DNA from: Chloroherpetonaceae bacterium
GTDB lineage: Bacteria > Bacteroidota > Chlorobiia > Chlorobiales > Thermochlorobacteraceae
Length of the DNA stretch: 64,000 nucleotides
Reading direction: 5' to 3'
Assembly (NCBI GenBank): GCA_033763895.1
Contig: JANRJQ010000004.1
Location: 124,001 to 188,000, forward strand
Shown here: piece after piece, positions 1 through 64,000 of the stretch
Layout of the letters: the number at the start of each line of letters is the position of its first letter
How positions within the stretch are numbered: position 1 is the stretch's first letter
The notes under the pieces: generated by a model
Told to the model about the DNA's origin: nothing
Databases searched by the model: none
The model's input: only the letters and a program-made list of their open reading frames with translations
Position numbers and translations under genes: made by a program

Positions 1-192
1 TAAATGGAGAGCGATTTCACGAATCGACCACTTTTTAGGGTTTGGCTTCCAATTTAACTTTCCACCGGAGATCGTTCCGATTGCTTCATTTAATCGTTGA
101 TATCCTTTCGAATACCGTTCGATCTCTTTTGTAATATCAGCGGAAAGATCATCTTTTTTAGATGAAAAAAACTCAGGAAACTGCTGCTTCAT
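1..192 (-). CDS. DinB-family protein, N-terminal part (cut by window edge)
   Basis: The first 64 codons of a gene on the minus strand; the rest lies before the window. The start is the ATG at 192. The translated end carries WKPNPKKWSIREIALHL, which matches the conserved W-x-P...KWSI-E-x-x-HL block near the N terminus of DinB/YfiT-like four-helix proteins, where the His is usually the first metal ligand. These are small metal-binding proteins, many of them thiol transferases or of unknown function. Only family membership can be claimed; the substrate cannot be inferred from a fragment. Confidence 0.7.
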   Translation of the reverse strand, partial: MKQQFPEFFSSKKDDLSADITKEIERYSKGYQRLNEAIGTISGGKLNWKPNPKKWSIREIALHL

Positions 193-265
193 CTTGATTA
201 AATTTGTTAATGAAAAAAAGCAATAAGGTCAAACGCTTTTATTCTTCAGCTCTGAGACAAATTTT

Positions 266-1405
266 TTGAAAAATTTGAGAACACGGCAAATTCTCTTCAC
301 ACAAAACTTATTATTCATGATAATACAATTCATTCGGCAAATTCCATTTACCACTCTTCGCCCCTTGAATAATGAAAGTAAAATTCTGAAAACTCTTTGT
401 GAAAAGAGTAAAGTCAAAACTCAAAATTTTAAGAGTGTATCAAAATCAAAATCTTTACTTCCTTTAGCGCTCCCTCTCTTATTTTTGATGTTGATTTCTT
501 GTTCAAAAGATTCTCCAAAACCAAAGGAAATGGTTTCATTTCCCACTTCACCAACAAAGGTGATTTCGGAAGACACTGCTATAGGTTTGAAAGGCCAACT
601 TCATGATTTTGAAAATTTTCCTTCAAAATTTGTTGAGGCAAGAACCATTTCGGTTTGGCTACCAAAAGATTACACCTCGCATCCTGAAAGAACCTATTCA
701 GTTTGGTATATGCATGATGGTCAAAATTTGTTCATTCCTTCTCGCTCTTTTATCGGTGTAGATTGGGGTGTTGACGAAACAATGACTTCCTTAGTTGACT
801 CAGGTAAAATTGATCCGGTTATTGTTGTGGGCATTTATAACACACCTAAGCGAACTGAAGAATATTCACCAAAAAAAGCATTTGATTTAGTTCCAGATGA
901 AGTCAGAAGAGGTTTTATTGAGAGGTTTGGATTAAGGATGAAACCGATTTCGGATGAGTATCTCAAATTTTTGGTCAATGAGCTAAAACCATTTATTGAT
1001 TCTACTTATAGAACAAAACGTGATCCGGCAAATACTTTTGTTGCTGGTTCAAGTATGGGCGGGCTGATTTCCGCTTATGCGATTTGTGAGTACCCGTCTG
1101 TCTTTGGTGCAGCTGCTTGCATATCAACTCATTTTCCTGCTGGTGAGGGAATTATGATTGATTACTTAGAAAAATCATTACCGAGCCCTGAAAATCATAA
1201 AATCTACTTTGATTTTGGAACCAAAACACTGGACTCATCTTATGAGCCTTATCAAATGCGTGCAGATAGTGTGATGAAACGAAAAGGCTTTGAGGAAGGG
1301 CGCTCTTGGGTTACCAAAAAATTTGTTGGTGATGAACATTCGGAGCGCGCTTGGCGAAATCGCTTTTCTATTCCGGTTACATTTTTGATGTCAACACAAC
1401 CTTAA
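266..1405 (+). CDS. Secreted alpha/beta-hydrolase lipoprotein, esterase D-like
   Basis: Putative serine esterase of the enterochelin-esterase/esterase D-like group (PF00756 type). The nucleophile elbow GSSMGG lies at about 261-266 with Ser263, an early YMHDGQNLF block at about 148-156 is typical of the family, and a GDEH motif near 358 can supply the catalytic His. A hydrophobic stretch ends in LISC at Cys79, a good lipobox, so the protein is probably an outer-surface or periplasmic lipoprotein. The N terminus is odd: the lipobox is too far from the ATG at 266. A second ATG at 317 still leaves a long n-region, so the true start is unsettled. The substrate is unknown. Confidence 0.75.
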   Translation: MKNLRTRQILFTQNLLFMIIQFIRQIPFTTLRPLNNESKILKTLCEKSKVKTQNFKSVSKSKSLLPLALPLLFLMLISCSKDSPKPKEMVSFPTSPTKVISEDTAIGLKGQLHDFENFPSKFVEARTISVWLPKDYTSHPERTYSVWYMHDGQNLFIPSRSFIGVDWGVDETMTSLVDSGKIDPVIVVGIYNTPKRTEEYSPKKAFDLVPDEVRRGFIERFGLRMKPISDEYLKFLVNELKPFIDSTYRTKRDPANTFVAGSSMGGLISAYAICEYPSVFGAAACISTHFPAGEGIMIDYLEKSLPSPENHKIYFDFGTKTLDSSYEPYQMRADSVMKRKGFEEGRSWVTKKFVGDEHSERAWRNRFSIPVTFLMSTQP

Positions 1406-1480
1406 GTTTTTACTAAGTACGATGGGATTAAGAGAATGTCTCCCTTTTTAACTGAACCCGCACCAAGTGCCATTGGTTTG

Positions 1481-2080
1481 TTAAGGAATAACCCAATTCG
1501 CTTGCATTTGGCCACTTTGCCAATCAAAAACTGCACGTTTATGTCCTGCAGAATCGAGGTAGAGCCAATCTAATTTCATTGCTTTAGTTACAACAACAGA
1601 AAAGTTTTCTCTTCCTTCTTCACTTTCATCGGCAGTTGGAATTCTTCCAATAAGATGCTTTTTCAAACCTGATACAGGTTCGCTGACAGGATATAACGGT
1701 GGATGCTCGGTGATGTAGCACCTTCGGCTTGTCAACTGCGTTTTTTGCCAATGTTCGTTTGCTCTTTCCCCTGAAAGATGAATTTCGGCTTTTGCTGTAA
1801 AGCGGAGTTGAATTTGTAATTCTGGATCATAAAACAACCAAGCCACATCAGGGCTTGATTTAATTTCAGAAATTTTAGAAGACCGAATATCAGTGTGAAA
1901 AATGATAAGCCGCTCTTCCGGTTCAACCTTTCTAAGCACGACTGTTCTTGCTGCGACGCCGTTCTCTGATTTCGTGCAAAATACACCAAGATGCATTGGG
2001 TGATTTCGCTTCGACGCTCCAAGTTTCAAGAGTGTCCACGATTGCTCCAAAACCCGCTCTAAAGTTGAGATTTCAAACAT
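1481..2080 (-). CDS. Pyridoxamine 5'-phosphate oxidase-like FMN-binding protein
   Basis: 199 residues with the split-barrel FMN-binding fold. The blocks ARTVVLR (about 44-50), IIFHTDIRSSKI (about 59-70) and an internal AWLFYDPELQIQLR are typical of PdxH-like proteins. The C terminus, DWLYLDSAGHKRAVFDW, resembles the Alr4036/PPOX family rather than true PdxH, which ends in a conserved RLxP motif that is not seen here. It probably binds FMN and acts as a cytoplasmic flavin oxidase or reductase of unknown substrate. It is convergent with the esterase gene upstream. Confidence 0.75.
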   Translation of the reverse strand: MFEISTLERVLEQSWTLLKLGASKRNHPMHLGVFCTKSENGVAARTVVLRKVEPEERLIIFHTDIRSSKISEIKSSPDVAWLFYDPELQIQLRFTAKAEIHLSGERANEHWQKTQLTSRRCYITEHPPLYPVSEPVSGLKKHLIGRIPTADESEEGRENFSVVVTKAMKLDWLYLDSAGHKRAVFDWQSGQMQANWVIP

Positions 2081-2259
2081 GTTATCAGTTGGAATAATTC
2101 ATGAATCTTTCGTAAACGCTTGCAAAGACGATGAGTTTTTTCCATTTTGAATTGCACATTTCAATTTGGATTATCGACTCATTTGAAACTAATCATTTAT
2201 CACCTTTTATGATTGCATCATACACCTCTCTTTACAAGAGCCAAACGTCTTCCGCTTTT

Positions 2260-3018
2260 ATGATGTGGACATTGAAGTCACTTTTTTTCATCTGTCTCTT
2301 CGTGGCTACGATCTCCCTCAGTGCTCAAACAAGAAAAGTGACCTTTAAACTTGATGCCACAGAACTCATTCTTTGTGGCTTTAATCCAGATTCAGATACG
2401 CTTCGAGTTAACATTTTTATTGGCAAAACTTCCGATGGCGTTGAAGGATTGCCAATGAAACGAATTGGCAAAAGTTCCCTTTATGAATTAACACGTGACG
2501 TTCAACCCGGGAAAGTCGAGTGGAAGTTTCGTGCTTATCCCAAAAAGAAATTTTACTATGGCGGATATGAACAAACTGAGGATTTGAACAACCGTGTATT
2601 TATTCTTGGGAAAGGAACTCTCGATACAACCATCATGATTTCCACTGCCAATATCTACCTTGAAAAAATGAGAATGGTTCATTTTGAATTTGACTTAGAT
2701 GATCTCCTTGCTTCTGGCTTTGTTGACACCAAAGACACAATTCGCGTTAATATCTATTCAGCCAATTCTTTTGGAAATATCGATGGTCCCGCAGCAGTTC
2801 GAATTCCGAATTCAACAAAATATCGAGTCACGCGCGTTCTTCCGCCGGGCACCGTTGAGTGGAAATTGAGAGGTTACCCGGCATATCGCTTTTACAACAA
2901 AGGGTATGAAAGAATGGATCAAGGTTTTTTAGAAAATAGGAAATTCAGACTTTCCTCTGCAGAAGCTGATACTACAATTCAAGTCGATCGAATTTTCCTT
3001 TTAATGAGCGGTCGGTAA
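2260..3018 (+). CDS. Secreted protein of two tandem ~100-residue repeats, function unknown
   Basis: I do not recognise a named family. The chosen start is the ATG pair at 2260/2263, because it begins a clean signal peptide (MMWTLKSLFFICLFVA...LSAQ). An upstream in-frame ATG at 2131 would bury it. The mature part consists of two similar units. Each opens with a VxFxxD...L..GF block, then has DT(I/L)RVNI, continues through PG(K/T)VEWK(F/L)R(A/G)YP and ends in a DTTI block. The units look like beta-sandwich domains of the type found in carbohydrate-binding or adhesion modules. The gene lies 20 bp before mgtE. Confidence 0.7.
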   Translation: MMWTLKSLFFICLFVATISLSAQTRKVTFKLDATELILCGFNPDSDTLRVNIFIGKTSDGVEGLPMKRIGKSSLYELTRDVQPGKVEWKFRAYPKKKFYYGGYEQTEDLNNRVFILGKGTLDTTIMISTANIYLEKMRMVHFEFDLDDLLASGFVDTKDTIRVNIYSANSFGNIDGPAAVRIPNSTKYRVTRVLPPGTVEWKLRGYPAYRFYNKGYERMDQGFLENRKFRLSSAEADTTIQVDRIFLLMSGR

Positions 3019-3038
3019 CGACGAAACCACAACCCATC

Positions 3039-4484
3039 ATGCAAGATAAATCAGTAAAACAGGAGGATACCAAACCGGAAAACCCTTCTCAGAACACCTT
3101 CAATTCACAAGATGTGTTTGAAGAATTGGGAATGGAAGAAATTTCCAATGAAGAACTGGCTGAGCTTCAACCAGTGGATATCGCTGAGTACTTGCAAGAA
3201 TTACCCATAACGATGGCTTCAGAGATACTCTCACAACTTCCGATTGATATTGCGACTGAAGCCATAGCGACACGGCTTTTTAAGAACATCCCTGAACTTT
3301 TCTTATCCCTGCCTAATAATGTCGCTGTTGAGGTGATGCGGCGTCTTAGAACCGACGAACGCGTTTTTATTTTTCGTAATCTGGTTTCTTCGAAAGGTGA
3401 AACCCAAAAGGCAATTGAAGAAAAACTACTCACCAAATTGCCAGATGATATGCAAACTGAATTGGAAAACTTTCTTCGTTACCCGATTACCAGTGTTGCA
3501 AGTATCATGACAACGGAATTTTCGTTTGTTTCACCGACAATGAATATTGCGAGCGCAAAAAAATTGATCCAGAAACAGCAACGGCAAGTTCGAACTCGTG
3601 AAGTTTATGATGTTTATGTTTTAGAAAAAGATGATGTAGGCTCTGGTGACCGAAGGCTTGTGGGTGTTGTCAGCTTAAAAGACATGCTTATCGCCGACGA
3701 TGAAACGCTCATCGAAGACATCATGCAACAAGATCCGATTAGCGTATTACCCACCGAAGAGCGTTTTGAAGCGGCGGCACTTGTTTCGAAGTATAACCTA
3801 CTTTCAATTCCTGTCGTCACGCATGATGGCAGGCTTCTGGGAATCGTTACCGTTGACGATATCATTGATGTTATTACCCAAGAAGAAACCATCGATTTTT
3901 TGAGATTTGGCGCCGTTCAAGCCAGAGAAACCGATAAACCCTACTTTGATAACTCCATTTGGATTGGGGTAAGAAATCGAGTGGTTTGGCTTCTTTTTCT
4001 TTTTATCGGCGGCACACTCACAAGCAATGTGGTTCAGTATTTTCAAGGTCGGTTTGATGAAACGGTCATTCTAACGCTTTCAGCCTTCATCGCTTTGCTT
4101 GTTGGAACAGGCGGGAACATTGGTTCTCAAACTGTTTCTACTATTATTCGAAGCCTTGCTATAAATGAAATTGAAACCTCAGATTGGTTCAAGGTTCTGG
4201 CACGCGAATCGGCAACCGGATTTGTTTTGGGTTTGGTATTATTTCCAATTTCTTATGTTTTTGTTTTTGTTTTGAAAGGCGATTGGCATCTAAGCCTCGC
4301 GGTAAGCACAAGTGTGATTGGCGTTTGCACTTGGTCAAGTTCCATTGCATCTCAAATTCCGATTCTGGCCCAAAAAGTAGGTCTCGACCCAACCGTTCTT
4401 TCGGCCCCACTGATCACCACCCTTGTCGATGCCACCGGCTTAATCATCTATTTCAGTATCGCAAAAGTAATTCTCGCATTCTAA
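3039..4484 (+). CDS. mgtE: Magnesium transporter MgtE
   Basis: Inner-membrane Mg2+ channel of 481 residues, close to the family's usual 450-480. The order is canonical: an acidic helical MgtE N domain (about 35-140), a CBS pair (about 145-270), then five predicted membrane helices (about 310-480). The pore-region motif GTGGNIGSQ lies at about 356-364. In this family cytosolic Mg2+ bound between the N and CBS domains closes the channel. The first ~30 residues are an extra polar tail. The gap to the preceding gene is only 20 bp, which leaves no room for an M-box riboswitch. Confidence 0.95.
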   Translation: MQDKSVKQEDTKPENPSQNTFNSQDVFEELGMEEISNEELAELQPVDIAEYLQELPITMASEILSQLPIDIATEAIATRLFKNIPELFLSLPNNVAVEVMRRLRTDERVFIFRNLVSSKGETQKAIEEKLLTKLPDDMQTELENFLRYPITSVASIMTTEFSFVSPTMNIASAKKLIQKQQRQVRTREVYDVYVLEKDDVGSGDRRLVGVVSLKDMLIADDETLIEDIMQQDPISVLPTEERFEAAALVSKYNLLSIPVVTHDGRLLGIVTVDDIIDVITQEETIDFLRFGAVQARETDKPYFDNSIWIGVRNRVVWLLFLFIGGTLTSNVVQYFQGRFDETVILTLSAFIALLVGTGGNIGSQTVSTIIRSLAINEIETSDWFKVLARESATGFVLGLVLFPISYVFVFVLKGDWHLSLAVSTSVIGVCTWSSSIASQIPILAQKVGLDPTVLSAPLITTLVDATGLIIYFSIAKVILAF

Positions 4485-4536
4485 ACGCATCAGTCGTATT
4501 TATTCATCATCTATTTCAATTGACTACTCCGCTTTT

Positions 4537-5715
4537 ATGCTAAACTCGTTCTTCCTCCTCAACCTCTTTGCCTTAATTTTATTCTTGAGTTGGCTCTACA
4601 TGCTTTTTCGGTCTTATCAATTGAAAACGATTATCCCAGATTTATCCGCCTTCGCTTCGTTGATTGAAACCGCACCTCGAGTCAGTATTATTGTTCCCGC
4701 TTGTAATGAGGAGAAGCTTATTGAAAAAGCGTTGCGCACAATGCTAAAACAGAATTACTCAAATTATGAAGTTATCGCCATCAACGACCGTTCAAGCGAT
4801 TCTACGGGCGAAATTCTAAATCGGTTAAAAAAGGAGGTCTCAAATCTTCAAGTGATTCATGTGAATTCCTTACCCCCGGGATGGCTTGGGAAAAATCATG
4901 CCAATCACCTTGGTTTTCAAATATCAAGTGGGGACTACCTCCTTTTTACGGATGCCGACATTTTTTTTGAGGAAAGTGTTCTTTCAAGAACGATTGATTT
5001 TGCAAATAAAAATCAAGCAGAGCATATCGTTGCTTATCCGCGCTTGACTTATGAAACCTTTTGGGAGGAATCTTTCCTTGCGATTTTTTCGCTTTTGTTT
5101 ACTTGGAAATTTGACCCCATAAAAGCAAAAAATCCAAAGAAAAAAAAGGCATTCATTGGGGTTGGTGCGTTTAATTTTGTTAGCCGCAAAGTTTATCAAT
5201 CAATTGGCGGACACTATCCGCTACGAATGGAAGTGGCTGATGATGTCAGGCTTGGCGAATATGTGAAGTTAAAAGGGTTTGGAAATTACTTGATTCGCGC
5301 GAGCGATTTTTTGTCGGTGCGATGGCGGGAGGGTTTGCTTGATACGATGAGGGGAATCGAACGAAGCGCCTTTCCGGGAATTAACTTTTCGTGGGTTTGG
5401 GTATTTATTGGAATTGCAGGAACTCTATTTGGACTGATATCACCTTACTGGCTTTTGATTGCCGCTATTTTTTTTGGCGAAAATTCTTTGGGATTAATGG
5501 TCTTAAATTTAGTTTCGATAATCACAATTGCTCTCATTTACTATTCTTCGGGGAAATCTGTTGGGAAATCACTGATGCTAACGCTCTCCCATCCAATTGT
5601 TTCAATCTTATTTTTGTATGCCTTCTTGAAATCTGCTATTGGTATAACATTGCAAGGCGGGGTTCGATGGCGAGATACATTTTACCCGATTTCAGTCTTA
5701 AAGCATAAAGATTGA
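4537..5715 (+). CDS. Family 2 glycosyltransferase, membrane-anchored
   Basis: Membrane-bound GT-A fold glycosyltransferase of 392 residues. One N-terminal membrane helix (about 4-25) precedes the catalytic domain, which opens with VSIIVPACNEE and has the metal/nucleotide-binding DAD at about 141-143 (FTDADIFF). Three or four membrane helices follow at about 290-375. The layout is that of CrtQ/HpnB/CruC-like enzymes that glycosylate lipids or carotenoids. In Chlorobiota a carotenoid (chlorobactene) glucosyltransferase is one possible role, but nothing in the neighbourhood supports it specifically. The stop codon abuts the stop of the convergent amn gene. Confidence 0.85.
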   Translation: MLNSFFLLNLFALILFLSWLYMLFRSYQLKTIIPDLSAFASLIETAPRVSIIVPACNEEKLIEKALRTMLKQNYSNYEVIAINDRSSDSTGEILNRLKKEVSNLQVIHVNSLPPGWLGKNHANHLGFQISSGDYLLFTDADIFFEESVLSRTIDFANKNQAEHIVAYPRLTYETFWEESFLAIFSLLFTWKFDPIKAKNPKKKKAFIGVGAFNFVSRKVYQSIGGHYPLRMEVADDVRLGEYVKLKGFGNYLIRASDFLSVRWREGLLDTMRGIERSAFPGINFSWVWVFIGIAGTLFGLISPYWLLIAAIFFGENSLGLMVLNLVSIITIALIYYSSGKSVGKSLMLTLSHPIVSILFLYAFLKSAIGITLQGGVRWRDTFYPISVLKHKD

Positions 5716-6579
5716 TCACCACTCATAATGACGAATATCAAGTTCATCACCGCGTTTCTTTAATTCTTGTAACGATTTAATTCCTAAGTCTAAATGCAAC
5801 TCAGTAAATTTTGAAAACACTTCGCTTGCCGATTTTTTTGTTTTTATTCCGTGCTTTGTAAGCGGCATATCGCTGACAAGCATCAGCGCACCGATGGCAA
5901 CTTTTGAAGCAAATCCTGCAATAAAAAGTGTCGCACATTCCATATCAATCGCGATTGCCCTTTCCTCAATGAGTTCTTCTTTAAATTTTTCATCGAATTC
6001 CCAAAATCGGTAATCCGTCGTATGGATAACGCCCGTTCGATAACGAAGTTTATTTTCGACTAAAACTTCAGCAGCTACTTTTTGCACGTTAAAGGTTGGC
6101 AAAGCAGGCACTCGAGGGGGCATATAGTGCTGAGATGCACCGTCGTCACGAATAGCTGCAATTGGCAAAATAAACTCTCCAACCGAAAGGCGTTTATTGA
6201 GCCCACCGCACATACCCAGCATAATCACGCCTTTTGGTTTTGGGTTTCGGTAGGAAAGCAAATCCATTATCAATGCTGCAGTTGGGCTTCCGATGCTGAA
6301 ATCAATAATCGAGATATCCTCGTTTTTTGCGGTAACACATTGAAACGCTGACCCCGAAACAATGGGAGATTGGTAACGCTCGGAAAATTTTGCGAGATAT
6401 TTATTGAAATTGGTGAGCAGAATATAATTCCCAAGTTCTAAAGGAGGCGTTCCTGTATAACGCTCGAGCATATCAATGCCAATTTCTTCTTTTCTAATCG
6501 AGGAATTCGATTCACTTAATGTTGATTCTGAATTCGATTTCATCGAATCAACCGCGCCAATACGTTTACGAAATGCCAT
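5716..6579 (-). CDS. amn: AMP nucleosidase, short form
   Basis: Purine nucleoside phosphorylase-fold enzyme that hydrolyses AMP to adenine and ribose 5-phosphate. Diagnostic blocks are GMCGGL and LSVGEFILP (about residues 138-160), the substrate-binding AIDMECATLFIAGF (about 215) and the C-terminal HYEW. At 287 residues it lacks the N-terminal regulatory domain of E. coli Amn, as is usual for Bacteroidota/Chlorobiota versions. The first ~35 residues are Ser/Glu-rich and low in complexity; translation could instead start at an internal Met at about residue 13 or 37. It is the last gene of a minus-strand run from uvrC. Confidence 0.88.
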   Translation of the reverse strand: MAFRKRIGAVDSMKSNSESTLSESNSSIRKEEIGIDMLERYTGTPPLELGNYILLTNFNKYLAKFSERYQSPIVSGSAFQCVTAKNEDISIIDFSIGSPTAALIMDLLSYRNPKPKGVIMLGMCGGLNKRLSVGEFILPIAAIRDDGASQHYMPPRVPALPTFNVQKVAAEVLVENKLRYRTGVIHTTDYRFWEFDEKFKEELIEERAIAIDMECATLFIAGFASKVAIGALMLVSDMPLTKHGIKTKKSASEVFSKFTELHLDLGIKSLQELKKRGDELDIRHYEW

Positions 6580-6603
6580 AAATGGAATTGTACCTAACTG
6601 ATT

Positions 6604-6942
6604 TTAGTGCATCGATTCTTCTTTCCCAATAAATTCTTTACCGTTTGGGCTAAGATTGGCTGCATATTTCACAGGGTTTGATTTAAATTTTTCATCACAG
6701 CCGTTACAGCAAAATCCATAAGTTTTTCCTTCATAATCGACCTTGTTGGCTTCGTCATTAACAGGTTCACCGGAGATAGGACATAAAGAATTAAAAGTTG
6801 CCGTTTTAGCAGTCAATGAATCCTTAGCCGATTTGACTTCTATTTTCTCTGATACACTTTTTTGTTCACTATTCGAACACGCCGAGAATGCAAGTAGCAT
6901 AAAAAAAATAGTAATAGCCGATATCATTTGAATCTTTTTCAT
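6604..6942 (-). CDS. YHS-domain lipoprotein, probable metal binder
   Basis: 112-residue lipoprotein. The signal peptide ends in LAFSAC with lipid-acceptor Cys22. A YHS domain follows, with CPISGEPVND (Cys54), YGFCCNGC (Cys78, Cys79, Cys82) and KFKSNPVKY. YHS domains often bind copper or other soft metals and occur beside P-type ATPases or heme enzymes. Here the neighbours are amn and a GGCT-like gene, so the partner is unknown. A periplasmic or outer-membrane metal-capture role is inferred from the cysteine pattern. Confidence 0.85.
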   Translation of the reverse strand: MKKIQMISAITIFFMLLAFSACSNSEQKSVSEKIEVKSAKDSLTAKTATFNSLCPISGEPVNDEANKVDYEGKTYGFCCNGCDEKFKSNPVKYAANLSPNGKEFIGKEESMH

Positions 6943-6959
6943 ATGTATTGATTTTTATT

Positions 6960-7388
6960 TTAACGAATTAGTCGATGAGCAGATTTCAACTTCAAGTAGG
7001 CAAGATAATCGCCGTTTTCAATCATCTTCAACCCTTTTACCGATTGATTCCAAACATAAATCCACGCTTCTACCGTTTCGTTGTTCATTAATACGGCAGT
7101 GATCTTATCTCGTCGATATAACCCGTCATGCGGATGCATTTTATCAACGCCTTCGTACTCATCAATTTCTTCAAGAGTGACATTGGGTCTTAACTGAATC
7201 AGTTCGCCATAAACGATGGCATCCTCGTGGTGGATAAAAGCGGGGAAATCGCCGATATCATACAACAAGCCTTTAACTTTGGCATCGGCTTTCTTGTGAC
7301 CATACTTAGAAACCAAATGCGCGCCTCTTCCGCCGGTTCGCAAAGTTCCATAAACAAAAAGGTAATTGTGAGATGCTGTTTGCATCAC
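6960..7388 (-). CDS. Gamma-glutamylcyclotransferase-like (AIG2/GGCT) protein
   Basis: 142-residue cytoplasmic protein of the GGCT/AIG2 fold. The diagnostic substrate loop YGTLR lies near residue 14, followed by KGLLYDIGDFPAF and VYGELIQL. The acidic EEIDEYEGVD block lies at about 73-83, where family members carry the catalytic Glu. Proteins of this family cleave gamma-glutamyl peptides or amines to 5-oxoproline; the actual substrate is unknown. A second in-frame Met follows the first. It lies 17 bp upstream of the YHS lipoprotein gene and may share its transcript. Confidence 0.82.
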   Translation of the reverse strand: MMQTASHNYLFVYGTLRTGGRGAHLVSKYGHKKADAKVKGLLYDIGDFPAFIHHEDAIVYGELIQLRPNVTLEEIDEYEGVDKMHPHDGLYRRDKITAVLMNNETVEAWIYVWNQSVKGLKMIENGDYLAYLKLKSAHRLIR

Positions 7389-7510
7389 TAATGTTGTCTT
7401 CTGATTGTCGCTAAAATTAAAAATGCAGATTTAGCAAAAAGTTAATTGAAGTAACCTACAAAAAAAATTTGCAAAAAATCGTAGGATATTGGCCAAAAAA
7501 TTCAATTTTC

Positions 7511-9616
7511 TTAGGATTCGTCTTTTCCTAATTCGATATCGTTGGAATCGCTTTCTTCGTGTTCCATATTCGTTTCACCATTTTCATTTTCTAAAAGGCC
7601 TTCTTCTAAAATCAATTCTTCAGGTTGCTCTACTTCTTGCTCTGAATTAAAGGTCTGATTTTTCTTTTGATCGAAATACCGGCGAAGGGTTTCAGCGTTC
7701 TTTTTTCCGATGACCTTTTCAAGCTCTTCCAAGCTTGCTTCAGCCACTTGAGCCACAGAACCGAAAGTTCGAAGCAGCTTTTCGGCTTTTGCCTTGCCCA
7801 CACCCGCAATACCGGTTAGTTCGGTTTGAAGCGTTCGCTTTGACCGCAAATCGCGGTGAAATGTAATTGCAAAGCGATGTGCTTCGTCTCTCAAATTTTG
7901 AAGCAATTTCAGCGATGAGGAAGTTTTGGGAAGATTATGTGAAAATTGTTCATTTGGGAAAAAGACTTCTTCAAGCCTTTTTGCAAGTCCGATAACCGGT
8001 ATTTTTACGCTAAGTCTCGTTAAAACTTCATACGCCGCAGAGAGTTGTCCTTTACCGCCATCAACGATAATCAAATCGGGCATTGGAAGTTCTTCGGTCA
8101 GTGAGCCACTATAACGGCGTTCCATTATTTCTGCCATTGACGCAAAATCATTCGGACCCTCTACGGTTTTGATTTTGAACTTTTTGTAATCTGATTTTTT
8201 TGGTTTTCCATCCACAAAGCATACCATAGAAGCGACAGGGTCTGTACCTTGAAGGTTAGAATTATCAAAGCACTCAATTCTCCGTGGCGGTTTTGGAAGC
8301 CTTAAATCTCGTTCGAGAGAATGAACGCTTGAAGGCACGGCAAGCTTTTCACCGCGTTGCTGCTTTTGAATTAAATACTCCCTTAATAAATGCGTGGCGT
8401 TTGTGGCGCACATTGCCACAAGCTTGGCTTTATCCCCAATTTGTGGAACAATAAAATCAATATGCTTGGCTTCAACAATATCTACAATCGATCGATTTTC
8501 TTCATTGCTTCTTGTTTCAATTAAACGCTCAATTAGTTCTTTTTCTTGCAGTGCAATCGGTGTAAAAATTTCATCCGGTAATGTATCGGTAGTTTCGAGA
8601 TAATACTTCTCTAACAGTCTTGTTAGCAACGATTCTTCCGATTCACCTTCTACATTCGAAAAATAAAAATGCCTTGTACCAATCAGTTTTCCTTCTCGCA
8701 CCTTAAATACGACGCCACATGCGTCAGAGCCTTCGCTTGAGGTTGCGAAAATATCGCGATCAACATCATCAGTTGTCATTACTTTTTGCCGCGAAGAATA
8801 CCGCTCAAGAGCCACCAATTGTCTTTTTAAAACCGCTGCCTGCTCAAACTTCAATTCCTTTGCAGCACGCTTCATCTTTTCGGAAATTGAACGCATCGCG
8901 TCTTTGGTTTTCCCCGAAAGCAACCGCTTAACTTCATCAATCATGTCATTGTAATCTGCCTGAGATTGGTGTGCCTCGCAAGGGCCTTGGCACTTTTTGA
9001 TATGGTAATCCAAACAAACTTTGAACTTTTTTTCGCCGATGCTTTTTTCATTTAAGTTTAACGAGCAGCTTCTTACAAAAAAGATTTCTCCAATTGCATC
9101 CAAAAGCGACCTCATTTGGTGAACAGCCGTGTATGGCCCAAAATATTTTGAACCATTTCGATAGACAGTTCTTGTTGGGAATACTCGGGGAAAAGGTTCA
9201 TTGGTCACAACGATATACGGGTAGGTTTTATCATCCCTTAAGTCAATATTGTATCGTGGCTTCAGTTGTTTAATAAGATTATTTTCAAGAATCAACGCTT
9301 CAACTTCCGAAGAAGTTAGAATTAATTCAAGGTCTATAATTTTACTCACAAGCAGTTTTGTCTTGTGAGAATGGTCAGAAAGGTTCCTGAAATAAGACAT
9401 CACCCGAGCACGAATGTTTTTTGCCTTACCGACATAAATCACCCGACTATCTTTGTCCTTAAATTGGTAAACGCCCGGCGAAGTCGGCAAATTTTTTAAT
9501 TTTGTTTCCAACAGATTGACTTCAATTTCGGGATTGCGGTCGTCTTGAACCGCTTTCAGTTCTATTTCCGATTCGGTTTCGCCCTTTTTCTCTATTTCAG
9601 GATTCATTGATTTCAT
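7511..9616 (-). CDS. uvrC: UvrABC excinuclease subunit C
   Basis: Dual-incision nuclease of nucleotide excision repair. In order it has a GIY-YIG domain (PGVYQF...VIYVGKAKN, about 45-125), a UvrB-binding UVR motif near 250-280, the RNase H-like 5' nuclease (ECFDNSNLQG near 447 and IIVDGGKGQL near 520, giving catalytic Asp residues) and a C-terminal helix-hairpin-helix pair (about 595-650). At about 700 residues it exceeds the usual ~600 because of a charged N-terminal extension of about 35 residues and a very acidic C-terminal tail of about 50. Start: ATG at 9616 with AGGTGA just upstream, although a GTG at 9622 is in frame. Confidence 0.95.
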   Translation of the reverse strand: MKSMNPEIEKKGETESEIELKAVQDDRNPEIEVNLLETKLKNLPTSPGVYQFKDKDSRVIYVGKAKNIRARVMSYFRNLSDHSHKTKLLVSKIIDLELILTSSEVEALILENNLIKQLKPRYNIDLRDDKTYPYIVVTNEPFPRVFPTRTVYRNGSKYFGPYTAVHQMRSLLDAIGEIFFVRSCSLNLNEKSIGEKKFKVCLDYHIKKCQGPCEAHQSQADYNDMIDEVKRLLSGKTKDAMRSISEKMKRAAKELKFEQAAVLKRQLVALERYSSRQKVMTTDDVDRDIFATSSEGSDACGVVFKVREGKLIGTRHFYFSNVEGESEESLLTRLLEKYYLETTDTLPDEIFTPIALQEKELIERLIETRSNEENRSIVDIVEAKHIDFIVPQIGDKAKLVAMCATNATHLLREYLIQKQQRGEKLAVPSSVHSLERDLRLPKPPRRIECFDNSNLQGTDPVASMVCFVDGKPKKSDYKKFKIKTVEGPNDFASMAEIMERRYSGSLTEELPMPDLIIVDGGKGQLSAAYEVLTRLSVKIPVIGLAKRLEEVFFPNEQFSHNLPKTSSSLKLLQNLRDEAHRFAITFHRDLRSKRTLQTELTGIAGVGKAKAEKLLRTFGSVAQVAEASLEELEKVIGKKNAETLRRYFDQKKNQTFNSEQEVEQPEELILEEGLLENENGETNMEHEESDSNDIELGKDES

Positions 9617-9827
9617 TCTCACCTTTAACGAAAAAGCTGGTTTTCGTCATTGCATTAACTTAATAATAACGCTTCTTGAAAAAATTTACCTTAATCCAAG
9701 TGAAAGCACTAATGAAGATTTTTGATTCCCTTATTGAAAAAAAGGGTAAATTTATTTGGCATTTAACCATTTTTCGCGTTTAAGTGAATTGTATAATTTT
9801 TTTAACCGAAACAATCATTAAAACAAA

Positions 9828-10163
9828 ATGACCATTAAAGAGAGCAGTAAAAACGGTGTTCACATTTTTGAATTAAAAGGTGACATGCTTGGCGGTCCGG
9901 ATGCGGTTGATTTCAAAAATCGTCTTAAAGCTGCCTTAGATTCAGGTGAGAAAAAAGTGGTTGTCGATTTAGGCGGTGTCAATCACATGAACAGTACAGG
10001 AATTGGTATCTTGGTTTCAAGCCTTGCTACGGTTAATCAACATCAAGGAAAATTGAAACTCTCAAATTTAGAAAAAAACATCCGTAGCATTTTTGTGATT
10101 ACTAACTTGGCCAAGGTATTCGAATCTTATGACACTTTGGACGCCGCTTTGGCAAGTTTTTAA
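9828..10163 (+). CDS. STAS-domain anti-sigma factor antagonist
   Basis: 111-residue single STAS domain (SpoIIAA/RsbV type). The phosphorylation-loop motif NHMNSTGIGIL places the target Ser at residue 56. Such proteins, when unphosphorylated, free a sigma factor from its anti-sigma kinase, or act in other partner switches. No RsbW-type kinase or phosphatase lies nearby, so its partner is elsewhere. It is divergent from uvrC, with about 210 bp between them, and is closed by a strong terminator, so it is probably a single-gene transcript. Confidence 0.9.
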   Translation: MTIKESSKNGVHIFELKGDMLGGPDAVDFKNRLKAALDSGEKKVVVDLGGVNHMNSTGIGILVSSLATVNQHQGKLKLSNLEKNIRSIFVITNLAKVFESYDTLDAALASF

Positions 10164-10190
10164 TTTTATCTTCATAGTTTATTAAAGATG

Positions 10191-10226
10191 AAGCCTCATG
10201 CAGTTTTGCAATGAGGCTTGTTTTTT
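10191..10226 (+). terminator. Intrinsic terminator of the STAS gene
   Basis: Stem AAGCCTCAT (10191-10199) pairs with ATGAGGCTT (10211-10219), with further inner pairing, followed by six T at 10221-10226. It separates the STAS gene from aclB. Confidence 0.85.
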
Positions 10227-10270
10227 AAATACTTGGTTTTTTAAGAACCTTAAAAAAAACCGATTTCAGT

Positions 10271-11467
10271 ATGGCAAAAATCCTTGAAGGCCCTGCAATG
10301 GAATTTTTTCAAAAGTGGGGCATTCCTGTACCGGCACACGTTGTTGTCACTTCTGCCGAACAACTCTCTCGTCTTTCTCAAGCCAATAAGTGGTTATGGG
10401 ATTCAAAATTAGTGGTGAAAGCGCATGAAGCAATTGGAGGACGATTCAAGCTTGGGTTGGTTAAAATCGGTCTTAAGTTTGAAGAAGCTTATGAAGCTGT
10501 CGAATCAATGATTGGTAAAGATGTCAGTGGAATCAAGATTTCACAAGTTATCGTAGCTGAACAAGTTGACCACGACGAAGAGTTTTATGTTTGTGTCAAT
10601 TCCACAGCCGAAGGCGCAGAAATTCTCCTTTCAAAAAAAGGCGGTGTTGATATTGAAGATCACTGGGATTCTGTGAAAAGATTAATTGTTCCGATTGGAG
10701 AAGCTCCCATACAAAAAGACTTGCTTCAACTGGCTGCCGATGCCGGATTCGACGAAAAAATTCATAACCAACTCTCAAAAATTATTGAGCGCCTTTTCCT
10801 TTGCTACGACAACGAGGATGCCACCTCAATCGAAATTAATCCCCTCATCATGCGTAAGCGTGACTTGCGATTTGCGGCACTAGATGCCGTGATGCAACTC
10901 GATATGCAGGCTCGCTTTCGGCATCCCGATTGGAACTTTGTGCCCGCATCCGAACTTGGGCGACCCTATACCCCCGACGAACTTGCAATTATGGAAATTG
11001 ACTCCCGCGTATCAGCCTCCGTAAAGTTCATTCAAGTCCCGGGCGGCGAAGTTGCGCTTCTTCCTGCCGGCGGCGGCGCATCTCTTTTTTATGCCGATGC
11101 CGTGATCGCGTTAGGAGGAACAATCGCCAATTATGCCGAGTACTCCGGAAACCCACCCGATTGGACTGTTGAAGCACTGACTGAAAAAGTTTGCGCACTG
11201 CCCAATATCAAACATTTGATTATAGGCGGGGCAATTGCAAACTTCACCGATGTGAAAGCCACATTTAGTGGAATTATTAACGGGCTCAGAAAAGCAAAGA
11301 ACCAAGGACTTTTGCGTGGTGTCAAAATTTGGGTTCGCCGCGGTGGACCAAATGAAGAAGCTGGACTGAATGCAATGCGAGATTTGATTCGTGAAGGGTT
11401 TGATATTTCAGTCTATGATCGCTTTACCCCTCTGACAGACATTGTTGGTAAAGCACTTGAAAAATAA
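10271..11467 (+). CDS. aclB: ATP-citrate lyase beta subunit
   Basis: Small subunit of ATP-citrate lyase, which cleaves citrate to acetyl-CoA and oxaloacetate in the reductive TCA cycle. At 398 residues it equals the known length of the Chlorobium limicola subunit. The N-terminal part is a succinyl-CoA synthetase-beta-like ATP-grasp (KWGIPVPAHVV at about 15, VVKAHEAIGGRFKLG at about 52), with EINPL at about 195. The C-terminal half carries LPAGGGASLFYAD and the citrate-binding RRGGPNEEAGL block (about 356). The next gene, 24 bp downstream, encodes the alpha subunit. No SD-like motif is evident. Confidence 0.96.
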   Translation: MAKILEGPAMEFFQKWGIPVPAHVVVTSAEQLSRLSQANKWLWDSKLVVKAHEAIGGRFKLGLVKIGLKFEEAYEAVESMIGKDVSGIKISQVIVAEQVDHDEEFYVCVNSTAEGAEILLSKKGGVDIEDHWDSVKRLIVPIGEAPIQKDLLQLAADAGFDEKIHNQLSKIIERLFLCYDNEDATSIEINPLIMRKRDLRFAALDAVMQLDMQARFRHPDWNFVPASELGRPYTPDELAIMEIDSRVSASVKFIQVPGGEVALLPAGGGASLFYADAVIALGGTIANYAEYSGNPPDWTVEALTEKVCALPNIKHLIIGGAIANFTDVKATFSGIINGLRKAKNQGLLRGVKIWVRRGGPNEEAGLNAMRDLIREGFDISVYDRFTPLTDIVGKALEK

Positions 11468-11491
11468 TTCGAAACATTTAAAACTTGACTT

Positions 11492-13324
11492 ATGAGCATT
11501 GTTGTTAATTCAACAACCCGAATCGCTATCGTAGGCGGAAAAACCGCAATTAGCGCGGCGAAACGAATGACTGAATTTAATTATCTGACGAAGACCCCTA
11601 TCTCCGTTGCGGCTCTGATTAATCCAAGTGATGCAGGGAAATTAATCGAAGTGACTTATGGTAACCAGTATGTCGATATTCCTGTGTTTGCGAAAATCTC
11701 TGAAGCCGTAAAGGCAATCCCTGAACTCAATACCGCGCTTATTTATGTTGGTGCAGAACGCGCATATGATGCCGCTGCTGAATGCATTAATTCCAAGCCC
11801 ATTCAACTGATTAGTATGATTACCGAAGGCCTACCGGAGCGAGATGCGAAAATGCTGATTAAGCTTGCGAAAAAAAAGAATAAACTCTTGAATGGCCCCT
11901 CTTCAGTTGGTATCCTTTCTGCCGGTGAATGCCGCTTGGGGATGATTGGCGGCGATTATCGAAATATGAAACTTTGCAAGCTTTATCGACCCGGTTCATT
12001 TGGAATCATTACAAAATCGGGAGGTCTTGCAAATGAACTCATTTGGATGTGCGCTCAATATGGCGATGGAATTACAACAGCACTCAGTATCGGCGGTGAT
12101 ACCTACCCCTTTACTGATTTTGTTCCCTACCTTGAGAAATTTGAAGAAGACCCCTCAACCCACGCCGTGATTATTGTTGGCGAAATCGGTGGTGAAGCCG
12201 AAGTTCATGCCGCAGAGTGGTTTGCCGAGAAGCCACGAAGAATCAAGCTGATTGGCGCGGTTGCAGGTACTTGCCAAGAAGTGCTTCCTAAAGGAATGAA
12301 GTTTGGTCATGCCGGTGCAAAAGAAGGAAAAGCCGGTATTGGAACGGCAAGGTTTAAAATTGAATCACTTCGCAATTCAGGCGCACTTGTTCCGGATACT
12401 TTTGGCGGCCTTGGAAATGTGATCAAAGAAACCTACCAAGCGTTATTGAACGAAGGGAAAATTCAGCCGGCCTTGTCAGTTCCCGACGCCGCACTTCCTG
12501 CATTACCCAAACAAGTTCAAGATTTCGTGCGTTCGGGTGAAGTGCTTATCGATCCGATTATCCGCACGACCTTGACGGACGACAGAGGCGAAGAGCCCAT
12601 TTATCGTGGATATGCTGCCTCTGAATTGGTCGATAAAGGCTATGGAATTGAGCATGTGGTTTCACTCCTTTGGAATAAAAAGCTTCCTTCTAAAGATGAA
12701 TCAGAATTAATCAAAAGAATTATTGTTCTCTCTGCCGATCACGGTGCGGCTGTGTCAGGCGCTTCTGCTGCGATTATTGCTGCATGCGCGGGTATTCCAA
12801 TGGCTCAATCTGTCGGTACAGGTGTTTCGATGATTGGCCCAAGGTTTGGTGGTGCAATTAGTGACGCCGGCAAGTATTTTAGAAAAGGTGTCGCTGAATT
12901 TCCAGAAGACATACCCGGGTTTTTGCAGTGGATGAAATCAAATGTCGGTCCAGTTCCGGGAATTGGTCATCGTGTCAAAAGCGTAAAAAACCCAGATCGG
13001 CGCGTGAAATCAATGGTTGAATTTGTTCAAGCTCGGCCTCATCTTCATTCTACTCATCTTCGTTACGCTCTTGAAATCGAAAAAGTCACTACCGCTAAAA
13101 GCGATAAACTTATCCTTAATTTAGATGGTGCTATTGCTGCAATTTTGACTGATATGGGTTACGAACCTCATGTCTTGAATGGATTTTTTGTACTGGCAAG
13201 AACGATTGGATTAATCGGGCACTGGATTGATCAAAATGAACAATCCTCAAAGCTCATACGAATGCATGATTACTTGATTAATTACGCCACACCTCCAAGA
13301 GAAGAAGTTCCACCACTTGAGTAA
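11492..13324 (+). CDS. aclA: ATP-citrate lyase alpha subunit
   Basis: Large catalytic subunit (610 residues; Chlorobium versions are about 608). The first half is succinyl-CoA synthetase-alpha-like, with a CoA/nucleotide-binding region and the phosphorylated His in KFGHAGAKEG (His273 approx). The second half (from about 345) is citrate synthase-like, with ADHGAAVSGASAA (about 418) and PGIGHRVKS (His about 492). Together with AclB it forms the two-gene prokaryotic enzyme rather than the fused eukaryotic one. The two-gene aclBA operon is the strongest marker in the window for the rTCA cycle and the Chlorobiota lineage. Confidence 0.97.
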   Translation: MSIVVNSTTRIAIVGGKTAISAAKRMTEFNYLTKTPISVAALINPSDAGKLIEVTYGNQYVDIPVFAKISEAVKAIPELNTALIYVGAERAYDAAAECINSKPIQLISMITEGLPERDAKMLIKLAKKKNKLLNGPSSVGILSAGECRLGMIGGDYRNMKLCKLYRPGSFGIITKSGGLANELIWMCAQYGDGITTALSIGGDTYPFTDFVPYLEKFEEDPSTHAVIIVGEIGGEAEVHAAEWFAEKPRRIKLIGAVAGTCQEVLPKGMKFGHAGAKEGKAGIGTARFKIESLRNSGALVPDTFGGLGNVIKETYQALLNEGKIQPALSVPDAALPALPKQVQDFVRSGEVLIDPIIRTTLTDDRGEEPIYRGYAASELVDKGYGIEHVVSLLWNKKLPSKDESELIKRIIVLSADHGAAVSGASAAIIAACAGIPMAQSVGTGVSMIGPRFGGAISDAGKYFRKGVAEFPEDIPGFLQWMKSNVGPVPGIGHRVKSVKNPDRRVKSMVEFVQARPHLHSTHLRYALEIEKVTTAKSDKLILNLDGAIAAILTDMGYEPHVLNGFFVLARTIGLIGHWIDQNEQSSKLIRMHDYLINYATPPREEVPPLE

Positions 13325-13483
13325 TAAACTCATTGACGAAAGTTATACGAATCTTTTGGAGTGCACAGCTAAGTGATGGAAAGCGAATTTCTCTTTAGAA
13401 AAAGAATGCACTATATAGGGCTTGAGCATATTGAAAGGGCATCTTGCTTTCTATGATTTATCAGAGTCCATCAGGAATCGAAT

Positions 13484-14227
13484 TTACGCTAAAAGAATAT
13501 CCTCGGCTTCCTTTAACTGTTCGGGAGTATTGATTCCTCGAATCTCATTAAAATTCTGTGCTTCAACAGCACATATCTTTTTTTTCGAATCTGATAGAAG
13601 CCCTAAAACATCGGTGAGGTAATATTCTTTTTGCGCGTTGTGATTGCTTACTCTTCCAAGGGCTAAAAAGAGTTCCTTCTTATCAAAAACATAAATTCCA
13701 GAATTGATTTCATTCACCAAATTTTCTTCTGGAGTGCAATCTTTTTGCTCTATAATTCTTAGTACGCGGCTTCCATCGTCACTTCGAATAATTCTACCGT
13801 AACCAGTTGGATCGGCAAGACGCGCCGTAAGAACCGTTGCTGCAGCTTTTTCTGCAATGTGATAATCCAATAAAGATTGCAAGGTTTCAGCGGCTGTAAG
13901 TGGAACATCACCCGAAAGCACAATCACATTTCCTTCAAGGCCTTCTAAGGGCTTTTGGGCTTGCATTACAGCATGTCCGGTGCCTAACTGTGGAGATTGC
14001 AAGGCATAATTTAAAACCACCGATTGAAACTCTTGTTGAATGGATTCTTTCACCGATTCAGCTAAATGACCAACAATAATGACAATCTTAGAGGGATTTA
14101 AGGAAAGCGCAGTATCGATGACAAAATGAATCATTGGTCGCCCCGCAATCGGATGGAGAACTTTTGGGAGCTCTGATTTCATTCTTGTGCCTTTACCGGC
14201 AGCCATTACAATTATCGAAAGCGTCAT
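13484..14227 (-). CDS. GlmU-type uridylyltransferase without acetyltransferase domain
   Basis: 247-residue nucleotidyltransferase matching only the first half of GlmU, which makes UDP-GlcNAc from GlcNAc-1-P. Seen are MAAGKGTRMKSELPKVLHP (residues 8-26, UTP binding), GTGHAVMQA (about 83), the metal-binding GDVP (about 106), INSGIYVF (about 166) and a late NEIRGINTPEQL that supplies the usual Asn. The left-handed beta-helix acetyltransferase half is absent; the stop comes just after the pyrophosphorylase domain with no sign of a frameshift. A separate acetyltransferase must exist elsewhere if this is the UDP-GlcNAc enzyme. It lies 22 bp downstream of panD. Confidence 0.88.
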   Translation of the reverse strand: MTLSIIVMAAGKGTRMKSELPKVLHPIAGRPMIHFVIDTALSLNPSKIVIIVGHLAESVKESIQQEFQSVVLNYALQSPQLGTGHAVMQAQKPLEGLEGNVIVLSGDVPLTAAETLQSLLDYHIAEKAAATVLTARLADPTGYGRIIRSDDGSRVLRIIEQKDCTPEENLVNEINSGIYVFDKKELFLALGRVSNHNAQKEYYLTDVLGLLSDSKKKICAVEAQNFNEIRGINTPEQLKEAEDILLA

Positions 14228-14249
14228 GATTACAGTAAATATTCAAACT

Positions 14250-14639
14250 TTAGTCGTTTAAGACAGGTTCTGCACTACCCACACGATAGGTTTCGGTTGG
14301 ATGATTCAATTTATCAACTCGAACAACAATCGGTTTGTAACCTTTTGCTTCTTCGCGTGTCATTTCCGCATATGTCATGATGATGATTTCATCCCCTACT
14401 GCGGAAAGCCTTGCGCAGGCACCGTTTAACTGAATAATTCCTGAGCCGCGTTCCCCTTCAATGATGTAGGTTTCAAATCGTGCTCCATTGTTGTTATTGA
14501 CCACTTGAACTTTTTCATTTGGCATCATATCTGCAACTTCAATCAAATCTTTGTCAATCGTGATACTGCCTTCGTAGTATAAATCAGCCTGAGTCACAGT
14601 GGCTCGGTGAATTTTTGATTTCAAAATGTGTAGTAACAT
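14250..14639 (-). CDS. panD: Aspartate 1-decarboxylase precursor
   Basis: Pyruvoyl enzyme that makes beta-alanine for pantothenate and CoA synthesis. It is a self-cleaving proenzyme: YYEGS places the cleaved Gly24-Ser25 bond exactly where E. coli PanD has it when the ATG at 14639 ([13 protein letters not shown]) is used. An in-frame ATG at 14657 would add six residues and is less likely. Other family blocks are [14 protein letters not shown]-like [17 protein letters not shown], and KPIVV near the end. It probably shares a transcript with the downstream uridylyltransferase. Confidence 0.95.
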
Positions 14640-14910
14640 AGTTTCTCTTTTATTCAAATTATTACGGCTAAATTAATACAGTTCTGATAATTCGCAACCA
14701 AAGCCTTTATTTGACTTGTTCATCGCTTACCCGCCAAAAAGTGAAGGACCCAATTTATTGTAAACATTAAAGAATTGATTCAGAAACAATTTCTTAACAG
14801 CTAAAATGAGTATTTACAGATTGAGATGATTATTTTTCAAGCTTGAAAGGCATTTCTTGAGCCTTTTTTCAAAAAAAGCCGCTTTATTCGGTTGTTTCAC
14901 AACACATTTT

Positions 14911-15726
14911 ATGGCAGAAATTTCAAATAAAAATCCTCAACTCTCTCAATCGGAGACCAACACGACCTCCTCAAAAGCTGTGATTGACGTCATTGACTTC
15001 AAATTTTATTACGGCCAAGTTAGAGCGCTTCACGGAATTACGATGAGTTTTCAGAAAGGCGAAGTTGTTGCGCTCATAGGGCCGTCGGGTTGCGGAAAAT
15101 CTACCCTACTCAAATCCATCAACCGAATTCATGAAATCTCACTTCAAGTGAAAACAGAAGGGAAAATCTTACTTGATGGTAAAGATGTGTATTCAGAGAT
15201 TGAAGATGTCACATTGCTTCGCCGACGCGTTGGGATGGTTTTTCAAAAACCGAATCCCTTTCCAAAATCAATTTTTGAGAATATTACTTATGGTTTGAAG
15301 TTAATTGGTGGGTATTCGCTTTCCGATCAAAAGGAAATTGTCGAAAAGTGCCTAAAGCAAGCTGCGCTTTGGGAAGAAGTAAAAGACCGTTTAGATAAAA
15401 ACGCATTAGGCCTCTCCGGCGGGCAACAGCAGCGGCTTTGTATCGCGCGAGCATTAGCTACTGAACCGGAAGTGTTATTAATGGATGAGCCTTGTTCGGC
15501 CCTTGACCCAATTTCAACCCAAAAAATTGAAACCCTCATAGAGCAACTTCAAGAGCGATATACCATTGTGATAGTCACTCACAATATGCAGCAGGCTTCA
15601 CGCGTTAGCGATCGCACGGGTTTTATGATGCAGGGCAACTTGATTGAATATGACGAAACCACCAAAATTTTCACAAAGCCTTCTGTAAAACTTACTGAAG
15701 ATTATATCACAGGAAGATTTGGATAA
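14911..15726 (+). CDS. pstB: Phosphate ABC transporter ATP-binding protein
   Basis: Cytoplasmic ATPase of the high-affinity phosphate importer. It has Walker [10 protein letters not shown] (about 57-65), the PstB-typical [17 protein letters not shown], the signature LSGGQQQRL (about 168) and Walker B VLLMDEP with CSALDP. The ATG at 14911 (MAEISNKNP) is chosen; a TTG at 14857 is in frame but lengthens the protein by 18 odd residues. phoU follows 88 bp later. The membrane subunits PstC/PstA and binding protein PstS are not adjacent, so they must lie elsewhere. Confidence 0.94.
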
Positions 15727-15814
15727 GAATTGAAATTATTAGCGAGTTATGATGTTACGGTAACTTCGTTCTCTATTTTCAATATTGTGTTTTCACTTTT
15801 TTTATTGAACTCTA

Positions 15815-16483
15815 ATGCAAAAAAATCTGCCAATTCTTCTTCGCGAGTTAGAAGAAAATATCTATAAAATGTCAAGCGAAACCGAAGACCTTGTCTCGGA
15901 TTCATTAAAAGCATTGGTGGAAAAAAACCTTGACTTAGCCAATAACATTATTGAACGAGAGAAAGAAATTGACAATATGGAACTTCTCGTTAATGACTTG
16001 GTTTCTCGAATCCTCGCGCTTCAGCAACCGGTTGCCGGCGATTTGCGCCTGATTATTGGTTCTTTGAAAATCGCCACCGATTTGGAGCGAATTGCAGATC
16101 ACGCCTTGAATATTTCCGAATCCGCCATATCGCTGATGAAAGTTGAACATGATTTTGTGATGAATGAAATTTTTGTGATGGGCTCAGTTGTAAAAATTAT
16201 GCTCTCCGGCGCCATAGAAAGTTTTTTAGAAAAGAATACCCTTGTGGCGAGAGGCGTACTAAATTCTGATGATGAAGTGGATGATTATAACCGCTCTATC
16301 ACTGCAAAATTGATGGATAAAATGGCTACTCAAAAATTAGAAATCGGGATTGGGCTTGATCTTGTTCGGGTTTGTAAGAACTTAGAAAGAATTGGAGATC
16401 TTTCAACCAACATCGCTGAAGATGTCATTTACATCAATGACGCTAAAATGGTCAGGCACAACAGCAACCGCTCGTCTATCTAA
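15815..16483 (+). CDS. phoU: Phosphate regulator PhoU
   Basis: 222-residue all-helical protein with two PhoU repeats. Each has the metal-binding E(x)IDxxE-type motif (ERE KEIDNMELLVND near 50; SDDEVDDYNRSI near 150) and the repeat-end pattern DLERIADHALNI / NLERIGDLSTNI. PhoU restrains the Pst importer and the PhoR kinase when phosphate is plentiful. The gene lies directly after pstB in the same orientation and is closed by the strong hairpin at 16511-16540. Confidence 0.94.
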   Translation: MQKNLPILLRELEENIYKMSSETEDLVSDSLKALVEKNLDLANNIIEREKEIDNMELLVNDLVSRILALQQPVAGDLRLIIGSLKIATDLERIADHALNISESAISLMKVEHDFVMNEIFVMGSVVKIMLSGAIESFLEKNTLVARGVLNSDDEVDDYNRSITAKLMDKMATQKLEIGIGLDLVRVCKNLERIGDLSTNIAEDVIYINDAKMVRHNSNRSSI

Positions 16484-16510
16484 TTTTTTTCTTTGGATAT
16501 TTGGGAAACA

Positions 16511-16540
16511 AAAAACGCTTGCAGAGCAAGCGTTTTTTTT
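16511..16540. terminator. Bidirectional intrinsic terminator between phoU and tRNA-Arg
   Basis: A perfect 12-bp stem, AAAAACGCTTGC (16511-16522) with GCAAGCGTTTTT (16526-16537), loop AGA, T-run on the plus strand to 16540 and an A-run that serves as a T-run on the minus strand. It can end both the phoU transcript and the tRNA transcript. Confidence 0.9.
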
Positions 16541-16541
16541 G

Positions 16542-16615
16542 TGCACCCGAAAGGATTCGAACCTATAACCTTCTGATTCGTAGTCAGATGCTCTATCCAG
16601 TTGAGCTACGGGTGC
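16542..16615 (-). tRNA. tRNA-Arg (anticodon ACG)
   Basis: A 74-nt cloverleaf on the minus strand. The acceptor stem GCACCCG pairs with CGGGTGC, the D-arm is GCTC...GAGC, and the anticodon stem TCTGA/TCAGA encloses loop CTACGAA with anticodon ACG. The T-loop is TTCGAAT. The T-stem (ATAGG/CCTTT) has one T-T mismatch. The 3' CCA is not encoded. ACG tRNAs are normally read as ICG after deamination by TadA. It sits alone between phoU and tsaC. Confidence 0.95.
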
Positions 16616-16695
16616 TGAAATTGGGTTGCAAATATAATTGAATTTACTTGCTCATCAAATTTCTATTTTTTTTCCTTAATTCCGGCATTTAAAAC

Positions 16696-17658
16696 TTAAT
16701 GGGTTGATTTGGCAGCTTTTTCTAAACGGTCCATCAATGCCAAACCAATACCATTTGAAGAAATTCTTTCGCAATAAATAGTTTTTACGCCAAGTTCATC
16801 ACATTCACGAAAAAAGTGAAAAAGGCTTGAGGCGTATTCTTTTTGATTATTGCAAATCCGCTTTGCCATCAACCCAATAAGCCCAAAGTCACTATTGAAA
16901 TCATGAAGTCCGATATAGGCTGAATTCGATAAGGGCTGAATTTCTGAGGTATCGTGAACAAGAATGATTCTTGCATTTGGAGCATAATGACGGTATTTCA
17001 TGCCCGGGCTTTTTGGTGCTTCCGTTTTCGACGGTTTGTAGATCTGAATATCGGAGACAACGTGTTGCAATTCTTCCAAGGAAATAGCACCGCTCCGAAG
17101 TAACAAAGGGGTGTGAGTAGAACAATCGATGATTGTGGATTCCAAACCGTGTAGCGTCGGTTCTCCTTTCAGAATACAGCTGATTTTTCCATTCAGATCT
17201 TTTAGTGCGGCCTCCCAAGTTGTCGCACTTGGCTTGCCAGAGAGATTGGCTGATGGTGCGGCGATTGCCACCCCACATTCTTTAAGAAAATCATGCGCGA
17301 GTGGGTTAGAAGGCATACGAATACCGATGGTTGGTAGGCCAGCCGAGACAACATCTGGAACATATTTACTCTTTGGTAATACAATCGTCAGTGGGCCCGG
17401 GAAAAACTGTTCAATTAATTTTTCAGCAGATGGTGTTATTTTTTTTACCAAAAGATCTAACTCTGAAAAATGTGAAAAATGTGCAATGAGCGGATTATCG
17501 CTCGGCCGACCTTTGACTAAAAAAATTTTTTCAACCGCTCGGGGTTCAAATAGATTCGCACCTAACCCAAATACAGTTTCTGTTGGGAAAGCAACCAATT
17601 CATTTTTTGAGATAAACTGTGCTGCTACCTTTGGGGAACGGGTCAGTTTAGTTTCCAT
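16696..17658 (-). CDS. tsaC: Threonylcarbamoyl-AMP synthase, long Sua5 form
   Basis: Makes threonylcarbamoyl-AMP from Thr, bicarbonate and ATP for the t6A37 modification of ANN-reading tRNAs. The YrdC domain (about 10-200) shows FPTETVFGLGAN, KGRPSDNPLIAH, and APSANLSGKPSAT. A linker with SPGMKYRHYAP leads into a C-terminal Sua5 domain (about 230-315), so this is the 320-residue two-domain form rather than short TsaC. The linker motif is the one that closes over the active site in Sua5. It lies 238 bp after prfA; that gap shows no feature I can name. Confidence 0.93.
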   Translation of the reverse strand: METKLTRSPKVAAQFISKNELVAFPTETVFGLGANLFEPRAVEKIFLVKGRPSDNPLIAHFSHFSELDLLVKKITPSAEKLIEQFFPGPLTIVLPKSKYVPDVVSAGLPTIGIRMPSNPLAHDFLKECGVAIAAPSANLSGKPSATTWEAALKDLNGKISCILKGEPTLHGLESTIIDCSTHTPLLLRSGAISLEELQHVVSDIQIYKPSKTEAPKSPGMKYRHYAPNARIILVHDTSEIQPLSNSAYIGLHDFNSDFGLIGLMAKRICNNQKEYASSLFHFFRECDELGVKTIYCERISSNGIGLALMDRLEKAAKSTH

Positions 17659-17896
17659 TTCTTGATTGTTTCATACACCATTGAATTCAGATTTTTGAAT
17701 GCTAGTGCACCACCTTTGGGTTAAGTAATCGTTTATTCTTACTTCTGAACTAATAGCTAAAACACCCATTCGAGATAAAAGATTGAGGGTTGAATCGGTG
17801 GATGGGATAATACTTGATTCTTTCAACCTACGATTTTATCAACACTTACAGTAAGGATTCGACCAATCCGTCTGTTACGCAATCTTTGCGCTCGGC

Positions 17897-18970
17897 TTAA
17901 ACGCTTTGGGCATTCAGCCTTTCGGTTTGGTCATGAACTTGCAGTGCTTCGATTATTTCGCCAAGGTCGCCATCTAAAACTTGCTGTAATGCATGTGTTG
18001 TAAAGCTGATGCGATGATCGGTGATTCTTGATTGGGGGAAGTTATAGGTACGTATTTTTGCACTTCGATCTCCTGTAGAAACCAAGGAACGGCGTAAATC
18101 TTCACGCTCTTTGCGTTGATTTTCAAGTTGAATATCATACAGTTTAGCACGAAGCATCTTCATTGCCCGTTCGCGATTTTGCAATTGAGATCGCTCTTCT
18201 TGACATGCCACAATTATACCGGAAGGAACATGTGTGATTCGAACGGCAGTTTCAACTTTATTGACATTTTGTCCGCCCTTTCCTCCACTCCGATAAGTAT
18301 CGATTTGAAGATCATCTCGGCGAATCTCAACATCGACTTCTTCCGCTTCAGGTAGCACCGCAACCGTTGCTGCTGAGGTATGAATTCTGCCTTGCGTTTC
18401 TGTTGCAGGAACTCTTTGAACCCGATGCACGCCTGATTCAAATTTCATTGTACCGTACACATCCTTTCCGCTCATTTCGCAAATAACTTCCTTAAATCCA
18501 CCCAATGCGGGAACATCATTAAAATCAAGTACTGAAAATTTCCACCCCATTCGTTCAGCAAACCGTTGATACATTCGAAGCAAATCTCCGGCAAATATGG
18601 ATGCTTCATCGCCTCCTGTTCCTGCACGAATTTCAAGAATAATGTTTCGCTCATCAGTTTCATCTTTCGGAAGCAATAGAATTTTCAAAGCATCTTCTGC
18701 CTTAGGGAGCGTTTCAGCCAAGGCATCATATTCAGCTTGCGCAAGGGCTTTCATTTCGGGGTCGCTTTCAGCATAGAGCATTTCTTTGGCTCCGGCAAAG
18801 TCTTTCTTTTTTCGGCTGTAATCCAAATAAGCTTCAACGATGGGGCGAAGGTTACTGTATTCTTTATTGAGCGCTCGGAATTTATCCTGATTTGAAATAA
18901 CCTCAGGATCTGCAATTTCCTTTTCGATTTGGTAATAGCGTTCTTTGATTTCTTCGAGTCTATCAAACAT
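17897..18970 (-). CDS. prfA: Peptide chain release factor 1
   Basis: Class I release factor for UAA/UAG, 357 residues, full length. The GGQ loop is in [13 protein letters not shown] (about 226-238), and the codon-recognition tripeptide is PAT within [16 protein letters not shown] (about 186), which marks RF1 rather than RF2. The N-terminal helical domain and domain 2 core ([10 protein letters not shown]) are intact. It starts 2 bp after the stop of the GT39 gene, so it is co-transcribed. The usual neighbour prmC, which methylates the GGQ Gln, is not nearby. Confidence 0.97.
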
Positions 18971-18972
18971 AC

Positions 18973-20634
18973 TTACGGTTGAATGGAATCATTAGGAGTC
19001 AAAATTGGCTCTCGCAACAGGTAAATAAATCCACCTTCGCGATGAAGAACCTTTAAATCTGGATGCTCTGCAAGAAAGTCGTTTTGTGTGACTTTAGCCA
19101 CCACAAAAAGCGGTTTATCAATCGAGCCTTTCAAAAGCCACTCTTCGCTGTATGCGTTTACATTTTTTGGCAGTTTCTTTTGAGTATAAAAATATGGTGC
19201 GTACGATTTAAACGCCGAAAGCACATAAACATCTTCATTGGCTTTGCTTTGGTAAAATCGAATTGGACCGGCTTGGGTGAATTCCTCAATCTTTGGAGCG
19301 AGCACAAGTGTAAAGAGATGAATCGTAATCATTGTGGCTCCAAAAAGCACAAGAAGACCGTTCACAATTTTTTCATTTCTAATGAGCAAAACAGTTAGTA
19401 AAATTGCACCTCCATAAAGCGCACCAACAGCCCACTCCCAACCCGACCACAGCACAGGTGTAGTTAATGCTGCTTTGGTGAGCTTATCTTTGAATAGTGG
19501 AATAATTTTCTCTGTATCATACAACACGACGGGGAAAAGTGTTAGAAGCAACGCAACAAGTCCACCAAAAAATGCTAAAGCGAGCGTTGCATTCGGTTTC
19601 CACATCGCCACGCCCTGATCAATTTTATAGAGGTAATATGCGGCAAGAAAAGTGATTGAAAAGTAACAAAGCGAAGAATAATGCACAATTTTTGTTGTAG
19701 CCAAAGAAACAGCCACAAAAGGAACCCATAAAAAAATATGCATCCATTTAAAGAATCTGGCTTCATTTTCTGAGTTATTTCCAGCCATTTTGTGTGACGC
19801 AATGGCAAGGAACGAAGAAGGGAAAACCCCAAAAAGCAATACAACAAAATGATAATAAAAAGGCTGCTCATGACCTGCCTCTGATTGAAAAAACAGCCTT
19901 AATTGATAGGCTATAAATTCATTAAAAAATTGGGTACCGTTATGAAGCAATTCAAGTCCATACCAAATTGAAGAAACAAGCAACGCGGTTACCCCAAAAA
20001 TAACCGTCTCGAAAAATGAAAAGGGAATGGTTTCACGCCTGTAATATGAGATGACCGAATAAACCAAGGCAACCAGCACAATCATCGCTAAACCAACAGG
20101 GCCTTTGGTCAATACCGCAAGTCCGGCAAAAACACCCGCCCAAACGAAATGAAGTAGTTTCTTTTTTTGAACTTCGCTTGCGCTAATCAAAAACAATAGA
20201 CTTGTAAAAATGAAAAGATTGAAATAAGGGTCGATAATCCCTGTTTTAAAGTAGAAATGCGGGGTCATTGAACCCATATACGCCAATGCCCAGAAGAGAC
20301 CGAATCGCTCGCTAAAAACTTTTGCACCAATGTTAAAAAGGGTTACCAAAGTGATTATCCCGCAGAGAGCATTTGGGAAACGCGCACCAAATTCATTAAC
20401 ACCAAAGATTTTCATTGAAATCACTTGCAGCCAAAAGAAGAGGGGCGGCTTCTCCCAAAAGGGATGAAAATCAACTTGAACCCGTGTATAATTTTGGGTA
20501 ACAATCATTTCTCTTGCCGATTCAGCAAAGTTGATTTCATCCCAATCAAACAGATGTACTGCTCCGAGAAAGGGAATAAAAAAAACTGCTGCAAAAATGG
20601 CAATGCCAAAGCTGATTTGAAGACGACGCGACAC
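18973..20634 (-). CDS. Family 39-type membrane glycosyltransferase (ArnT/PMT-like)
   Basis: 553-residue polytopic protein of the GT-C fold with roughly eleven predicted membrane helices. The first outer loop carries [15 protein letters not shown] (about 28-42), whose acidic pair is the likely catalytic/metal site, and the second has [12 protein letters not shown] (about 60-71). Both match the dolichyl-phosphate mannosyltransferase/ArnT group that uses polyprenyl-phosphate sugars at the outer face of the inner membrane. The acceptor could be lipid A, protein or another glycan. It lies 8 bp after yebC and 2 bp before prfA. Confidence 0.87.
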
Positions 20635-20642
20635 GGTAAATT

Positions 20643-21353
20643 TTATTTCATGTTATGATAAACAGCCTGAACATCATCATCATCTTCAAGTGCGTCGATT
20701 AGCGATTGCACTTCCAACTCCACCGCTTCGGAAACATCCGTTGAATTTGTGGGTAAATACTGTAGTACCGAAAGCTGAGGATGAAGTCCCTTTTCTTCCA
20801 AATGCTTTTGCATCGTTGAGAAATCAGCAAAGGTTGTATAAATCAAGATATCGTTATCCTCTACTGAAAACTCTTCAGCACCAAAGTCGATAAGCTCTAA
20901 TTCGAGGGCTTCAAGATCGGCGCCTTGAGGCGCAGCAAGCTTAAAAATGCCCTTTCGTTCAAACATAAATGCCACTGAACCGCCGGTTCCTAATGAGCCT
21001 TTATGCTTATTGAAATGCATTCGAACATTTGCAACAGTTCGCGTAGGATTATCAGTTGCAGTTTCAACCAAAATGGCAATCCCGTGAGGTCCGTAGCCTT
21101 CATAAATCAATTCTTGAAAATCACCATCTTCCTTTGAAGCCGCTTTTTTAATCGCATTTTCAACCCGATCCTTCGGCATATTGACGCTTTTTGCGTTTTG
21201 AATTGCACGCCTCAACCGCAAGTTGGAATCGGGATTGGTGCCTCCGGCTTTTACAGCCATTGAAATTTCACGGCCTATCTTTGTAAAGGCCTTCGACATT
21301 TTCGCCCAACGGGCGAACATTTTATCTTTTCTTTTCTCAAATATGCGTCCCAT
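20643..21353 (-). CDS. yebC: YebC/TACO1-family translation or transcription factor
   Basis: 236-residue YebC/PmpR family protein. The hallmark N terminus MGRIFEKRKDKMFARWAKMSK is followed by AGGTNPDSNLRLRRAIQNAK and MPKDRVENAIKKA. A YEGYGPHGIAILVE block begins domain 2. Members act as DNA-binding regulators or, as shown for TACO1 and some bacterial forms, help ribosomes through difficult peptides. The neighbour prfA, two genes down, fits a translation role, but that is inference. Confidence 0.95.
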   Translation of the reverse strand: MGRIFEKRKDKMFARWAKMSKAFTKIGREISMAVKAGGTNPDSNLRLRRAIQNAKSVNMPKDRVENAIKKAASKEDGDFQELIYEGYGPHGIAILVETATDNPTRTVANVRMHFNKHKGSLGTGGSVAFMFERKGIFKLAAPQGADLEALELELIDFGAEEFSVEDNDILIYTTFADFSTMQKHLEEKGLHPQLSVLQYLPTNSTDVSEAVELEVQSLIDALEDDDDVQAVYHNMK

Positions 21354-21389
21354 AAAAGACTCCTCTTGATGATCTCGGAAAATTAAATC

Positions 21390-21866
21390 TTATTTTCTTT
21401 CCGAAGTTTGTAAAAGTGATGAATGATATGTGTATTCATCGTCTGCAATAAAGGCCGAGTTATCGACAAACACTCTTGTCGGCACACCGGTATTTCGATC
21501 ATAGGCAATTTCGAATCTCGCCACGGCTTGCTGTGTTTCAAGCCACTCACAAAGCGAGAGTAATTGTTCAACTGTTTGAAAATCTTGAAAAGGCGGGTTT
21601 AGTGGCAATTCAGTTGACAAATTTACTACACTTGTAATCGACCCATTTTCGACTCGAATTCGATAAACAACCCCAAAATTAACGCAGAAACACTCTTTAC
21701 GTTGTGTCAACTGATAATTACTCAAGTTCATCGATTCCCACTTCGATTTTGCTTCGAGATAGTTCATTGTTGTTACCAAAGGAATCTCTTCCTTACAACC
21801 GAATTGAACCATCAAGAAACAAAACAACATCGTCAATAGACCGGCTTTGTTCACCTGACTACCCAT
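21390..21866 (-). CDS. Lipoprotein resembling the DUF6174 family
   Basis: 158-residue lipoprotein. The ATG at 21866 overlaps the ETF-QO stop by 8 bp (ATGGGTAG), which suggests translational coupling. The signal peptide ends in VQFGC with Cys24. The mature domain has NYLEAKSKWESMNLSNYQLT, then CFCVNFGVVYRIRVENGSI, and near the end FEIAYDRNTGVPTRVFVD. This resembles the DUF6174 pattern of small periplasmic lipoproteins of unknown function. Its link to the electron-transfer gene may be only positional. Confidence 0.75.
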   Translation of the reverse strand: MGSQVNKAGLLTMLFCFLMVQFGCKEEIPLVTTMNYLEAKSKWESMNLSNYQLTQRKECFCVNFGVVYRIRVENGSITSVVNLSTELPLNPPFQDFQTVEQLLSLCEWLETQQAVARFEIAYDRNTGVPTRVFVDNSAFIADDEYTYHSSLLQTSERK

Positions 21867-23595
21867 TGGTATAAATTGGTCCGCCACCGCCTTCAGGTAC
21901 TTTCCAAGTAATGACTTGATAGGGATCAGCGATGTCACAAGTTTTACAATGAACGCAATTCGAAGCATTGATTTGTAATTTTTTTGCACCCGAAAGTTCA
22001 TTAATCACAACCATTTCATAAACCGCCGCCGGGCAAAAATGTTGACACGGATTTCCATATTCTACCGTGCACTTGGTATTGCAAATATCTGCAATAATTT
22101 CGGGCTTGATGTATAAATGACAGGGCTGATTTTCTTCGTGTGTGGTTTTTGATTCATAAACATCATTCAGTTTGTCAAAGGTCAATTTACCATCATATTT
22201 GAATCCAGCCTTTTCGTTACGTATTCGCTCGCGTTGCAACCGGCCCAAGCGTTGCATTCGGGTATAATCTTCGCTTGAAGTGAGTCTCTCTTTGAAAATT
22301 TTTCCACCAAAAAGAAGTTGTGTCCCGGCGCGGAGCAATCCAATGTAAAGCCCTTGATCGAATGCTTGTCTGAAATTTCGTGATGCAAAGAGTTCATTTT
22401 TTGCCCACGATGCTTCAAATTTCGTTTCATAACTCTTGAGCGACTCAGCAGAAAAGTCGTTTTTAAGGAGAGCTTCAAAGATGGACTCCGCTGCAAGCAT
22501 TCCTGATTTCATTGAGAGATGAATGCCTTTTAGGCGCATCATATTTAAGAAGCCGCCGCTTTCGCCGGTTAAAAGAAAACCATCGCCATAGAGCTTTGGC
22601 ATTGCATAGTAACCACCGCCGGAAATCGTTTTTGCACCATAACCAACCATTTTTCCTTCGGTCAAAAGGTTTTTTACAAAAGGATGGGTTTTGAATTTTT
22701 GAAGATAGAAGTGCGGATCATTCCCTGCACTTTCGGAATCGAGGGCGGTGACAAAACCAACCGATAAGGTGGTATCACTTATGGCATAAATCCAACTTCC
22801 ACCATAAACACTTGTAGGTAGAGGAAATCCAAATGAGTGATAGACGGTTCCTTTTTTTATTCTTCCCGCAGGAATTTCCCAAATCTCCTTCACTCCGGTT
22901 TCGTAAGATTGTGGATTTTTTCCACTATCAAGTCCCAACCGCCGAACGAGAGCCTTTGTTAGAGAACCTCGTGGCCCTTCGCCCAATACGGTAACTTTGG
23001 CGTTGATATTGACACCCGGTTCAAAATTTTCTTTTTGTTTCCCGTTTTTATCAATTCCGCGGTCTCCGGTTTGAACCCCAATCACCTTCTTTGACCCTTT
23101 TCCACCATCATAACGCATTTCTGCGCCCGGAAAACCTGTAAAGATGTTGATTCCCTTTTTTTCAGCAATAGTGCCAAGCCACTCCCCAAACTTATTCAGC
23201 GAAATGATGTATTTACCGTGATTTTTTAGCGGTGCAGGGGTATAGGGCAATGAGAAATTTCCCTTATCAGTGAGGAACATCACCTTTTCATTTGTGACTT
23301 CCGATTCAATCGGGCATCCTTGGGCTTGAAAATCCGGTATAAGCTCTTTTAATGCAATCGGGTCAAGCACGGCACCTGATAGAAGATGATCGCCAACACG
23401 AGCACCTTTTTCAATGATGCCAATTTGCGGCTCAATGCGCTTCTCCGGATTGGCTTGATTATGCTGATCAATAAGGTTTTGCAAGTGAATGGCTGCCGAG
23501 AGATTGGCAGGGCCAGCCCCTACAAAGAGCACATCCAAATCGATGACTTCCCTTATTACTTCTTTTTCGTTAAGATTCGTGCTTTCGATTGACAT
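21859..23595 (-). CDS. Electron transfer flavoprotein-quinone oxidoreductase
   Basis: Membrane-associated flavoprotein that passes electrons from reduced ETF to the quinone pool. The N-terminal FAD site is VLFVGAGPANLSAAIHL (about 24-40), followed by GARVGDHLLSGAVLDP. GEGPRGSL and the GYGAKTISGGGYYAMPKL region are typical of ETF-QO. The C-terminal ferredoxin-like domain has CTVEYGNPCQHFCPAAVY and NCVHCKTCDI (4Fe-4S ligands), ending in PEGGGGPIYTNG as in canonical ETF-QO. The ATG at 23595 (MSIESTNLNE) is preferred over one 60 bp upstream. The partner etfAB genes are not in the window. Confidence 0.94.
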   Translation of the reverse strand: MSIESTNLNEKEVIREVIDLDVLFVGAGPANLSAAIHLQNLIDQHNQANPEKRIEPQIGIIEKGARVGDHLLSGAVLDPIALKELIPDFQAQGCPIESEVTNEKVMFLTDKGNFSLPYTPAPLKNHGKYIISLNKFGEWLGTIAEKKGINIFTGFPGAEMRYDGGKGSKKVIGVQTGDRGIDKNGKQKENFEPGVNINAKVTVLGEGPRGSLTKALVRRLGLDSGKNPQSYETGVKEIWEIPAGRIKKGTVYHSFGFPLPTSVYGGSWIYAISDTTLSVGFVTALDSESAGNDPHFYLQKFKTHPFVKNLLTEGKMVGYGAKTISGGGYYAMPKLYGDGFLLTGESGGFLNMMRLKGIHLSMKSGMLAAESIFEALLKNDFSAESLKSYETKFEASWAKNELFASRNFRQAFDQGLYIGLLRAGTQLLFGGKIFKERLTSSEDYTRMQRLGRLQRERIRNEKAGFKYDGKLTFDKLNDVYESKTTHEENQPCHLYIKPEIIADICNTKCTVEYGNPCQHFCPAAVYEMVVINELSGAKKLQINASNCVHCKTCDIADPYQVITWKVPEGGGGPIYTNG

Positions 23596-23812
23596 TGGTT
23601 CCAAAAATGACGAGCAACTGTTCTCGATTAATTTTAAAATGATTTTAAGCGGCAAATATACAGCCGTTTTTAAGAATGCGAAGCCCGATTATTTCTGTTT
23701 AATGAAGAATTTCTCTAAAGAGTCATTTTTCCTTTTCTGTTTCACCCTTCTCACATAACTTTACAAATTATTCAATTGAGTTTTCCGCTTAATATTTGTC
23801 AAAAATTAATCA

Positions 23813-24466
23813 ATGATTACGCGTTACGGGTATGGCACAATCGGAGTTGTTATCGTTTTTGCCATTGTTTTAGCTACTCTAGGTCATTTTATACAAGATT
23901 CAGTGCCAATTCTGGCTTATTTATTTTTAGGGATGGGGATTTTTAGCGTACTTTTTGCGCTCCAATTTTTCCGCGATCCCGAACGAACCCCAAAAGAAAC
24001 CCGCAATGTCGTCATCTCACCTGCCGATGGAAAAGTGGTTTTAGTTCAAGAGGTCGAGCATCACCCTTATTTTAACGGTAAAGCCAAAATGGTGTGTATT
24101 TTTATGTCGCCAATCAATGTGCATGTAAACCGAAATCCGATTTCAGGGAAAATCAATCACATGAAGTACATCGAAGGGGAATTTATTGCCGCCTTTGACC
24201 ACACATCTGGGGAAAAAAATGAGCGAACTGAAATCGGAATCGAAAACGACCGAATAAAAGTTTTCTTTAAACAAATCTCAGGCTTCGTTGCTCGCCGCAT
24301 TGTTTGTGATTTAAGTGTTGGAGATGATGTAATGATTGGCGAGCGATTTGGGATGATTCGCTTTGGAAGCAGAGTCGATATGTTTTTACCTCCAGAGGTT
24401 TCGATTGAAGTCAAATTAGGCCAACACGCAAGTGCCGGAGAAACAATTATTGCCCGTTACGCTTAA
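23813..24466 (+). CDS. psd: Phosphatidylserine decarboxylase proenzyme, short type
   Basis: Pyruvoyl enzyme that forms phosphatidylethanolamine from phosphatidylserine. The 217-residue form has two N-terminal membrane helices (about 8-47) and the core block ISPADGKVV. Cleavage is expected at the Gly-Ser in RFGSRVD (Ser186), which yields the pyruvoyl alpha subunit. NVHVNRNPISG is also diagnostic. This is the short type A enzyme common in Bacteroidota. It opens a tight four-gene set with the nitrilase 4 bp downstream. No phosphatidylserine synthase (pssA) is adjacent. Confidence 0.94.
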   Translation: MITRYGYGTIGVVIVFAIVLATLGHFIQDSVPILAYLFLGMGIFSVLFALQFFRDPERTPKETRNVVISPADGKVVLVQEVEHHPYFNGKAKMVCIFMSPINVHVNRNPISGKINHMKYIEGEFIAAFDHTSGEKNERTEIGIENDRIKVFFKQISGFVARRIVCDLSVGDDVMIGERFGMIRFGSRVDMFLPPEVSIEVKLGQHASAGETIIARYA

Positions 24467-24470
24467 ACCG

Positions 24471-25331
24471 ATGAAAACAAAAATCAGGGTTTGCCAAACC
24501 GATTGCACACTCGCAAACTTTCAAGAGAACCTTGAACGGCATTTGGTCTTAATTGAACAGGCAATTGCAGAAGGAATTGAGTTTATTGTATTTCCGGAGC
24601 TTTCACTTAGTGGATACAATGTTCAGGATGCCGCTCAAGATATTGCTCTTCCAATTTCAGATGAAAAATTTGACCCGCTTCGCAAAGCAAGTCATCAAAT
24701 ATCCATTCTTTGCGGTGGAATCGAACTCTCAGAACATTATGGGGTTTATAACTCAGCCTTCTTTTTTGAGGATGGAAAATCTGAAACAGTACATCGTAAA
24801 ATTTATCTTCCTACTTATGGCATGTTTGAAGAGTTAAGGTACTTTTCTGCCGGAAAGCAAGTTCAGCCTTTTCACTCAAAACGATTAGGAAAAATAGGTG
24901 TTGCAATATGCGAAGATAATTGGCATGTCAGTGTGCCTTATCTGCTTGCGGCGCAAGGGATAAAAGTTCTTTTCATGATGGTTGCAAGCCCTTTGCGAAT
25001 TGATATGCGAAGCGGAGAGTTACGAATTGCAGAAACTTGGCAAATGATGGCTAGAACTTACGCGACTCTTTTCAGCATGTTTACAGTTTTTGCAAATCGG
25101 ATTGGAAACGAAGATGGTCTCTCCTATTGGGGCGGCTCTGAAGTCATTTCACCCGATGGAGAAACTCTTGCTAAAGCGCCGAACTTTCAATCGACACACA
25201 TTGATGCATTTATTGATTTCGCTATGGTTAAACGCGCAAGGCTTCGCTCTTCTCACTTTTTGGATGAAGATTTTAGCTTCTGCCGAGATGAACTCAACCG
25301 AATCATTGATCAAAAAACTCATTTAGGATGA
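24471..25331 (+). CDS. Carbon-nitrogen hydrolase (nitrilase superfamily)
   Basis: 286-residue cytoplasmic amidohydrolase with a complete Glu-Lys-Cys triad: FPELSLSGY (Glu43), VHRKIYLP (Lys about 110) and GVAICEDNWH (Cys about 147). The SLSGY and YLPTYGMFEE features resemble the glutaminase half of NAD synthetase, but no synthetase domain follows. It may therefore be a stand-alone amidase, or supply ammonia to a separate NadE. The ATG at 24471 is chosen over an overlapping ATG at 24432. Its stop overlaps the gmhA start by 4 bp (ATGA). Confidence 0.88.
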   Translation: MKTKIRVCQTDCTLANFQENLERHLVLIEQAIAEGIEFIVFPELSLSGYNVQDAAQDIALPISDEKFDPLRKASHQISILCGGIELSEHYGVYNSAFFFEDGKSETVHRKIYLPTYGMFEELRYFSAGKQVQPFHSKRLGKIGVAICEDNWHVSVPYLLAAQGIKVLFMMVASPLRIDMRSGELRIAETWQMMARTYATLFSMFTVFANRIGNEDGLSYWGGSEVISPDGETLAKAPNFQSTHIDAFIDFAMVKRARLRSSHFLDEDFSFCRDELNRIIDQKTHLG

Positions 25332-25954
25332 CCAAAGAATTAGCTCTCAACGAAAAAGCGGAAATGCTTGCCTATGTTAAGGAAACGCTTCATTATAGTG
25401 CAGACCTGAAAAGACGCGTCGCCGAAGAATCATCGGAAGCGATTTATCAAATGGCCGTGATGATTGCCCAATGCTTTCGAAACGGCGGGAAACTGCTCGT
25501 CTGCGGGAACGGCGGGAGCGCCGCGGATTCGCAGCATATTGCAACGGAATTCACAATTCGGTATAGAAGCACTGTTAACAGACCTGCGATGCCAGCCATT
25601 GCGCTTACCACCGATAGCTCAGCGCTTACCGGTGGCGCAAATGACCTCGGTTACGATAATACCTTTGCGCGACTCGTTGAAGCGTATGGAAAAACAGGCG
25701 ATGTGTTTTTAGGTATCTCAACCAGTGGAAACAGCGAAAGCGTGATTCGCGCACTTTCTTATGCGAAATCTCACGGGCTTAAAACCCTTTCACTCTTAGG
25801 CAATACAGGCGGGAAAATGAAAGGGATGGCTGATCTTGAAATTACTGTTCCACATCAAGGCGCCGCAGATCGCATCCAAGAGTGCCATATCGCAATTGCC
25901 CATATCATTATTCAGCTTGTTGAAGAACTTTTTGGATATAAAGAGATTAAATAA
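25328..25954 (+). CDS. gmhA: Phosphoheptose isomerase
   Basis: SIS-domain isomerase that converts sedoheptulose 7-phosphate to glycero-manno-heptose 7-phosphate for LPS core. Substrate loops are LLVCGNGGSAADSQHIATEF (about 56-75) and FLGISTSGNSESV (about 123), with the metal-binding IQECHIAIAHIIIQLVEELF near the end. At 208 residues it is slightly longer than the usual ~192, with an extended N terminus. The family resemblance to DiaA is close, but the C-terminal His pair favours GmhA. It is translationally coupled to the upstream nitrilase. Confidence 0.9.
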   Translation: MTKELALNEKAEMLAYVKETLHYSADLKRRVAEESSEAIYQMAVMIAQCFRNGGKLLVCGNGGSAADSQHIATEFTIRYRSTVNRPAMPAIALTTDSSALTGGANDLGYDNTFARLVEAYGKTGDVFLGISTSGNSESVIRALSYAKSHGLKTLSLLGNTGGKMKGMADLEITVPHQGAADRIQECHIAIAHIIIQLVEELFGYKEIK

Positions 25955-25979
25955 CTCACTACGAAATCACATAATTTAT

Positions 25980-26444
25980 ATGAATACGATTGAAGGACAT
26001 CTTTCCGCTAGCGGGATGAAAATGGCGATTGTCGCTGCGCGTTGGAATGATTTTATAGGAAGCAGACTTGTTGAAGGCGCTGTCGATTGTTTTATTCGTC
26101 ACGGAGGCAAAGATGAACATCTTACGCTTGTCCGATGCCCCGGCTCCTTTGAACTTCCAATGGTGTTAAAAAAAGTAGCGGCCACCAAAAAATATGATGC
26201 CATCGTGGCAATCGGCGTTCTTATCAAAGGCGCGACCGACCACTACGATCTTATTGCTGCCGAAGCAACCAAAGGCATAGCACAGGTTTCAATGGAGTCA
26301 GGGATTCCGATTGCTTTTGGCGTACTGACCACCGATTCCATTGAACAAGCCATCGAACGCGCCGGAACAAAAGCGGGAAATAAAGGCTGGGATGCAATGG
26401 CAGCAGCAATCGAAGAGGTTGATTTGTTTAAGAAAATCGGTTAA
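25980..26444 (+). CDS. ribH: 6,7-dimethyl-8-ribityllumazine synthase
   Basis: Penultimate riboflavin enzyme, 154 residues; it usually assembles as an icosahedral or pentameric cage. Blocks are ARWNDFIGSRLVEGAVD (about 20), CPGSFELPMV (about 57), GVLIKGATDHYDLIAAEATK (catalytic His near 89) and FGVLTTDSIEQAIERAG. The ATG at 25980 gives the family length; an upstream ATG at 25836 inside gmhA is ignored. It is the last gene of psd-nitrilase-gmhA-ribH, with a terminator about 70 bp beyond. No FMN riboswitch precedes it. Confidence 0.96.
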   Translation: MNTIEGHLSASGMKMAIVAARWNDFIGSRLVEGAVDCFIRHGGKDEHLTLVRCPGSFELPMVLKKVAATKKYDAIVAIGVLIKGATDHYDLIAAEATKGIAQVSMESGIPIAFGVLTTDSIEQAIERAGTKAGNKGWDAMAAAIEEVDLFKKIG

Positions 26445-26513
26445 TCGTTGATTCAAGAATCAAACTTTTTGGAAGATATTGTTGGTGGTTTAGGCTTCAA
26501 AATACGGTGAGAC

Positions 26514-26550
26514 ACAAGCAAAAAAAATCTTTTAAAATGCTTGTTTTTTT
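26514..26550 (+). terminator. Terminator of the psd-ribH operon
   Basis: ACAAGCA (26514-26520) pairs with TGCTTGT (26538-26544) across an A/T-rich loop that can pair further, and a seven-T run follows to 26550. It lies 70 bp after the ribH stop. Confidence 0.75.
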
Positions 26551-26635
26551 GTTGCAGATATAAAAGGTTTTTTTAATTTGCTAACAGTAATTAAACATTG
26601 TGTTAAACATTAGGCAATGCCAAGCGGCACAAAAT

Positions 26636-26665
26636 TTGTAACAACGCCTGAGAACATTGTTACAA
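26636..26665. promoter_or_regulatory. Operator-like inverted repeat TTGTAACAA/TTGTTACAA
   Basis: The arms TTGTAACAA (26636-26644) and TTGTTACAA (26657-26665) are exact reverse complements, their centres are 21 bp apart (two helical turns), and each arm is itself nearly palindromic. Just upstream TTAAACATT occurs twice with a 12-bp period (26591 and 26603). This is the arrangement expected of a dimeric regulator's binding site, but the regulator is unknown. It could instead fold as an RNA hairpin. Confidence 0.4.
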
Positions 26666-26853
26666 GTACCGCTTACGCACGCCAACTATGACAACGAGAA
26701 GAAAAGAACAAATTGTAGCTCATCTTCACTGGTGATTCTACAAAAGTGCTATACAATTAGTACGGGATTTTTGGATAATCTCCAAGTTTTTCTGGAAAAT
26801 TTACGAGAGCAGTCTTCTTACATTAAACCTCAGAGTACTTCTGAGGTTTTTTT
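26666..26853 (+). ncRNA. Possible small RNA ending in an orphan terminator
   Basis: The 583-bp gap 26445-27027 has no convincing plus-strand gene, yet it carries a strong plus-strand terminator at 26825-26853 that is unexplained by ribH, which has its own. The segment before it can form hairpins: AATTGTAGC (26711) with GCTATACAATT, and TTGGA-TAATC-TCCAA (26771-26785). An independently transcribed RNA is therefore plausible. The 5' end is not defined, and the boundary given is only the end of the upstream dyad. Chlorobiota are known to have unassigned conserved RNA motifs such as Chlorobi-1; I cannot test a match here. Confidence 0.3.
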
Positions 26854-26987
26854 ATCAAAATGTTTCTCTTTTTATCCCAAGCATATATCCTCTCACCCTT
26901 TCTTAGCTCATCAAATTTCCTTGAAATACTAAATCTTGTCTTCACTTTGAAATCAATTGGATTTATTTCGCCGATTGAGGGTTTCAT
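26823..26987 (-). CDS. Candidate small basic protein, 54 residues
   Basis: A short minus-strand reading frame from ATG 26987. An SD-like GAGGGTG lies about 8 nt before the start, which is more than most genes here have. The product opens MKPSIGEINPIDFKVKTRF and is rich in Lys/Arg. Against it: the last codons lie inside the plus-strand terminator hairpin, the frame is short, and no family is recognised. A longer in-frame start at 27029 uses the same CATG palindrome as the start of the divergent ATP-grasp gene. Confidence 0.3.
   Translation of the reverse strand: MKPSIGEINPIDFKVKTRFSISRKFDELRKGERIYAWDKKRNILIKKPQKYSEV
26825..26853 (+). terminator. Orphan intrinsic terminator
   Basis: A perfect 10-bp stem, AAACCTCAGA (26825-26834) with TCTGAGGTTT (26840-26849), loop GTACT, T-run to 26853. 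No annotated plus-strand gene ends here. Confidence 0.85.
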
Positions 26988-27027
26988 TTTAATTTCACCC
27001 TCATAACAAATTCTGTAATTCACATTC

Positions 27028-28005
27028 ATGACAGGCGAAGACCCAACATTTAGTACCAATTTTCAAATTACTTCTAAGCCTGTAATAGACCTACTCATTG
27101 CTTGGGATTGGGAATTTGACCTCGACTTCATCAATACACTCAAACGGAAATCAAAAGACACTCCACTTAAAAAAATTGAAGACATCACGGTCTATGACCT
27201 TGATGGTGAGTTTTACCAACGATTAATTCATCATGAGATTCATGTTCGCGCTTTTCTAGATCGAGCTAGCGATGCCAACCCTCAATTTCTGCCGTTGTAT
27301 AAATCTCTATGCGATAGCGGCACGCAAATTATTAATCCAATTGAAGTTTCAAGCAAGGCTTGCGACAAATCGCAAATGCATTACAAATTGATTGATGCAG
27401 GCATACATGTTCCCAATTCTGTGATACTTCCTTCTTTTGATCACATGCCAAAGCTTGATGAGTATCACCTCTCAAAGTTGCGTCATTTGCCTTCGCCCTT
27501 TATCTTAAAGCCCGCGAATGGCGGTGGAGGCGAAGGGGTTCACCGATTTGTTCGTTCTCTTGATTACGCCTCTCAAGCCAGAAAGGAATGGGCGTGGGAT
27601 AGGTATTTGGCACAAGAAAAAATTGTCCCTCGATTTCTATCTGGGTCACGGTGTTGGTTTCGGGCGTATTCTTTTTTTGGGAGATTTGATGCAGTTTGGT
27701 GGAACGATGAAACCAAAATTTACAAGTCACCTTCTGCTCAAGATCGGAATGAGCCTTGGTTTCAAGTCCTAATTCACATTACCAAAACCATATCAGAAGT
27801 TATAGAGCAAGCGACAGGCAAACGACTCGATTACTTTTCAACTGAAATTGCAATGGATAAACACGATCAATTTATTGTGATTGATTATGTGAATGATCAG
27901 ATTGATTTGCGCCCAAAATCAAAACATTTTGATGGGGTGCCGGATGGCTTGGTTGAAGAGGTTGCGATGGCATTAATCGATTTCATCTCCAAAACTTCCA
28001 ATTAA
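27028..28005 (+). CDS. ATP-grasp protein of unknown substrate
   Basis: 325-residue protein with a RimK/GshB-like ATP-grasp layout. A variable N-terminal domain is followed by KLIDAGIHVPNSVILPS (about 130), the ATP-binding loop PFILKPANGGGGEGVHRFV (about 157-175) and the metal-binding end FSTEIAMDKHDQFIVIDYVNDQIDLRP (about 271-297). Such enzymes join a carboxylate to an amine, thiol or amino acid through an acylphosphate. No carrier peptide or partner is next to it. The conserved DQID in place of the usual N-x-x-P(G) pattern is a little unusual. It has no clear SD and is convergent with yraN, overlapping by 4 bp. Confidence 0.78.
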   Translation: MTGEDPTFSTNFQITSKPVIDLLIAWDWEFDLDFINTLKRKSKDTPLKKIEDITVYDLDGEFYQRLIHHEIHVRAFLDRASDANPQFLPLYKSLCDSGTQIINPIEVSSKACDKSQMHYKLIDAGIHVPNSVILPSFDHMPKLDEYHLSKLRHLPSPFILKPANGGGGEGVHRFVRSLDYASQARKEWAWDRYLAQEKIVPRFLSGSRCWFRAYSFFGRFDAVWWNDETKIYKSPSAQDRNEPWFQVLIHITKTISEVIEQATGKRLDYFSTEIAMDKHDQFIVIDYVNDQIDLRPKSKHFDGVPDGLVEEVAMALIDFISKTSN

Positions 28006-28367
28006 AACAAGCGAAACGCATCTTCAAGATGAGTAATCTCTTCTTGAATTCCATCAGCTAAAATTCCCACGACATCGAACCGATAAATCGTATTTGATGA
28101 TGGGAATTTTCGAATGTAACACTCTGCAGCTTTTGCCAATTCCTTTTGCTTTGCAATTGTAATTGCTTCCAACGGGTGACCATATCCTGTACTTCTCCTG
28201 AGTTTAACTTCTACAAATGCGATGACTTCGTCTTTTCTAATAATGAGGTCAACTTCATTTTTACCGCATCGAAAATTACGCTCAAGTACTTTGTATCCCT
28301 TTTGAGTAAGATGATGAGCAGCAATTTCTTCGCCTGAGCGTCCTAAGCTTTGATTGGTTAATGACAT
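28002..28367 (-). CDS. yraN: YraN/UPF0102 nuclease-fold protein
   Basis: 121-residue restriction endonuclease-like protein. The core pattern is complete: GRSGEEIAAHHL (about 9-20), then NFRCGKNEVDLIIRKDEVIAFVEVKLR, which gives the E-x-D-x(n)-E-V-K metal-binding signature. Members are Holliday-junction-like nucleases by fold only, and no activity is established for most. The ATG at 28367 (MSLTNQSLGR) gives the usual family length; an upstream ATG at 28418 adds 17 residues. Its 3' end overlaps the convergent ATP-grasp gene by 4 bp. Confidence 0.9.
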   Translation of the reverse strand: MSLTNQSLGRSGEEIAAHHLTQKGYKVLERNFRCGKNEVDLIIRKDEVIAFVEVKLRRSTGYGHPLEAITIAKQKELAKAAECYIRKFPSSNTIYRFDVVGILADGIQEEITHLEDAFRLF

Positions 28368-28428
28368 TGAAATCACATTTTTTCGGGTGGTAAAATTCTC
28401 GAGTCCATTCCAACTCATATATAGGAAA

Positions 28429-28701
28429 TCAATCGGAAAAAATTGTCCATATTCCTACCGCAATAAAACCAACGCCTGCTAGTAATTTCAAAGTTTTTGG
28501 AGAAACCCATTTTTCGATTACACTTCCGGCAAGTACGCCGAGACCGGCGGCAAGCGTTAGAGCAAAGGCTGACCCTAAAAAAACTGCCCATTTGCTATGC
28601 GATTCATTGGCAGAAAAAAGCATCGTGGCAAGTTGTGTTTTATCGCCAATTTCTGCCAGAAAGACGGTCATCGCCACGCTGAAAAATGTTTTCCAAAACA
28701 T
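28429..28701 (-). CDS. Half-size GDT1/UPF0016 family membrane protein
   Basis: 90-residue inner-membrane protein with three predicted helices and one copy of the family motif E-x-GDKT (AEIGDKTQLATM, about 15-26). Full-length GDT1/MntX proteins have two such halves in inverted orientation and export Mn2+ or exchange Ca2+/H+. Half-size forms usually work as pairs encoded side by side. Here the neighbours are yraN and a peptidase, and no second half is present, so it may homodimerise or pair with a distant gene. Confidence 0.87.
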   Translation of the reverse strand: MFWKTFFSVAMTVFLAEIGDKTQLATMLFSANESHSKWAVFLGSAFALTLAAGLGVLAGSVIEKWVSPKTLKLLAGVGFIAVGIWTIFSD

Positions 28702-28714
28702 TGTTTATAACCAG

Positions 28715-30463
28715 TTAATCATTTTGACGAAGCGGTTCCCTTCGGTTTGCAAGTTCCCAGCCAAGCGAAAAAGCAAGCTTTGCCACTTTTGCCATTCTCG
28801 GAAAATGAATTTTCTCGACATCGTCGGTTGTCTTATGATAGTCAGCATGTAGCCCATCAAAGAAAAAGACTATCGGGATTCCGTTTTTGGCGAAGTTATA
28901 ATGATCGCTTCTGTAGTAAAAGCGATTGGGATCATTTTCATCATTGTAGGTGTAATCAAGCTTCAGGTTTACACTTTCTGTATTTTGGCGAATCAAGGCG
29001 TCGTCTAAGTCCTTTGAGATTTTATCAGACCCAATGACATAGATATAATCTGAAACCCCGATTTTCTCGTATTTGGTTGAATCAACTCTACCCACCATAT
29101 CCATATTGATGTTGGCATAGGTTGAAGTGAGTGGAAACTTTGGGTTATCGGTGTAATACTTCGAGCCAAGAAGGCCTTTTTCTTCTCCCGAAACCGTCAT
29201 GAATATCATTGAGCGCTTGGACCGAATCGGGTTTTTAGCAAAGGCTTCTGCAAGGGTTAAAATCGTTGAAGTTCCGGAGCCATCATCATCTGCGCCATTA
29301 AATACTGTTCCTTCATAGGTCATGCCCACGTGGTCATAGTGAGAGGTAAGAATCACGGCTTCATTTTTCAATTTAGGGTCACTTCCTTCTAAAAAGCCAC
29401 AGACATTTTCAGATTGCAGAAAGCCTTCTTGAAGATCGATCGTCAATGTGAGTTTTGTGTTAGGAATCTCGAAAGAAGCCGGAGCGGCAGATTTCTCAAT
29501 AGTTTCGTAAAGGGTTTCGATTTTCTTTTGCGACTCAGCGAGCAGTGCATTGGCGGTTTTTTTTGAAATGAAATAAAGCGGGGGCGTTGCTGTTTTTGTT
29601 CCTTTAGCGGTTCCTTTATCCGGTGCATCAGTAAGCTCCATTGAACTTTGCGAAATATAATCGTGATATTCTTTGAATGTGTCAAAAAGGGATGTGGTAT
29701 CGCTGCCAAGCTCAGTGACTATTAATACCGCACTAGCTTTTGCAGCGGAAGCCGCAAGGTATTTATAGCGTGAATCCGACCATTGTGTGGGTTTTGCGCC
29801 ATCAAAACGACTGGAAGAATCATTTTGCTGAGGCTCACCAGTCATAATCATTACAATTTTGCCTTCGAGGTTTTGCCCTGCAAAGTCGTCGTAACGATAT
29901 GTTTTGGCATCGCTGATTCCAAAGCCTGCGAAGACAACCTTACCTGAAATCGATGGCGGAGGATTAAAGGCTCGTGACGGAAAAAAGACGAAATCATGAA
30001 GAAATGTGGTGATGTTCTCACTTGAGTTTCCTGAAAGAGAACGGCGCTCAATGAGCATTGTGTTGTTCTGACCAACACGCCTTTCTTTCACCCAAAAATG
30101 TTGAAAGTAAGTTCCATTATCACCTATGGGTTTTAATCCCAGCCTTTCAAAATGTGCGGCGATATAGCGTGCAGCAAGTTTCTGTCCGCGCTTCCCCGTT
30201 TCACGGCCTTCCATCAAATCGCTTGCTAAAAACTTCAGGTGAGAAGCTAGAATGGTGGTATCAATAAACTTATATCCGAATTGATTTTTGGCTGGAGGAA
30301 TTCCTTTAGGGATAATTCCCAGTTTTGGCTTTGGGGTTTTTGGTGTTGAGTTTGCTTGTGAATGCAGTTTACCGACGAATAGTAAAAAATGTAACGCCCC
30401 TAAAATGATAAAGGCCAAAGGCGCCATTGAAATCTTCACTCTCAATTGATTGTGTTGAAGCAT
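28715..30463 (-). CDS. Secreted M28-family aminopeptidase with PA domain
   Basis: 582-residue zinc metallopeptidase. An N-terminal signal or anchor segment (about 12-32) is followed by a Pro/Lys-rich linker, an inserted protease-associated domain (about 150-330) and the M28 catalytic domain. The two-zinc ligands are visible: HYDHVG (His about 377), NGADDDGSG (Asp about 391), SGEEKGLLGS (Glu pair about 425) and RSDHYNF (His about 520). It probably removes N-terminal residues from peptides in the periplasm or outside. It lies 13 bp upstream of the GDT1 gene on the same strand. Confidence 0.92.
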   Translation of the reverse strand: MLQHNQLRVKISMAPLAFIILGALHFLLFVGKLHSQANSTPKTPKPKLGIIPKGIPPAKNQFGYKFIDTTILASHLKFLASDLMEGRETGKRGQKLAARYIAAHFERLGLKPIGDNGTYFQHFWVKERRVGQNNTMLIERRSLSGNSSENITTFLHDFVFFPSRAFNPPPSISGKVVFAGFGISDAKTYRYDDFAGQNLEGKIVMIMTGEPQQNDSSSRFDGAKPTQWSDSRYKYLAASAAKASAVLIVTELGSDTTSLFDTFKEYHDYISQSSMELTDAPDKGTAKGTKTATPPLYFISKKTANALLAESQKKIETLYETIEKSAAPASFEIPNTKLTLTIDLQEGFLQSENVCGFLEGSDPKLKNEAVILTSHYDHVGMTYEGTVFNGADDDGSGTSTILTLAEAFAKNPIRSKRSMIFMTVSGEEKGLLGSKYYTDNPKFPLTSTYANINMDMVGRVDSTKYEKIGVSDYIYVIGSDKISKDLDDALIRQNTESVNLKLDYTYNDENDPNRFYYRSDHYNFAKNGIPIVFFFDGLHADYHKTTDDVEKIHFPRMAKVAKLAFSLGWELANRREPLRQND

Positions 30464-30525
30464 GATTAATTTTTATGGATTGATAAACTTGAAGTGCCTT
30501 GAAAAAATCATGATGTGAAAATTCA

Positions 30526-31026
30526 CTAATTGTTGGTCACAAAAACCTTGCTTACAATTTTCCACTCACCGTTAATTTTATAAAGCGATAGAACATCGAT
30601 ATATGACTTAGCCCCAAACTGTATATCTACTGAAACAATTGCAAGGGATCCTCTAAACTGCTCAAACTTAAGAATTTTGTAACGGCTTGCTTTCAAGTCG
30701 CTTTCGCTGTAAGGGGTTCTCTTTGCGCGCGTGCTCCAAATCGGAAGTAAATCGCGAAAGTGAATTAAGGTATCGTTTTTCCCATCTGGCATTAAGCGAT
30801 GCATTCCACCCGATGTGGTATCAAAAGCTGTGTAAAGAATCCTTAAATCGCCGGTTAAGTAACCATTAAAGTAGGCTTGAATTTTTTCTTCAACCAGCTT
30901 TTGATCTTTTTCATTTTGAGCAAAAATGGTTTTAGGGCTCAAAATCACGGTAGCAAGAAAAAAAAGGAACAAGAAACCAATGAAAGAATTCCTGCGAAGA
31001 TTTATTGAATTCACTTTAGAATGCAT
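30526..31026 (-). CDS. Secreted NTF2-like (SnoaL/DUF4440-type) protein
   Basis: About 166 residues. A strong hydrophobic signal peptide ends near IFAQNE, followed by a small NTF2-like alpha+beta domain. The pattern [13 protein letters not shown], then [13 protein letters not shown], and an end strand [12 protein letters not shown] is typical of SnoaL/lumazine-binding-like periplasmic proteins of unknown role. The start overlaps the end of tpiA, so it is probably on the tpiA transcript. A Met 15 bp upstream is also in frame. Confidence 0.75.
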
Positions 31027-31771
31027 GAACAATTTGAACAAATTCCTCCGCCTTTAAGCTTGCGCCGCCAATCAGCCCGCCATCGATATTTGGCATAGAA
31101 AAGAGCTCTTTAGCGTTGCTTCCCTTCACACTTCCGCCATATTGAATCGTCATATTTTCGGCAGATGTTGCAGAATACAATGCGGTTAAGAGGCTTCGAA
31201 TAAACGCGTGAACTTCTTCAGCTTGTGCAGGTGATGCAGTTCTACCTGTTCCGATTGCCCATACCGGTTCATAAGCAATGGTGATTTTTGCAAGCTCTGT
31301 ATCTGATATTCCCACCAAGCAACCTCTTACTTGTCTTTCGACAACTTTTTCGGTTACACCGCCATCTCGCTCTGCAAGCGTTTCGCCAACACACAAAATG
31401 ACTTCAAGCTGCTCTGAAAGTACTTTTTTCACTTTTTGATTGATAATACCATCGGTTTCTCCAAAAAATTGGCGACGCTCGGAGTGGCCTAAAATGACAA
31501 ACTCGCAACCAACTGATTTGAGCATCGAAGCGGAAATCTCTCCCGTAAAAGCACCGTCATTTTCGAAGTGGCAGTTTTGGGCAGAGAGCTTCACAGGTGA
31601 ATTCTTTATGACTTCATGAACGGAATCGAGGGCAAGAAAAGTAGGTGCAATTGCAACTTGGCAGTTCAACTCTTTATGCCCAATCGCTCGAATAACTTCT
31701 GAAGCGAGGGCAATTGAACCTGAAACGGTTTTGTTCATTTTCCAATTTCCGGCAACAAACTTTTTACGCAT
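31016..31771 (-). CDS. tpiA: Triosephosphate isomerase
   Basis: Glycolysis/gluconeogenesis TIM-barrel enzyme of 251 residues. All catalytic blocks are present: AGNWKMN (Asn/Lys about 9-11), [11 protein letters not shown] (His about 94), the loop-hinge [11 protein letters not shown] (Glu about 166) and [10 protein letters not shown] (phosphate binding, about 212). The ATG two codons inside (31771) matches the family N terminus [10 protein letters not shown] better than the one at 31777. Upstream, 31772-32000 shows nothing I can name. Confidence 0.97.
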
Positions 31772-32000
31772 ACACAAAAATAATTTTAATACAAATAAGA
31801 ACTTTCGACATGTACTCTAAAAATACAGATTTTATTCATGTGCTTTTCAAAAAAAGAGAATACGCTTGATGCAATACCTAAAATCAAATTTTGCTCAAGC
31901 TAATTTTTGGGTGGTTATGCGAAGAGTAGCACAAAATAATTTATCGTAATAAAAAGAAGTTGGGGGAAAGAATTCGACTTCAATAGTAATCGGTGATCAA

Positions 32001-32219
32001 TCAATACTCTGTCACGCGTTCGGCAAAAATCCGACGGACATCGCTCATTTTAAGGGTATGTATTTTCTGGCGGGTATCGCGAAACTTCAGTTCATTTTGA
32101 TTAATTGAAGTTACATACCCGTGCCATACGCGAAGTTCAGTGGTTTCGATATTGACTTCTTCACCAACCAATTTTGTCGTTGCTTCTTGCGGCTTAATGA
32201 TAATTTGTCTTTTTCCCAT
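32001..32219 (-). CDS. Small conserved-looking beta-barrel-like protein, unknown
   Basis: 72 residues from ATG 32219. I do not recognise a family. The predicted pattern is strand-rich and basic: MGKRQIIIKPQ, then LRVWHGYVTSINQNELKFRDTR, then IHTLKMSDVRRIF. The alternation of G-x-V, acidic turn and I-x-x-L-K-M-x-D-V is reminiscent of Sm/SH3-like small barrels that bind RNA or protein, but this is inference from pattern only. It lies 87 bp downstream of greA in the same direction and may be on its transcript. Confidence 0.6.
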   Translation of the reverse strand: MGKRQIIIKPQEATTKLVGEEVNIETTELRVWHGYVTSINQNELKFRDTRQKIHTLKMSDVRRIFAERVTEY

Positions 32220-32306
32220 AAAGTGCTTTAATCGATTAAAACTTCTTAAGGCTTCAACATTGAGTAAAATCTGATTCAAAAAGAACACACTCCAGCGACA
32301 CTCCGT

Positions 32307-32783
32307 TTACTTCACTTTTATTTCCATAATCTGAAATCGCATCGTGTTTTTCGGCCCTTTTACTTCCACTTTATCCCCTTTGGCTTTGCGTAAAAGCGCC
32401 TGCCCAATCGGCGATTTGATTGAAATTTTTCCATTATCCATATCCGTTTCCTCCGGCGAAACCAAAGTGTACTCGATTTCCTCTTTGCTATCTAAATTTT
32501 TGAGCCTTACCGTGGTTAGAATATAAACCTTATCGGTTTTGATATTTTTCTCATCAAGAATCGACGCCGAGAGCAAGGTACGCTCAAGGTTTGTAATGCG
32601 AATCTCATTCTGTGTTTGCTCTTCACGAGCGGCTTCATATTCTGCATTTTCCGAGAGATCGCCGTGAGAACGGGCCTCATCAATTTTTTCAAGAATTGAA
32701 TTTCGTTTTGGCCCTTTGAGTTCTTCCAATTCACTTTTGAGCCTTTGATAAGCATCTCGAGTGAGATATGTAGTTTCAGCCAT
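32307..32783 (-). CDS. greA: Transcription elongation factor GreA
   Basis: 158-residue factor that rescues backtracked RNA polymerase by stimulating transcript cleavage. The N-terminal coiled coil carries the acidic tip motif [20 protein letters not shown] (about 36-55), whose Asp and Glu enter the polymerase channel. The C-terminal domain has [13 protein letters not shown] and [17 protein letters not shown] 32783 ([12 protein letters not shown]) is the family start; an in-frame ATG at 32846 adds an unrelated tail. Confidence 0.97.
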
Positions 32784-32861
32784 AAATGTATTTCTATAAA
32801 TCGTTAAAAAACACCGAGCGGCAACGCCGCCCCACCTTGCGCACAATAAAATCGGGGAGAA

Positions 32862-32897
32862 AAATAAAAGTCAGTCTGATGCGCTCAGGCTGACTTT
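32862..32897 (-). terminator. Terminator of the ferrochelatase-like gene
   Basis: AAAGTCAGTCTGA (32867-32879) pairs with TCAGGCTGACTTT (32885-32897) through one G-T wobble, with loop TGCGC. On the minus strand it is followed by a TTTTATTTTT tract. It separates the ferrochelatase-like gene from greA. Confidence 0.8.
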
Positions 32898-32963
32898 GTT
32901 ACCTTTAATGAATTTACAACGCTTTCAATCTTTTCCAAAACCCAAAGCGGGATACAAAAAAAC

Positions 32964-34010
32964 TTAATAAACAGGCGTCTGAATTTGCTTTTGGCTTAGT
33001 GCGTCAAGTGACGAATTCATTTGTAGCAGATGATTCGCTGAGCGTTTCACGCGCTTAGCCACCCAATGAATAAACTCATCCGAATCATTAACACAAGGAA
33101 TGTATTGCATCTTTGAACCGCGGTAGCCGGCATTTTCGGTTTCCTCTACAGCCTCTAAATCGGCCTCGCTATTATCGGCGAAGAAGCCAAAAGGGAAAAC
33201 GGCAACCTTTTCAATTCCCTCTGATTTGAATTCTTCAAGTGCAATTGCCAAAGTTTCGGGTGTCCATTCGCCGCCATAAACATGATTAAGACACCCGAGT
33301 TTAATGGCGTGAAACCGGTTTCTTGGGTCGTTCTCTAAAAAGGATTTTAGCTGAGTAAAAAATTGCAAGGTTTCTTTATAACCCGTATTCGCCTTTGGCG
33401 GCAATCCATCAGTCCCTTTCACCAAAGTTCCGTGTACGGCCAAAGCTAGCCCTAACTTGGTCGCTTTTTCTGAATTTTGCAGATTTGAAAAAATATGATT
33501 GGCATACACTTGAAGGAGTTCGGTGTCATTCCAAAAATGCTTGAGAACAACCACTTTGCCGAATGCACTTTCTTTGAAAGTATCGGTAGTAATAACGCAG
33601 CCCACACCGCAAGAAAAATCGGATTCGATAGGAATCATTGGAACGAGCACAATGGCATCGGAATTGCGATGAACTGTGAGTGTATTTTCGAGGTATGGCG
33701 GTACAAAGTAATAGGAATCTGCCACTTTGAAATCTATCTCTGAATCTCCCTTCAACACGGATTGAAGCTTTGATGCTTGATTTCGGGTAAGAGCATTTAG
33801 CTTTGAGCGATAACCCAGATTATTCCAATATTTTTTTCTTTTGAATGATCTTGTCCAAGCAATAAGCTCCACAATCGGCCTTGGGATTTTCGCAATTCGA
33901 GTGGTGATATATTTCAAGATTCTCTTTGAATTGGGGAGCAAATTTTTAATTGTCGGCTCTTCAACTTCGCCATAAGTGGCAAGAATTACGCTTACTTTTC
34001 GTTTTGTCAT
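32964..34010 (-). CDS. hemH: Ferrochelatase-family protein, divergent
   Basis: 348-residue cytoplasmic protein with the ferrochelatase fold, whose enzymes insert Fe2+ into a porphyrin. The expected catalytic His lies in LALAVHGT (about 191), and the C-terminal block FPFGFFADNSEADLEAVEETE (about 272) matches the P-x-F-x-x-D-x-x-E-x-L-E-E motif with the conserved Glu. The N terminus is unusual: the typical NLGGP segment reads VILATYGEVEEPT, followed by a long basic insert. It may be the heme enzyme, or a paralogue for another tetrapyrrole, a possibility worth noting in Chlorobiota. No other hem genes are close. Confidence 0.75.
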   Translation of the reverse strand: MTKRKVSVILATYGEVEEPTIKNLLPNSKRILKYITTRIAKIPRPIVELIAWTRSFKRKKYWNNLGYRSKLNALTRNQASKLQSVLKGDSEIDFKVADSYYFVPPYLENTLTVHRNSDAIVLVPMIPIESDFSCGVGCVITTDTFKESAFGKVVVLKHFWNDTELLQVYANHIFSNLQNSEKATKLGLALAVHGTLVKGTDGLPPKANTGYKETLQFFTQLKSFLENDPRNRFHAIKLGCLNHVYGGEWTPETLAIALEEFKSEGIEKVAVFPFGFFADNSEADLEAVEETENAGYRGSKMQYIPCVNDSDEFIHWVAKRVKRSANHLLQMNSSLDALSQKQIQTPVY

Positions 34011-34118
34011 TGATTTATTCTTAAAAGCTTTTATCGCTTAAAGATTCTACTGAAATGAAAAATAATCGGTTTTCGTTTTTTCTTTCAGAATTCACTCTTG
34101 AATTTTCTTAATTAAATA

Positions 34119-35360
34119 ATGAAAATACTGCATACTGCCGATATCCACATTGGATATGAAACACACGGGAAGCTTGATGCTTCCACCGGATTGAATTCAA
34201 GGCTTTTGGATTTTGAAAAGTGCTTTCAAGAAATGGTTCAAAAGGGGCTTGACGAAAAAATTGATTTATTTTTGTTTGTCGGAGACGCCTACCGTGATGC
34301 TCACCCTTCCCCAACCGAACAGCGAATTTTTTCTCGCGCCTTAAAACCAATCATAGATGCTAACATTCCAATTGTAATGATTGTAGGCAACCACGATCAT
34401 CCGGTTGCTTTTGGAAAGAGCAATTCAATTGAAATTTTTTCAAATCTGATTGATGATGTCATCCTTTTTTCAAAACCTGAGTCAAAAGACATTGAGACTA
34501 AATCGGGGAAAGTGCGCGTGGTAGGGCTTCCTTGGCCTCAGCGCAGCCTGCTTTACACCAAACATGAACATCAAGATAAAAACCCCGAAGAAATTCGGGA
34601 TGCGATGAAACGGGAGTATCTGGATTTTATTAGTGAGGAAGCAATGCGGATTCAAACTGAAAAAATTAACTATCCAACCATTTTAGCAGCGCATTTGCAT
34701 GTGGATACTGCTCAGTTTACCGAAGGTTCTGAAAAAATGCTGATTGAAACCCGCGATCCGGTCTTTTCGGTTGATTCGCTTGCCCATCCCGCCTTTGATT
34801 ATGTCGCGCTTGGGCATATTCATCGGTATCAAAATTTAAATCAAGGAAAAACACCGCCGGTGGTTTATAGTGGCAGCATTGAACGAGTAAGCTTTGCGGA
34901 GTGGCAACAGCCGAAGGGATTTGTAATTGTGGAATTTGACTCTGAAAAACGGGCGAGGTACTCGCATATTCAAACCCAAGCAAGAAAGTTTTTCTCTTTT
35001 GACGATGATCTCTCCAGCCTTGACATGAGTATTGATGTGAACCAATATCTTCAAGAGAAACTTTTACAGCTTGATTTTACGGATGCTGTTATTAGGCTGC
35101 GTTTTAATTGTACTGCAATCCAAAAAGCTCAAGTCAATTTTAGCTTTCTACGCGACCTATTAAAATCTGCATCATCGATTGCAGAACTTCGCTTTACGGT
35201 TGAAAAGGAAACGATTGATTCCACAAACTCTCCGCGTGTGACGCTCTCAGATTCAGTTGAAACAGCACTTGAGCGATTTATTGAGCGAAAAGGAACGGGA
35301 GGTTTACCCAAAGATAAAATTATGGAGGCCGCTCGAAACCTTGAAAATCAATCTTATTGA
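34119..35360 (+). CDS. SbcD/Mre11-like metallophosphoesterase nuclease
   Basis: 413-residue calcineurin-like phosphoesterase of the DNA-repair exonuclease type. Metal ligands are complete: HTADIHIGYETHG (Asp8, His10), FVGDAYRDAHPS (Asp about 53), VGNHDHPV (Asn/His about 90), LAAHLHVD and GHIHRY. A C-terminal capping domain follows. SbcD/Mre11 works with the ATPase SbcC/Rad50, but no sbcC gene is present on either side: upstream is the divergent ferrochelatase-like gene, and downstream a PASTA protein after 146 bp. Confidence 0.88.
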   Translation: MKILHTADIHIGYETHGKLDASTGLNSRLLDFEKCFQEMVQKGLDEKIDLFLFVGDAYRDAHPSPTEQRIFSRALKPIIDANIPIVMIVGNHDHPVAFGKSNSIEIFSNLIDDVILFSKPESKDIETKSGKVRVVGLPWPQRSLLYTKHEHQDKNPEEIRDAMKREYLDFISEEAMRIQTEKINYPTILAAHLHVDTAQFTEGSEKMLIETRDPVFSVDSLAHPAFDYVALGHIHRYQNLNQGKTPPVVYSGSIERVSFAEWQQPKGFVIVEFDSEKRARYSHIQTQARKFFSFDDDLSSLDMSIDVNQYLQEKLLQLDFTDAVIRLRFNCTAIQKAQVNFSFLRDLLKSASSIAELRFTVEKETIDSTNSPRVTLSDSVETALERFIERKGTGGLPKDKIMEAARNLENQSY

Positions 35361-35506
35361 GAACGGGTTCTGAAAATTGGCAGGGCTTCTTTTTCGGTCA
35401 GGCGTAGGATGAGACCGTTTCTTGGTTTCGCATTCATCTCAAAGGATTGATTAAATTAACGTTTGAAAGGCAATAACGACACTGCCACACGAATTCATTT
35501 TCATTT

Positions 35507-36292
35507 ATGTTTGAACGATTCAAAGCGAGTTTAACCTCCTCATTTGCAAAAAAAGTTTATGTCACTTTTTTTGCAATTTTAGCAATTGCCATTGTATTTG
35601 ATAAAGTGATGATGCCATTGGTTACAAAAGGTGGTAGAATTACAATAGTTCCGGATGTCAGTGGAAAGACAATGACCCAAGCCACATTAATCCTTGAATC
35701 TGAAGGGCTAAAAGTTAAGGAAGGGTATCAACGGTTCGATCCCAAGAAACCGCTCGGGGTAGTGTTAAGTCAAATTCCAAGTTCCGGCTCTGAGGTAAAA
35801 GCAGGTCGGCATATTTATTTATCGCTCAATGTGAAGCGTAAGCAAAACGCTCCCTTACCTGATTTGGCGGGGCGAACGCTTGCTGATGCAAAATTAACTA
35901 TAGAACGATACGGGCTTTCATTAGGAGATGTACAATTTGCGATTGCCAGTACGAAGTCGCAAGAGGGATTGGTTATGGCTCAATCAATTCCAAAAGGGAC
36001 AATGATTACCGAGGGAACAAAAATTGATTTAACCATTGGAAAAAGTGCTTCCGATTTAGGGCTTCTTCAAGCGAGTGTTCCAGAGGTAACCGGAAAGACG
36101 AGCGGTGAAGCGGAAGCCATCTTAACGGATGCGGGATTTGCAGCACCCGAAATCAAGTATCAATATTCCACGAATTTAATTCCGAACACAGTAATAGGTC
36201 AGGAGCCAATGGCGGGTGTGATGTGGGAGTTGGCGACGCCGGTTAAGCTTATTGTCGCAACGCAAAATCGCGACTTGATTTCTCCGGAATAA
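35507..36292 (+). CDS. Membrane-anchored protein with three PASTA domains
   Basis: 261-residue protein with one N-terminal membrane helix (about 17-38) and an extracytoplasmic part made of three PASTA domains (about 45-110, 113-180, 188-255). Each shows the D-x-x-G-x-T/S...A...L pattern (VPDVSGKTMTQA, LPDLAGRTLADA, VPEVTGKTSGEA). PASTA domains bind peptidoglycan or muropeptides. Unlike PknB or PBP2x, no kinase or transpeptidase domain is attached, so it is a stand-alone cell-wall sensor or anchor, as found in Bacteroidota. Confidence 0.93.
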   Translation: MFERFKASLTSSFAKKVYVTFFAILAIAIVFDKVMMPLVTKGGRITIVPDVSGKTMTQATLILESEGLKVKEGYQRFDPKKPLGVVLSQIPSSGSEVKAGRHIYLSLNVKRKQNAPLPDLAGRTLADAKLTIERYGLSLGDVQFAIASTKSQEGLVMAQSIPKGTMITEGTKIDLTIGKSASDLGLLQASVPEVTGKTSGEAEAILTDAGFAAPEIKYQYSTNLIPNTVIGQEPMAGVMWELATPVKLIVATQNRDLISPE

Positions 36293-36304
36293 ACCGGTTG
36301 ATGT

Positions 36305-39300
36305 TTATGAAATGGTTTCAGCGATTGACTGTATCAAAGCTTCAATTTCAAATGGTTTTCGGATAATCTGAGTAACTCCCTCTGCTTTTAAACGACTGAT
36401 TTCCTCATTCTCCAAGTAGCCGGTCATAAACAAAAATTTCAAATTCGGATTAATCTTTTTCATTTTGACAAAGGCATCATAGCCATTGAGTTCAGGCATA
36501 TTCATATCAAGAATCACAGCATCGTATTTATTTGGATTGGCTTCAATTTCTTGAACGCCTTTCACACCATCTGAAACGGCAGTTGTGAATGCACCTTCCA
36601 TCGTAAGGGTATCGTTTAGAAAATCTCGGATGAAGGCCTCATCTTCAACAATTAGTAGGTTTCGACCATTAATACTTAATGGCCTGCTACTCAAAGAACT
36701 TGAATGTATGTTTTCATTTTTTTCTGCAAGTGGGATGTAGAGATAAAATGTTGTTCCGCTACCCACAACGCTTTCATGAAAAATGAACCCTGAGTGATTT
36801 TTCATTATACCATAAGACATTGCAAGCCCTAATCCGGTTCCTTTACCCGGCTTTTTGGTGGTATAAAATGGTTCAAAAATCTTTTCGCTGATTTCCTCCG
36901 GAATTCCATTACCGTTGTCTTTTAAGGAAAGTTGAAGAAATTTCCCTACAGGACGAAGACCGTATTTTTCGGTAAATTTTGCGGGTAAGCTTTTTAGTGC
37001 TAATTCAAATATCAATTGCCCTTGAAAGTTTTCTTGAGTCAATCGTTCTTGAATTGCATCTATGGCATTCACAGCAAGGTTTAGGATAACTTGTTCAATT
37101 TGTGCTTTATCTCCAAACGCTAAGGGTAGATTTTCTTCGACGCGAGTTTCAATTTTAATTCGCCTATCTAAGGTGGGCTCTAAAATTTGGAGGACTTCAT
37201 CGATACTTTCTTTCATATTGAATTTTGAGGATTCGTACTTGCCCTGCCTTGCAAAGCCAAGCATTTGCCGAACGATTGACGCTGCACGATTTGAATTGGC
37301 AATAATATGCTCGACGCGTTTAAGCTCTTTTGACTCGGGCTCAAATCCTTTTTTTAGAAGTGTTGCATATCCTAGAATTCCCGCTAGGATATTGTTGAAT
37401 TCATGTGCAACCCCACTGGCTAAAACCCCTAACGATTCCATTTTTTGAGATTGAACAAGCTGGAAATACATCTTTTCCTTTTCTAGTTCGGCGATCTTTC
37501 GCTTTGTAATATCCATTACATAGCCATACAATTCTGTAACTCTCCCGTTGGAATCCGTTTTTACTTTTGCAACAGAATAGATCCATTTGATTTGTTTTCC
37601 TGTATGAATTCTTGTTTCAAATTCGTATGGGATCGCTTTCGAAATCGCTGCGTCAATCATCTTCTTTAACTCATCCTTCAAATCGATATGCATGAATACC
37701 AATTCTTCTAAGGAAGGCTCTCCTCTATCAATCTCTCGGTCAAAGATTTGATATGTTTCGTTCGACCAAAAAATCATTTGTTCAGCTTGTTTTTCTAAGG
37801 GATAACGCCAACCGCCGATATGTGCGATTTTTTCTGTATCGGAAAGAAGGGATTGGCTACTGATGAGCAATTTCTCAGTCACTTTTCGATAGGTGATGTC
37901 CAAAGAATTTCCGATTATCCGAATCACTTTTCCGGAAGAATTGATAATTGGGCTAAGACTTGTAAGAAAATATTTTTTTTGATGATTTATCTCTACCTCT
38001 TCTTCATACATCATTTCATCTTTTGCGTCAACACATGCTTGATATCTTGCCTTAAGACGTTGAATGATCTCGTTTGAAAAGACACTATCCAATTCATCAA
38101 TTTTTTTATTTGTTAATAATTGATTTGAAACCCCAATTACTTTTTCATGCGCAGGATTTAATCCGATGACTCTGAATTGGTTTTCTCTCTCAACCTCTAT
38201 AACAAATATTGGGGTGTTGATGCCATAATAAATACTTTGAAGAAATAACTGACTTTCTGTGATTTCCTTTTGAAAGAGTTTATCATTGGTAATTTCCTGT
38301 ATGTATCCTTTCAGAATTTTTACGCCATTGGACTGAACAAAAGGTTTTCCAAAGAAACGAATCCAACACTCGCGTTCGCTTGGTAAATCCAATTCAACTT
38401 CAAAAGAGAAGGAGATATTTTTCAGGATTGACATTTGCAAGGAAGACTCAACCTTTTCTCTATCTAATACCTTAATTTTTTTATAAAATGTATTGAGCGG
38501 ACAAGATGTTGATTCGCCCTCCGACTCAAAAATCCTTTTTATGACGGGAGAGCAACGAATAATTGATTGATTGAGATCGATTTCCCAATTACCGATATTG
38601 GCCAATTCTTCTGTTTCATAAAGAGACAACTCGTGTTGGCGTTGCTTTACTTGAGCCTCAATTATCGCAGTAATATCGCTTTCAATTGCATCCCAAATAA
38701 TTTCTCCGTTATCACCTAATCGAGGAACCACTCTAAAAAGCGAGGTTTTGTCAAAGACTTGGTTAATTCCCTTTCGGACACGTAATTCAAATGCGTTTAA
38801 GCTTTTTGCACTTTCTTCGAGAAGAAACATTGCTTGACTGACGTCTTCAGGATGAAAAATAGTTTTGAGTTTGTTGGGCTCTTGATAAAGCTCGGAAGTG
38901 GTAAAACCGCTAATTTTTTCTATCCCTTGACTGATGAAAGTAAATCTACCGTTTCCGCTTCGATCGCTTACAAATTGATATAAAACAGTATTGGGAAGAT
39001 TATCACCGATTGAAGAGATATATCTGTTCTTTTCATTGAGTTCATTTTGTGAATGAACAAAAGTTGTCACATCTTTTGAGCAAAACGCAATGCAAAAAAC
39101 CTTGCCCATTTCATCTTTTACCGGGATGTATTCAACGCTCCACCAACGCGTAAAATTGGGGAAAGGGATTTCAATTTGAGTCTCAATGATTTTGCCTTCA
39201 AAAGCTTCTTGACAATGTTTAATAAAGCCTTCTTTTGTTTTAGGCTCAGCGTAGTTTAACATTGAATGACCTTCTTCAAGCTTCACCCCAAAAAGTTTTT

Positions 39301-40357
39301 CGATAAATTTTTGAGCTACTTGATTAAATCCAAGAATTTGAAATTCGCGATCAATCAGAAAAATCGATTCACTTGAGCTATTAAAGAAAGCAAGAAGTTT
39401 TAAGCGCTGACTTTCAAGCTTTAAGTGATCAATCTTATGATTTGTAATGTCTTGAACAGAAGTAACCTTAAAGCGTGCCCCATTGAAATCTTGATACAAA
39501 CTTGCTTTAACATGAATGTTTCTTAACGCGCCGTCTTTTCGAATGAGAAGCCACTCACCGTCGGTATTTTTTTCTCCGGCAATAAACGCTGAGTGAATGT
39601 TTTGATATTTTAATTTTTCTTCTGAAGGAATAACAAGCGTGAAATGCTTTCCAATCAGTTCTTCTCGGGTGTAGCCGTAAGTATCACAATAGGCTTTATT
39701 AACTTCCACGAATTTTCCGTTTTCATCGGTGAGGCATAGGCCAATCGGGGTGTTGTCATAAGTTAACCGAAGAAGTTGCTCCTTGTTTTTTAGTTCTGCT
39801 TCTGCAGTTTTTTTTGCGTGAATATCCGTTACTGACCCGTAAGCAAAGACAACTTTTCCCTCTTCATTTAATACGGGTTTAACGCGATCCTCAACCCAGC
39901 AAAGTTGACCGTCCTCCTTTACTATTCGGAATTCAGCGATGGTCTCTTCCCCTTTAATTACTCTTTGAATAATGTCGGAAATGATTGGCAAATCAGGTTC
40001 ATAAATTAACTTGTTCCAATTTCTTTTGTCAAAAATGAGCTCCATCGAATATCCAATCATTTCGATAGAATTTTCTGAAATCCAATCCAATGAGATTTCA
40101 TTTTCATTAACCCGAATGCGATATAAAAAACTTGAATTCACTTCAAATGCGGTTCTGAAATGCTTTTCAGATAAGAATTCAAAGTTTTCATTTTGCGAAA
40201 TCAATTTCTGGGGAACGGAATCCGTAGCTTCTTGGGAGTAATTTTGAGGAAAGGATTGAAGGTGGTGAAATTCGTCGCTAATTAATGCTTTAGCCTTTTG
40301 AAACGAAAGATCATCTTTACAAAATGATCGTAAAAGAGCCCAAAATGAACCGGTCAT
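36305..40357 (-). CDS. Soluble hybrid histidine kinase with seven PAS domains
   Basis: 1350-residue cytoplasmic signalling protein with no membrane helix. After a short lead come seven consecutive PAS-type modules of about 120-130 residues (about 60-960), several closed by the PAC-like D(I/V)T ending. HisKA follows, with the phosphorylated His in GVAHEFNNILAGILG (about 985). The ATPase has N box NLAVNAIDA and KGTGLGLAM, and a C-terminal receiver has VILDMNMPELNGYD (phospho-Asp). This HisKA/ATPase type is common in PAS hybrid kinases. No output regulator is adjacent. It is transcribed alone, convergent with the PASTA gene 12 bp away. Confidence 0.93.
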   Translation of the reverse strand: MTGSFWALLRSFCKDDLSFQKAKALISDEFHHLQSFPQNYSQEATDSVPQKLISQNENFEFLSEKHFRTAFEVNSSFLYRIRVNENEISLDWISENSIEMIGYSMELIFDKRNWNKLIYEPDLPIISDIIQRVIKGEETIAEFRIVKEDGQLCWVEDRVKPVLNEEGKVVFAYGSVTDIHAKKTAEAELKNKEQLLRLTYDNTPIGLCLTDENGKFVEVNKAYCDTYGYTREELIGKHFTLVIPSEEKLKYQNIHSAFIAGEKNTDGEWLLIRKDGALRNIHVKASLYQDFNGARFKVTSVQDITNHKIDHLKLESQRLKLLAFFNSSSESIFLIDREFQILGFNQVAQKFIEKLFGVKLEEGHSMLNYAEPKTKEGFIKHCQEAFEGKIIETQIEIPFPNFTRWWSVEYIPVKDEMGKVFCIAFCSKDVTTFVHSQNELNEKNRYISSIGDNLPNTVLYQFVSDRSGNGRFTFISQGIEKISGFTTSELYQEPNKLKTIFHPEDVSQAMFLLEESAKSLNAFELRVRKGINQVFDKTSLFRVVPRLGDNGEIIWDAIESDITAIIEAQVKQRQHELSLYETEELANIGNWEIDLNQSIIRCSPVIKRIFESEGESTSCPLNTFYKKIKVLDREKVESSLQMSILKNISFSFEVELDLPSERECWIRFFGKPFVQSNGVKILKGYIQEITNDKLFQKEITESQLFLQSIYYGINTPIFVIEVERENQFRVIGLNPAHEKVIGVSNQLLTNKKIDELDSVFSNEIIQRLKARYQACVDAKDEMMYEEEVEINHQKKYFLTSLSPIINSSGKVIRIIGNSLDITYRKVTEKLLISSQSLLSDTEKIAHIGGWRYPLEKQAEQMIFWSNETYQIFDREIDRGEPSLEELVFMHIDLKDELKKMIDAAISKAIPYEFETRIHTGKQIKWIYSVAKVKTDSNGRVTELYGYVMDITKRKIAELEKEKMYFQLVQSQKMESLGVLASGVAHEFNNILAGILGYATLLKKGFEPESKELKRVEHIIANSNRAASIVRQMLGFARQGKYESSKFNMKESIDEVLQILEPTLDRRIKIETRVEENLPLAFGDKAQIEQVILNLAVNAIDAIQERLTQENFQGQLIFELALKSLPAKFTEKYGLRPVGKFLQLSLKDNGNGIPEEISEKIFEPFYTTKKPGKGTGLGLAMSYGIMKNHSGFIFHESVVGSGTTFYLYIPLAEKNENIHSSSLSSRPLSINGRNLLIVEDEAFIRDFLNDTLTMEGAFTTAVSDGVKGVQEIEANPNKYDAVILDMNMPELNGYDAFVKMKKINPNLKFLFMTGYLENEEISRLKAEGVTQIIRKPFEIEALIQSIAETIS

Positions 40358-40450
40358 AACTTAGAACGCGTTATAATCTCAATGATTGATACATACTGAT
40401 GGGAAAATTCTTAGATAATATAACGTATTCAACTTCTTAGGCTTTACTCA

Positions 40451-40483
40451 AAAAAAAAGTGCAGAGTAACTCTGCACTTTTTT
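40451..40483. terminator. Bidirectional terminator after the Spy-like gene
   Basis: GTGCAGAG (40459-40466) pairs with CTCTGCAC (40470-40477), loop TAA, flanked by eight A and six T, which gives a U-tract in either direction. On the minus strand it closes the sigma/peroxidase/Spy-like run; it also lies just upstream of the hybrid kinase. Confidence 0.88.
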
Positions 40484-40500
40484 ATTAGGTTTTGAATCGG

Positions 40501-41043
40501 TTAGTAAGCCCTCATCATTCCTCTTCCTCTTCCGTACCCACCATTTCGCATTGGCATTCTCCGTTGCGCTTGAACACTCATAAAATCAGTAATTGCTTCT
40601 TTTTGAGCATCGGTTTCAGCAAGTTTTAGCACTTCAAAAAGAAATGAGACTCTTGATTCTTCAAGGCTTGATTGCGCTACTGTGACATCCTTTAAGGCTG
40701 ATTTAACCTTTACTTCGTCCGGCTTCTTTGCGCGAAGTAAATCAGCTACGATATCCTCCTTGTCTTCAACAGCACGAAATAGCATCTTCATTTTATCTCG
40801 ATGTTGAACAAACGCTTTTTCAAAATTTTCCATTTGCTTTTCATTAAAACCCACTTGTTCTTTTAAGAACATTTCAAGCCTTGGCTGTCCAAAACCCGGA
40901 TTCCTCCATTGCGGATTTTGCTGACCCCTCCCGACTTGCCCTTGTTGCCCCATTCCGCCGCCGCGCAAAGGTTGCGTTGGTTGTGCAACGGCACTCACGA
41001 TGAACAGGAGTGTTAAGACACTATAAAACATAATTTTTTTCAT
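40501..41043 (-). CDS. Spy/CpxP-like periplasmic protein
   Basis: 180 residues from ATG 41043. A signal peptide (MKKIMFYSVLTLLFIVSAVA) leads to a Gly/Gln/Arg-rich linker, a helical core with LKEQVGFNEKQMENFEKAF (about 55-73), and a Gly/Arg/Met-rich tail. The core matches the LTxxQ-type helical pattern of Spy/CpxP and metal-resistance periplasmic proteins, which act as chaperones or stress sensors. It is the last gene of the run from the ECF sigma factor and resembles the protein at 42398. Confidence 0.78.
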   Translation of the reverse strand: MKKIMFYSVLTLLFIVSAVAQPTQPLRGGGMGQQGQVGRGQQNPQWRNPGFGQPRLEMFLKEQVGFNEKQMENFEKAFVQHRDKMKMLFRAVEDKEDIVADLLRAKKPDEVKVKSALKDVTVAQSSLEESRVSFLFEVLKLAETDAQKEAITDFMSVQAQRRMPMRNGGYGRGRGMMRAY

Positions 41044-41157
41044 TGGTCGAATTGATTGATTATTCATTATTTCTTCTCAGCTGATTACTTATTGGATGCT
41101 CGCTGAATCAATTCCCTTCGCCTTTTTGAAAATTTATTTTGAATTTACAAGTCAAAA

Positions 41158-42369
41158 TTATTTGGTCAGAAACGGATTCGACCAGCGTTTATGAGAATAA
41201 ACGGCACTTCCTGAAAGTGTTTTTAGGAAGGCTTCCAATTGATTTTTCTCATTTTCAGTCAAAGCTAAATTTTGCGGCCTTCCTCCGGGTCTAAGTCGAG
41301 GATCAAGGTTTGTATTGGTACCAATCTGAATCAGGTTGTAATGATTGATGACTTGCTTAAGGGTTTGAAGTGATCCATCATGCATGAAGGCGCCATTCAA
41401 TTGCCCACTTGTATTTAAGATATCTCTTAATGTTGGAGAGCGAGTAACAGTTACATCGGTACCACCTCCAATTTTTGAAATTACGCCGTTATTGAGAGAG
41501 GCCGGATCGATATCAAATTCTGGTGCACGGTGACATCCGCCACATCCTGCGCCTCCGCCTACCCGAACGCCATTTTGATTAAATTGAGGTGCCGCCAGAA
41601 AGAGTCTTTTACCTGCGTTTTCATCTGCTGTATAATTTGCAAAATCAGCTGCATCGTTAACAGCGGAAGTTCGCCCGGCATCATACTTTGAATCAAATGA
41701 TTGAATCGAACGGATAAATGCCGATAGCGACTCTTGAATGCGTTGCTCCGAAATATTCTGATCTCCATAAACAAACTGAAATAGCTCTTGGTAATAATCC
41801 GTCGATTTAAGTTTCTCTAAAAGTCCTTGAAAATTGGGGTTACCGAATTCTCCGCTAAAGCCCATTTCAAGGTGATCTTGAATCGGCTGAGTCGTTTGAG
41901 CTTCTAAACTTGCTGCGCGTTCATCCCAAAAGAACTTGACTTCAACGGCATATCTGGAGTTTATCAATCTCATTGAATGACGGGGCGTATTGCCATTAAT
42001 TCCTTTACTAGCGAGTGATGTGTCACTAAACCCAAATGATTGTTGATGACAACTGGCACAAGCAACGGTATTATTAACACTTAATTTTTTATCATAAAAA
42101 AGGACCCGGCCAAGCGTTGCTTTTGCGTCAAAACCAGAAGGAATTGAACCATTATTTTTTGTGATATAATTTGGCTTAGTCTGTGCTGAATAAGCTTCAA
42201 GTGCGGTGAGAACAATATTATCACCAAAGGTATTTTCAACGGCAGGGTAGGAAGTCGTAACCGGTGTAACAGTCTCTATTTGCTTTTCGGTGCACCCATA
42301 AAACGAAAGTGCAAAAAGAATGATTGAAACAAAAAACCCCTTTGCTCTTTGAGTGTGTTGGTATGTCAT
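41158..42369 (-). CDS. Di-heme cytochrome c peroxidase lipoprotein (CcpA/MauG family)
   Basis: 403-residue periplasmic lipoprotein with lipobox FYGC (Cys26). Two c-heme sites are present: CASCHQQ (about 102) and CGGCHRAPEFD (about 274). The family blocks LGRVLFYDKKLSVNNTVAC, FFWDERA and ALxAFLKTL-type end are visible. Canonical members reduce H2O2 with electrons from cytochrome c; relatives (MauG) oxidise other substrates. Its position between two Spy-like genes and behind an ECF sigma gene points to a peroxide- or envelope-stress regulon. Confidence 0.92.
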   Translation of the reverse strand: MTYQHTQRAKGFFVSIILFALSFYGCTEKQIETVTPVTTSYPAVENTFGDNIVLTALEAYSAQTKPNYITKNNGSIPSGFDAKATLGRVLFYDKKLSVNNTVACASCHQQSFGFSDTSLASKGINGNTPRHSMRLINSRYAVEVKFFWDERAASLEAQTTQPIQDHLEMGFSGEFGNPNFQGLLEKLKSTDYYQELFQFVYGDQNISEQRIQESLSAFIRSIQSFDSKYDAGRTSAVNDAADFANYTADENAGKRLFLAAPQFNQNGVRVGGGAGCGGCHRAPEFDIDPASLNNGVISKIGGGTDVTVTRSPTLRDILNTSGQLNGAFMHDGSLQTLKQVINHYNLIQIGTNTNLDPRLRPGGRPQNLALTENEKNQLEAFLKTLSGSAVYSHKRWSNPFLTK

Positions 42370-42397
42370 AGCTTTTCTTGATTATGTTAGAAAAAAA

Positions 42398-42937
42398 TCA
42401 GGGTGGGCCGCCAAAACCGCCCGGCGGGCGAGGGGGCATCAGGGCGCGGCTCATTTCTTTAAGAAAGAATCTGAATTCGCGTTTTTGTTCAGGCTTACAC
42501 AAGGATGAAATCGCTTGGAAGTGTTCAACGTTTGCCTTATCGATTTTTGCTTCATAGCCGGAAATCACTGTGATAACAGAATCGATTTTATCGGGTTCAA
42601 TTGGTTCTTCGTTTGAAATCAATTGATATAGTAAAGAGCGATTTTCATGAATAAGATCTCGTAATTCTTTGATTTTTTTGAAATGAGACTCTCTTTCTTT
42701 CCGAAAGGCTTGCAACTGCTCTTCCGAAAAATTCACCTTCTCACGCAAGATTATTTCAACTCGTTCAGGATTCAGCCCTCGTCCGCGCCATTCTCTCCGG
42801 TTAAATCGTTTTGGGGAATCCTCTGAAGAAGAATTTTCTTTAAGATGATTCAAAAATAGAACGGCCATTAGAATAAGGTTAAGACCAATTAAGAGAATAA
42901 AGGCAATCCAAATCCAGCGAACCCGAGTTGTAATCAT
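42398..42937 (-). CDS. Membrane-anchored Spy-like heavy-metal-sensor family protein
   Basis: 179 residues. One N-terminal membrane helix (about 8-29) is followed by a periplasmic helical domain with LREKVNFSEEQLQAFRKER (about 64-82) and a Pro/Gly-rich tail ending in PPGGFGGPP. The core is similar to the protein at 40501, and both fit the periplasmic metal-resistance/Spy-like family. Its start overlaps the stop of the small membrane protein upstream by 4 bp. In Bacteroidota, ECF sigma / small membrane protein / Spy-like protein is a recurring arrangement. Confidence 0.82.
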   Translation of the reverse strand: MITTRVRWIWIAFILLIGLNLILMAVLFLNHLKENSSSEDSPKRFNRREWRGRGLNPERVEIILREKVNFSEEQLQAFRKERESHFKKIKELRDLIHENRSLLYQLISNEEPIEPDKIDSVITVISGYEAKIDKANVEHFQAISSLCKPEQKREFRFFLKEMSRALMPPRPPGGFGGPP

Positions 42938-43230
42938 TCCAAATCCTCCGTATCTGTGTGCAAATCATACAATTCAATCACAGTTGCAATGTCTTGATCT
43001 AATGTTGTTTTTTGACTTGTATTAATAAAAATCAAAGAAGCAATATTGATAAAGGCAAAGAGAAGCAGCATTGCCACCTGATAGCGAAGTGCCGGAAATT
43101 GAATTTCCTTGGATTGCCTTGATTGTATTCGGTTGTTGAGCCTTTCAAAAAAATAGGGCTTTGGAGATGCCCTCTGATTAGCACGGAACATCTCGATGAG
43201 CTGATTGAAATCTTTGACTCTGTTTTTCAT
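42934..43230 (-). CDS. Small membrane protein, anti-sigma factor candidate
   Basis: 98 residues with a cytoplasmic N-terminal part (about 1-48, with PKPYFFERLNNRI), one membrane helix (about 49-68) and a short periplasmic tail. The size, topology and position after an ECF sigma gene suggest the cognate membrane anti-sigma factor. It lacks the His-x3-Cys-x2-Cys zinc motif of ZAS-type anti-sigmas, so the assignment rests on context and the short F-x-x-(R/L)-(L/V)-x-x-(R/N)-I pattern common in Bacteroidota. It overlaps the next gene by 4 bp. Confidence 0.65.
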   Translation of the reverse strand: MKNRVKDFNQLIEMFRANQRASPKPYFFERLNNRIQSRQSKEIQFPALRYQVAMLLLFAFINIASLIFINTSQKTTLDQDIATVIELYDLHTDTEDLE

Positions 43231-43366
43231 AACTCGTTCTCCTTTTCGGTATTGTTTCTAATTTTTTTGGGTAGAAAATTCATCATAATCTTCTTGAAAT
43301 GAAGATGAATCGAAACATGCCTTAAATTCTTTGATGCGGCTCATAACAAAAACTTGCGACCCTGAT

Positions 43367-43984
43367 TTATTTTTTTTCAAAATAGACTTTGAGTTTTTGT
43401 TTCATGTTTTCTTTAGCTCGATGAATTAACGATTCTACTGCACCGACGCTGATTTTCATAACCTCAGCAATTTCATCATACTTTAGCCCTTCAATTTTAC
43501 ACATTGTAAGCGCCACACGCTGATTTTCCGGCAAATGGTCTAAGGCAAAGGCTATAGCCTCGCGGTCTTCCTTTTGTTCAAGTTCAATGCCCGGGTGCTC
43601 AAAGACGATGATTTGAGGTTCTTCATCTTCACCAAAACCGAAGAGGGACTTTACCTTTATAAATCTTTGACGGGACTTTTCTTTTCTCAGAAATTCAAGA
43701 CTTTTGGTAATTGAAATTCGATAAATCCAAGTGGAGAGTGATGACTCGCCCCGAAATTGTGTTGCCTTTTCGAATATTGTAATGAATACTTCCTGTGCGA
43801 GATCATCGGCATCGTCTGTTGATTTTACAAATCCCAAACAGGTATTAAAAACCTTGTCTTGAAATTCAGCAACAACTTTTTTCAACGCATCGTTATTGCC
43901 GCTTGCAACAAGGGCCATTCGCGCGATATCATTTGGATAACGGCTTTCTTTTGCTTTTCCGTCATCTAAACTTGTCTCTTGCAT
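43367..43984 (-). CDS. ECF-family RNA polymerase sigma factor
   Basis: 205 residues with region 2 (about 25-100: VFNTCLGFVKSTDDADDLAQEVFITIF, STWIYRISITKSLEFLR), a charged linker of about 35 residues, and region 4 (about 140-195: LPENQRVALTMCKIEGLKYDEIAEVM, GAVESLIHRAKENMK). ECF sigmas direct polymerase to stress promoters when released by their anti-sigma factor. The genes downstream (anti-sigma candidate, Spy-like, peroxidase, Spy-like) are the likely regulon core. The gap 43231-43366 shows no hairpin. Confidence 0.95.
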   Translation of the reverse strand: MQETSLDDGKAKESRYPNDIARMALVASGNNDALKKVVAEFQDKVFNTCLGFVKSTDDADDLAQEVFITIFEKATQFRGESSLSTWIYRISITKSLEFLRKEKSRQRFIKVKSLFGFGEDEEPQIIVFEHPGIELEQKEDREAIAFALDHLPENQRVALTMCKIEGLKYDEIAEVMKISVGAVESLIHRAKENMKQKLKVYFEKK

Positions 43985-44071
43985 TGTTGCGCTTTTAATG
44001 CTTTGAATGAATAAGTCGAATTTTGGTTTAATTGGGAGAAAAAATTGTCTCGTTTGACAATCGCGCTTGAC

Positions 44072-46384
44072 TTAAGATTGAGATTTTTCGGAATGACTGT
44101 AGCTTGGCTGAGATTTCCTCCGGCGTTTATCACTAATTGGGAATTCGACGATAATTGTGGTTCCTTTCCCTTTTCCTTCCGAAAATGCATTGATTGAGCC
44201 GTGATGAAGTTTCACAATTTGCTTCGCAATTGAAAGGCTAAACCCTTGCTCTTTACTGTTAGGATTGATTCCTGCTCCTTTATGAAATCGGCTAAAGAGC
44301 ATCTCAGATTCCTTTTCATCTAATCCGATTCCCTCGTCTCGAATCAAAATCTGAATAGACTCATTGGTTTCAGGTTGTACTTGAGAAGTTTCACTCCTTA
44401 TTTTTTTTGCTTCAATCCAAACGGCGCTTTTGGGTGAAGAATACTTTACCGCATTTTCAATAACCTTATCAAACACATCTTGAATTCGCTCTCGATCACC
44501 AAACATCAAAAGTTGCTCTTCTGCCATTAGATGCAACTGAATTCCATTTTCCTTTGCTTTCTCAAAAAATTTTTCTTTTGTAAAAGCCAACATTTGAGAA
44601 ATATTTAGAGACTCCTTTGGCAAGGTAACCCTTGAAACATCAAGATCAGGGGATTGCAACAATTCATTAATCAGATTTACCATTTGTTTTGACCCAACCT
44701 CAATTCGCTTTGCCATTTGAAATATCATTGAATCTTCATTTTGTCCATTTTGAAGTAAGACTGAAAAGCCTAAGATATTTTGAATCGGATTCTTTAAATC
44801 GTGGGCTGCAAAAGTGAGTATTTCATCTTTGAGTTGATTTGTTTCAATCAATTGGCTTTGTTGCTGTCGTAGCAAGTCGTTTTGGGAGGAAATAACTTTA
44901 TTCTTTTCAGAAAGAATTTGGTTATTCTTTTTTGTTTGAAGGTAAAAAATCACGGTGGTTATGAATGCGGAGATAATGAGAATGATCAATCCAATTAAAA
45001 TCAATCGTTCATTTTCTGCTTCTTTTTTTTGGTACAGATTAATCTCTTCAAGTAGAGAAATCTCTCGTTGCTTTTTTTCAAACTCATAAAGTTCTCTGAG
45101 TTGAGTCGTTTTTGCATCGGACTCCGCGTTAAAAATGCTATCCCGGTATGCCATTGAAAGTTTCAACGCTTCAATTGCCTTTTCATATCGTTTTGCTTTC
45201 GAATACAAAGTAGAGATTTCTTCATAACCATTTTTTAAATCGAGATTATTTCCAATACTTGCCGCGGTATCGATGGCCATTTCCATAAGCACAATAGCAT
45301 CGCTCAATTTGTTTTGCTTCTGATAGACTGACGCAATTCTCCGTAAAGCAATTCCCATCCCGTGTTTATTGCCTGAGCGGCTCTCGTAAGAGAGGGCTTT
45401 TTTATATTCATCCAAGGCTGCATTAAGATTTCCAATTTCTTCATATACATTTCCGATAACCTGTATTGCATCTATTTGGACACGTTTATCTCCAATTTTT
45501 TCTGCAAGTAAATAGCAGCGTTTGAGGGTATCGAGAGCAAATTCAAAATTTTTTAGGAATAGATGGGTAAACCCAATATTATAAAGCGACTGCGCCTCTT
45601 GGTGAGCGTTCTTCGTTTCTTTTTGAATAGCCAGCGCTTTACGGTAATAAACCAAAGCTTCATTGTATCGCTTCAAGGTTCGCTCGATATTCCCCAAGTT
45701 TCCAACGGCATACGCCACTCCCGCTTTTGGCCCTAATTCCTCAAGAATGATAAGGGCATCAAGAAATGCCTTTTTGGCTTCACCCAAATTCCCTTGGTTC
45801 CAAAGCACTAGCCCGAGATTATTGAGGGCTCGCGCTTTCCCAGTTTTATTCCCAAGTGAATCTTGAAGGGCAATTGATTGATATAAATATTTTGCCGCTT
45901 CGTCGTAGCGGGTGAGCAGCCACAAGTCAATACCAACGGCATTTGATGCAGTTGCAATTTTTAAGGGTAAATGGTTTTTCTCAGCTAAGCGAAGGGCTTG
46001 TAAATCAACTTCGAGCGCCGTTTTATTCTCTCCTAAATTGGATTGACACTTTGCAATTTCAATCTTTGAGTCAATCTCACCCTCGATAAATCTAATCGCA
46101 ATGGATTCTTGTTCACATACCCTCGCAAGGCTATCGGCCTTTTTCGTTTCACCCATTCGATCATACTGAGCGCTAAGCCTAAGCATCAATCGAACACGCA
46201 GTGTATCTTTTGAAGCAGGAATCACTCTTTGAAGGCTATCAATTAAATCAGTTTGTGCGAAGGATTGATAAGGCATGAATAAGAAAAAGATTGGGAGAAT
46301 ACACATCGGCACCAATATTTGCGGCCAAAGCATTGAACTAAATAAACCGTCTCTTTGTGACATGTGATTTGAGCATAAATTCAT
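44072..46384 (-). CDS. TPR-repeat sensor histidine kinase
   Basis: 770-residue inner-membrane kinase. The signal peptide ends near QSFAQ (about 43), followed by about nine periplasmic TPR units (about 60-430; for example ALNNLGLVLWNQGNLGEA and SLYNIGFTHLFLKNFEFA). A membrane helix lies at about 465-487, then a coiled coil, HisKA with FAAHDLKNPIQNILG (His about 527), and an ATPase domain with VIENAVKYSS and DEGIGLDEKES. In the G2 region the usual G-L-G-L is replaced by GFSLSIAK. No receiver or DNA-binding domain is fused. It precedes the ECF gene by 87 bp, so it may belong to that stress unit. Confidence 0.92.
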   Translation of the reverse strand: MNLCSNHMSQRDGLFSSMLWPQILVPMCILPIFFLFMPYQSFAQTDLIDSLQRVIPASKDTLRVRLMLRLSAQYDRMGETKKADSLARVCEQESIAIRFIEGEIDSKIEIAKCQSNLGENKTALEVDLQALRLAEKNHLPLKIATASNAVGIDLWLLTRYDEAAKYLYQSIALQDSLGNKTGKARALNNLGLVLWNQGNLGEAKKAFLDALIILEELGPKAGVAYAVGNLGNIERTLKRYNEALVYYRKALAIQKETKNAHQEAQSLYNIGFTHLFLKNFEFALDTLKRCYLLAEKIGDKRVQIDAIQVIGNVYEEIGNLNAALDEYKKALSYESRSGNKHGMGIALRRIASVYQKQNKLSDAIVLMEMAIDTAASIGNNLDLKNGYEEISTLYSKAKRYEKAIEALKLSMAYRDSIFNAESDAKTTQLRELYEFEKKQREISLLEEINLYQKKEAENERLILIGLIILIISAFITTVIFYLQTKKNNQILSEKNKVISSQNDLLRQQQSQLIETNQLKDEILTFAAHDLKNPIQNILGFSVLLQNGQNEDSMIFQMAKRIEVGSKQMVNLINELLQSPDLDVSRVTLPKESLNISQMLAFTKEKFFEKAKENGIQLHLMAEEQLLMFGDRERIQDVFDKVIENAVKYSSPKSAVWIEAKKIRSETSQVQPETNESIQILIRDEGIGLDEKESEMLFSRFHKGAGINPNSKEQGFSLSIAKQIVKLHHGSINAFSEGKGKGTTIIVEFPISDKRRRKSQPSYSHSEKSQS

Positions 46385-46470
46385 TTTCTGAATTTATTCT
46401 TTTTCACCCCTCATTTTGAATGAAAAAATATATTAACTTTATTTAATCGATTAACTAAAGAGAAAAGGCA

Positions 46471-47343
46471 ATGAGAAGATATTCAGGATTATTTTTAAAC
46501 GACTTTTGTCGCCCGCTATTTCGTGTTTCATTTTTTTTAGGATTTGCTTTGCTTATCCTTAGTCATTTAGGGTGTGGCAGTAACTCCAATGTAACGAGCT
46601 CGAATTCAACAAATTCAAAATGGGTTCTTGCTTGGGCAGATGAGTTTTCAGGAAGCGGCTTGCCTGACCCAACCATTTGGGGATTTGAAGAAGGCGGTAA
46701 TGGCTGGGGAAACAACGAATTGCAATATTACACCGCCAATAGGCTCGAAAACGCGAAGGTTGAAGACGGATTCTTAAAAATCACAGCCATCAAAGAAACT
46801 ATGGGTAATCGCGGTTACTCCTCAGCTCGATTAGTCACACGCGGTAAGAAAACGCTCCTTTATGGCAAAGTAGAAGCACGAGTAAAAATCCCCGCCGGCC
46901 GCGGAACTTGGCCAGCTGTTTGGATGCTTGGGCAGAATATTGGTGTAGTGGGATGGCCTAAATGTGGAGAGATTGACATTATGGAACATGTCGGCTTTGA
47001 TCCAAATTGGGTTCACGGCTCAGTTCATACAGAAGCTTATAATCACATTAAAGGAACACAACGAACCAAGAAGACCAACCTTACAACCGCAATCAGCGAC
47101 TTTCATGTGTATGCCATTGAATGGACGCCGGAAAAAATTGATTTTTTAATTGACGGCAATTTGTATTTCACTTTCAATAAGGAATCAAACGCTTCAGCCA
47201 ATGAATGGCCATTTGATGAACCGCAATTCATATTAGTCAACTTGGCTATTGGTGGAAATTGGGGCGGGCAACAAGGTGTTGATGATTCAGTTTTCCCGGT
47301 CACTTACCTTATCGATTATATCCGAGTGTACAATCTGGAGTGA
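46471..47343 (+). CDS. Family 16 glycoside hydrolase lipoprotein (laminarinase-like)
   Basis: 290-residue beta-glucanase. The signal peptide ends in SHLGC with Cys35, so the protein is a lipoprotein. The catalytic motif EIDIMEH gives nucleophile Glu167, Asp169 and acid/base Glu172. Other GH16 features are WADEFSGSGLPD, RVKIPAGRGTWPAVWMLG and the jelly-roll end NLAIGGNWGG...FPVTYLIDYIRVY. The substrate is probably beta-1,3- or mixed-linkage glucan, as for laminarinases. It is divergent from the TPR kinase and has its own terminator. Confidence 0.94.
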   Translation: MRRYSGLFLNDFCRPLFRVSFFLGFALLILSHLGCGSNSNVTSSNSTNSKWVLAWADEFSGSGLPDPTIWGFEEGGNGWGNNELQYYTANRLENAKVEDGFLKITAIKETMGNRGYSSARLVTRGKKTLLYGKVEARVKIPAGRGTWPAVWMLGQNIGVVGWPKCGEIDIMEHVGFDPNWVHGSVHTEAYNHIKGTQRTKKTNLTTAISDFHVYAIEWTPEKIDFLIDGNLYFTFNKESNASANEWPFDEPQFILVNLAIGGNWGGQQGVDDSVFPVTYLIDYIRVYNLE

Positions 47344-47363
47344 GAGCAAAATTTCATGTAAAC

Positions 47364-47396
47364 AAAAAGGGGTTCACGGTGTGAACCCCTTTTTTT
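47364..47396. terminator. Strong terminator between GH16 and ABC permease genes
   Basis: A 14-bp stem AAAAAGGGGTTCAC (47364-47377) with GTGAACCCCTTTTT (47381-47394), loop GGT, T-run to 47396. The A-rich left arm can serve the convergent minus-strand permease operon too. Confidence 0.9.
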
Positions 47397-47421
47397 AATC
47401 ATAGAATTTGATCGGATAACT

Positions 47422-48882
47422 TTATCGAATATCAAAGCGAAGAAAGAGCACAAAGGCAAGAGCAAAAAATGAAAGCGCGTAAAAGATGAGAAGCCCGATA
47501 TCGGGAAGTATTTTTTCAGTTATCGACAATCCACTTTGAATCGGCGGTTGAAATACAGGCATGTTTTCGAAATTGAGCCGCATTGAACTTGCTCCGTGAA
47601 CTTTTATACCGTTTTTATCAAAATGAATCGTAAATCCATTATTACTCCCCGATTCTTTCTGCTTTTGATTGATATAGGTAATAAACCTATCTCTGTAACT
47701 CCGAATCGCGGATTCGTATCGATATTTTGTCTCAACATCCGTTTCGGCCAAACTCATTGAGGCTAATTGAAACGCTGAAGAAGGAGAAATTCGAGAGATC
47801 CAAAGTGCTAAGTCTTCTTGGGCAGCTTGTTGATTTGCCGCTTCTTCATTGGTTTTACGGTTAAACTCCGCGATCTCGGCATCCAATTTCTTTTGGAGTG
47901 CTTCACTTTCTTCTTTGATATCCCAGTTCATTTCGGCTGATTTGGCATCTCTTTCTTTCGGGGTTAAGGTCTCGAGGGTTTTATTGTACTTCTCATATAA
48001 TTCCATTTCCCTTTTCATTTTCTCATCCCACTTTGATTTACTGAATGCTTCCATTTTTGTGTCAAGTTCAGAAATACTTGGTATTGGTATCACTTCACTT
48101 GCAATCATCATTCCCGCTCTCGGTAAAATGAGCACAAAGGTTATCCATAAGGAGATAAGCACAAGAAAAGAGGTCGCTGAATTTCTTACAGACGAGGAAA
48201 CCAAAATCCCAAGGAGGATAAAGACTATAAAATGAGATAAGCCCAGCGCAATAATCGCGCAAGCCTTTAACCAATGCTCCGGTTCCATTGGCACACCAAA
48301 AAGAACAACGATGAGAAATGAAAGTAAAACGGGAATTAACAATGGAAAGCATAGGGCAAATATGGCGCCAAGCGCTTTGGCGGAAATAAAAAGAGCTCGG
48401 GGAATTGAATTTGAAAATGTGAGCTGCAATGTACCCGATTCCTTTTCTCCATTAATGGCATTAAATGTAAAGAGTATGGCAAAAAGCGATACCACAGTTT
48501 GAAAAATGAATACAAAATCAACCACGCGAAAAATTGCAAACACGGAATCTTCGGAATACAAACTTCCTTGCAACCTGTTTTCTTGCCATTTGCTTACTAT
48601 GGTTTTTCGTCCGATGTCGTTTTGTACACCGGAAGCAAATATCATAAGTGGATTTGGTTCACGAAATGCTCTTGTGTAAACCGAGCCCCAATTGGTTTGG
48701 CTTTGCAAGTCTTCGGCTGCAAGTTGGCGAGCAGTTTCATATTGATTTTTGGTTGCGTGGTATTCTTCTACACCCAAATAAACAGACAGAATGATGAGAA
48801 TCGACATCACTGAAAATGAAAGCACAAACTTAGGGCTTTGCAAAAACGCTTTCAATTCTTTTTCGATTAATAGCTTTAGCAT
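47422..48882 (-). CDS. ABC-2 type permease with large outer loop (second permease)
   Basis: 486-residue membrane protein. One helix at about 19-38 is followed by an outer loop of about 85 residues, a cluster of about five helices (about 125-275), a second long outer loop (about 280-450) with a charged helical segment KMKREMELYEKYNKTLETL, and a final helix at about 460-482. This layout fits the ABC-2/DUF3526 permease group. It is a paralogue of the next gene upstream (48901), sharing ENATLxLxFS-type and SIPRA(L/T)F segments. It is the last gene of the five-gene operon and probably forms a heterodimer with that paralogue. Confidence 0.85.
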   Translation of the reverse strand: MLKLLIEKELKAFLQSPKFVLSFSVMSILIILSVYLGVEEYHATKNQYETARQLAAEDLQSQTNWGSVYTRAFREPNPLMIFASGVQNDIGRKTIVSKWQENRLQGSLYSEDSVFAIFRVVDFVFIFQTVVSLFAILFTFNAINGEKESGTLQLTFSNSIPRALFISAKALGAIFALCFPLLIPVLLSFLIVVLFGVPMEPEHWLKACAIIALGLSHFIVFILLGILVSSSVRNSATSFLVLISLWITFVLILPRAGMMIASEVIPIPSISELDTKMEAFSKSKWDEKMKREMELYEKYNKTLETLTPKERDAKSAEMNWDIKEESEALQKKLDAEIAEFNRKTNEEAANQQAAQEDLALWISRISPSSAFQLASMSLAETDVETKYRYESAIRSYRDRFITYINQKQKESGSNNGFTIHFDKNGIKVHGASSMRLNFENMPVFQPPIQSGLSITEKILPDIGLLIFYALSFFALAFVLFLRFDIR

Positions 48883-48900
48883 AAGTAATTAAGTTGGAAT

Positions 48901-50319
48901 CTAACGAAGGTCATAGTTGAGAAATCGCTTAAACGCAATTGCGGTGAGGAGTATGGAAAAAAGCAAAAGCAATACCCCATCGACGAATACTTCCTGAAAC
49001 AGCGCGGCCAAATCCTTTCCCTTAAACTGAAATACCGGTAGCTCACTCACATCAATCGGTTTTGGGGGTGCGTTGCCCTGCTGAGAGAAAAACATTCTAA
49101 ATCCACCACCTTGTTTAACTCCCGTTTTTGAATACTGGAACTCTCCAAATACTTTTTGGTAATTTGCAGCGTTCTCATGAAACAGATTCTTTAAGGAGAT
49201 ATCGGTTTCGGCAAGCGTTGCGGCTGAAATGGCAAATACTGCTGAAGGAGAGACTTTGGCAATGTTTATCGCAAGGCTTTCACGTACTTTTTCTCGGTTC
49301 GAACGCTCTTCATTTAACCTTTTAGCCAAAGCTGAAAATTTAACCTCTCGCTCCTCGCTTTCTTTACTCATAAACTCATTGAATTTCTTCATCGCTGTTT
49401 CAGGATTCGTATCATTTGGGGACTTAAACTCAGACATCCTTTTTTGGGTTTCTGACCAAAGCTGCCGTGAATATTGACTTTTCTCTTTTGAAATGGCATC
49501 AAGATTAGGAACCTCAACCGCTCTACCGGCAAGCATGATCGAGGCTTTTGGCAAAACAATCACCATTATCACCCAAAGTGAAAGTAGAATGGAAAAGGAA
49601 TTGGCGCTTCTAACCGTGAAGGTAGAGACTGCGACAGAGAGGGTGATAAAAACCCCGAGATAAAGAAATCCTAATCCAATAATTCCAAGGAGCTTTAACC
49701 ACTCTTCGAGCGTTAACGACACAGATAAAACTTCTATCAGGATGAAACTGAGTAAAAATGGAATAACAAGCGGAAGAGTTAAAGAGAGATAAGCCCCTAT
49801 AACTTTTGAAAGGATAAACGTTGCTCGAGGGATACTTCCCGAGAAAATGAGTGCAAGGGTTGCATTTTCCTTTTCACCACAAACCGAATTGAAGGCAAAG
49901 ACAATCGCCACGAGTGATAAAATCACTTGAAATAAAAAACTTAAATCAAGCGCCTTAAATACGGCGTAAATAGGGTTTTGGCTAAAGTAACTATTGGTAG
50001 AAGAAAGTTCTCCTGAGGCTTGAACTGTGATTTGCTGACCAATATCATTCGAAACCCCCATTACAAGTGCCGAAAGAAAAGTAGGAGGAATTTGCACTTG
50101 ATGCCCACTTATAAGTCTCCAATCCGTGTAGCCTTCGTATTTTTTCAATACGGCTTTCACATCGGCTTCATGTCGCTCTTTGGAAAGTGTGTAGCTACGA
50201 ATTCCTGTATAGAAGGTAAGCAAAATGAGAATGGTGCTCAACGAAAACGTAATGAGAAATCGTGTTGAGTGAAACGTCTCCCGAAGTTCTTTTTCGAGAA
50301 GTATCAAAAATGTCTTCAT
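48901..50319 (-). CDS. ABC-2 type permease with large outer loop (first permease)
   Basis: 472 residues with the same topology as the permease at 47422: N-terminal helix (about 18-38), outer loop with GVSNDIGQQ (compare GVQNDIGRK in the paralogue), a helix cluster at about 125-265, a long charged outer region (about 270-430) with AKVSPSAVFAISAATLAETD (ISRISPSSAFQLASMSLAETD-like in the paralogue), and a last helix near 445-465. It overlaps the ATPase stop by 4 bp, so the two are translationally coupled. The substrate is unknown. Confidence 0.85.
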   Translation of the reverse strand: MKTFLILLEKELRETFHSTRFLITFSLSTILILLTFYTGIRSYTLSKERHEADVKAVLKKYEGYTDWRLISGHQVQIPPTFLSALVMGVSNDIGQQITVQASGELSSTNSYFSQNPIYAVFKALDLSFLFQVILSLVAIVFAFNSVCGEKENATLALIFSGSIPRATFILSKVIGAYLSLTLPLVIPFLLSFILIEVLSVSLTLEEWLKLLGIIGLGFLYLGVFITLSVAVSTFTVRSANSFSILLSLWVIMVIVLPKASIMLAGRAVEVPNLDAISKEKSQYSRQLWSETQKRMSEFKSPNDTNPETAMKKFNEFMSKESEEREVKFSALAKRLNEERSNREKVRESLAINIAKVSPSAVFAISAATLAETDISLKNLFHENAANYQKVFGEFQYSKTGVKQGGGFRMFFSQQGNAPPKPIDVSELPVFQFKGKDLAALFQEVFVDGVLLLLFSILLTAIAFKRFLNYDLR

Positions 50320-51107
50320 TGGCCCTCCGATTTTCCAAGGGTTTCAGAAGTCTCTTCCATATAACCCGACATATACTTCATATAAAGCTCTTCAAGATTT
50401 TCATCTTTGAGTTCCGCGCTTGTTTTTTGCATCACGAGTTTCCCTCGATTCATAATGCCAATGGTATCGGCAATCTCTTTGGCGCGGAAAATGTCGTGGG
50501 TGGACATTAATATGGCCTTGCCTTCAGCCCTTAGCTCTTCTAAGAGTTTAGAGAATTCAAACCCTGCTTTTGGGTCAAGCCCGGAGGTGGGTTCATCAAG
50601 CAAAATGGCAGGGGCATTTTTCAGGATTGCAATCGCAATTCCGCACTTTTGGCGCATTCCTTTGGAGAACTCTCTTAGCTTTTGATTGTGGGCTTCTTCC
50701 TGTAACCCTACGCGAAGCAATGTTCTACGGTAATCCTCTTTGGTTATGGATGTACTTCCCGAAAGCCGAGTAAAGAAATCAAGATTTTGAATGGCGGTGA
50801 AATCGGCGTAGAGCTTCACGTTTTCCGAAACGAAAGCGATATGCTTTTTAGCTTCAAGAGGGTCTTTATGTGTCGTGATTCCATTGATGCGTGCTTCACC
50901 TTCCGTGGGTTCAATAAAATTGAGAAAGAGATTCATCGTCGTGGTTTTTCCCGCACCATTCCCGCCAAGCATCGCATAGATTTCGCCGGGGTAAATGGCA
51001 ATCGAAAGATGATCGAGCGCCAAAGTTCCATCCTGATATTTTTTCGTAAGCCCAATTGCCTCAAGGAGCGGGGTACGATTGGCTGATAAAGATTCAGTTT
51101 GATTCAT
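50316..51107 (-). CDS. ABC transporter ATP-binding protein
   Basis: 263-residue ATPase of the exporter-type ABC-2 (CcmA/NatA-like) group. It has Walker A GGNGAGKTT (about 48-56), the signature FSKGMRQKCGIA (about 148) and Walker B PAILLDEPTSGLDP (about 166), with the switch His in STHDIF. The C-terminal tail is short and acidic. Its 3' end overlaps the first permease by 4 bp and its 5' end follows the NEW3-like gene by 2 bp, so all five genes form one unit. It energises the two permeases. Confidence 0.94.
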   Translation of the reverse strand: MNQTESLSANRTPLLEAIGLTKKYQDGTLALDHLSIAIYPGEIYAMLGGNGAGKTTTMNLFLNFIEPTEGEARINGITTHKDPLEAKKHIAFVSENVKLYADFTAIQNLDFFTRLSGSTSITKEDYRRTLLRVGLQEEAHNQKLREFSKGMRQKCGIAIAILKNAPAILLDEPTSGLDPKAGFEFSKLLEELRAEGKAILMSTHDIFRAKEIADTIGIMNRGKLVMQKTSAELKDENLEELYMKYMSGYMEETSETLGKSEGQ

Positions 51108-51109
51108 AA

Positions 51110-52615
51110 TTATCGCTTGATGATTTTGATTCCAAAAATTAGAAGACCGCCGACTGCTGCTACAATGAGCGTCACCAATAGAATGATGCCAAGAACATTG
51201 GTACCGGCAGGCACCTCAAGTGTTACAATTTTATCTTCTGCCGAAAGGGGCTGTCCATCAGCCTTTGCTGAGGTTTTAATACGTGCCTCATATTTGCCGA
51301 TAGAGATGTCTGCCGGAGATTTAAAGAACATTTCAACTTTCTTTTCTTCACTCGGGTTTAAGGAGTTGATAAACGAGGGTTGAAGTCGCTTTTCCCAACG
51401 AAACGGAAGCTCAACTTTCAATTCAATGTTATCAAGCCTTCGTGTTCCTTCATTTAAGACATCCAACTCCACCCGAACTTCTTCGCCCTTCTTTACGGTG
51501 TGGTAAAGCTGAACCGCCTTTACCGATATCTTTCCATTGCCTTTTGGAATCAGCTCAAGCCTTAGAAATCCAAGTCCTAATTTTTGCAGGGCTTTTTCAT
51601 TGGGTTCAAGCTCATCACTTTGAATAGCCATATCGGTAGGCAACGCCAAAACAAAAAATGTAAGTGTAGAATCAATTCGAAAAGATTCATTGGTTCGCTC
51701 GGGCAAATACAATTGAAGCGTGACTTTTCGGGTAGTGGCGGTCTCTATGGCTTTTATTTGAGTAAGGCGCGCATTGGTTGTAGGGTCGAGAAAGGTTTTG
51801 GTGATCTCTTTCGGTAAACCTACCACTTCCAAACGAAAGGCCGTGTTCATTCGGCTGTAGAGATCGAGGTTTAATTCATAATTGGCATTACTCCCTAAAT
51901 TCGCTTCCAACGAAAACACTCGAGCCTGAATATTAACCTGACTTCCCGATTCGTCATTTTGCAAGAAAATTTTTGGGCTTCGTGTTGAGCCGTTCCCATA
52001 AGAAAGTGCTACGGTAACTGCATCAAGATCTTGAAGCAGCGCAAAATCTAAAGTTTGAGGCTCTGCACTTTCCAGCGTTTCAATTTTTGCTTCATAGGGC
52101 TGACTAACAACCGCATTATCATTATTGAGAAGCGACACAAATACATTGTGAATATCATCGGGCTCAAGAAGTTTGTGCGTCTCGTCATCCATATTGGAGA
52201 GCTTTCGCAGTTCGGCACTTGAGCCTGAGAGATTTTTCAAGGTCAGTCGAACATGCTTTCTTCCATCTCGGCCTTGATATTTTATCGCTTTTTGAACCGA
52301 GACAAACTGTTTTGCGAAAAGCACTGCAAGCAACGATTGTTGATAATTCACCTCTGCATCGGCAAAAGCATTTTTTGCCCGATCCATCTCTTCACGAGAA
52401 ATTAATTTATCAGAGAATAGCTTTAACCGTCTTTCATAATCAGCTTTAGCCACTTCATAGGCATTCTTAGCTCTCTTTAAGCCAAGAAGCGGATAACTGT
52501 CGTCGCGTTGGTTAAACATTTGCGCGTTGCCAAGCACAGCTTGGAAGAGCATTAGCCACGAAAAAACACAAGCATAAAGCAAGCAAATGCGAAAGTTGAT
52601 TTTTTGGGAAACCAT
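51110..52615 (-). CDS. Membrane protein with HlyD-like hairpin and NEW3/CARDB-like domains
   Basis: About 501 residues from ATG 52615 (a TTG at 52630 abuts the previous stop). A signal peptide ends near LGNAQ. Next, residues about 45-100 read like the coiled-coil hairpin of membrane-fusion proteins: AKADYERRLKLFSDKLIS, then REEMDRAKNAFADAEVNY. Several beta-rich domains follow (about 115-460), and the last resembles NEW3/CARDB domains (KKGEEVRVELDVLNEG, LNPSEEKKVEMFF). A C-terminal membrane helix (about 470-492) ends in IIKR. The combination suggests a periplasmic adaptor for the ABC complex. I know no named family with this order. Confidence 0.75.
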   Translation of the reverse strand: MVSQKINFRICLLYACVFSWLMLFQAVLGNAQMFNQRDDSYPLLGLKRAKNAYEVAKADYERRLKLFSDKLISREEMDRAKNAFADAEVNYQQSLLAVLFAKQFVSVQKAIKYQGRDGRKHVRLTLKNLSGSSAELRKLSNMDDETHKLLEPDDIHNVFVSLLNNDNAVVSQPYEAKIETLESAEPQTLDFALLQDLDAVTVALSYGNGSTRSPKIFLQNDESGSQVNIQARVFSLEANLGSNANYELNLDLYSRMNTAFRLEVVGLPKEITKTFLDPTTNARLTQIKAIETATTRKVTLQLYLPERTNESFRIDSTLTFFVLALPTDMAIQSDELEPNEKALQKLGLGFLRLELIPKGNGKISVKAVQLYHTVKKGEEVRVELDVLNEGTRRLDNIELKVELPFRWEKRLQPSFINSLNPSEEKKVEMFFKSPADISIGKYEARIKTSAKADGQPLSAEDKIVTLEVPAGTNVLGIILLVTLIVAAVGGLLIFGIKIIKR

Positions 52616-52630
52616 CGATTTAATGGGCAA

Positions 52631-53365
52631 TTAATTGAGAATGATTCTTCTATTTTCAGAACTTTCTTTTGTGAATGGGACTTGTACGGTTTTGTTTTTT
52701 CTCTTGACGGTCAGTTGGGCTTTTTCGCCTACTTTAATTTTGTCGTAAGCTCTTTTAAGGTCATCGGTGGTTTTTATTGCTTCTCCATTGAGGAGCGTGG
52801 CGACATCGTCATCAAAAAGCGGACCTTCCCCGGCTTTCGATTCTTTTGCATTTGGGCCATTCCGTTGCATTAATCCAACAACTGTCACCCCTTTTGCTTC
52901 GTTGTTAAATATAGCGTCGAGCTCAGGAAGTACAAAGGGTTTCACTTTTCCTCCTGCACCTCCTGCCCCATCCATTTTAATGACAAAGTTTCCTTCATTT
53001 TTATTTGGGTCTCGTTTTTTGAAGGAAGCAAAAAATTGCTTGTCGCCTCGTTTGAAGAGCGCTTTGAGTTCATCACCCGACTTCAAGGAATCATAAAGTG
53101 CTTTAAGTGCCTTCGTCGTCGATATTTTCATTCGGTTTGCCATCACAAATTCGTCGCCTTGGTTGAATGAAGGCAGTTGAAGTGAATCATTTTTAGGCGT
53201 AGGAATTACTCGCTCCACTTTTATTGAGCCTCCTGTTTGTTTAAGAATCAATCCGATTTCCATCAACGCATAAACATTCTCTCCAGAAGACTGAATCACT
53301 TGGGCTTGAAGAGGAATGATAAAATGTAGAATAAGAGCGAAGAACAAATTTTTTTTCATTGACAT
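52631..53365 (-). CDS. Secreted double-PDZ-like protein without protease domain
   Basis: 244 residues. A signal peptide (MKKNLFFALILHFIIPLQAQ; a Met two codons upstream is also in frame) is followed by two PDZ-like units, about 28-115 (FNQGDEFVMANRMKISTTKALKALYDSLKSGDEL region) and about 150-235 (DDDVATLLNGEAIKTTDDLK...VGEKAQLTVKRKNK). Between them lies a Gly/Ala-rich loop. No serine-protease triad is present, so it probably binds peptide ends or scaffolds the periplasmic side of the ABC complex. It is the first gene of the operon and abuts the hairpin/NEW3 gene. Confidence 0.75.
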   Translation of the reverse strand: MSMKKNLFFALILHFIIPLQAQVIQSSGENVYALMEIGLILKQTGGSIKVERVIPTPKNDSLQLPSFNQGDEFVMANRMKISTTKALKALYDSLKSGDELKALFKRGDKQFFASFKKRDPNKNEGNFVIKMDGAGGAGGKVKPFVLPELDAIFNNEAKGVTVVGLMQRNGPNAKESKAGEGPLFDDDVATLLNGEAIKTTDDLKRAYDKIKVGEKAQLTVKRKNKTVQVPFTKESSENRRIILN

Positions 53366-53418
53366 GCACTGTTTAAGATTTTAAGACAATGCAATGTGCG
53401 AAGGAATCGAGAGGAAGT

Positions 53419-53447
53419 TGTTAAGGTGGTGCAAAACCTCTGTTAAG
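53419..53447. promoter_or_regulatory. Direct repeat TGTTAAG x2, 22-bp period, between divergent operons
   Basis: TGTTAAG occurs at 53419-53425 and 53441-53447, exactly 22 bp apart, on the same face of the helix, inside the 90-bp region shared by the ABC operon and the histidine kinase gene. Similar TTTAAG units lie at about 53368-53382. OmpR/PhoB-type regulators bind such direct repeats, and one is encoded two genes away. Confidence 0.4.
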
Positions 53448-53455
53448 AGTGAAAA

Positions 53456-55447
53456 ATGAATGTAAAGAATGTTAAAAAAGGCACTTCGCTTAAGCCTCTT
53501 ACTTATTTGTATCGTAGATTCAAGCGGGTTCCAATAAAAGTTATGATTAACAAGACATCAATACGATTACTCGCGGCGGGGCTTCTTTTCACCACAATTT
53601 TGGTGCTGGCCTATTTTCAGTATCACTGGATTAATGAGGTGAGCGAGGCGCAGGTATCGCAAATGAGAAAGAATACAGAGCGATCCTTGGGGTTATTCAT
53701 TCAAGAATTGGATGGAACGCTAACCGAATTGTATAAAACTTTTCGTCTCCCAGCTTCCAACAGTAACAATGAAATTGCTTTTCGGGTGGCTGAAAATCTT
53801 AGAAATTGGAAGTTAAGTTCAAAACATCCTGACCTTCTTTCTGAGGTGTACTTTGTTCAGTTTATTGGAAATGAACCCCTTATTTATCGAATAAGTAAAG
53901 ACGGGCAATTGACACTTTTAACCACTTATTCTCCGCTAATACAAAATCATTTAGCTGATTTACGCAGTCTCTATGCTCAGGGCATATTAAATGATTTTGA
54001 CACTTATTGCCATCTTGCTATTGATCTTATTCCAATTCCTGTTTATTTATTTTTACCACCTTTACCCAATTCCTCCATTCCAAATCTCGAAACAGGCTTG
54101 ATTCTTTTAGAATTGAATAGTGCTTTTATCACCAATAGCTATTTGCCAAATCTTAAAAAAGCCTATTTGCCAGATGATCAAATGGACTTAGCGTTATTTT
54201 CTTCGCGCAGTCTTCAAGAGCCCTATTTTTCATCCTCACCAACTATTGAAAACTACAATTCCTTTGATGTTAAAGCTCCTTTCGGATTTTTGCAGTATTC
54301 ATCTTCTCTCCCCTCTCGCATTTCCACTATTCAGTCATCAAGTATTCAAAAAATTAGTATCATCGCGCAACAAAAGTCGAATCAAGCGGTTATCTCAAAA
54401 AAGGACACGACGAATACCAGAAAAAAGAAAAGTACAATCAATTATTCATTCTCGTTTTCTGAAACAGCTCCTGCAATAAAGGATTCATCTTTTTTTGTAG
54501 GGTTCAATTCTTATCCTCAAAAAGCAAATGTGTTGCTTTCACCTGCTCCTGATTCTTCTGCACCGAAGCCCTTTGTAATTAAAACCTTTTACTCACAAGA
54601 TCGACAAATGTGGGAAATGCGAGTTCGCCACCGCGAAGGCTCTTTTGAGATTGCAGCGAAATCCTTACAACGGAAAAATTTTTTCATAAGCTTTGGGATT
54701 TTAGCCGTCCTCGGGCTTAGCATCGGACTTTTGGTTCTTTCAGCTGAGAGAGCCCAAAAACTTGCCGAGCGTCAAATGGAATTTGTGGCGGGGGTTTCGC
54801 ATGAACTTCGAACGCCGCTCGCGGTTATTCAGTCCGCCGGTGAAAATTTAGCCGATGGTATCACGGTTGGCGAAGAGAACACTGCCAAATACGGTGAGCT
54901 CATTAAGTCGGAAGGGAAACGGCTTGCCGAGATGGTTGAAGAAATTTTGGAATTCGCTGGCGTTGAATCCGGGAAGAAAAGCTACCGCTTTGAAGTCATC
55001 GATTTGAAGCCTGTAATTCTAGAAATTATCTCTGAATTTGAACAAACAGCATTGAAAGAAAATATTCGTTTCGAAGCCACTGTTCCCGAAACATTAAAGC
55101 CCTTGTTACTCGATAGGAAGTCGTTTCGCTCAGCAGTGATGAACCTCCTGCACAATGCACTTAAATACAGTAATGGAAAAAGCCCGATTATTCTTACCAT
55201 TTCAGAGCTTCACAGTTCAACACTTATTTCGGTGAAAGACTTTGGGCTTGGAATCAGCAAAGAAGATCAAGCGCACATTTTTGAACCGTTCTATCGTGCG
55301 AAATCCGTGCGCGACGCTCAGATAAAGGGAAATGGGCTTGGATTAAGCCTTGTCAAGCGCATAATGGATGCGCACAAAGGCAAAGTATTCCTTGAAAGCG
55401 AGTTACATCGCGGAAGTAATTTTACTCTTCTATTTCCAAATGGCTGA
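53456..55447 (+). CDS. Membrane sensor histidine kinase
   Basis: 663 residues from ATG 53456; ATG 53543 (MINKTSIRLLAAG) gives a more typical N terminus with the first membrane helix immediately following. Helix 1 is at about 34-53, a large periplasmic sensor region at about 55-405 has no recognised fold and includes a Ser-rich stretch, and helix 2 is at about 410-432. HisKA has VSHELRTPLAV (His449). The ATPase shows NLLHNALKYSNGK, DFGLGISKED and KGNGLGLSLVK. It overlaps the response regulator gene by 8 bp, so the pair is one unit facing away from the ABC operon. Confidence 0.94.
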   Translation: MNVKNVKKGTSLKPLTYLYRRFKRVPIKVMINKTSIRLLAAGLLFTTILVLAYFQYHWINEVSEAQVSQMRKNTERSLGLFIQELDGTLTELYKTFRLPASNSNNEIAFRVAENLRNWKLSSKHPDLLSEVYFVQFIGNEPLIYRISKDGQLTLLTTYSPLIQNHLADLRSLYAQGILNDFDTYCHLAIDLIPIPVYLFLPPLPNSSIPNLETGLILLELNSAFITNSYLPNLKKAYLPDDQMDLALFSSRSLQEPYFSSSPTIENYNSFDVKAPFGFLQYSSSLPSRISTIQSSSIQKISIIAQQKSNQAVISKKDTTNTRKKKSTINYSFSFSETAPAIKDSSFFVGFNSYPQKANVLLSPAPDSSAPKPFVIKTFYSQDRQMWEMRVRHREGSFEIAAKSLQRKNFFISFGILAVLGLSIGLLVLSAERAQKLAERQMEFVAGVSHELRTPLAVIQSAGENLADGITVGEENTAKYGELIKSEGKRLAEMVEEILEFAGVESGKKSYRFEVIDLKPVILEIISEFEQTALKENIRFEATVPETLKPLLLDRKSFRSAVMNLLHNALKYSNGKSPIILTISELHSSTLISVKDFGLGISKEDQAHIFEPFYRAKSVRDAQIKGNGLGLSLVKRIMDAHKGKVFLESELHRGSNFTLLFPNG

Positions 55448-56141
55448 ACCAATTAAAATTCTACTGATAGAAGACGAAGCCGGTATTGTTCTCACGCTTA
55501 CCGACCGTTTGAAAAGCGAGGGATTTCAGGTTGATTCCGAAAGGGACGGCGAAAAGGGTTTTCAACGCGCTTTGAAAGGACATTATGATGTGTGCATTAT
55601 CGATGTCATGCTTCCCAATAAATCAGGCTTTGATATCTGCCGCGATCTCCGCTCTGCCTCAATCTTTACACCAATTTTGATGCTTACCGCTCGCGGACAA
55701 ACCATCGATAAAGTGCTCGGCCTAAAACTCGGCGCCGATGATTATCTCACCAAGCCCTTCGATATGATGGAATTACTTGCCCGTTTAGAAGCCTTGCTTC
55801 GGCGAAACAGCAAACCTAAAAATGCAGTTGAGGTTCCGGATATCTTTCATATTGGGGAATGCATCATCAATTTCAAAACGATGGAAGTCAAAAAAAATGG
55901 GGAGACTTTAGAGCTTTCTGCAAAAGAATTTCAACTCCTCCGGTACTTCATCGAAAACAAAGGGAAACTGCTCTCACGTGAAATTTTGCTTAATGCCGTT
56001 TGGGGATATCATGCAATGCCCTCGACGCGTACCGTGGATGTGCACGTCGCGTGGCTTCGCCAAAAACTTGAACCCAATCCGAAAGCCCCACGCTTTATTC
56101 TTACTATGCACGGAATGGGATACAAATTTGTGGGTGAGTAA
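55440..56141 (+). CDS. OmpR/PhoB-family response regulator
   Basis: 233-residue DNA-binding regulator. The receiver has IEDEAG, phospho-Asp in CIIDVMLPNKSG (about 55) and LTKPFD (Lys about 105). The winged helix has ELSAKEFQLLRYFIENKGKLLSREILLNAVWGY and TRTVDVHVAWLRQKLE. ATG 55440 lies inside the kinase's last codons (ATGGCTGA), which implies coupling; an earlier in-frame ATG at 55368 within the kinase is ignored. It is a candidate regulator of the adjoining divergent ABC operon through the TGTTAAG repeats. Confidence 0.95.
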   Translation: MAEPIKILLIEDEAGIVLTLTDRLKSEGFQVDSERDGEKGFQRALKGHYDVCIIDVMLPNKSGFDICRDLRSASIFTPILMLTARGQTIDKVLGLKLGADDYLTKPFDMMELLARLEALLRRNSKPKNAVEVPDIFHIGECIINFKTMEVKKNGETLELSAKEFQLLRYFIENKGKLLSREILLNAVWGYHAMPSTRTVDVHVAWLRQKLEPNPKAPRFILTMHGMGYKFVGE

Positions 56142-56164
56142 AAGTATAAATGCTTGTACTTTTT
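56140..56164 (+). terminator. Weak terminator after the response regulator
   Basis: AAAAGTA (56140-56146) pairs with TACTTTT (56157-56163), followed by T. The stem is short and A/T-rich. It overlaps the last base pairs of the regulator gene and lies before the convergent DUF547 gene. Confidence 0.4.
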
Positions 56165-56199
56165 CAGTGTGAATACTCAACGAGTTGAACTTTTGATTT

Positions 56200-56958
56200 T
56201 CACTTTGAATTAAGCGACCAATCATAACCGAAGTATTCAATTTCCTTCACACCATCTAAGAGCCAACTGCGCTTGGGCTCATCGAGATATCGGGCAAGAA
56301 ATGATTTTACGCCACCAAATTTCGAAAAATCGGCGGAGTACCAATTGAAGATTTGCGCAATTTTAATTTTTGGGCTTCCAATTTGAATCTCGTTGCGAAG
56401 TGTGTCATTGATAAAATTCCGTGCAGCACGCTCCAACTGCGCTTCGAGTTTAAATCCTTCGTAGGCTTCACTTTGCAGGGGTGGGCACGACACTGCTGCA
56501 CATACACAGGTAAAGTGCACGCGATCTTCCCCCAATTCTTTGATGAGTATCGTTTTTTCAATTTCATCCAGAGTCATCTTTTTTCCCGCAACTGTAAAGA
56601 ACTGCTCTCTCCAAGCATTGGGGCGAATATCCATAATGCTTTTTATGCCTGTGTTTTTGGTGATCAAATGAATGGTAAACGCATTGTAAGCATTTATCCA
56701 AAAGGCAATTTGACTTTCCTTGCTCGGCTTCCGATTGGAGAAAAAAACGGTGTCTTGTTCGAGCGACTTAAGATAGGCCTCGAATTCTCGAGAATTTCTA
56801 AAAGCCTCATAATCCACTTTGCCATTCACCACATGCTTTTTTAAGAGAACGGTAAATGCCTGATGACGACCTTTTACGCGATGCTTAGGCGCTTTTTGCG
56901 CGATTCCCTCTACGGAGAACAACAGGAGAAGTAACCCTGTAAGGATATGTTTTATCAT
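56200..56958 (-). CDS. Secreted DUF547 protein
   Basis: 252 residues with a signal peptide (about 1-20). The DUF547 core is clear: VNGKVDYEAFRNSREFEAYLKSL (about 48-70), QIAFWINAYNAFTIHLI (about 87-103) and later CAAVSCPPLQSEAYEG (about 155) with LERAARNFIN. The catalytic-looking Cys in VSCPPL suggests a papain-like or thiol-dependent fold, but the function is unknown. Its start overlaps the histidine kinase stop by 4 bp, so it is the last gene of the redoxin/two-component operon. Confidence 0.88.
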   Translation of the reverse strand: MIKHILTGLLLLLFSVEGIAQKAPKHRVKGRHQAFTVLLKKHVVNGKVDYEAFRNSREFEAYLKSLEQDTVFFSNRKPSKESQIAFWINAYNAFTIHLITKNTGIKSIMDIRPNAWREQFFTVAGKKMTLDEIEKTILIKELGEDRVHFTCVCAAVSCPPLQSEAYEGFKLEAQLERAARNFINDTLRNEIQIGSPKIKIAQIFNWYSADFSKFGGVKSFLARYLDEPKRSWLLDGVKEIEYFGYDWSLNSK

Positions 56959-58433
56959 GCTTCTTTTGGTATTGAATTCAAGAGAAACGAAAATCGAGTT
57001 CCTTCACCAAAGGTGCTTTGAACCTTTATCGTTGAATGATGGAGTTCGAGAATCTTACGCGAAATCGCGAGTCCCAATCCCGAGCCGCTCTTTTCGCCGG
57101 TACGAATGTTTTCGCTTTGATAAAATCGGTCAAAGAGATTATCCAAATCCTTTTCCTGTATGCCTTCGCCATTATCTATAACGGCAACTTCAAGCGCATT
57201 GCTATTTTGCTGCGCCACTTGCACACCCACCTTACCGCCTTCGGGAGTAAAACGAAGCGCATTTTCGATTAAGTTTTGTAATACCCTTTCAATCATTTCG
57301 ACATCACCCAAAATCATTGGACTTGATTCGGGAATTGAAATCTCAAGGTGGATGCTCTGTATTTCCGCTTGTGGCTTAAAACTAAGGGCGATATCGTGAA
57401 CAAGTTCAGAAAGTGAAAACGGCTCGAAGCTCGGCGTTTTCTGACCGGCTTCTAATTTTGAATGCTCAAAAAGTTGATGAATCAATCGATTCAGTTTTTT
57501 TGCATTTCTCAGAATTACCGTCAAATATTCTGTTCGTTCTTGCTCCTTCAAATCATTCGATTTCTTGATAATGGTTTCGGCATAGCCCTCAATGGAAGCT
57601 AAAGGGGTACGTAAATCATGAGAGACATTGGCGATGAGCTCTCGCCTGAGCATATCCGATTCTTTCTGCTTTCGAATTGAAATCTCAACGCGCTGCATCA
57701 TTTCATTAAATGCTGTGGAAAGATCTTTGAGCTCCTCGGTCGGCATTTCAGGAATTCTTTCTGCAATATTTTTTTCTTCAATTCGTTTTACAAATTGTGA
57801 AAACTGCCGAAGGTCTCGAGTAAGCCTTGAAATCCACCAAATCCCTAATACAGAGGTAAAGAGAAGAATTAGGAGCAAAGAAATTCCGATGCTTCGCATA
57901 ATCATACTTTGCTGCATTGCGATAACCGCAGAGGCATCGCGGTCATTTTCAAGGGCGATGTATAAATAGCAATGCAAAGTGCCATCGGGTTGATAGATAG
58001 GAGACGCAGAAAAGATAATGGGCATTTCGGGTCGCTTAGGATTATCGCCATAGATTGGGAAGGATTCCTTTCGCGCAATGAAATTCTGAATCTTTTCAAT
58101 CGATACTTTTTTGAGCAGCAAAGAGTCATTCTTCAGCCCAAATACTTCCCCATCATCATGTACCAAATACATTCGAATGGTTGGGTTGATGATCATTGCC
58201 GTAGAAAAAATCCGCTCAACGGTATCACGATAAAAATTATTTGTTCGTGTATCAATTTTGAATTCTTTAGATATCGATGCCGCTAAATTTTCATTGGCAC
58301 GTTGAGTGGCTTCATCCAAATACATTCCGCTTGTCTTTGAAAGAATGTAGAGCATTGCCATTCCAACAAAGGCCAAAAGTCCGATAAACAACGCCGTAAG
58401 CTTAAAGCGGAGCGAGAGAATGACTGATTTCAT
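56955..58433 (-). CDS. HAMP-containing sensor histidine kinase
   Basis: 492 residues of classic two-helix topology. Helix 1 is at about 11-31, a periplasmic sensor at about 32-180, and helix 2 at about 181-201. A HAMP domain follows (about 202-255, ending in MPTEELKDLSTAFNEMMQRV). HisKA has NVSHDLRTPLASIEGYAE (His about 272), and the ATPase domain shows NLIENALRFTPEGG, DNGEGIQEKDLDNLFDRFYQSE and GSGLGLAISRKI. It lies 3 bp after its regulator gene. The periplasmic domain is small and of no recognised fold; the co-transcribed thioredoxin-like and DUF547 proteins suggest a thiol or redox cue. Confidence 0.95.
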   Translation of the reverse strand: MKSVILSLRFKLTALFIGLLAFVGMAMLYILSKTSGMYLDEATQRANENLAASISKEFKIDTRTNNFYRDTVERIFSTAMIINPTIRMYLVHDDGEVFGLKNDSLLLKKVSIEKIQNFIARKESFPIYGDNPKRPEMPIIFSASPIYQPDGTLHCYLYIALENDRDASAVIAMQQSMIMRSIGISLLLILLFTSVLGIWWISRLTRDLRQFSQFVKRIEEKNIAERIPEMPTEELKDLSTAFNEMMQRVEISIRKQKESDMLRRELIANVSHDLRTPLASIEGYAETIIKKSNDLKEQERTEYLTVILRNAKKLNRLIHQLFEHSKLEAGQKTPSFEPFSLSELVHDIALSFKPQAEIQSIHLEISIPESSPMILGDVEMIERVLQNLIENALRFTPEGGKVGVQVAQQNSNALEVAVIDNGEGIQEKDLDNLFDRFYQSENIRTGEKSGSGLGLAISRKILELHHSTIKVQSTFGEGTRFSFLLNSIPKEA

Positions 58434-58436
58434 TGA

Positions 58437-59138
58437 TTACACATTCTCATTGAATTTGTACCCAATTCCCCAAACGGTAAGAATCAACGTTGGAGATTCG
58501 GAGTCTGCTTCAATTTTCATTCTAAGCCGATTGATATGCGAATTCACGGTGTGCTCATATCCGGAAAAATGATCGCCCCAAATCAAATCCAGCAACTCTG
58601 ATCGTGAAAATGCTCGGCCGGGATTTTTCATCATCAGGTTAAGAAGTTCAAATTCTTTTTGGGTCAAGTTTAGTGGTTTTCCCTCTAAAAATGCGCGGTG
58701 ATTGTCATTATCAAGGCGAATCGGCCCTCGTATCAATTGCTTTTCTGCACCGATAAAACTAAGCTCCTTTTCGGGACTAAAGCGGCGAATTCGTGCCTTT
58801 ACTCGCGCCATTAATTCCTTTACGCTGAAAGGCTTCGTCACATAGTCATCAGCCCCAATTTCAAGGGCCTCGAGCTTATCACCCTCCTCCGATTTCGAAG
58901 TCAGCATAATAATTGGCGTTTGAACTTTCTTTGCTCGAATCTGCCGGCAAGCATCAATCCCATTGAGCTTTGGAAGCATAATGTCTAAAATAATGACATC
59001 AAAATTTGATTGTGAGGCAAAGAGAACACCATCTAACCCATTGGTCACGATTTCTGCGCCGCATTCAATGTCTCGAAGATTGAGGGCAATGAGTTGCGCA
59101 ATATCAGCATCATCTTCAATGATTAGCACTCTTTTCAT
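58437..59138 (-). CDS. OmpR-family response regulator
   Basis: 233 residues. The receiver has IEDDADIAQ, phospho-Asp in VIILDIMLPKLNGID (about 53) and YVTKPFSVKELMARV. The winged helix has LNLTQKEFELLNLMMKNPGRAFSR and GYEHTVNSHINRLRMKIE. Its start overlaps the stop of the thioredoxin-like gene by 4 bp, and the kinase follows after 3 bp. It is a candidate to bind the GTGATAC sites about 1.2 kb upstream, since no other regulator of this type is closer. Confidence 0.95.
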   Translation of the reverse strand: MKRVLIIEDDADIAQLIALNLRDIECGAEIVTNGLDGVLFASQSNFDVIILDIMLPKLNGIDACRQIRAKKVQTPIIMLTSKSEEGDKLEALEIGADDYVTKPFSVKELMARVKARIRRFSPEKELSFIGAEKQLIRGPIRLDNDNHRAFLEGKPLNLTQKEFELLNLMMKNPGRAFSRSELLDLIWGDHFSGYEHTVNSHINRLRMKIEADSESPTLILTVWGIGYKFNENV

Positions 59139-59638
59139 TCGTCGCTCTTTTCAGAAAGCAATCGTTGGATTTCATTTCTTGTTTTGTCATAATTTCCTTC
59201 ACCAATATGAATGTATCGAATAATTCCCTTCTTATCGATTAAGTATATGCAAGGCCAATAGCGTTGTTCATATCGGTTCCAAGTCTGATAGTCATTATCG
59301 GTCACCACGGCATATTGTATTCCAAGTTTTTGGATTTCAGTTTTTACCGTTTCAATTTTTTTCTCGTACCCAAATTCCGGCGTGTGTATTCCAATGATAA
59401 CAAGCCCATCCTTTGAAAATTCCTTGTGCCAAGCATTCACCGAAGGAATTGTATTCCGACAGTTGTAACATGCAAACGTCCAAAAATGAAGCAGTACCAC
59501 TTTTCCCTTTTGCGAGTGCAAAGAGGATTTAGGCGAATTAATCCATTGCCCATCAAGAAGTTCAGGGGCTTTAGAACCAACTTTAATGACTTCGTCCGGA
59601 ATCATTAACCAAAATATTGAGATGAGCAAAAATTGCAT
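59135..59638 (-). CDS. Thioredoxin-like (TlpA/DipZ-type) protein
   Basis: 167 residues. A short hydrophobic N terminus (about 1-13), probably a signal or anchor, precedes a thioredoxin fold with KVVLLHFWTFACYNCRNTIP, active-site Cys57-Tyr-Asn-Cys60, then VIIGIHTPEF (about 77) and the cis-Pro region RYWPCIYLIDKKG. WTFxCxNC is the signature of the C-terminal DipZ/thiol-disulfide group. There is an extra Cys just after the cis-Pro. It is the first gene of the operon with a response regulator, kinase and DUF547 protein, all overlapping or nearly so. Confidence 0.9.
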   Translation of the reverse strand: MQFLLISIFWLMIPDEVIKVGSKAPELLDGQWINSPKSSLHSQKGKVVLLHFWTFACYNCRNTIPSVNAWHKEFSKDGLVIIGIHTPEFGYEKKIETVKTEIQKLGIQYAVVTDNDYQTWNRYEQRYWPCIYLIDKKGIIRYIHIGEGNYDKTRNEIQRLLSEKSDE

Positions 59639-59828
59639 TTTGATGATTGATTACTTGAAGAAAATCCCTACACAGAATGTATACTCTAAGATCATTGATT
59701 CCCTCTTCAAGCTTTAACCGCTTTCTGAGTGCCGTGAAATTTTCGCAGGTCAAAACAACTAAACTCTATTCCAATGAGATGATATTTGGCAGAAACGATT
59801 CAATATCTATTCTTTCAACAAACGATAA

Positions 59829-60263
59829 TTAGTTGCTTGAAACCGTAATCTTACAGTCACCCGTTGGATTGAGTGGGCAGCTATAGAGATACTCGCCTTC
59901 CTTGAGCTCTACAACACCCGTTTCCTTTGATTCACCTTTTTTAATATGACCATCTGTTCCGGAGTTTGGTACCGATTTCTTGGTTTTCGCCGCGCGTAAA
60001 TAAAGACCAACTTCGTGGTCAACACTTAGATTAGAAACCTTAAATCGATATTTCCCCGGTTTCAATTTTATGGACTGTTGCACAAATTCTCCGGGCGTTT
60101 GCTCGAGCGTTATAACGGGAATTCCATCTTTCTCAGTAGGCATTACATTGACTTTCTTTCCGTTTTGAATAACCTCTACACTGCAAGAACTGTCTGTTTG
60201 GGCTTGAAGCGTTGCATAGGCAAAAAAGGATAGGAGAATTGTGATAATCCATTTCATTTTCAT
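59829..60263 (-). CDS. Cupredoxin-like secreted protein with atypical copper site
   Basis: About 144 residues from ATG 60263. The signal peptide ends in TLQAQ. The rest resembles a cupredoxin-like beta-sandwich: LKPGKYRFKVSNLSVDHEVGLYL, then KKGESKETGVVELKEGEYLYSC, and the end PLNPTGDCKITV. A copper site would need His-Cys-His-Met. One His (DHEVG) and the loop Cys (YSC) are present, but the second His and Met are replaced (PLNPTGDC), which instead offers a second Cys. It may bind copper differently or have lost it. It is divergent from the kinase at 60440 across the GTGATAC region. Confidence 0.7.
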   Translation of the reverse strand: MKMKWIITILLSFFAYATLQAQTDSSCSVEVIQNGKKVNVMPTEKDGIPVITLEQTPGEFVQQSIKLKPGKYRFKVSNLSVDHEVGLYLRAAKTKKSVPNSGTDGHIKKGESKETGVVELKEGEYLYSCPLNPTGDCKITVSSN

Positions 60264-60349
60264 GATGTGTATTGATTTGAAATTGACGTTCATTTCTTTG
60301 TTCAGTTAGTCTGAATCGAAAGCAAAGATGAAGTGAAAGTGTCTCAAAA

Positions 60350-60392
60350 GTATCACACCTAAAAAATTAGGCGTGATACATTTGTGATACTT
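60350..60392. promoter_or_regulatory. Three GTGATAC half-sites in a divergent promoter region
   Basis: GTATCAC at 60350-60356 (inverted), GTGATAC at 60373-60379 and GTGATAC at 60384-60390. The last two are direct repeats 11 bp apart (one helical turn). The first and second form a 30-bp imperfect dyad, extended by CCTAA/TTAGG with one mismatch. AAGTATCAC (60348) also mirrors GTGATACTT (60384-60392). No T-run follows, so this is not a terminator. It lies between the cupredoxin-like gene and the kinase gene at 60440 and looks like a regulator operator. Confidence 0.55.
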
Positions 60393-60439
60393 CGCTTGTA
60401 GGTTTAACGAGTTAAAAATCGAACTTAACAGCTAAGGAA

Positions 60440-62278
60440 ATGCCTGAGAAAAAAGCCAACCTCGAGAAACCTGAAGAGATTCAGCAACCCCGCTTTCGTT
60501 TAGGATTCAAAGTGTTTATTGCTCAAGCCTTGATTCTTTCGATAGCCATTTTAATGCCCGCATATTTTAATCTTGAAAATCAAAAGCAAGAAACACTTCG
60601 TCATCTTCAAGAGCAGCTTTTAACGGCCAGCAACACGTTGTCCCTTCAGATTAAACCTGCTGATGTTTCGGAATTAAACGGACTGCCAAGCGATACTCTA
60701 AAGGAATCCTATCAAAGAACACGCAAGTGTATTGTGGATTTTGTAACTGCAAATCATTACTTGGGGTTTGATAGCGATAATGCCTATCTCTTTAAACGAA
60801 CCGAAGGAGATACCTTACGTTTTATTGCAATGTATTACAGTCAGTATGTCGGAATTCCCTATATGCTCCGCAATGAAATGATTCCTGTATTTGAAAAAGG
60901 GGTTTCAAACACAACTGATATCTATGAAGACGAAAATGGTGTTTGGGTTTCCGCATATACACCAATTTTAGATTCAACACGCCGTGTGATAGCACTTGTA
61001 GAAGTTGACTTCAAAAACAATTTCTATATCACTCAATTAGAAATCAAAAAAAGAAACATTTTTATTATCGGAGGCATTGCTATTCTCCTTGGCTCCATCT
61101 TTTCGTTGCTACTTACCTTCCTTGTCTCATCACCAATTAAGCAAATCACCAACGCGGTGCTTGATTTTTCAAAAGGGAATCGATCGCGAAGGGTTGATAT
61201 TCAATCGAATGATGAAATCGGAACTCTTGCTTCTGCATTCAATTTGATGTCCAAAGAAATCTCAGATCGAGATCGAATTACAGAAGAAATTCGAAAAGCA
61301 CGGTTAGAAGAAACCATCGAAGCTTTGAATACAAGCAATATTCAATTGGAAGTCAAACAAAAAGCTCTTGAGGAATCGAATATTGCTTTAAGTCAAAAGA
61401 ATGAGCAGATTAAAGCGCAGCAACTTCAGCTTGTTCAAGCTGAGAAAATGAGTTCGCTCGGACAAATGGTTGCAGGAATCGCCCACGAAATCAATACACC
61501 GCTCGGGTTTGTGAAGAATAGCCTCACCCTTCTTTCAAGAAACCAAGAAGAGATTGAATCATTACTATTGAAGCAACATGCACTCGCTGAGTCTCTTTTA
61601 ATGGGTGGGAGTGACGACGAAATCGAAAAGCATATCACAGAAGCCTTTGAGGCCAAACGTGAATTGGAGGAGAATGAGGTTTTAGGTGACTCCAAAAAAA
61701 TGCTCGATCATTCTAAAACGGGAATTGAACGAATTGAAGAATTGGTCATTAATCTTAAAAACTTCTCAAGGCTTGATGAAACCGCATTCAAACTTTCAGA
61801 TATCAATGAAGGAATTGAATCAACGCTTGTTATCACCAATAATGCCTATAAGCATAAAGCCGAGATCAAGAAAAATTTTACCCCTGATTTGAAAGCAGAG
61901 TGTTACCCTTCTCAATTAAATCAGGTAATTATGAACCTCATCGTTAACGCTGCTCAAGCCATTCCCGAAAAAGGTATGATTCACATTTCAACTATGCTTG
62001 AGCGTATTGATGAATCCCCCGCGGCAAATAAGAGCGATGCATACTACGCCGTAATTGAAGTTTCGGATACCGGCAAAGGAATTTCAAAAGAAAACCTTGA
62101 TAAAATCTTTGATCCCTTTTTTACCACAAAACCGGTTGGGCAAGGCACAGGACTTGGTCTTTCAATTTCTTATCAAATCATTCAAAAGCACAAAGGGAAA
62201 ATCAATGTAAAAAGTGAAGTCGGTAAAGGCACCACTTTTACCGTTCGAATCCCACTCAAACAAAATCAAAAATCTTAG
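60440..62278 (+). CDS. Membrane sensor histidine kinase with HAMP and long HisKA region
   Basis: 612 residues. Helix 1 is at about 24-44, then a periplasmic Cache-like sensor (about 45-205, with YYSQYVGIPYM and GVWVSAYTPILDS as in dCache/sCache domains), helix 2 at about 207-229 and HAMP at about 229-281. A coiled coil (about 285-335) leads to HisKA with MVAGIAHEINTPLG (His349) and a long helical insertion. The ATPase has NLIVNAAQAI and GQGTGLGLSISYQI. Such kinases usually feed a stand-alone receiver, and one follows 9 bp downstream behind a strong SD. Confidence 0.94.
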   Translation: MPEKKANLEKPEEIQQPRFRLGFKVFIAQALILSIAILMPAYFNLENQKQETLRHLQEQLLTASNTLSLQIKPADVSELNGLPSDTLKESYQRTRKCIVDFVTANHYLGFDSDNAYLFKRTEGDTLRFIAMYYSQYVGIPYMLRNEMIPVFEKGVSNTTDIYEDENGVWVSAYTPILDSTRRVIALVEVDFKNNFYITQLEIKKRNIFIIGGIAILLGSIFSLLLTFLVSSPIKQITNAVLDFSKGNRSRRVDIQSNDEIGTLASAFNLMSKEISDRDRITEEIRKARLEETIEALNTSNIQLEVKQKALEESNIALSQKNEQIKAQQLQLVQAEKMSSLGQMVAGIAHEINTPLGFVKNSLTLLSRNQEEIESLLLKQHALAESLLMGGSDDEIEKHITEAFEAKRELEENEVLGDSKKMLDHSKTGIERIEELVINLKNFSRLDETAFKLSDINEGIESTLVITNNAYKHKAEIKKNFTPDLKAECYPSQLNQVIMNLIVNAAQAIPEKGMIHISTMLERIDESPAANKSDAYYAVIEVSDTGKGISKENLDKIFDPFFTTKPVGQGTGLGLSISYQIIQKHKGKINVKSEVGKGTTFTVRIPLKQNQKS

Positions 62279-62287
62279 GAGGAGTTT

Positions 62288-63244
62288 ATGTCGGCAAAGC
62301 CCGAGCTATTGCTTATCGATGATGAGCCTATTGTTTTAGAAACCTTAAAAATTTTGTTTAAGCGCGAGTACTCTGTCTTTACAGCTGAAAGCGGAAGCGC
62401 AGCCATAGAAGTATTCAAACAAAATCCAAATATCAAATTAGTGATTTGTGACCAGCGAATGCCCGGCATGCTAGGTCACGAAACCTTACGCGAAATCAAG
62501 TCTATTCGGCCACACTCGATTCGCATCTTGCTTACAGGCTATTCAGATCTCGAGGCGGTAATTCAATCAGTGAATTCGGGGGAAGTCTTTCGGTATATCA
62601 ATAAGCCGTGGGACTCAGAAAAATTGCTTCATGTGGTTAGGCTTGGTTTTCAAATCAATGAGAAACTTGAAGCTGTAGAGCGAGAAGCCCTTCAACGAAA
62701 ATTGAAGGTCGCCGAGCAACAATTGGCGCAATCAAGTCCGCCAAGCGTTTTGTATGTCTCTCAAAATGGGGATAACGCTGCGCATATTTCAGCGCTTTTA
62801 GGTAAGGAATTTATTTTTCGATTGGCGTCCTCTCCTGATACCGCCCTTCAAACACTTTCACAGCATAGCATTTCAGTCATTTTAAGCGATATCGATTTCG
62901 CCGAAGGCGACCCAATTGAATTCCTGAGCGCCATATCACATGAGTATCCCAATTCCGTTGCAATGATTTATACATCGATTCGCGATGCTGCTCTTGCAAT
63001 TCGTGCAATCAATGAACTAAATGTGTTCCGATATCTCGTTCGCCCAACCGACGATACAAAACTCATTTCTCTTATCCGAGAGGCCGCAAACCTTTCAAAA
63101 CTTCGAGAGAATCAACTCTCTGGCAATGCGTCGAAAATTGGTAAAGATATTGCACCGGAACATAGCGATACCTCATTTCTTAAAAGACGTATCGAGTCAA
63201 GCCCTTACTTACTTCGCCTTAGAGCACTTCGCGCCAATTCTTAA
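62288..63244 (+). CDS. Response regulator with receiver and degenerate second receiver
   Basis: 318 residues. The first receiver (1-125) is complete: LLIDDEP, Asp55 in LVICDQRMPGM, LLTGYSD and the RpfG-like FRYINKPW. A helical linker with QRKLKVAEQQLAQ leads to a second receiver-like domain (about 150-275). It has an Asp at VILSDIDFAEGD (about 205) and RYLVRPTDD, but the acidic N-terminal pair is gone (VLYVSQNGDN), so it is probably not phosphorylated. There is no DNA-binding or HD-GYP domain. The start has a canonical AGGAGG 8-9 nt upstream, which is rare in this window and suggests high translation. Confidence 0.92.
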   Translation: MSAKPELLLIDDEPIVLETLKILFKREYSVFTAESGSAAIEVFKQNPNIKLVICDQRMPGMLGHETLREIKSIRPHSIRILLTGYSDLEAVIQSVNSGEVFRYINKPWDSEKLLHVVRLGFQINEKLEAVEREALQRKLKVAEQQLAQSSPPSVLYVSQNGDNAAHISALLGKEFIFRLASSPDTALQTLSQHSISVILSDIDFAEGDPIEFLSAISHEYPNSVAMIYTSIRDAALAIRAINELNVFRYLVRPTDDTKLISLIREAANLSKLRENQLSGNASKIGKDIAPEHSDTSFLKRRIESSPYLLRLRALRANS

Positions 63245-63255
63245 TTCAATCAACA

Positions 63256-64000
63256 ATGAAAAAAATCGTCATCATTGGAAACGGGATCACCGGCATCACC
63301 GCCGCGCGTGAAATCCGAAAGCGCTCGGAGTATGACATTACGGTTATCTCCGGAGAATCGCACCATCACTTCTCTCGCCCAGCCTTGATGTATATCTATA
63401 TGGGTCACATGAGGGCAGAACATACAAAGCCTTATGAAGATTGGTTTTGGGATAAAAATCGAATCTCACTTCGTTACGGAACAGTTACAAAGATTGATTT
63501 CACCACAAAGGCCGTATTGTTAGAAAGCGGTGAATCTATCGCTTACGATAAACTGATTCTTGCCACAGGCTCAAAGTCGAATAAATTCGGATGGAAAGGG
63601 CAAGATTTAAAGGGAGTGCAAGGCTTGTATTCACTTCAGGATGTTGAAATGATGGAAGAGAATACAAAGCATTTGGCCAACGGGCGGGGTTCGGCGGTTG
63701 TAGTTGGTGGTGGCCTTATCGGAATCGAAGTCGCGGAGATGCTCCACTCCCGACATATTCCTGTTACGTTTCTTGTTCGAGAAAATATTTATTGGGGGAA
63801 CATCCTTCCCGAAGAAGAAGGGAAATTGGTTGAGCGGCATATTCGTGCACAGGGCATCGATTTGCGGCTTTCATCTGAGCTTCAAGAAATAACTTCTGAT
63901 AGCAACGGCAGAGCCCGCTCCGTGATTACTAAAAATGGTGAAGAGTTAAATGCCCAGTTCGTTGCCCTAACCGCCGGAGTTTCACCCAATACCGATTTGG
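63256..64000 (+). CDS. FAD-dependent NAD(P)H oxidoreductase, N-terminal part (cut by window edge)
   Basis: The first 248 codons of a pyridine-nucleotide-disulfide oxidoreductase-like protein. FAD binding is at IIGNGITGITAAREI (about 5-19), with LILATGSKSN near 101. The NAD(P) site VVVGGGLIGIEVAEMLHSR is at about 150-168, and LTAGVSPNTDL is near the cut. SRPALMYIYMG replaces the disulfide motif, so this is the NirB/rubredoxin-reductase/AIF-like branch rather than a disulfide reductase. It lies 11 bp after the double-receiver gene and may be on its transcript. The rest lies beyond the window. Confidence 0.9.
   Translation, partial: MKKIVIIGNGITGITAAREIRKRSEYDITVISGESHHHFSRPALMYIYMGHMRAEHTKPYEDWFWDKNRISLRYGTVTKIDFTTKAVLLESGESIAYDKLILATGSKSNKFGWKGQDLKGVQGLYSLQDVEMMEENTKHLANGRGSAVVVGGGLIGIEVAEMLHSRHIPVTFLVRENIYWGNILPEEEGKLVERHIRAQGIDLRLSSELQEITSDSNGRARSVITKNGEELNAQFVALTAGVSPNTDL

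Follow-up and report, generated by a model that had tools for sequence, protein, structure and literature searches.

The locus and its genes

The window, a 64-kb stretch of a contig from a Chloroherpetonaceae bacterium, carries five open reading frames on the minus strand and, diverging from them, genes for a histidine kinase and an OmpR-type response regulator, all placed as in an earlier note made from the letters alone, which had described a co-directional five-gene operon with a divergent kinase-regulator pair. Features are as follows, with the evidence for each.

47422..48882, minus strand: permease P2; ABC2_membrane_2 and DUF3526 by Pfam, paralogue of P1
48901..50319, minus strand: permease P1; NosY-like by profile and Foldseek
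50316..51107, minus strand: ABC ATPase, 263 aa; ABC_tran match at 3.8e-27, sequence motifs
51110..52630, minus strand: stalk gene (hairpin/NEW3); NPCBM_assoc, adaptor hairpin profiles, AlphaFold2 model
52397..52432, minus strand: putative RLS docking motif R67-x3-L71-x6-S78 at the hairpin turn; motif count in the alignment
52631..53365, minus strand: PDZ gene, 244 aa, secreted; two PDZ stretches
53447-53419, within 53397..53447, minus strand: putative operator CTTAACA-N4-TTTTGCA-N4-CTTAACA; pattern counts, relatives
53456..55447, plus strand: sensor histidine kinase; HisKA/HATPase_c, hydropathy
55368..56141, plus strand: OmpR/PhoB-type response regulator; Response_reg and Trans_reg_C

For the stalk gene, a TTG start at 52630 and an ATG start at 52615 are equally likely, so that the PDZ gene lies either 0 or 15 bp away. 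For the kinase, a downstream Met at 53543 is the probable start, as is 55440 for the regulator. The first protein of the operon is a double-PDZ secreted protein, as the earlier note had it: Pfam model PDZ_2 matches two stretches (1.6e-11), hydropathy marks a hydrophobic N-terminal segment at residues 6-24, and Pfam finds no protease domain.

Conservation and distribution of the module

A single-sequence search of contigs with the window's stalk protein returned no match, while an alignment-based search returned 99 relatives, of which 80 were kept. The titles of these 80 loci, all from named genomes, include KSB1, Zixibacteria, Krumholzibacteria, Calditrichota, Ignavibacteria, Melioribacter, Balneola, Rhodothermia and Acidobacteriota; most come from metagenome bins, so the taxon assignments carry the usual caution. 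The module is found in phyla related to Bacteroidota and in Acidobacteriota. Within the window's own order, a full-length stalk gene occurs in this genome only (98 genomes searched); among 394 Bacteroidota-level genomes it occurs in 23 others, at 38-49% identity. In the phylogeny, the branch leading to the window's sequence is very long (1.65), compatible with transfer and with loss alike.

Among non-redundant loci with sufficient flanking sequence, the gene order NEW3-ATPase-P1-P2 is kept in 60 of 70, a PDZ homolog lies directly upstream of the NEW3 gene in 65 of 83; in 50 of 69, a kinase and a regulator gene diverge from the operon. Recurrence in dozens of independent loci puts this arrangement far beyond chance, and the view that the seven genes form one conserved module is well supported. 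The earlier note had proposed a single machine and gene order as the way to check it, and these counts bear it out. An ATPase/permease pair widespread without the PDZ and hairpin genes would speak against one machine, as the same note pointed out; across 389 Bacteroidota genomes, all 20 that have a close P1 homolog (<1e-100) also have a full-length stalk gene, a result that favors one machine. A detached copy is seen once, as a PDZ-P1-P2 group in genome G288, whose main cluster has no PDZ gene. In divergent branches (L063-L065 and L147-L151), the PDZ gene is absent and the genes are reordered.

No gene beyond the seven is conserved among the flanks, the most recurrent family there being PF00144 with 5 of 89 flanking proteins, so the module has clear edges. 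The survey of flanking genes likewise revealed no recurrent client family, metal gene, or nosZ or nosL-like gene, no outer-membrane factor (OMF) gene in or beside the cluster, and no recurrent family of outer-membrane channels. Class-C beta-lactamase-like (PF00144) or S41 genes do lie within or beside some clusters; PF00144 is a diverse family, whose members are not necessarily beta-lactamases. In one locus, L084, genes for BlaI/BlaR1, another envelope sensor pair of the penicillin-sensing type, take over the position of the kinase pair. These neighbors and this replacement lean, weakly, to a cell-wall or antimicrobial theme.

A probably dedicated two-component switch

TTAACA repeats arranged in tandem occupy the divergent promoter of 44 of 49 loci. 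The form TTAACA-N4-TTAACA, phased at 10 bp, is found in 34 of 38 other loci, where 0.1 would be expected, and the opposite strand has none. In the window, the three-repeat pattern has a weaker, 11-bp-phased continuation down to position 53397; its 22-bp-phased array is also found in a group of relatives (L051-L070), and the window's regulator is 55-61% identical to those of the L051-L072 group. The exact pattern occurs once in the 3.5 Mb of the window's genome, at this locus, and matches with two mismatches are no commoner than for a reversed-pattern control. Of 11 other genomes with a match to the three-repeat pattern, 10 have it at the cluster, the exception being L084. Six further genomes have a perfect array at the cluster, with single-mismatch matches elsewhere at the control level. 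At high stringency, scanning genomes for the operator pattern identified no wider regulon beyond the cluster. The operator is essentially unique in each of the genomes tested, which makes the kinase-regulator pair look dedicated to this operon. Judged from sequence, the regulator would bind the repeats: the controlled promoter has direct repeats, about 6-7 bp long and helically phased, as for an OmpR/PhoB-type operator. The PhoP boxes of Bacillus would suggest a link of the TTAACA repeats to the phosphate regulon, for which a literature search found no direct support. Comparable 7-bp repeats with a 4-bp spacer serve PhoP of M. tuberculosis (PMC4832192).

An adaptor-type hairpin on an Ig-like stalk

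The AlphaFold2 model of the stalk protein, built from 62 sequences (pLDDT 88.8), begins with a helical hairpin at residues 47-106 (helices 47-73 and 79-106), continues through stacked Ig-like beta domains at about 110-473, with NEW3 at 380-454, and ends in a helix at 479-505, a membrane anchor by hydropathy. The hydrophobic N-terminal segment fits a signal peptide. The earlier note had read the protein as a membrane-fusion-type hairpin joined to NEW3/CARDB-like domains. Both the hairpin (NCBIfam adaptor profiles CzcB, 6e-7, and EmrA, 7.6e-6) and NEW3 (Pfam NEW3/NPCBM_assoc, 2.3e-9) are recovered by profiles, while CARDB drops away, matching just 5 of 62 relatives, and those weakly. As many as 39 of the 62 members are matched by adaptor profiles, the nearest being those of CzcB metal-efflux adaptors.

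The hairpin turn carries the motif R-x3-L-x6-S. In an alignment of 92 sequences, with tallies over 90, 87 retain R67 and 83 retain L71; at position 78, 64 have S and 16 have T. Between positions 56 and 91, no residue has lower entropy than R67 and L71. The motif aligns in register and without gaps with that of lipoyl-bearing adaptors and of a solved adaptor (4l8j). In MacA, AcrA and HlyD, RxxxLxxxxxxS was shown by mutation to bind the tip of TolC, S being its most permissive position and T replacing it in HlyD (PMC3391258).

Pfam detects no lipoyl or adaptor beta-barrel domain in any of the 62 members, and Foldseek finds generic Ig stacks only, with TM below 0.3 on the query and neither an adaptor nor NosD among the matches listed. 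With an adaptor-type RLS hairpin, yet no lipoyl or beta-barrel domain and an Ig stack of generic kind, the protein is adaptor-like in its hairpin and not in the rest. Two-helix coils resemble one another, and the hairpin was also considered as a fragment of an outer-membrane factor (OEP). Only 2 of 62 members touch the OEP profile, and a conserved Arg 11 residues before the Ser fits the adaptor motif; from sequence, we judge the adaptor reading the better of the two, short of proof. The window's genome (G000) has 14 TolC-family (OEP) domain matches, none linked to the cluster.

Permeases and ATPase

The earlier note's ATPase and pair of paralogous permeases hold up. P1 and P2 are 34% identical, and both match ABC2_membrane_2 (PF12679) above the Pfam cut-offs, at 1.5e-25 and 4.2e-23; P2 also matches DUF3526 (6.3e-10), for which P1 falls below the cut-off. 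A model of P1 (pLDDT 85.6) has as its best Foldseek match NosY of NosDFY (7o0y_D; E 2.9e-4, TM 0.77 on the target), and a P1 profile of 48 sequences searched against the PDB returns NosY as the sole match (1.4e-11). Together, profile and fold group the machine with ABC-2/NosY transporters rather than with MacB or LolCDE. The model adds two long helices, 273-296 and 306-354, which by analogy with ABC-2 topology would be periplasmic. The ATPase has the motifs of an active enzyme, namely a Walker A motif (GGNGAGKT), signature (FSKGM), Walker B motif and H-loop, and its solved relatives include NosF and ABCA-type cassettes. Its best NCBIfam match, DrrA, scores 178.6 bits against a cut-off of 312.45, and for GldA of the gliding ABC GldA-GldFG it scores 148.6 bits against a curated cut-off of 402.6.

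Comparison with known systems

With NosDFY, the cluster shares a permease of NosY-like fold and profile, an ATPase related to NosF and encoded apart from the permease, and a periplasmic partner. It differs in having two distinct permeases with long, predicted periplasmic helical insertions where NosDFY has one NosY, and an Ig stalk with a hairpin where NosDFY has the NosD beta-helix, in adding a PDZ protein, and in lacking any link to an N2O reductase gene, its flanking genes not being conserved. Tripartite pumps such as MacAB-TolC, with adaptors including HlyD, AcrA, MacA and CzcB, share the alpha-hairpin with its in-register RLS motif, and a logic like mechanotransmission is plausible for the cluster. 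MacAB is likewise under a two-component system (PMC5985334). In contrast to the adaptors of these pumps, the stalk has no detected lipoyl or beta-barrel domain, and its anchor is C-terminal and its hairpin N-terminal; in contrast to MacAB-TolC as a whole, the permeases are of ABC-2/NosY type and no OMF is linked. P1 and P2 lack the MacB/FtsX-type permease domain of MacB/LolCDE (type VII) transporters. The analogy to MacB- or Lol-like machines drawn in the earlier note therefore survives in a loose functional sense and not for the permeases, which are not of MacB, FtsX or LolC type and have NosY as their closest solved relative.

Two further kinds of system share parts of the set. ABC-2 systems with CobW and DUF5916 genes also pair ABC2_membrane_2/DUF3526 permeases with an ATPase, but are themselves without hairpin/NEW3 stalk, PDZ protein or divergent kinase-regulator pair. 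In three-gene systems (L068 and L069), a NEW3 membrane protein adjoins an ABC ATPase and an ABC2 permease; that NEW3 protein, however, is shorter and aligns only with the C-terminal Ig part of the stalk, the permease is single, and neither PDZ gene nor kinase pair is present. In its parts and likely logic, the cluster is related to mechanotransmission ABC machines and to tripartite pumps; the combination fits neither definition. The earlier note knew of no named transporter class with this set, and this still stands: the pieces match general families only, with no match to the whole system in Pfam, NCBIfam, PADLOC or the literature searched. PADLOC gave generic ATPase-type matches only, and a role in anti-phage defense was set aside. 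The literature search found no description of the gene set, which is weak evidence given its sparse coverage of subscription journals. Features beyond the first reading are the TolC-docking signature on the hairpin and a conserved, genome-unique operator that ties the kinase-regulator pair to the operon.

Proposed machine and alternatives

We propose a trans-envelope ABC machine of NosY type, working by mechanotransmission, that is self-contained, is induced by stress at the envelope and docks a TolC-family channel by its stalk, a reading to which we give a probability of just under one half (about 0.48). The module and its regulation are well supported; docking, suggested by the motif and by a model of the monomer, is inferred, as are regulator binding, transport direction, substrate, stoichiometry and PDZ role. 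The kinase, whose two membrane segments by hydropathy enclose a large extracytoplasmic region, would detect an envelope signal, and the regulator, binding the TTAACA repeats in the shared promoter, would switch on PDZ-stalk-ATPase-P1-P2. One ATPase dimer would power P1 and P2 as a NosY-like heterodimer, and its long helices in the periplasm may transmit movement to the stalk. The stalk would have its C-terminus in the inner membrane, with Ig-like domains rising to the alpha-hairpin at the end, where the RLS tip would dock, and may open, a TolC-family outer-membrane channel. A periplasmic or inner-membrane substrate would then be expelled in the fashion of MacAB-TolC, with different parts, and the PDZ protein may be a soluble periplasmic helper that presents or senses the client. 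In favor of the proposal we count the conserved gene order, the linkage of permease and stalk genes, the RLS tip that aligns with true adaptors, the NosY-like permease, the OEP matches in the genome, the operator and, in L084, the exchange of the kinase pair for another envelope sensor pair. Adaptors dock as hexamers. Counted against the proposal were the lack of a linked OMF, of lipoyl or beta-barrel domains and of Foldseek matches other than Ig stacks, and also the resemblance among coils, with two members touching the OEP profile, and the reordered branches without PDZ.

As an alternative, the machine could work without an outer-membrane channel; NosDFY too joins an ABC machine to a periplasmic partner. 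P1/P2 and the ATPase could act through the stalk on a PDZ-bound periplasmic client or lipoprotein, loading, extracting or maturing it in the manner of NosDFY or Lol, with the hairpin serving assembly with the permease loops. The NosY-like permease and the lack of a linked OMF gene are in keeping with this, and PDZ domains commonly bind client tails. We nevertheless consider it less likely than docking, as it leaves unexplained both the exact RLS spacing and the standing of R67 and L71 as the most conserved residues of the tip, no client family recurs beside the cluster, and NosD is not among the matches listed for the stalk. It is more doubtful still that the cluster is an inner-membrane exporter for drug or peptide resistance or sensing, of the BceAB or DrrAB kind, with a kinase that senses transporter flux. 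A kinase-regulator pair linked to the only operon it targets would suit such a system, as would DrrA as best ATPase match, BlaI/BlaR1 replacing the kinase pair in one locus, and the beta-lactamase-like neighbors; but the DrrA score lies far below its cut-off, PF00144 is too diverse a family to imply beta-lactamases, and the stalk and PDZ genes go unexplained.

NosDFY serves copper-site assembly, the hairpin profile is nearest to metal-efflux adaptors, and distant sister loci (L159, L160 and L163) combine an ATPase and two permeases with genes for CobW GTPases and DUF5916-like proteins. The branch might accordingly move or insert metal, like these sister permease pairs near CobW/COG0523 GTPases and outer-membrane-type proteins. 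We regard this as very improbable: the sister permeases are only about 21-30% similar, and no metal gene recurs beside the seven-gene cluster.

Implications

Returning to the docking machine, the cluster would be an unrecognized class of trans-envelope ABC system, in which a TolC-docking hairpin has moved onto a C-terminally anchored Ig stalk, with polarity opposite to that of known adaptors, and is coupled to a NosY-type heterodimer, to a PDZ helper and to a two-component switch of its own; we advance this wider claim tentatively, as somewhat less probable than not. Should it hold, a whole class of ABC machines makes use of TolC-type exit ducts and has escaped annotation because its adaptor has no lipoyl or beta-barrel domain, and the hairpin for docking is a portable module. 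The system also offers, in many little-studied phyla, a compact model of envelope response built from a single sensor, operator and machine, in which the inducing signal and the substrate are directly testable.

Variant gene sets and neighborhoods

In genome G288, the main cluster (locus L061) has no PDZ gene, and a detached PDZ-P1-P2 group, encoding the PDZ protein and both permeases without ATPase or stalk protein (the hairpin/NEW3 membrane protein), occurs on contig 7 (L158:7503-11298). One ATPase and one stalk protein may be common to both groups. Two Rhodothermia-type clusters carry an additional DUF3526-type permease gene 5' of the stalk gene, at the usual place of the PDZ gene (L056:10985-12424 and L100:1-537). 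Simpler, three-gene NEW3-ATPase-permease systems are found in other Bacteroidota-level genomes (L068, L069).

Genes for class-C beta-lactamase-like proteins (PF00144) and S41 peptidases are inserted within or adjoin the operon at five loci, mostly from KSB1 bins (L074, L077, L082, L113 and L146); Pfam confirmed PF00144 in L077 and L082, and S41 in L082 and L146. Upstream of the same operon in L084 (5211-7104), genes for a BlaI repressor and a BlaR1-type M56 peptidase replace the kinase-regulator pair. Arrays of CTTAAAA-type repeats with a 22-bp phase occur elsewhere in the window's own genome, at three sites (L190-L192 and L198-L200; contigs C7, C8 and C10).

Among sister ATPase-permease-permease systems, L162 has a gene judged by eye to be TonB-receptor-like between the ATPase and permease genes. 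Those in L159, L160 and L163 adjoin genes for CobW/COG0523 GTPases and for a DUF5916-type protein; Pfam confirmed the latter in L159, and its assignment in L160 and L163 is by likeness of the sequence start. These three systems possibly represent a metal-linked branch of DUF3526 transporters.
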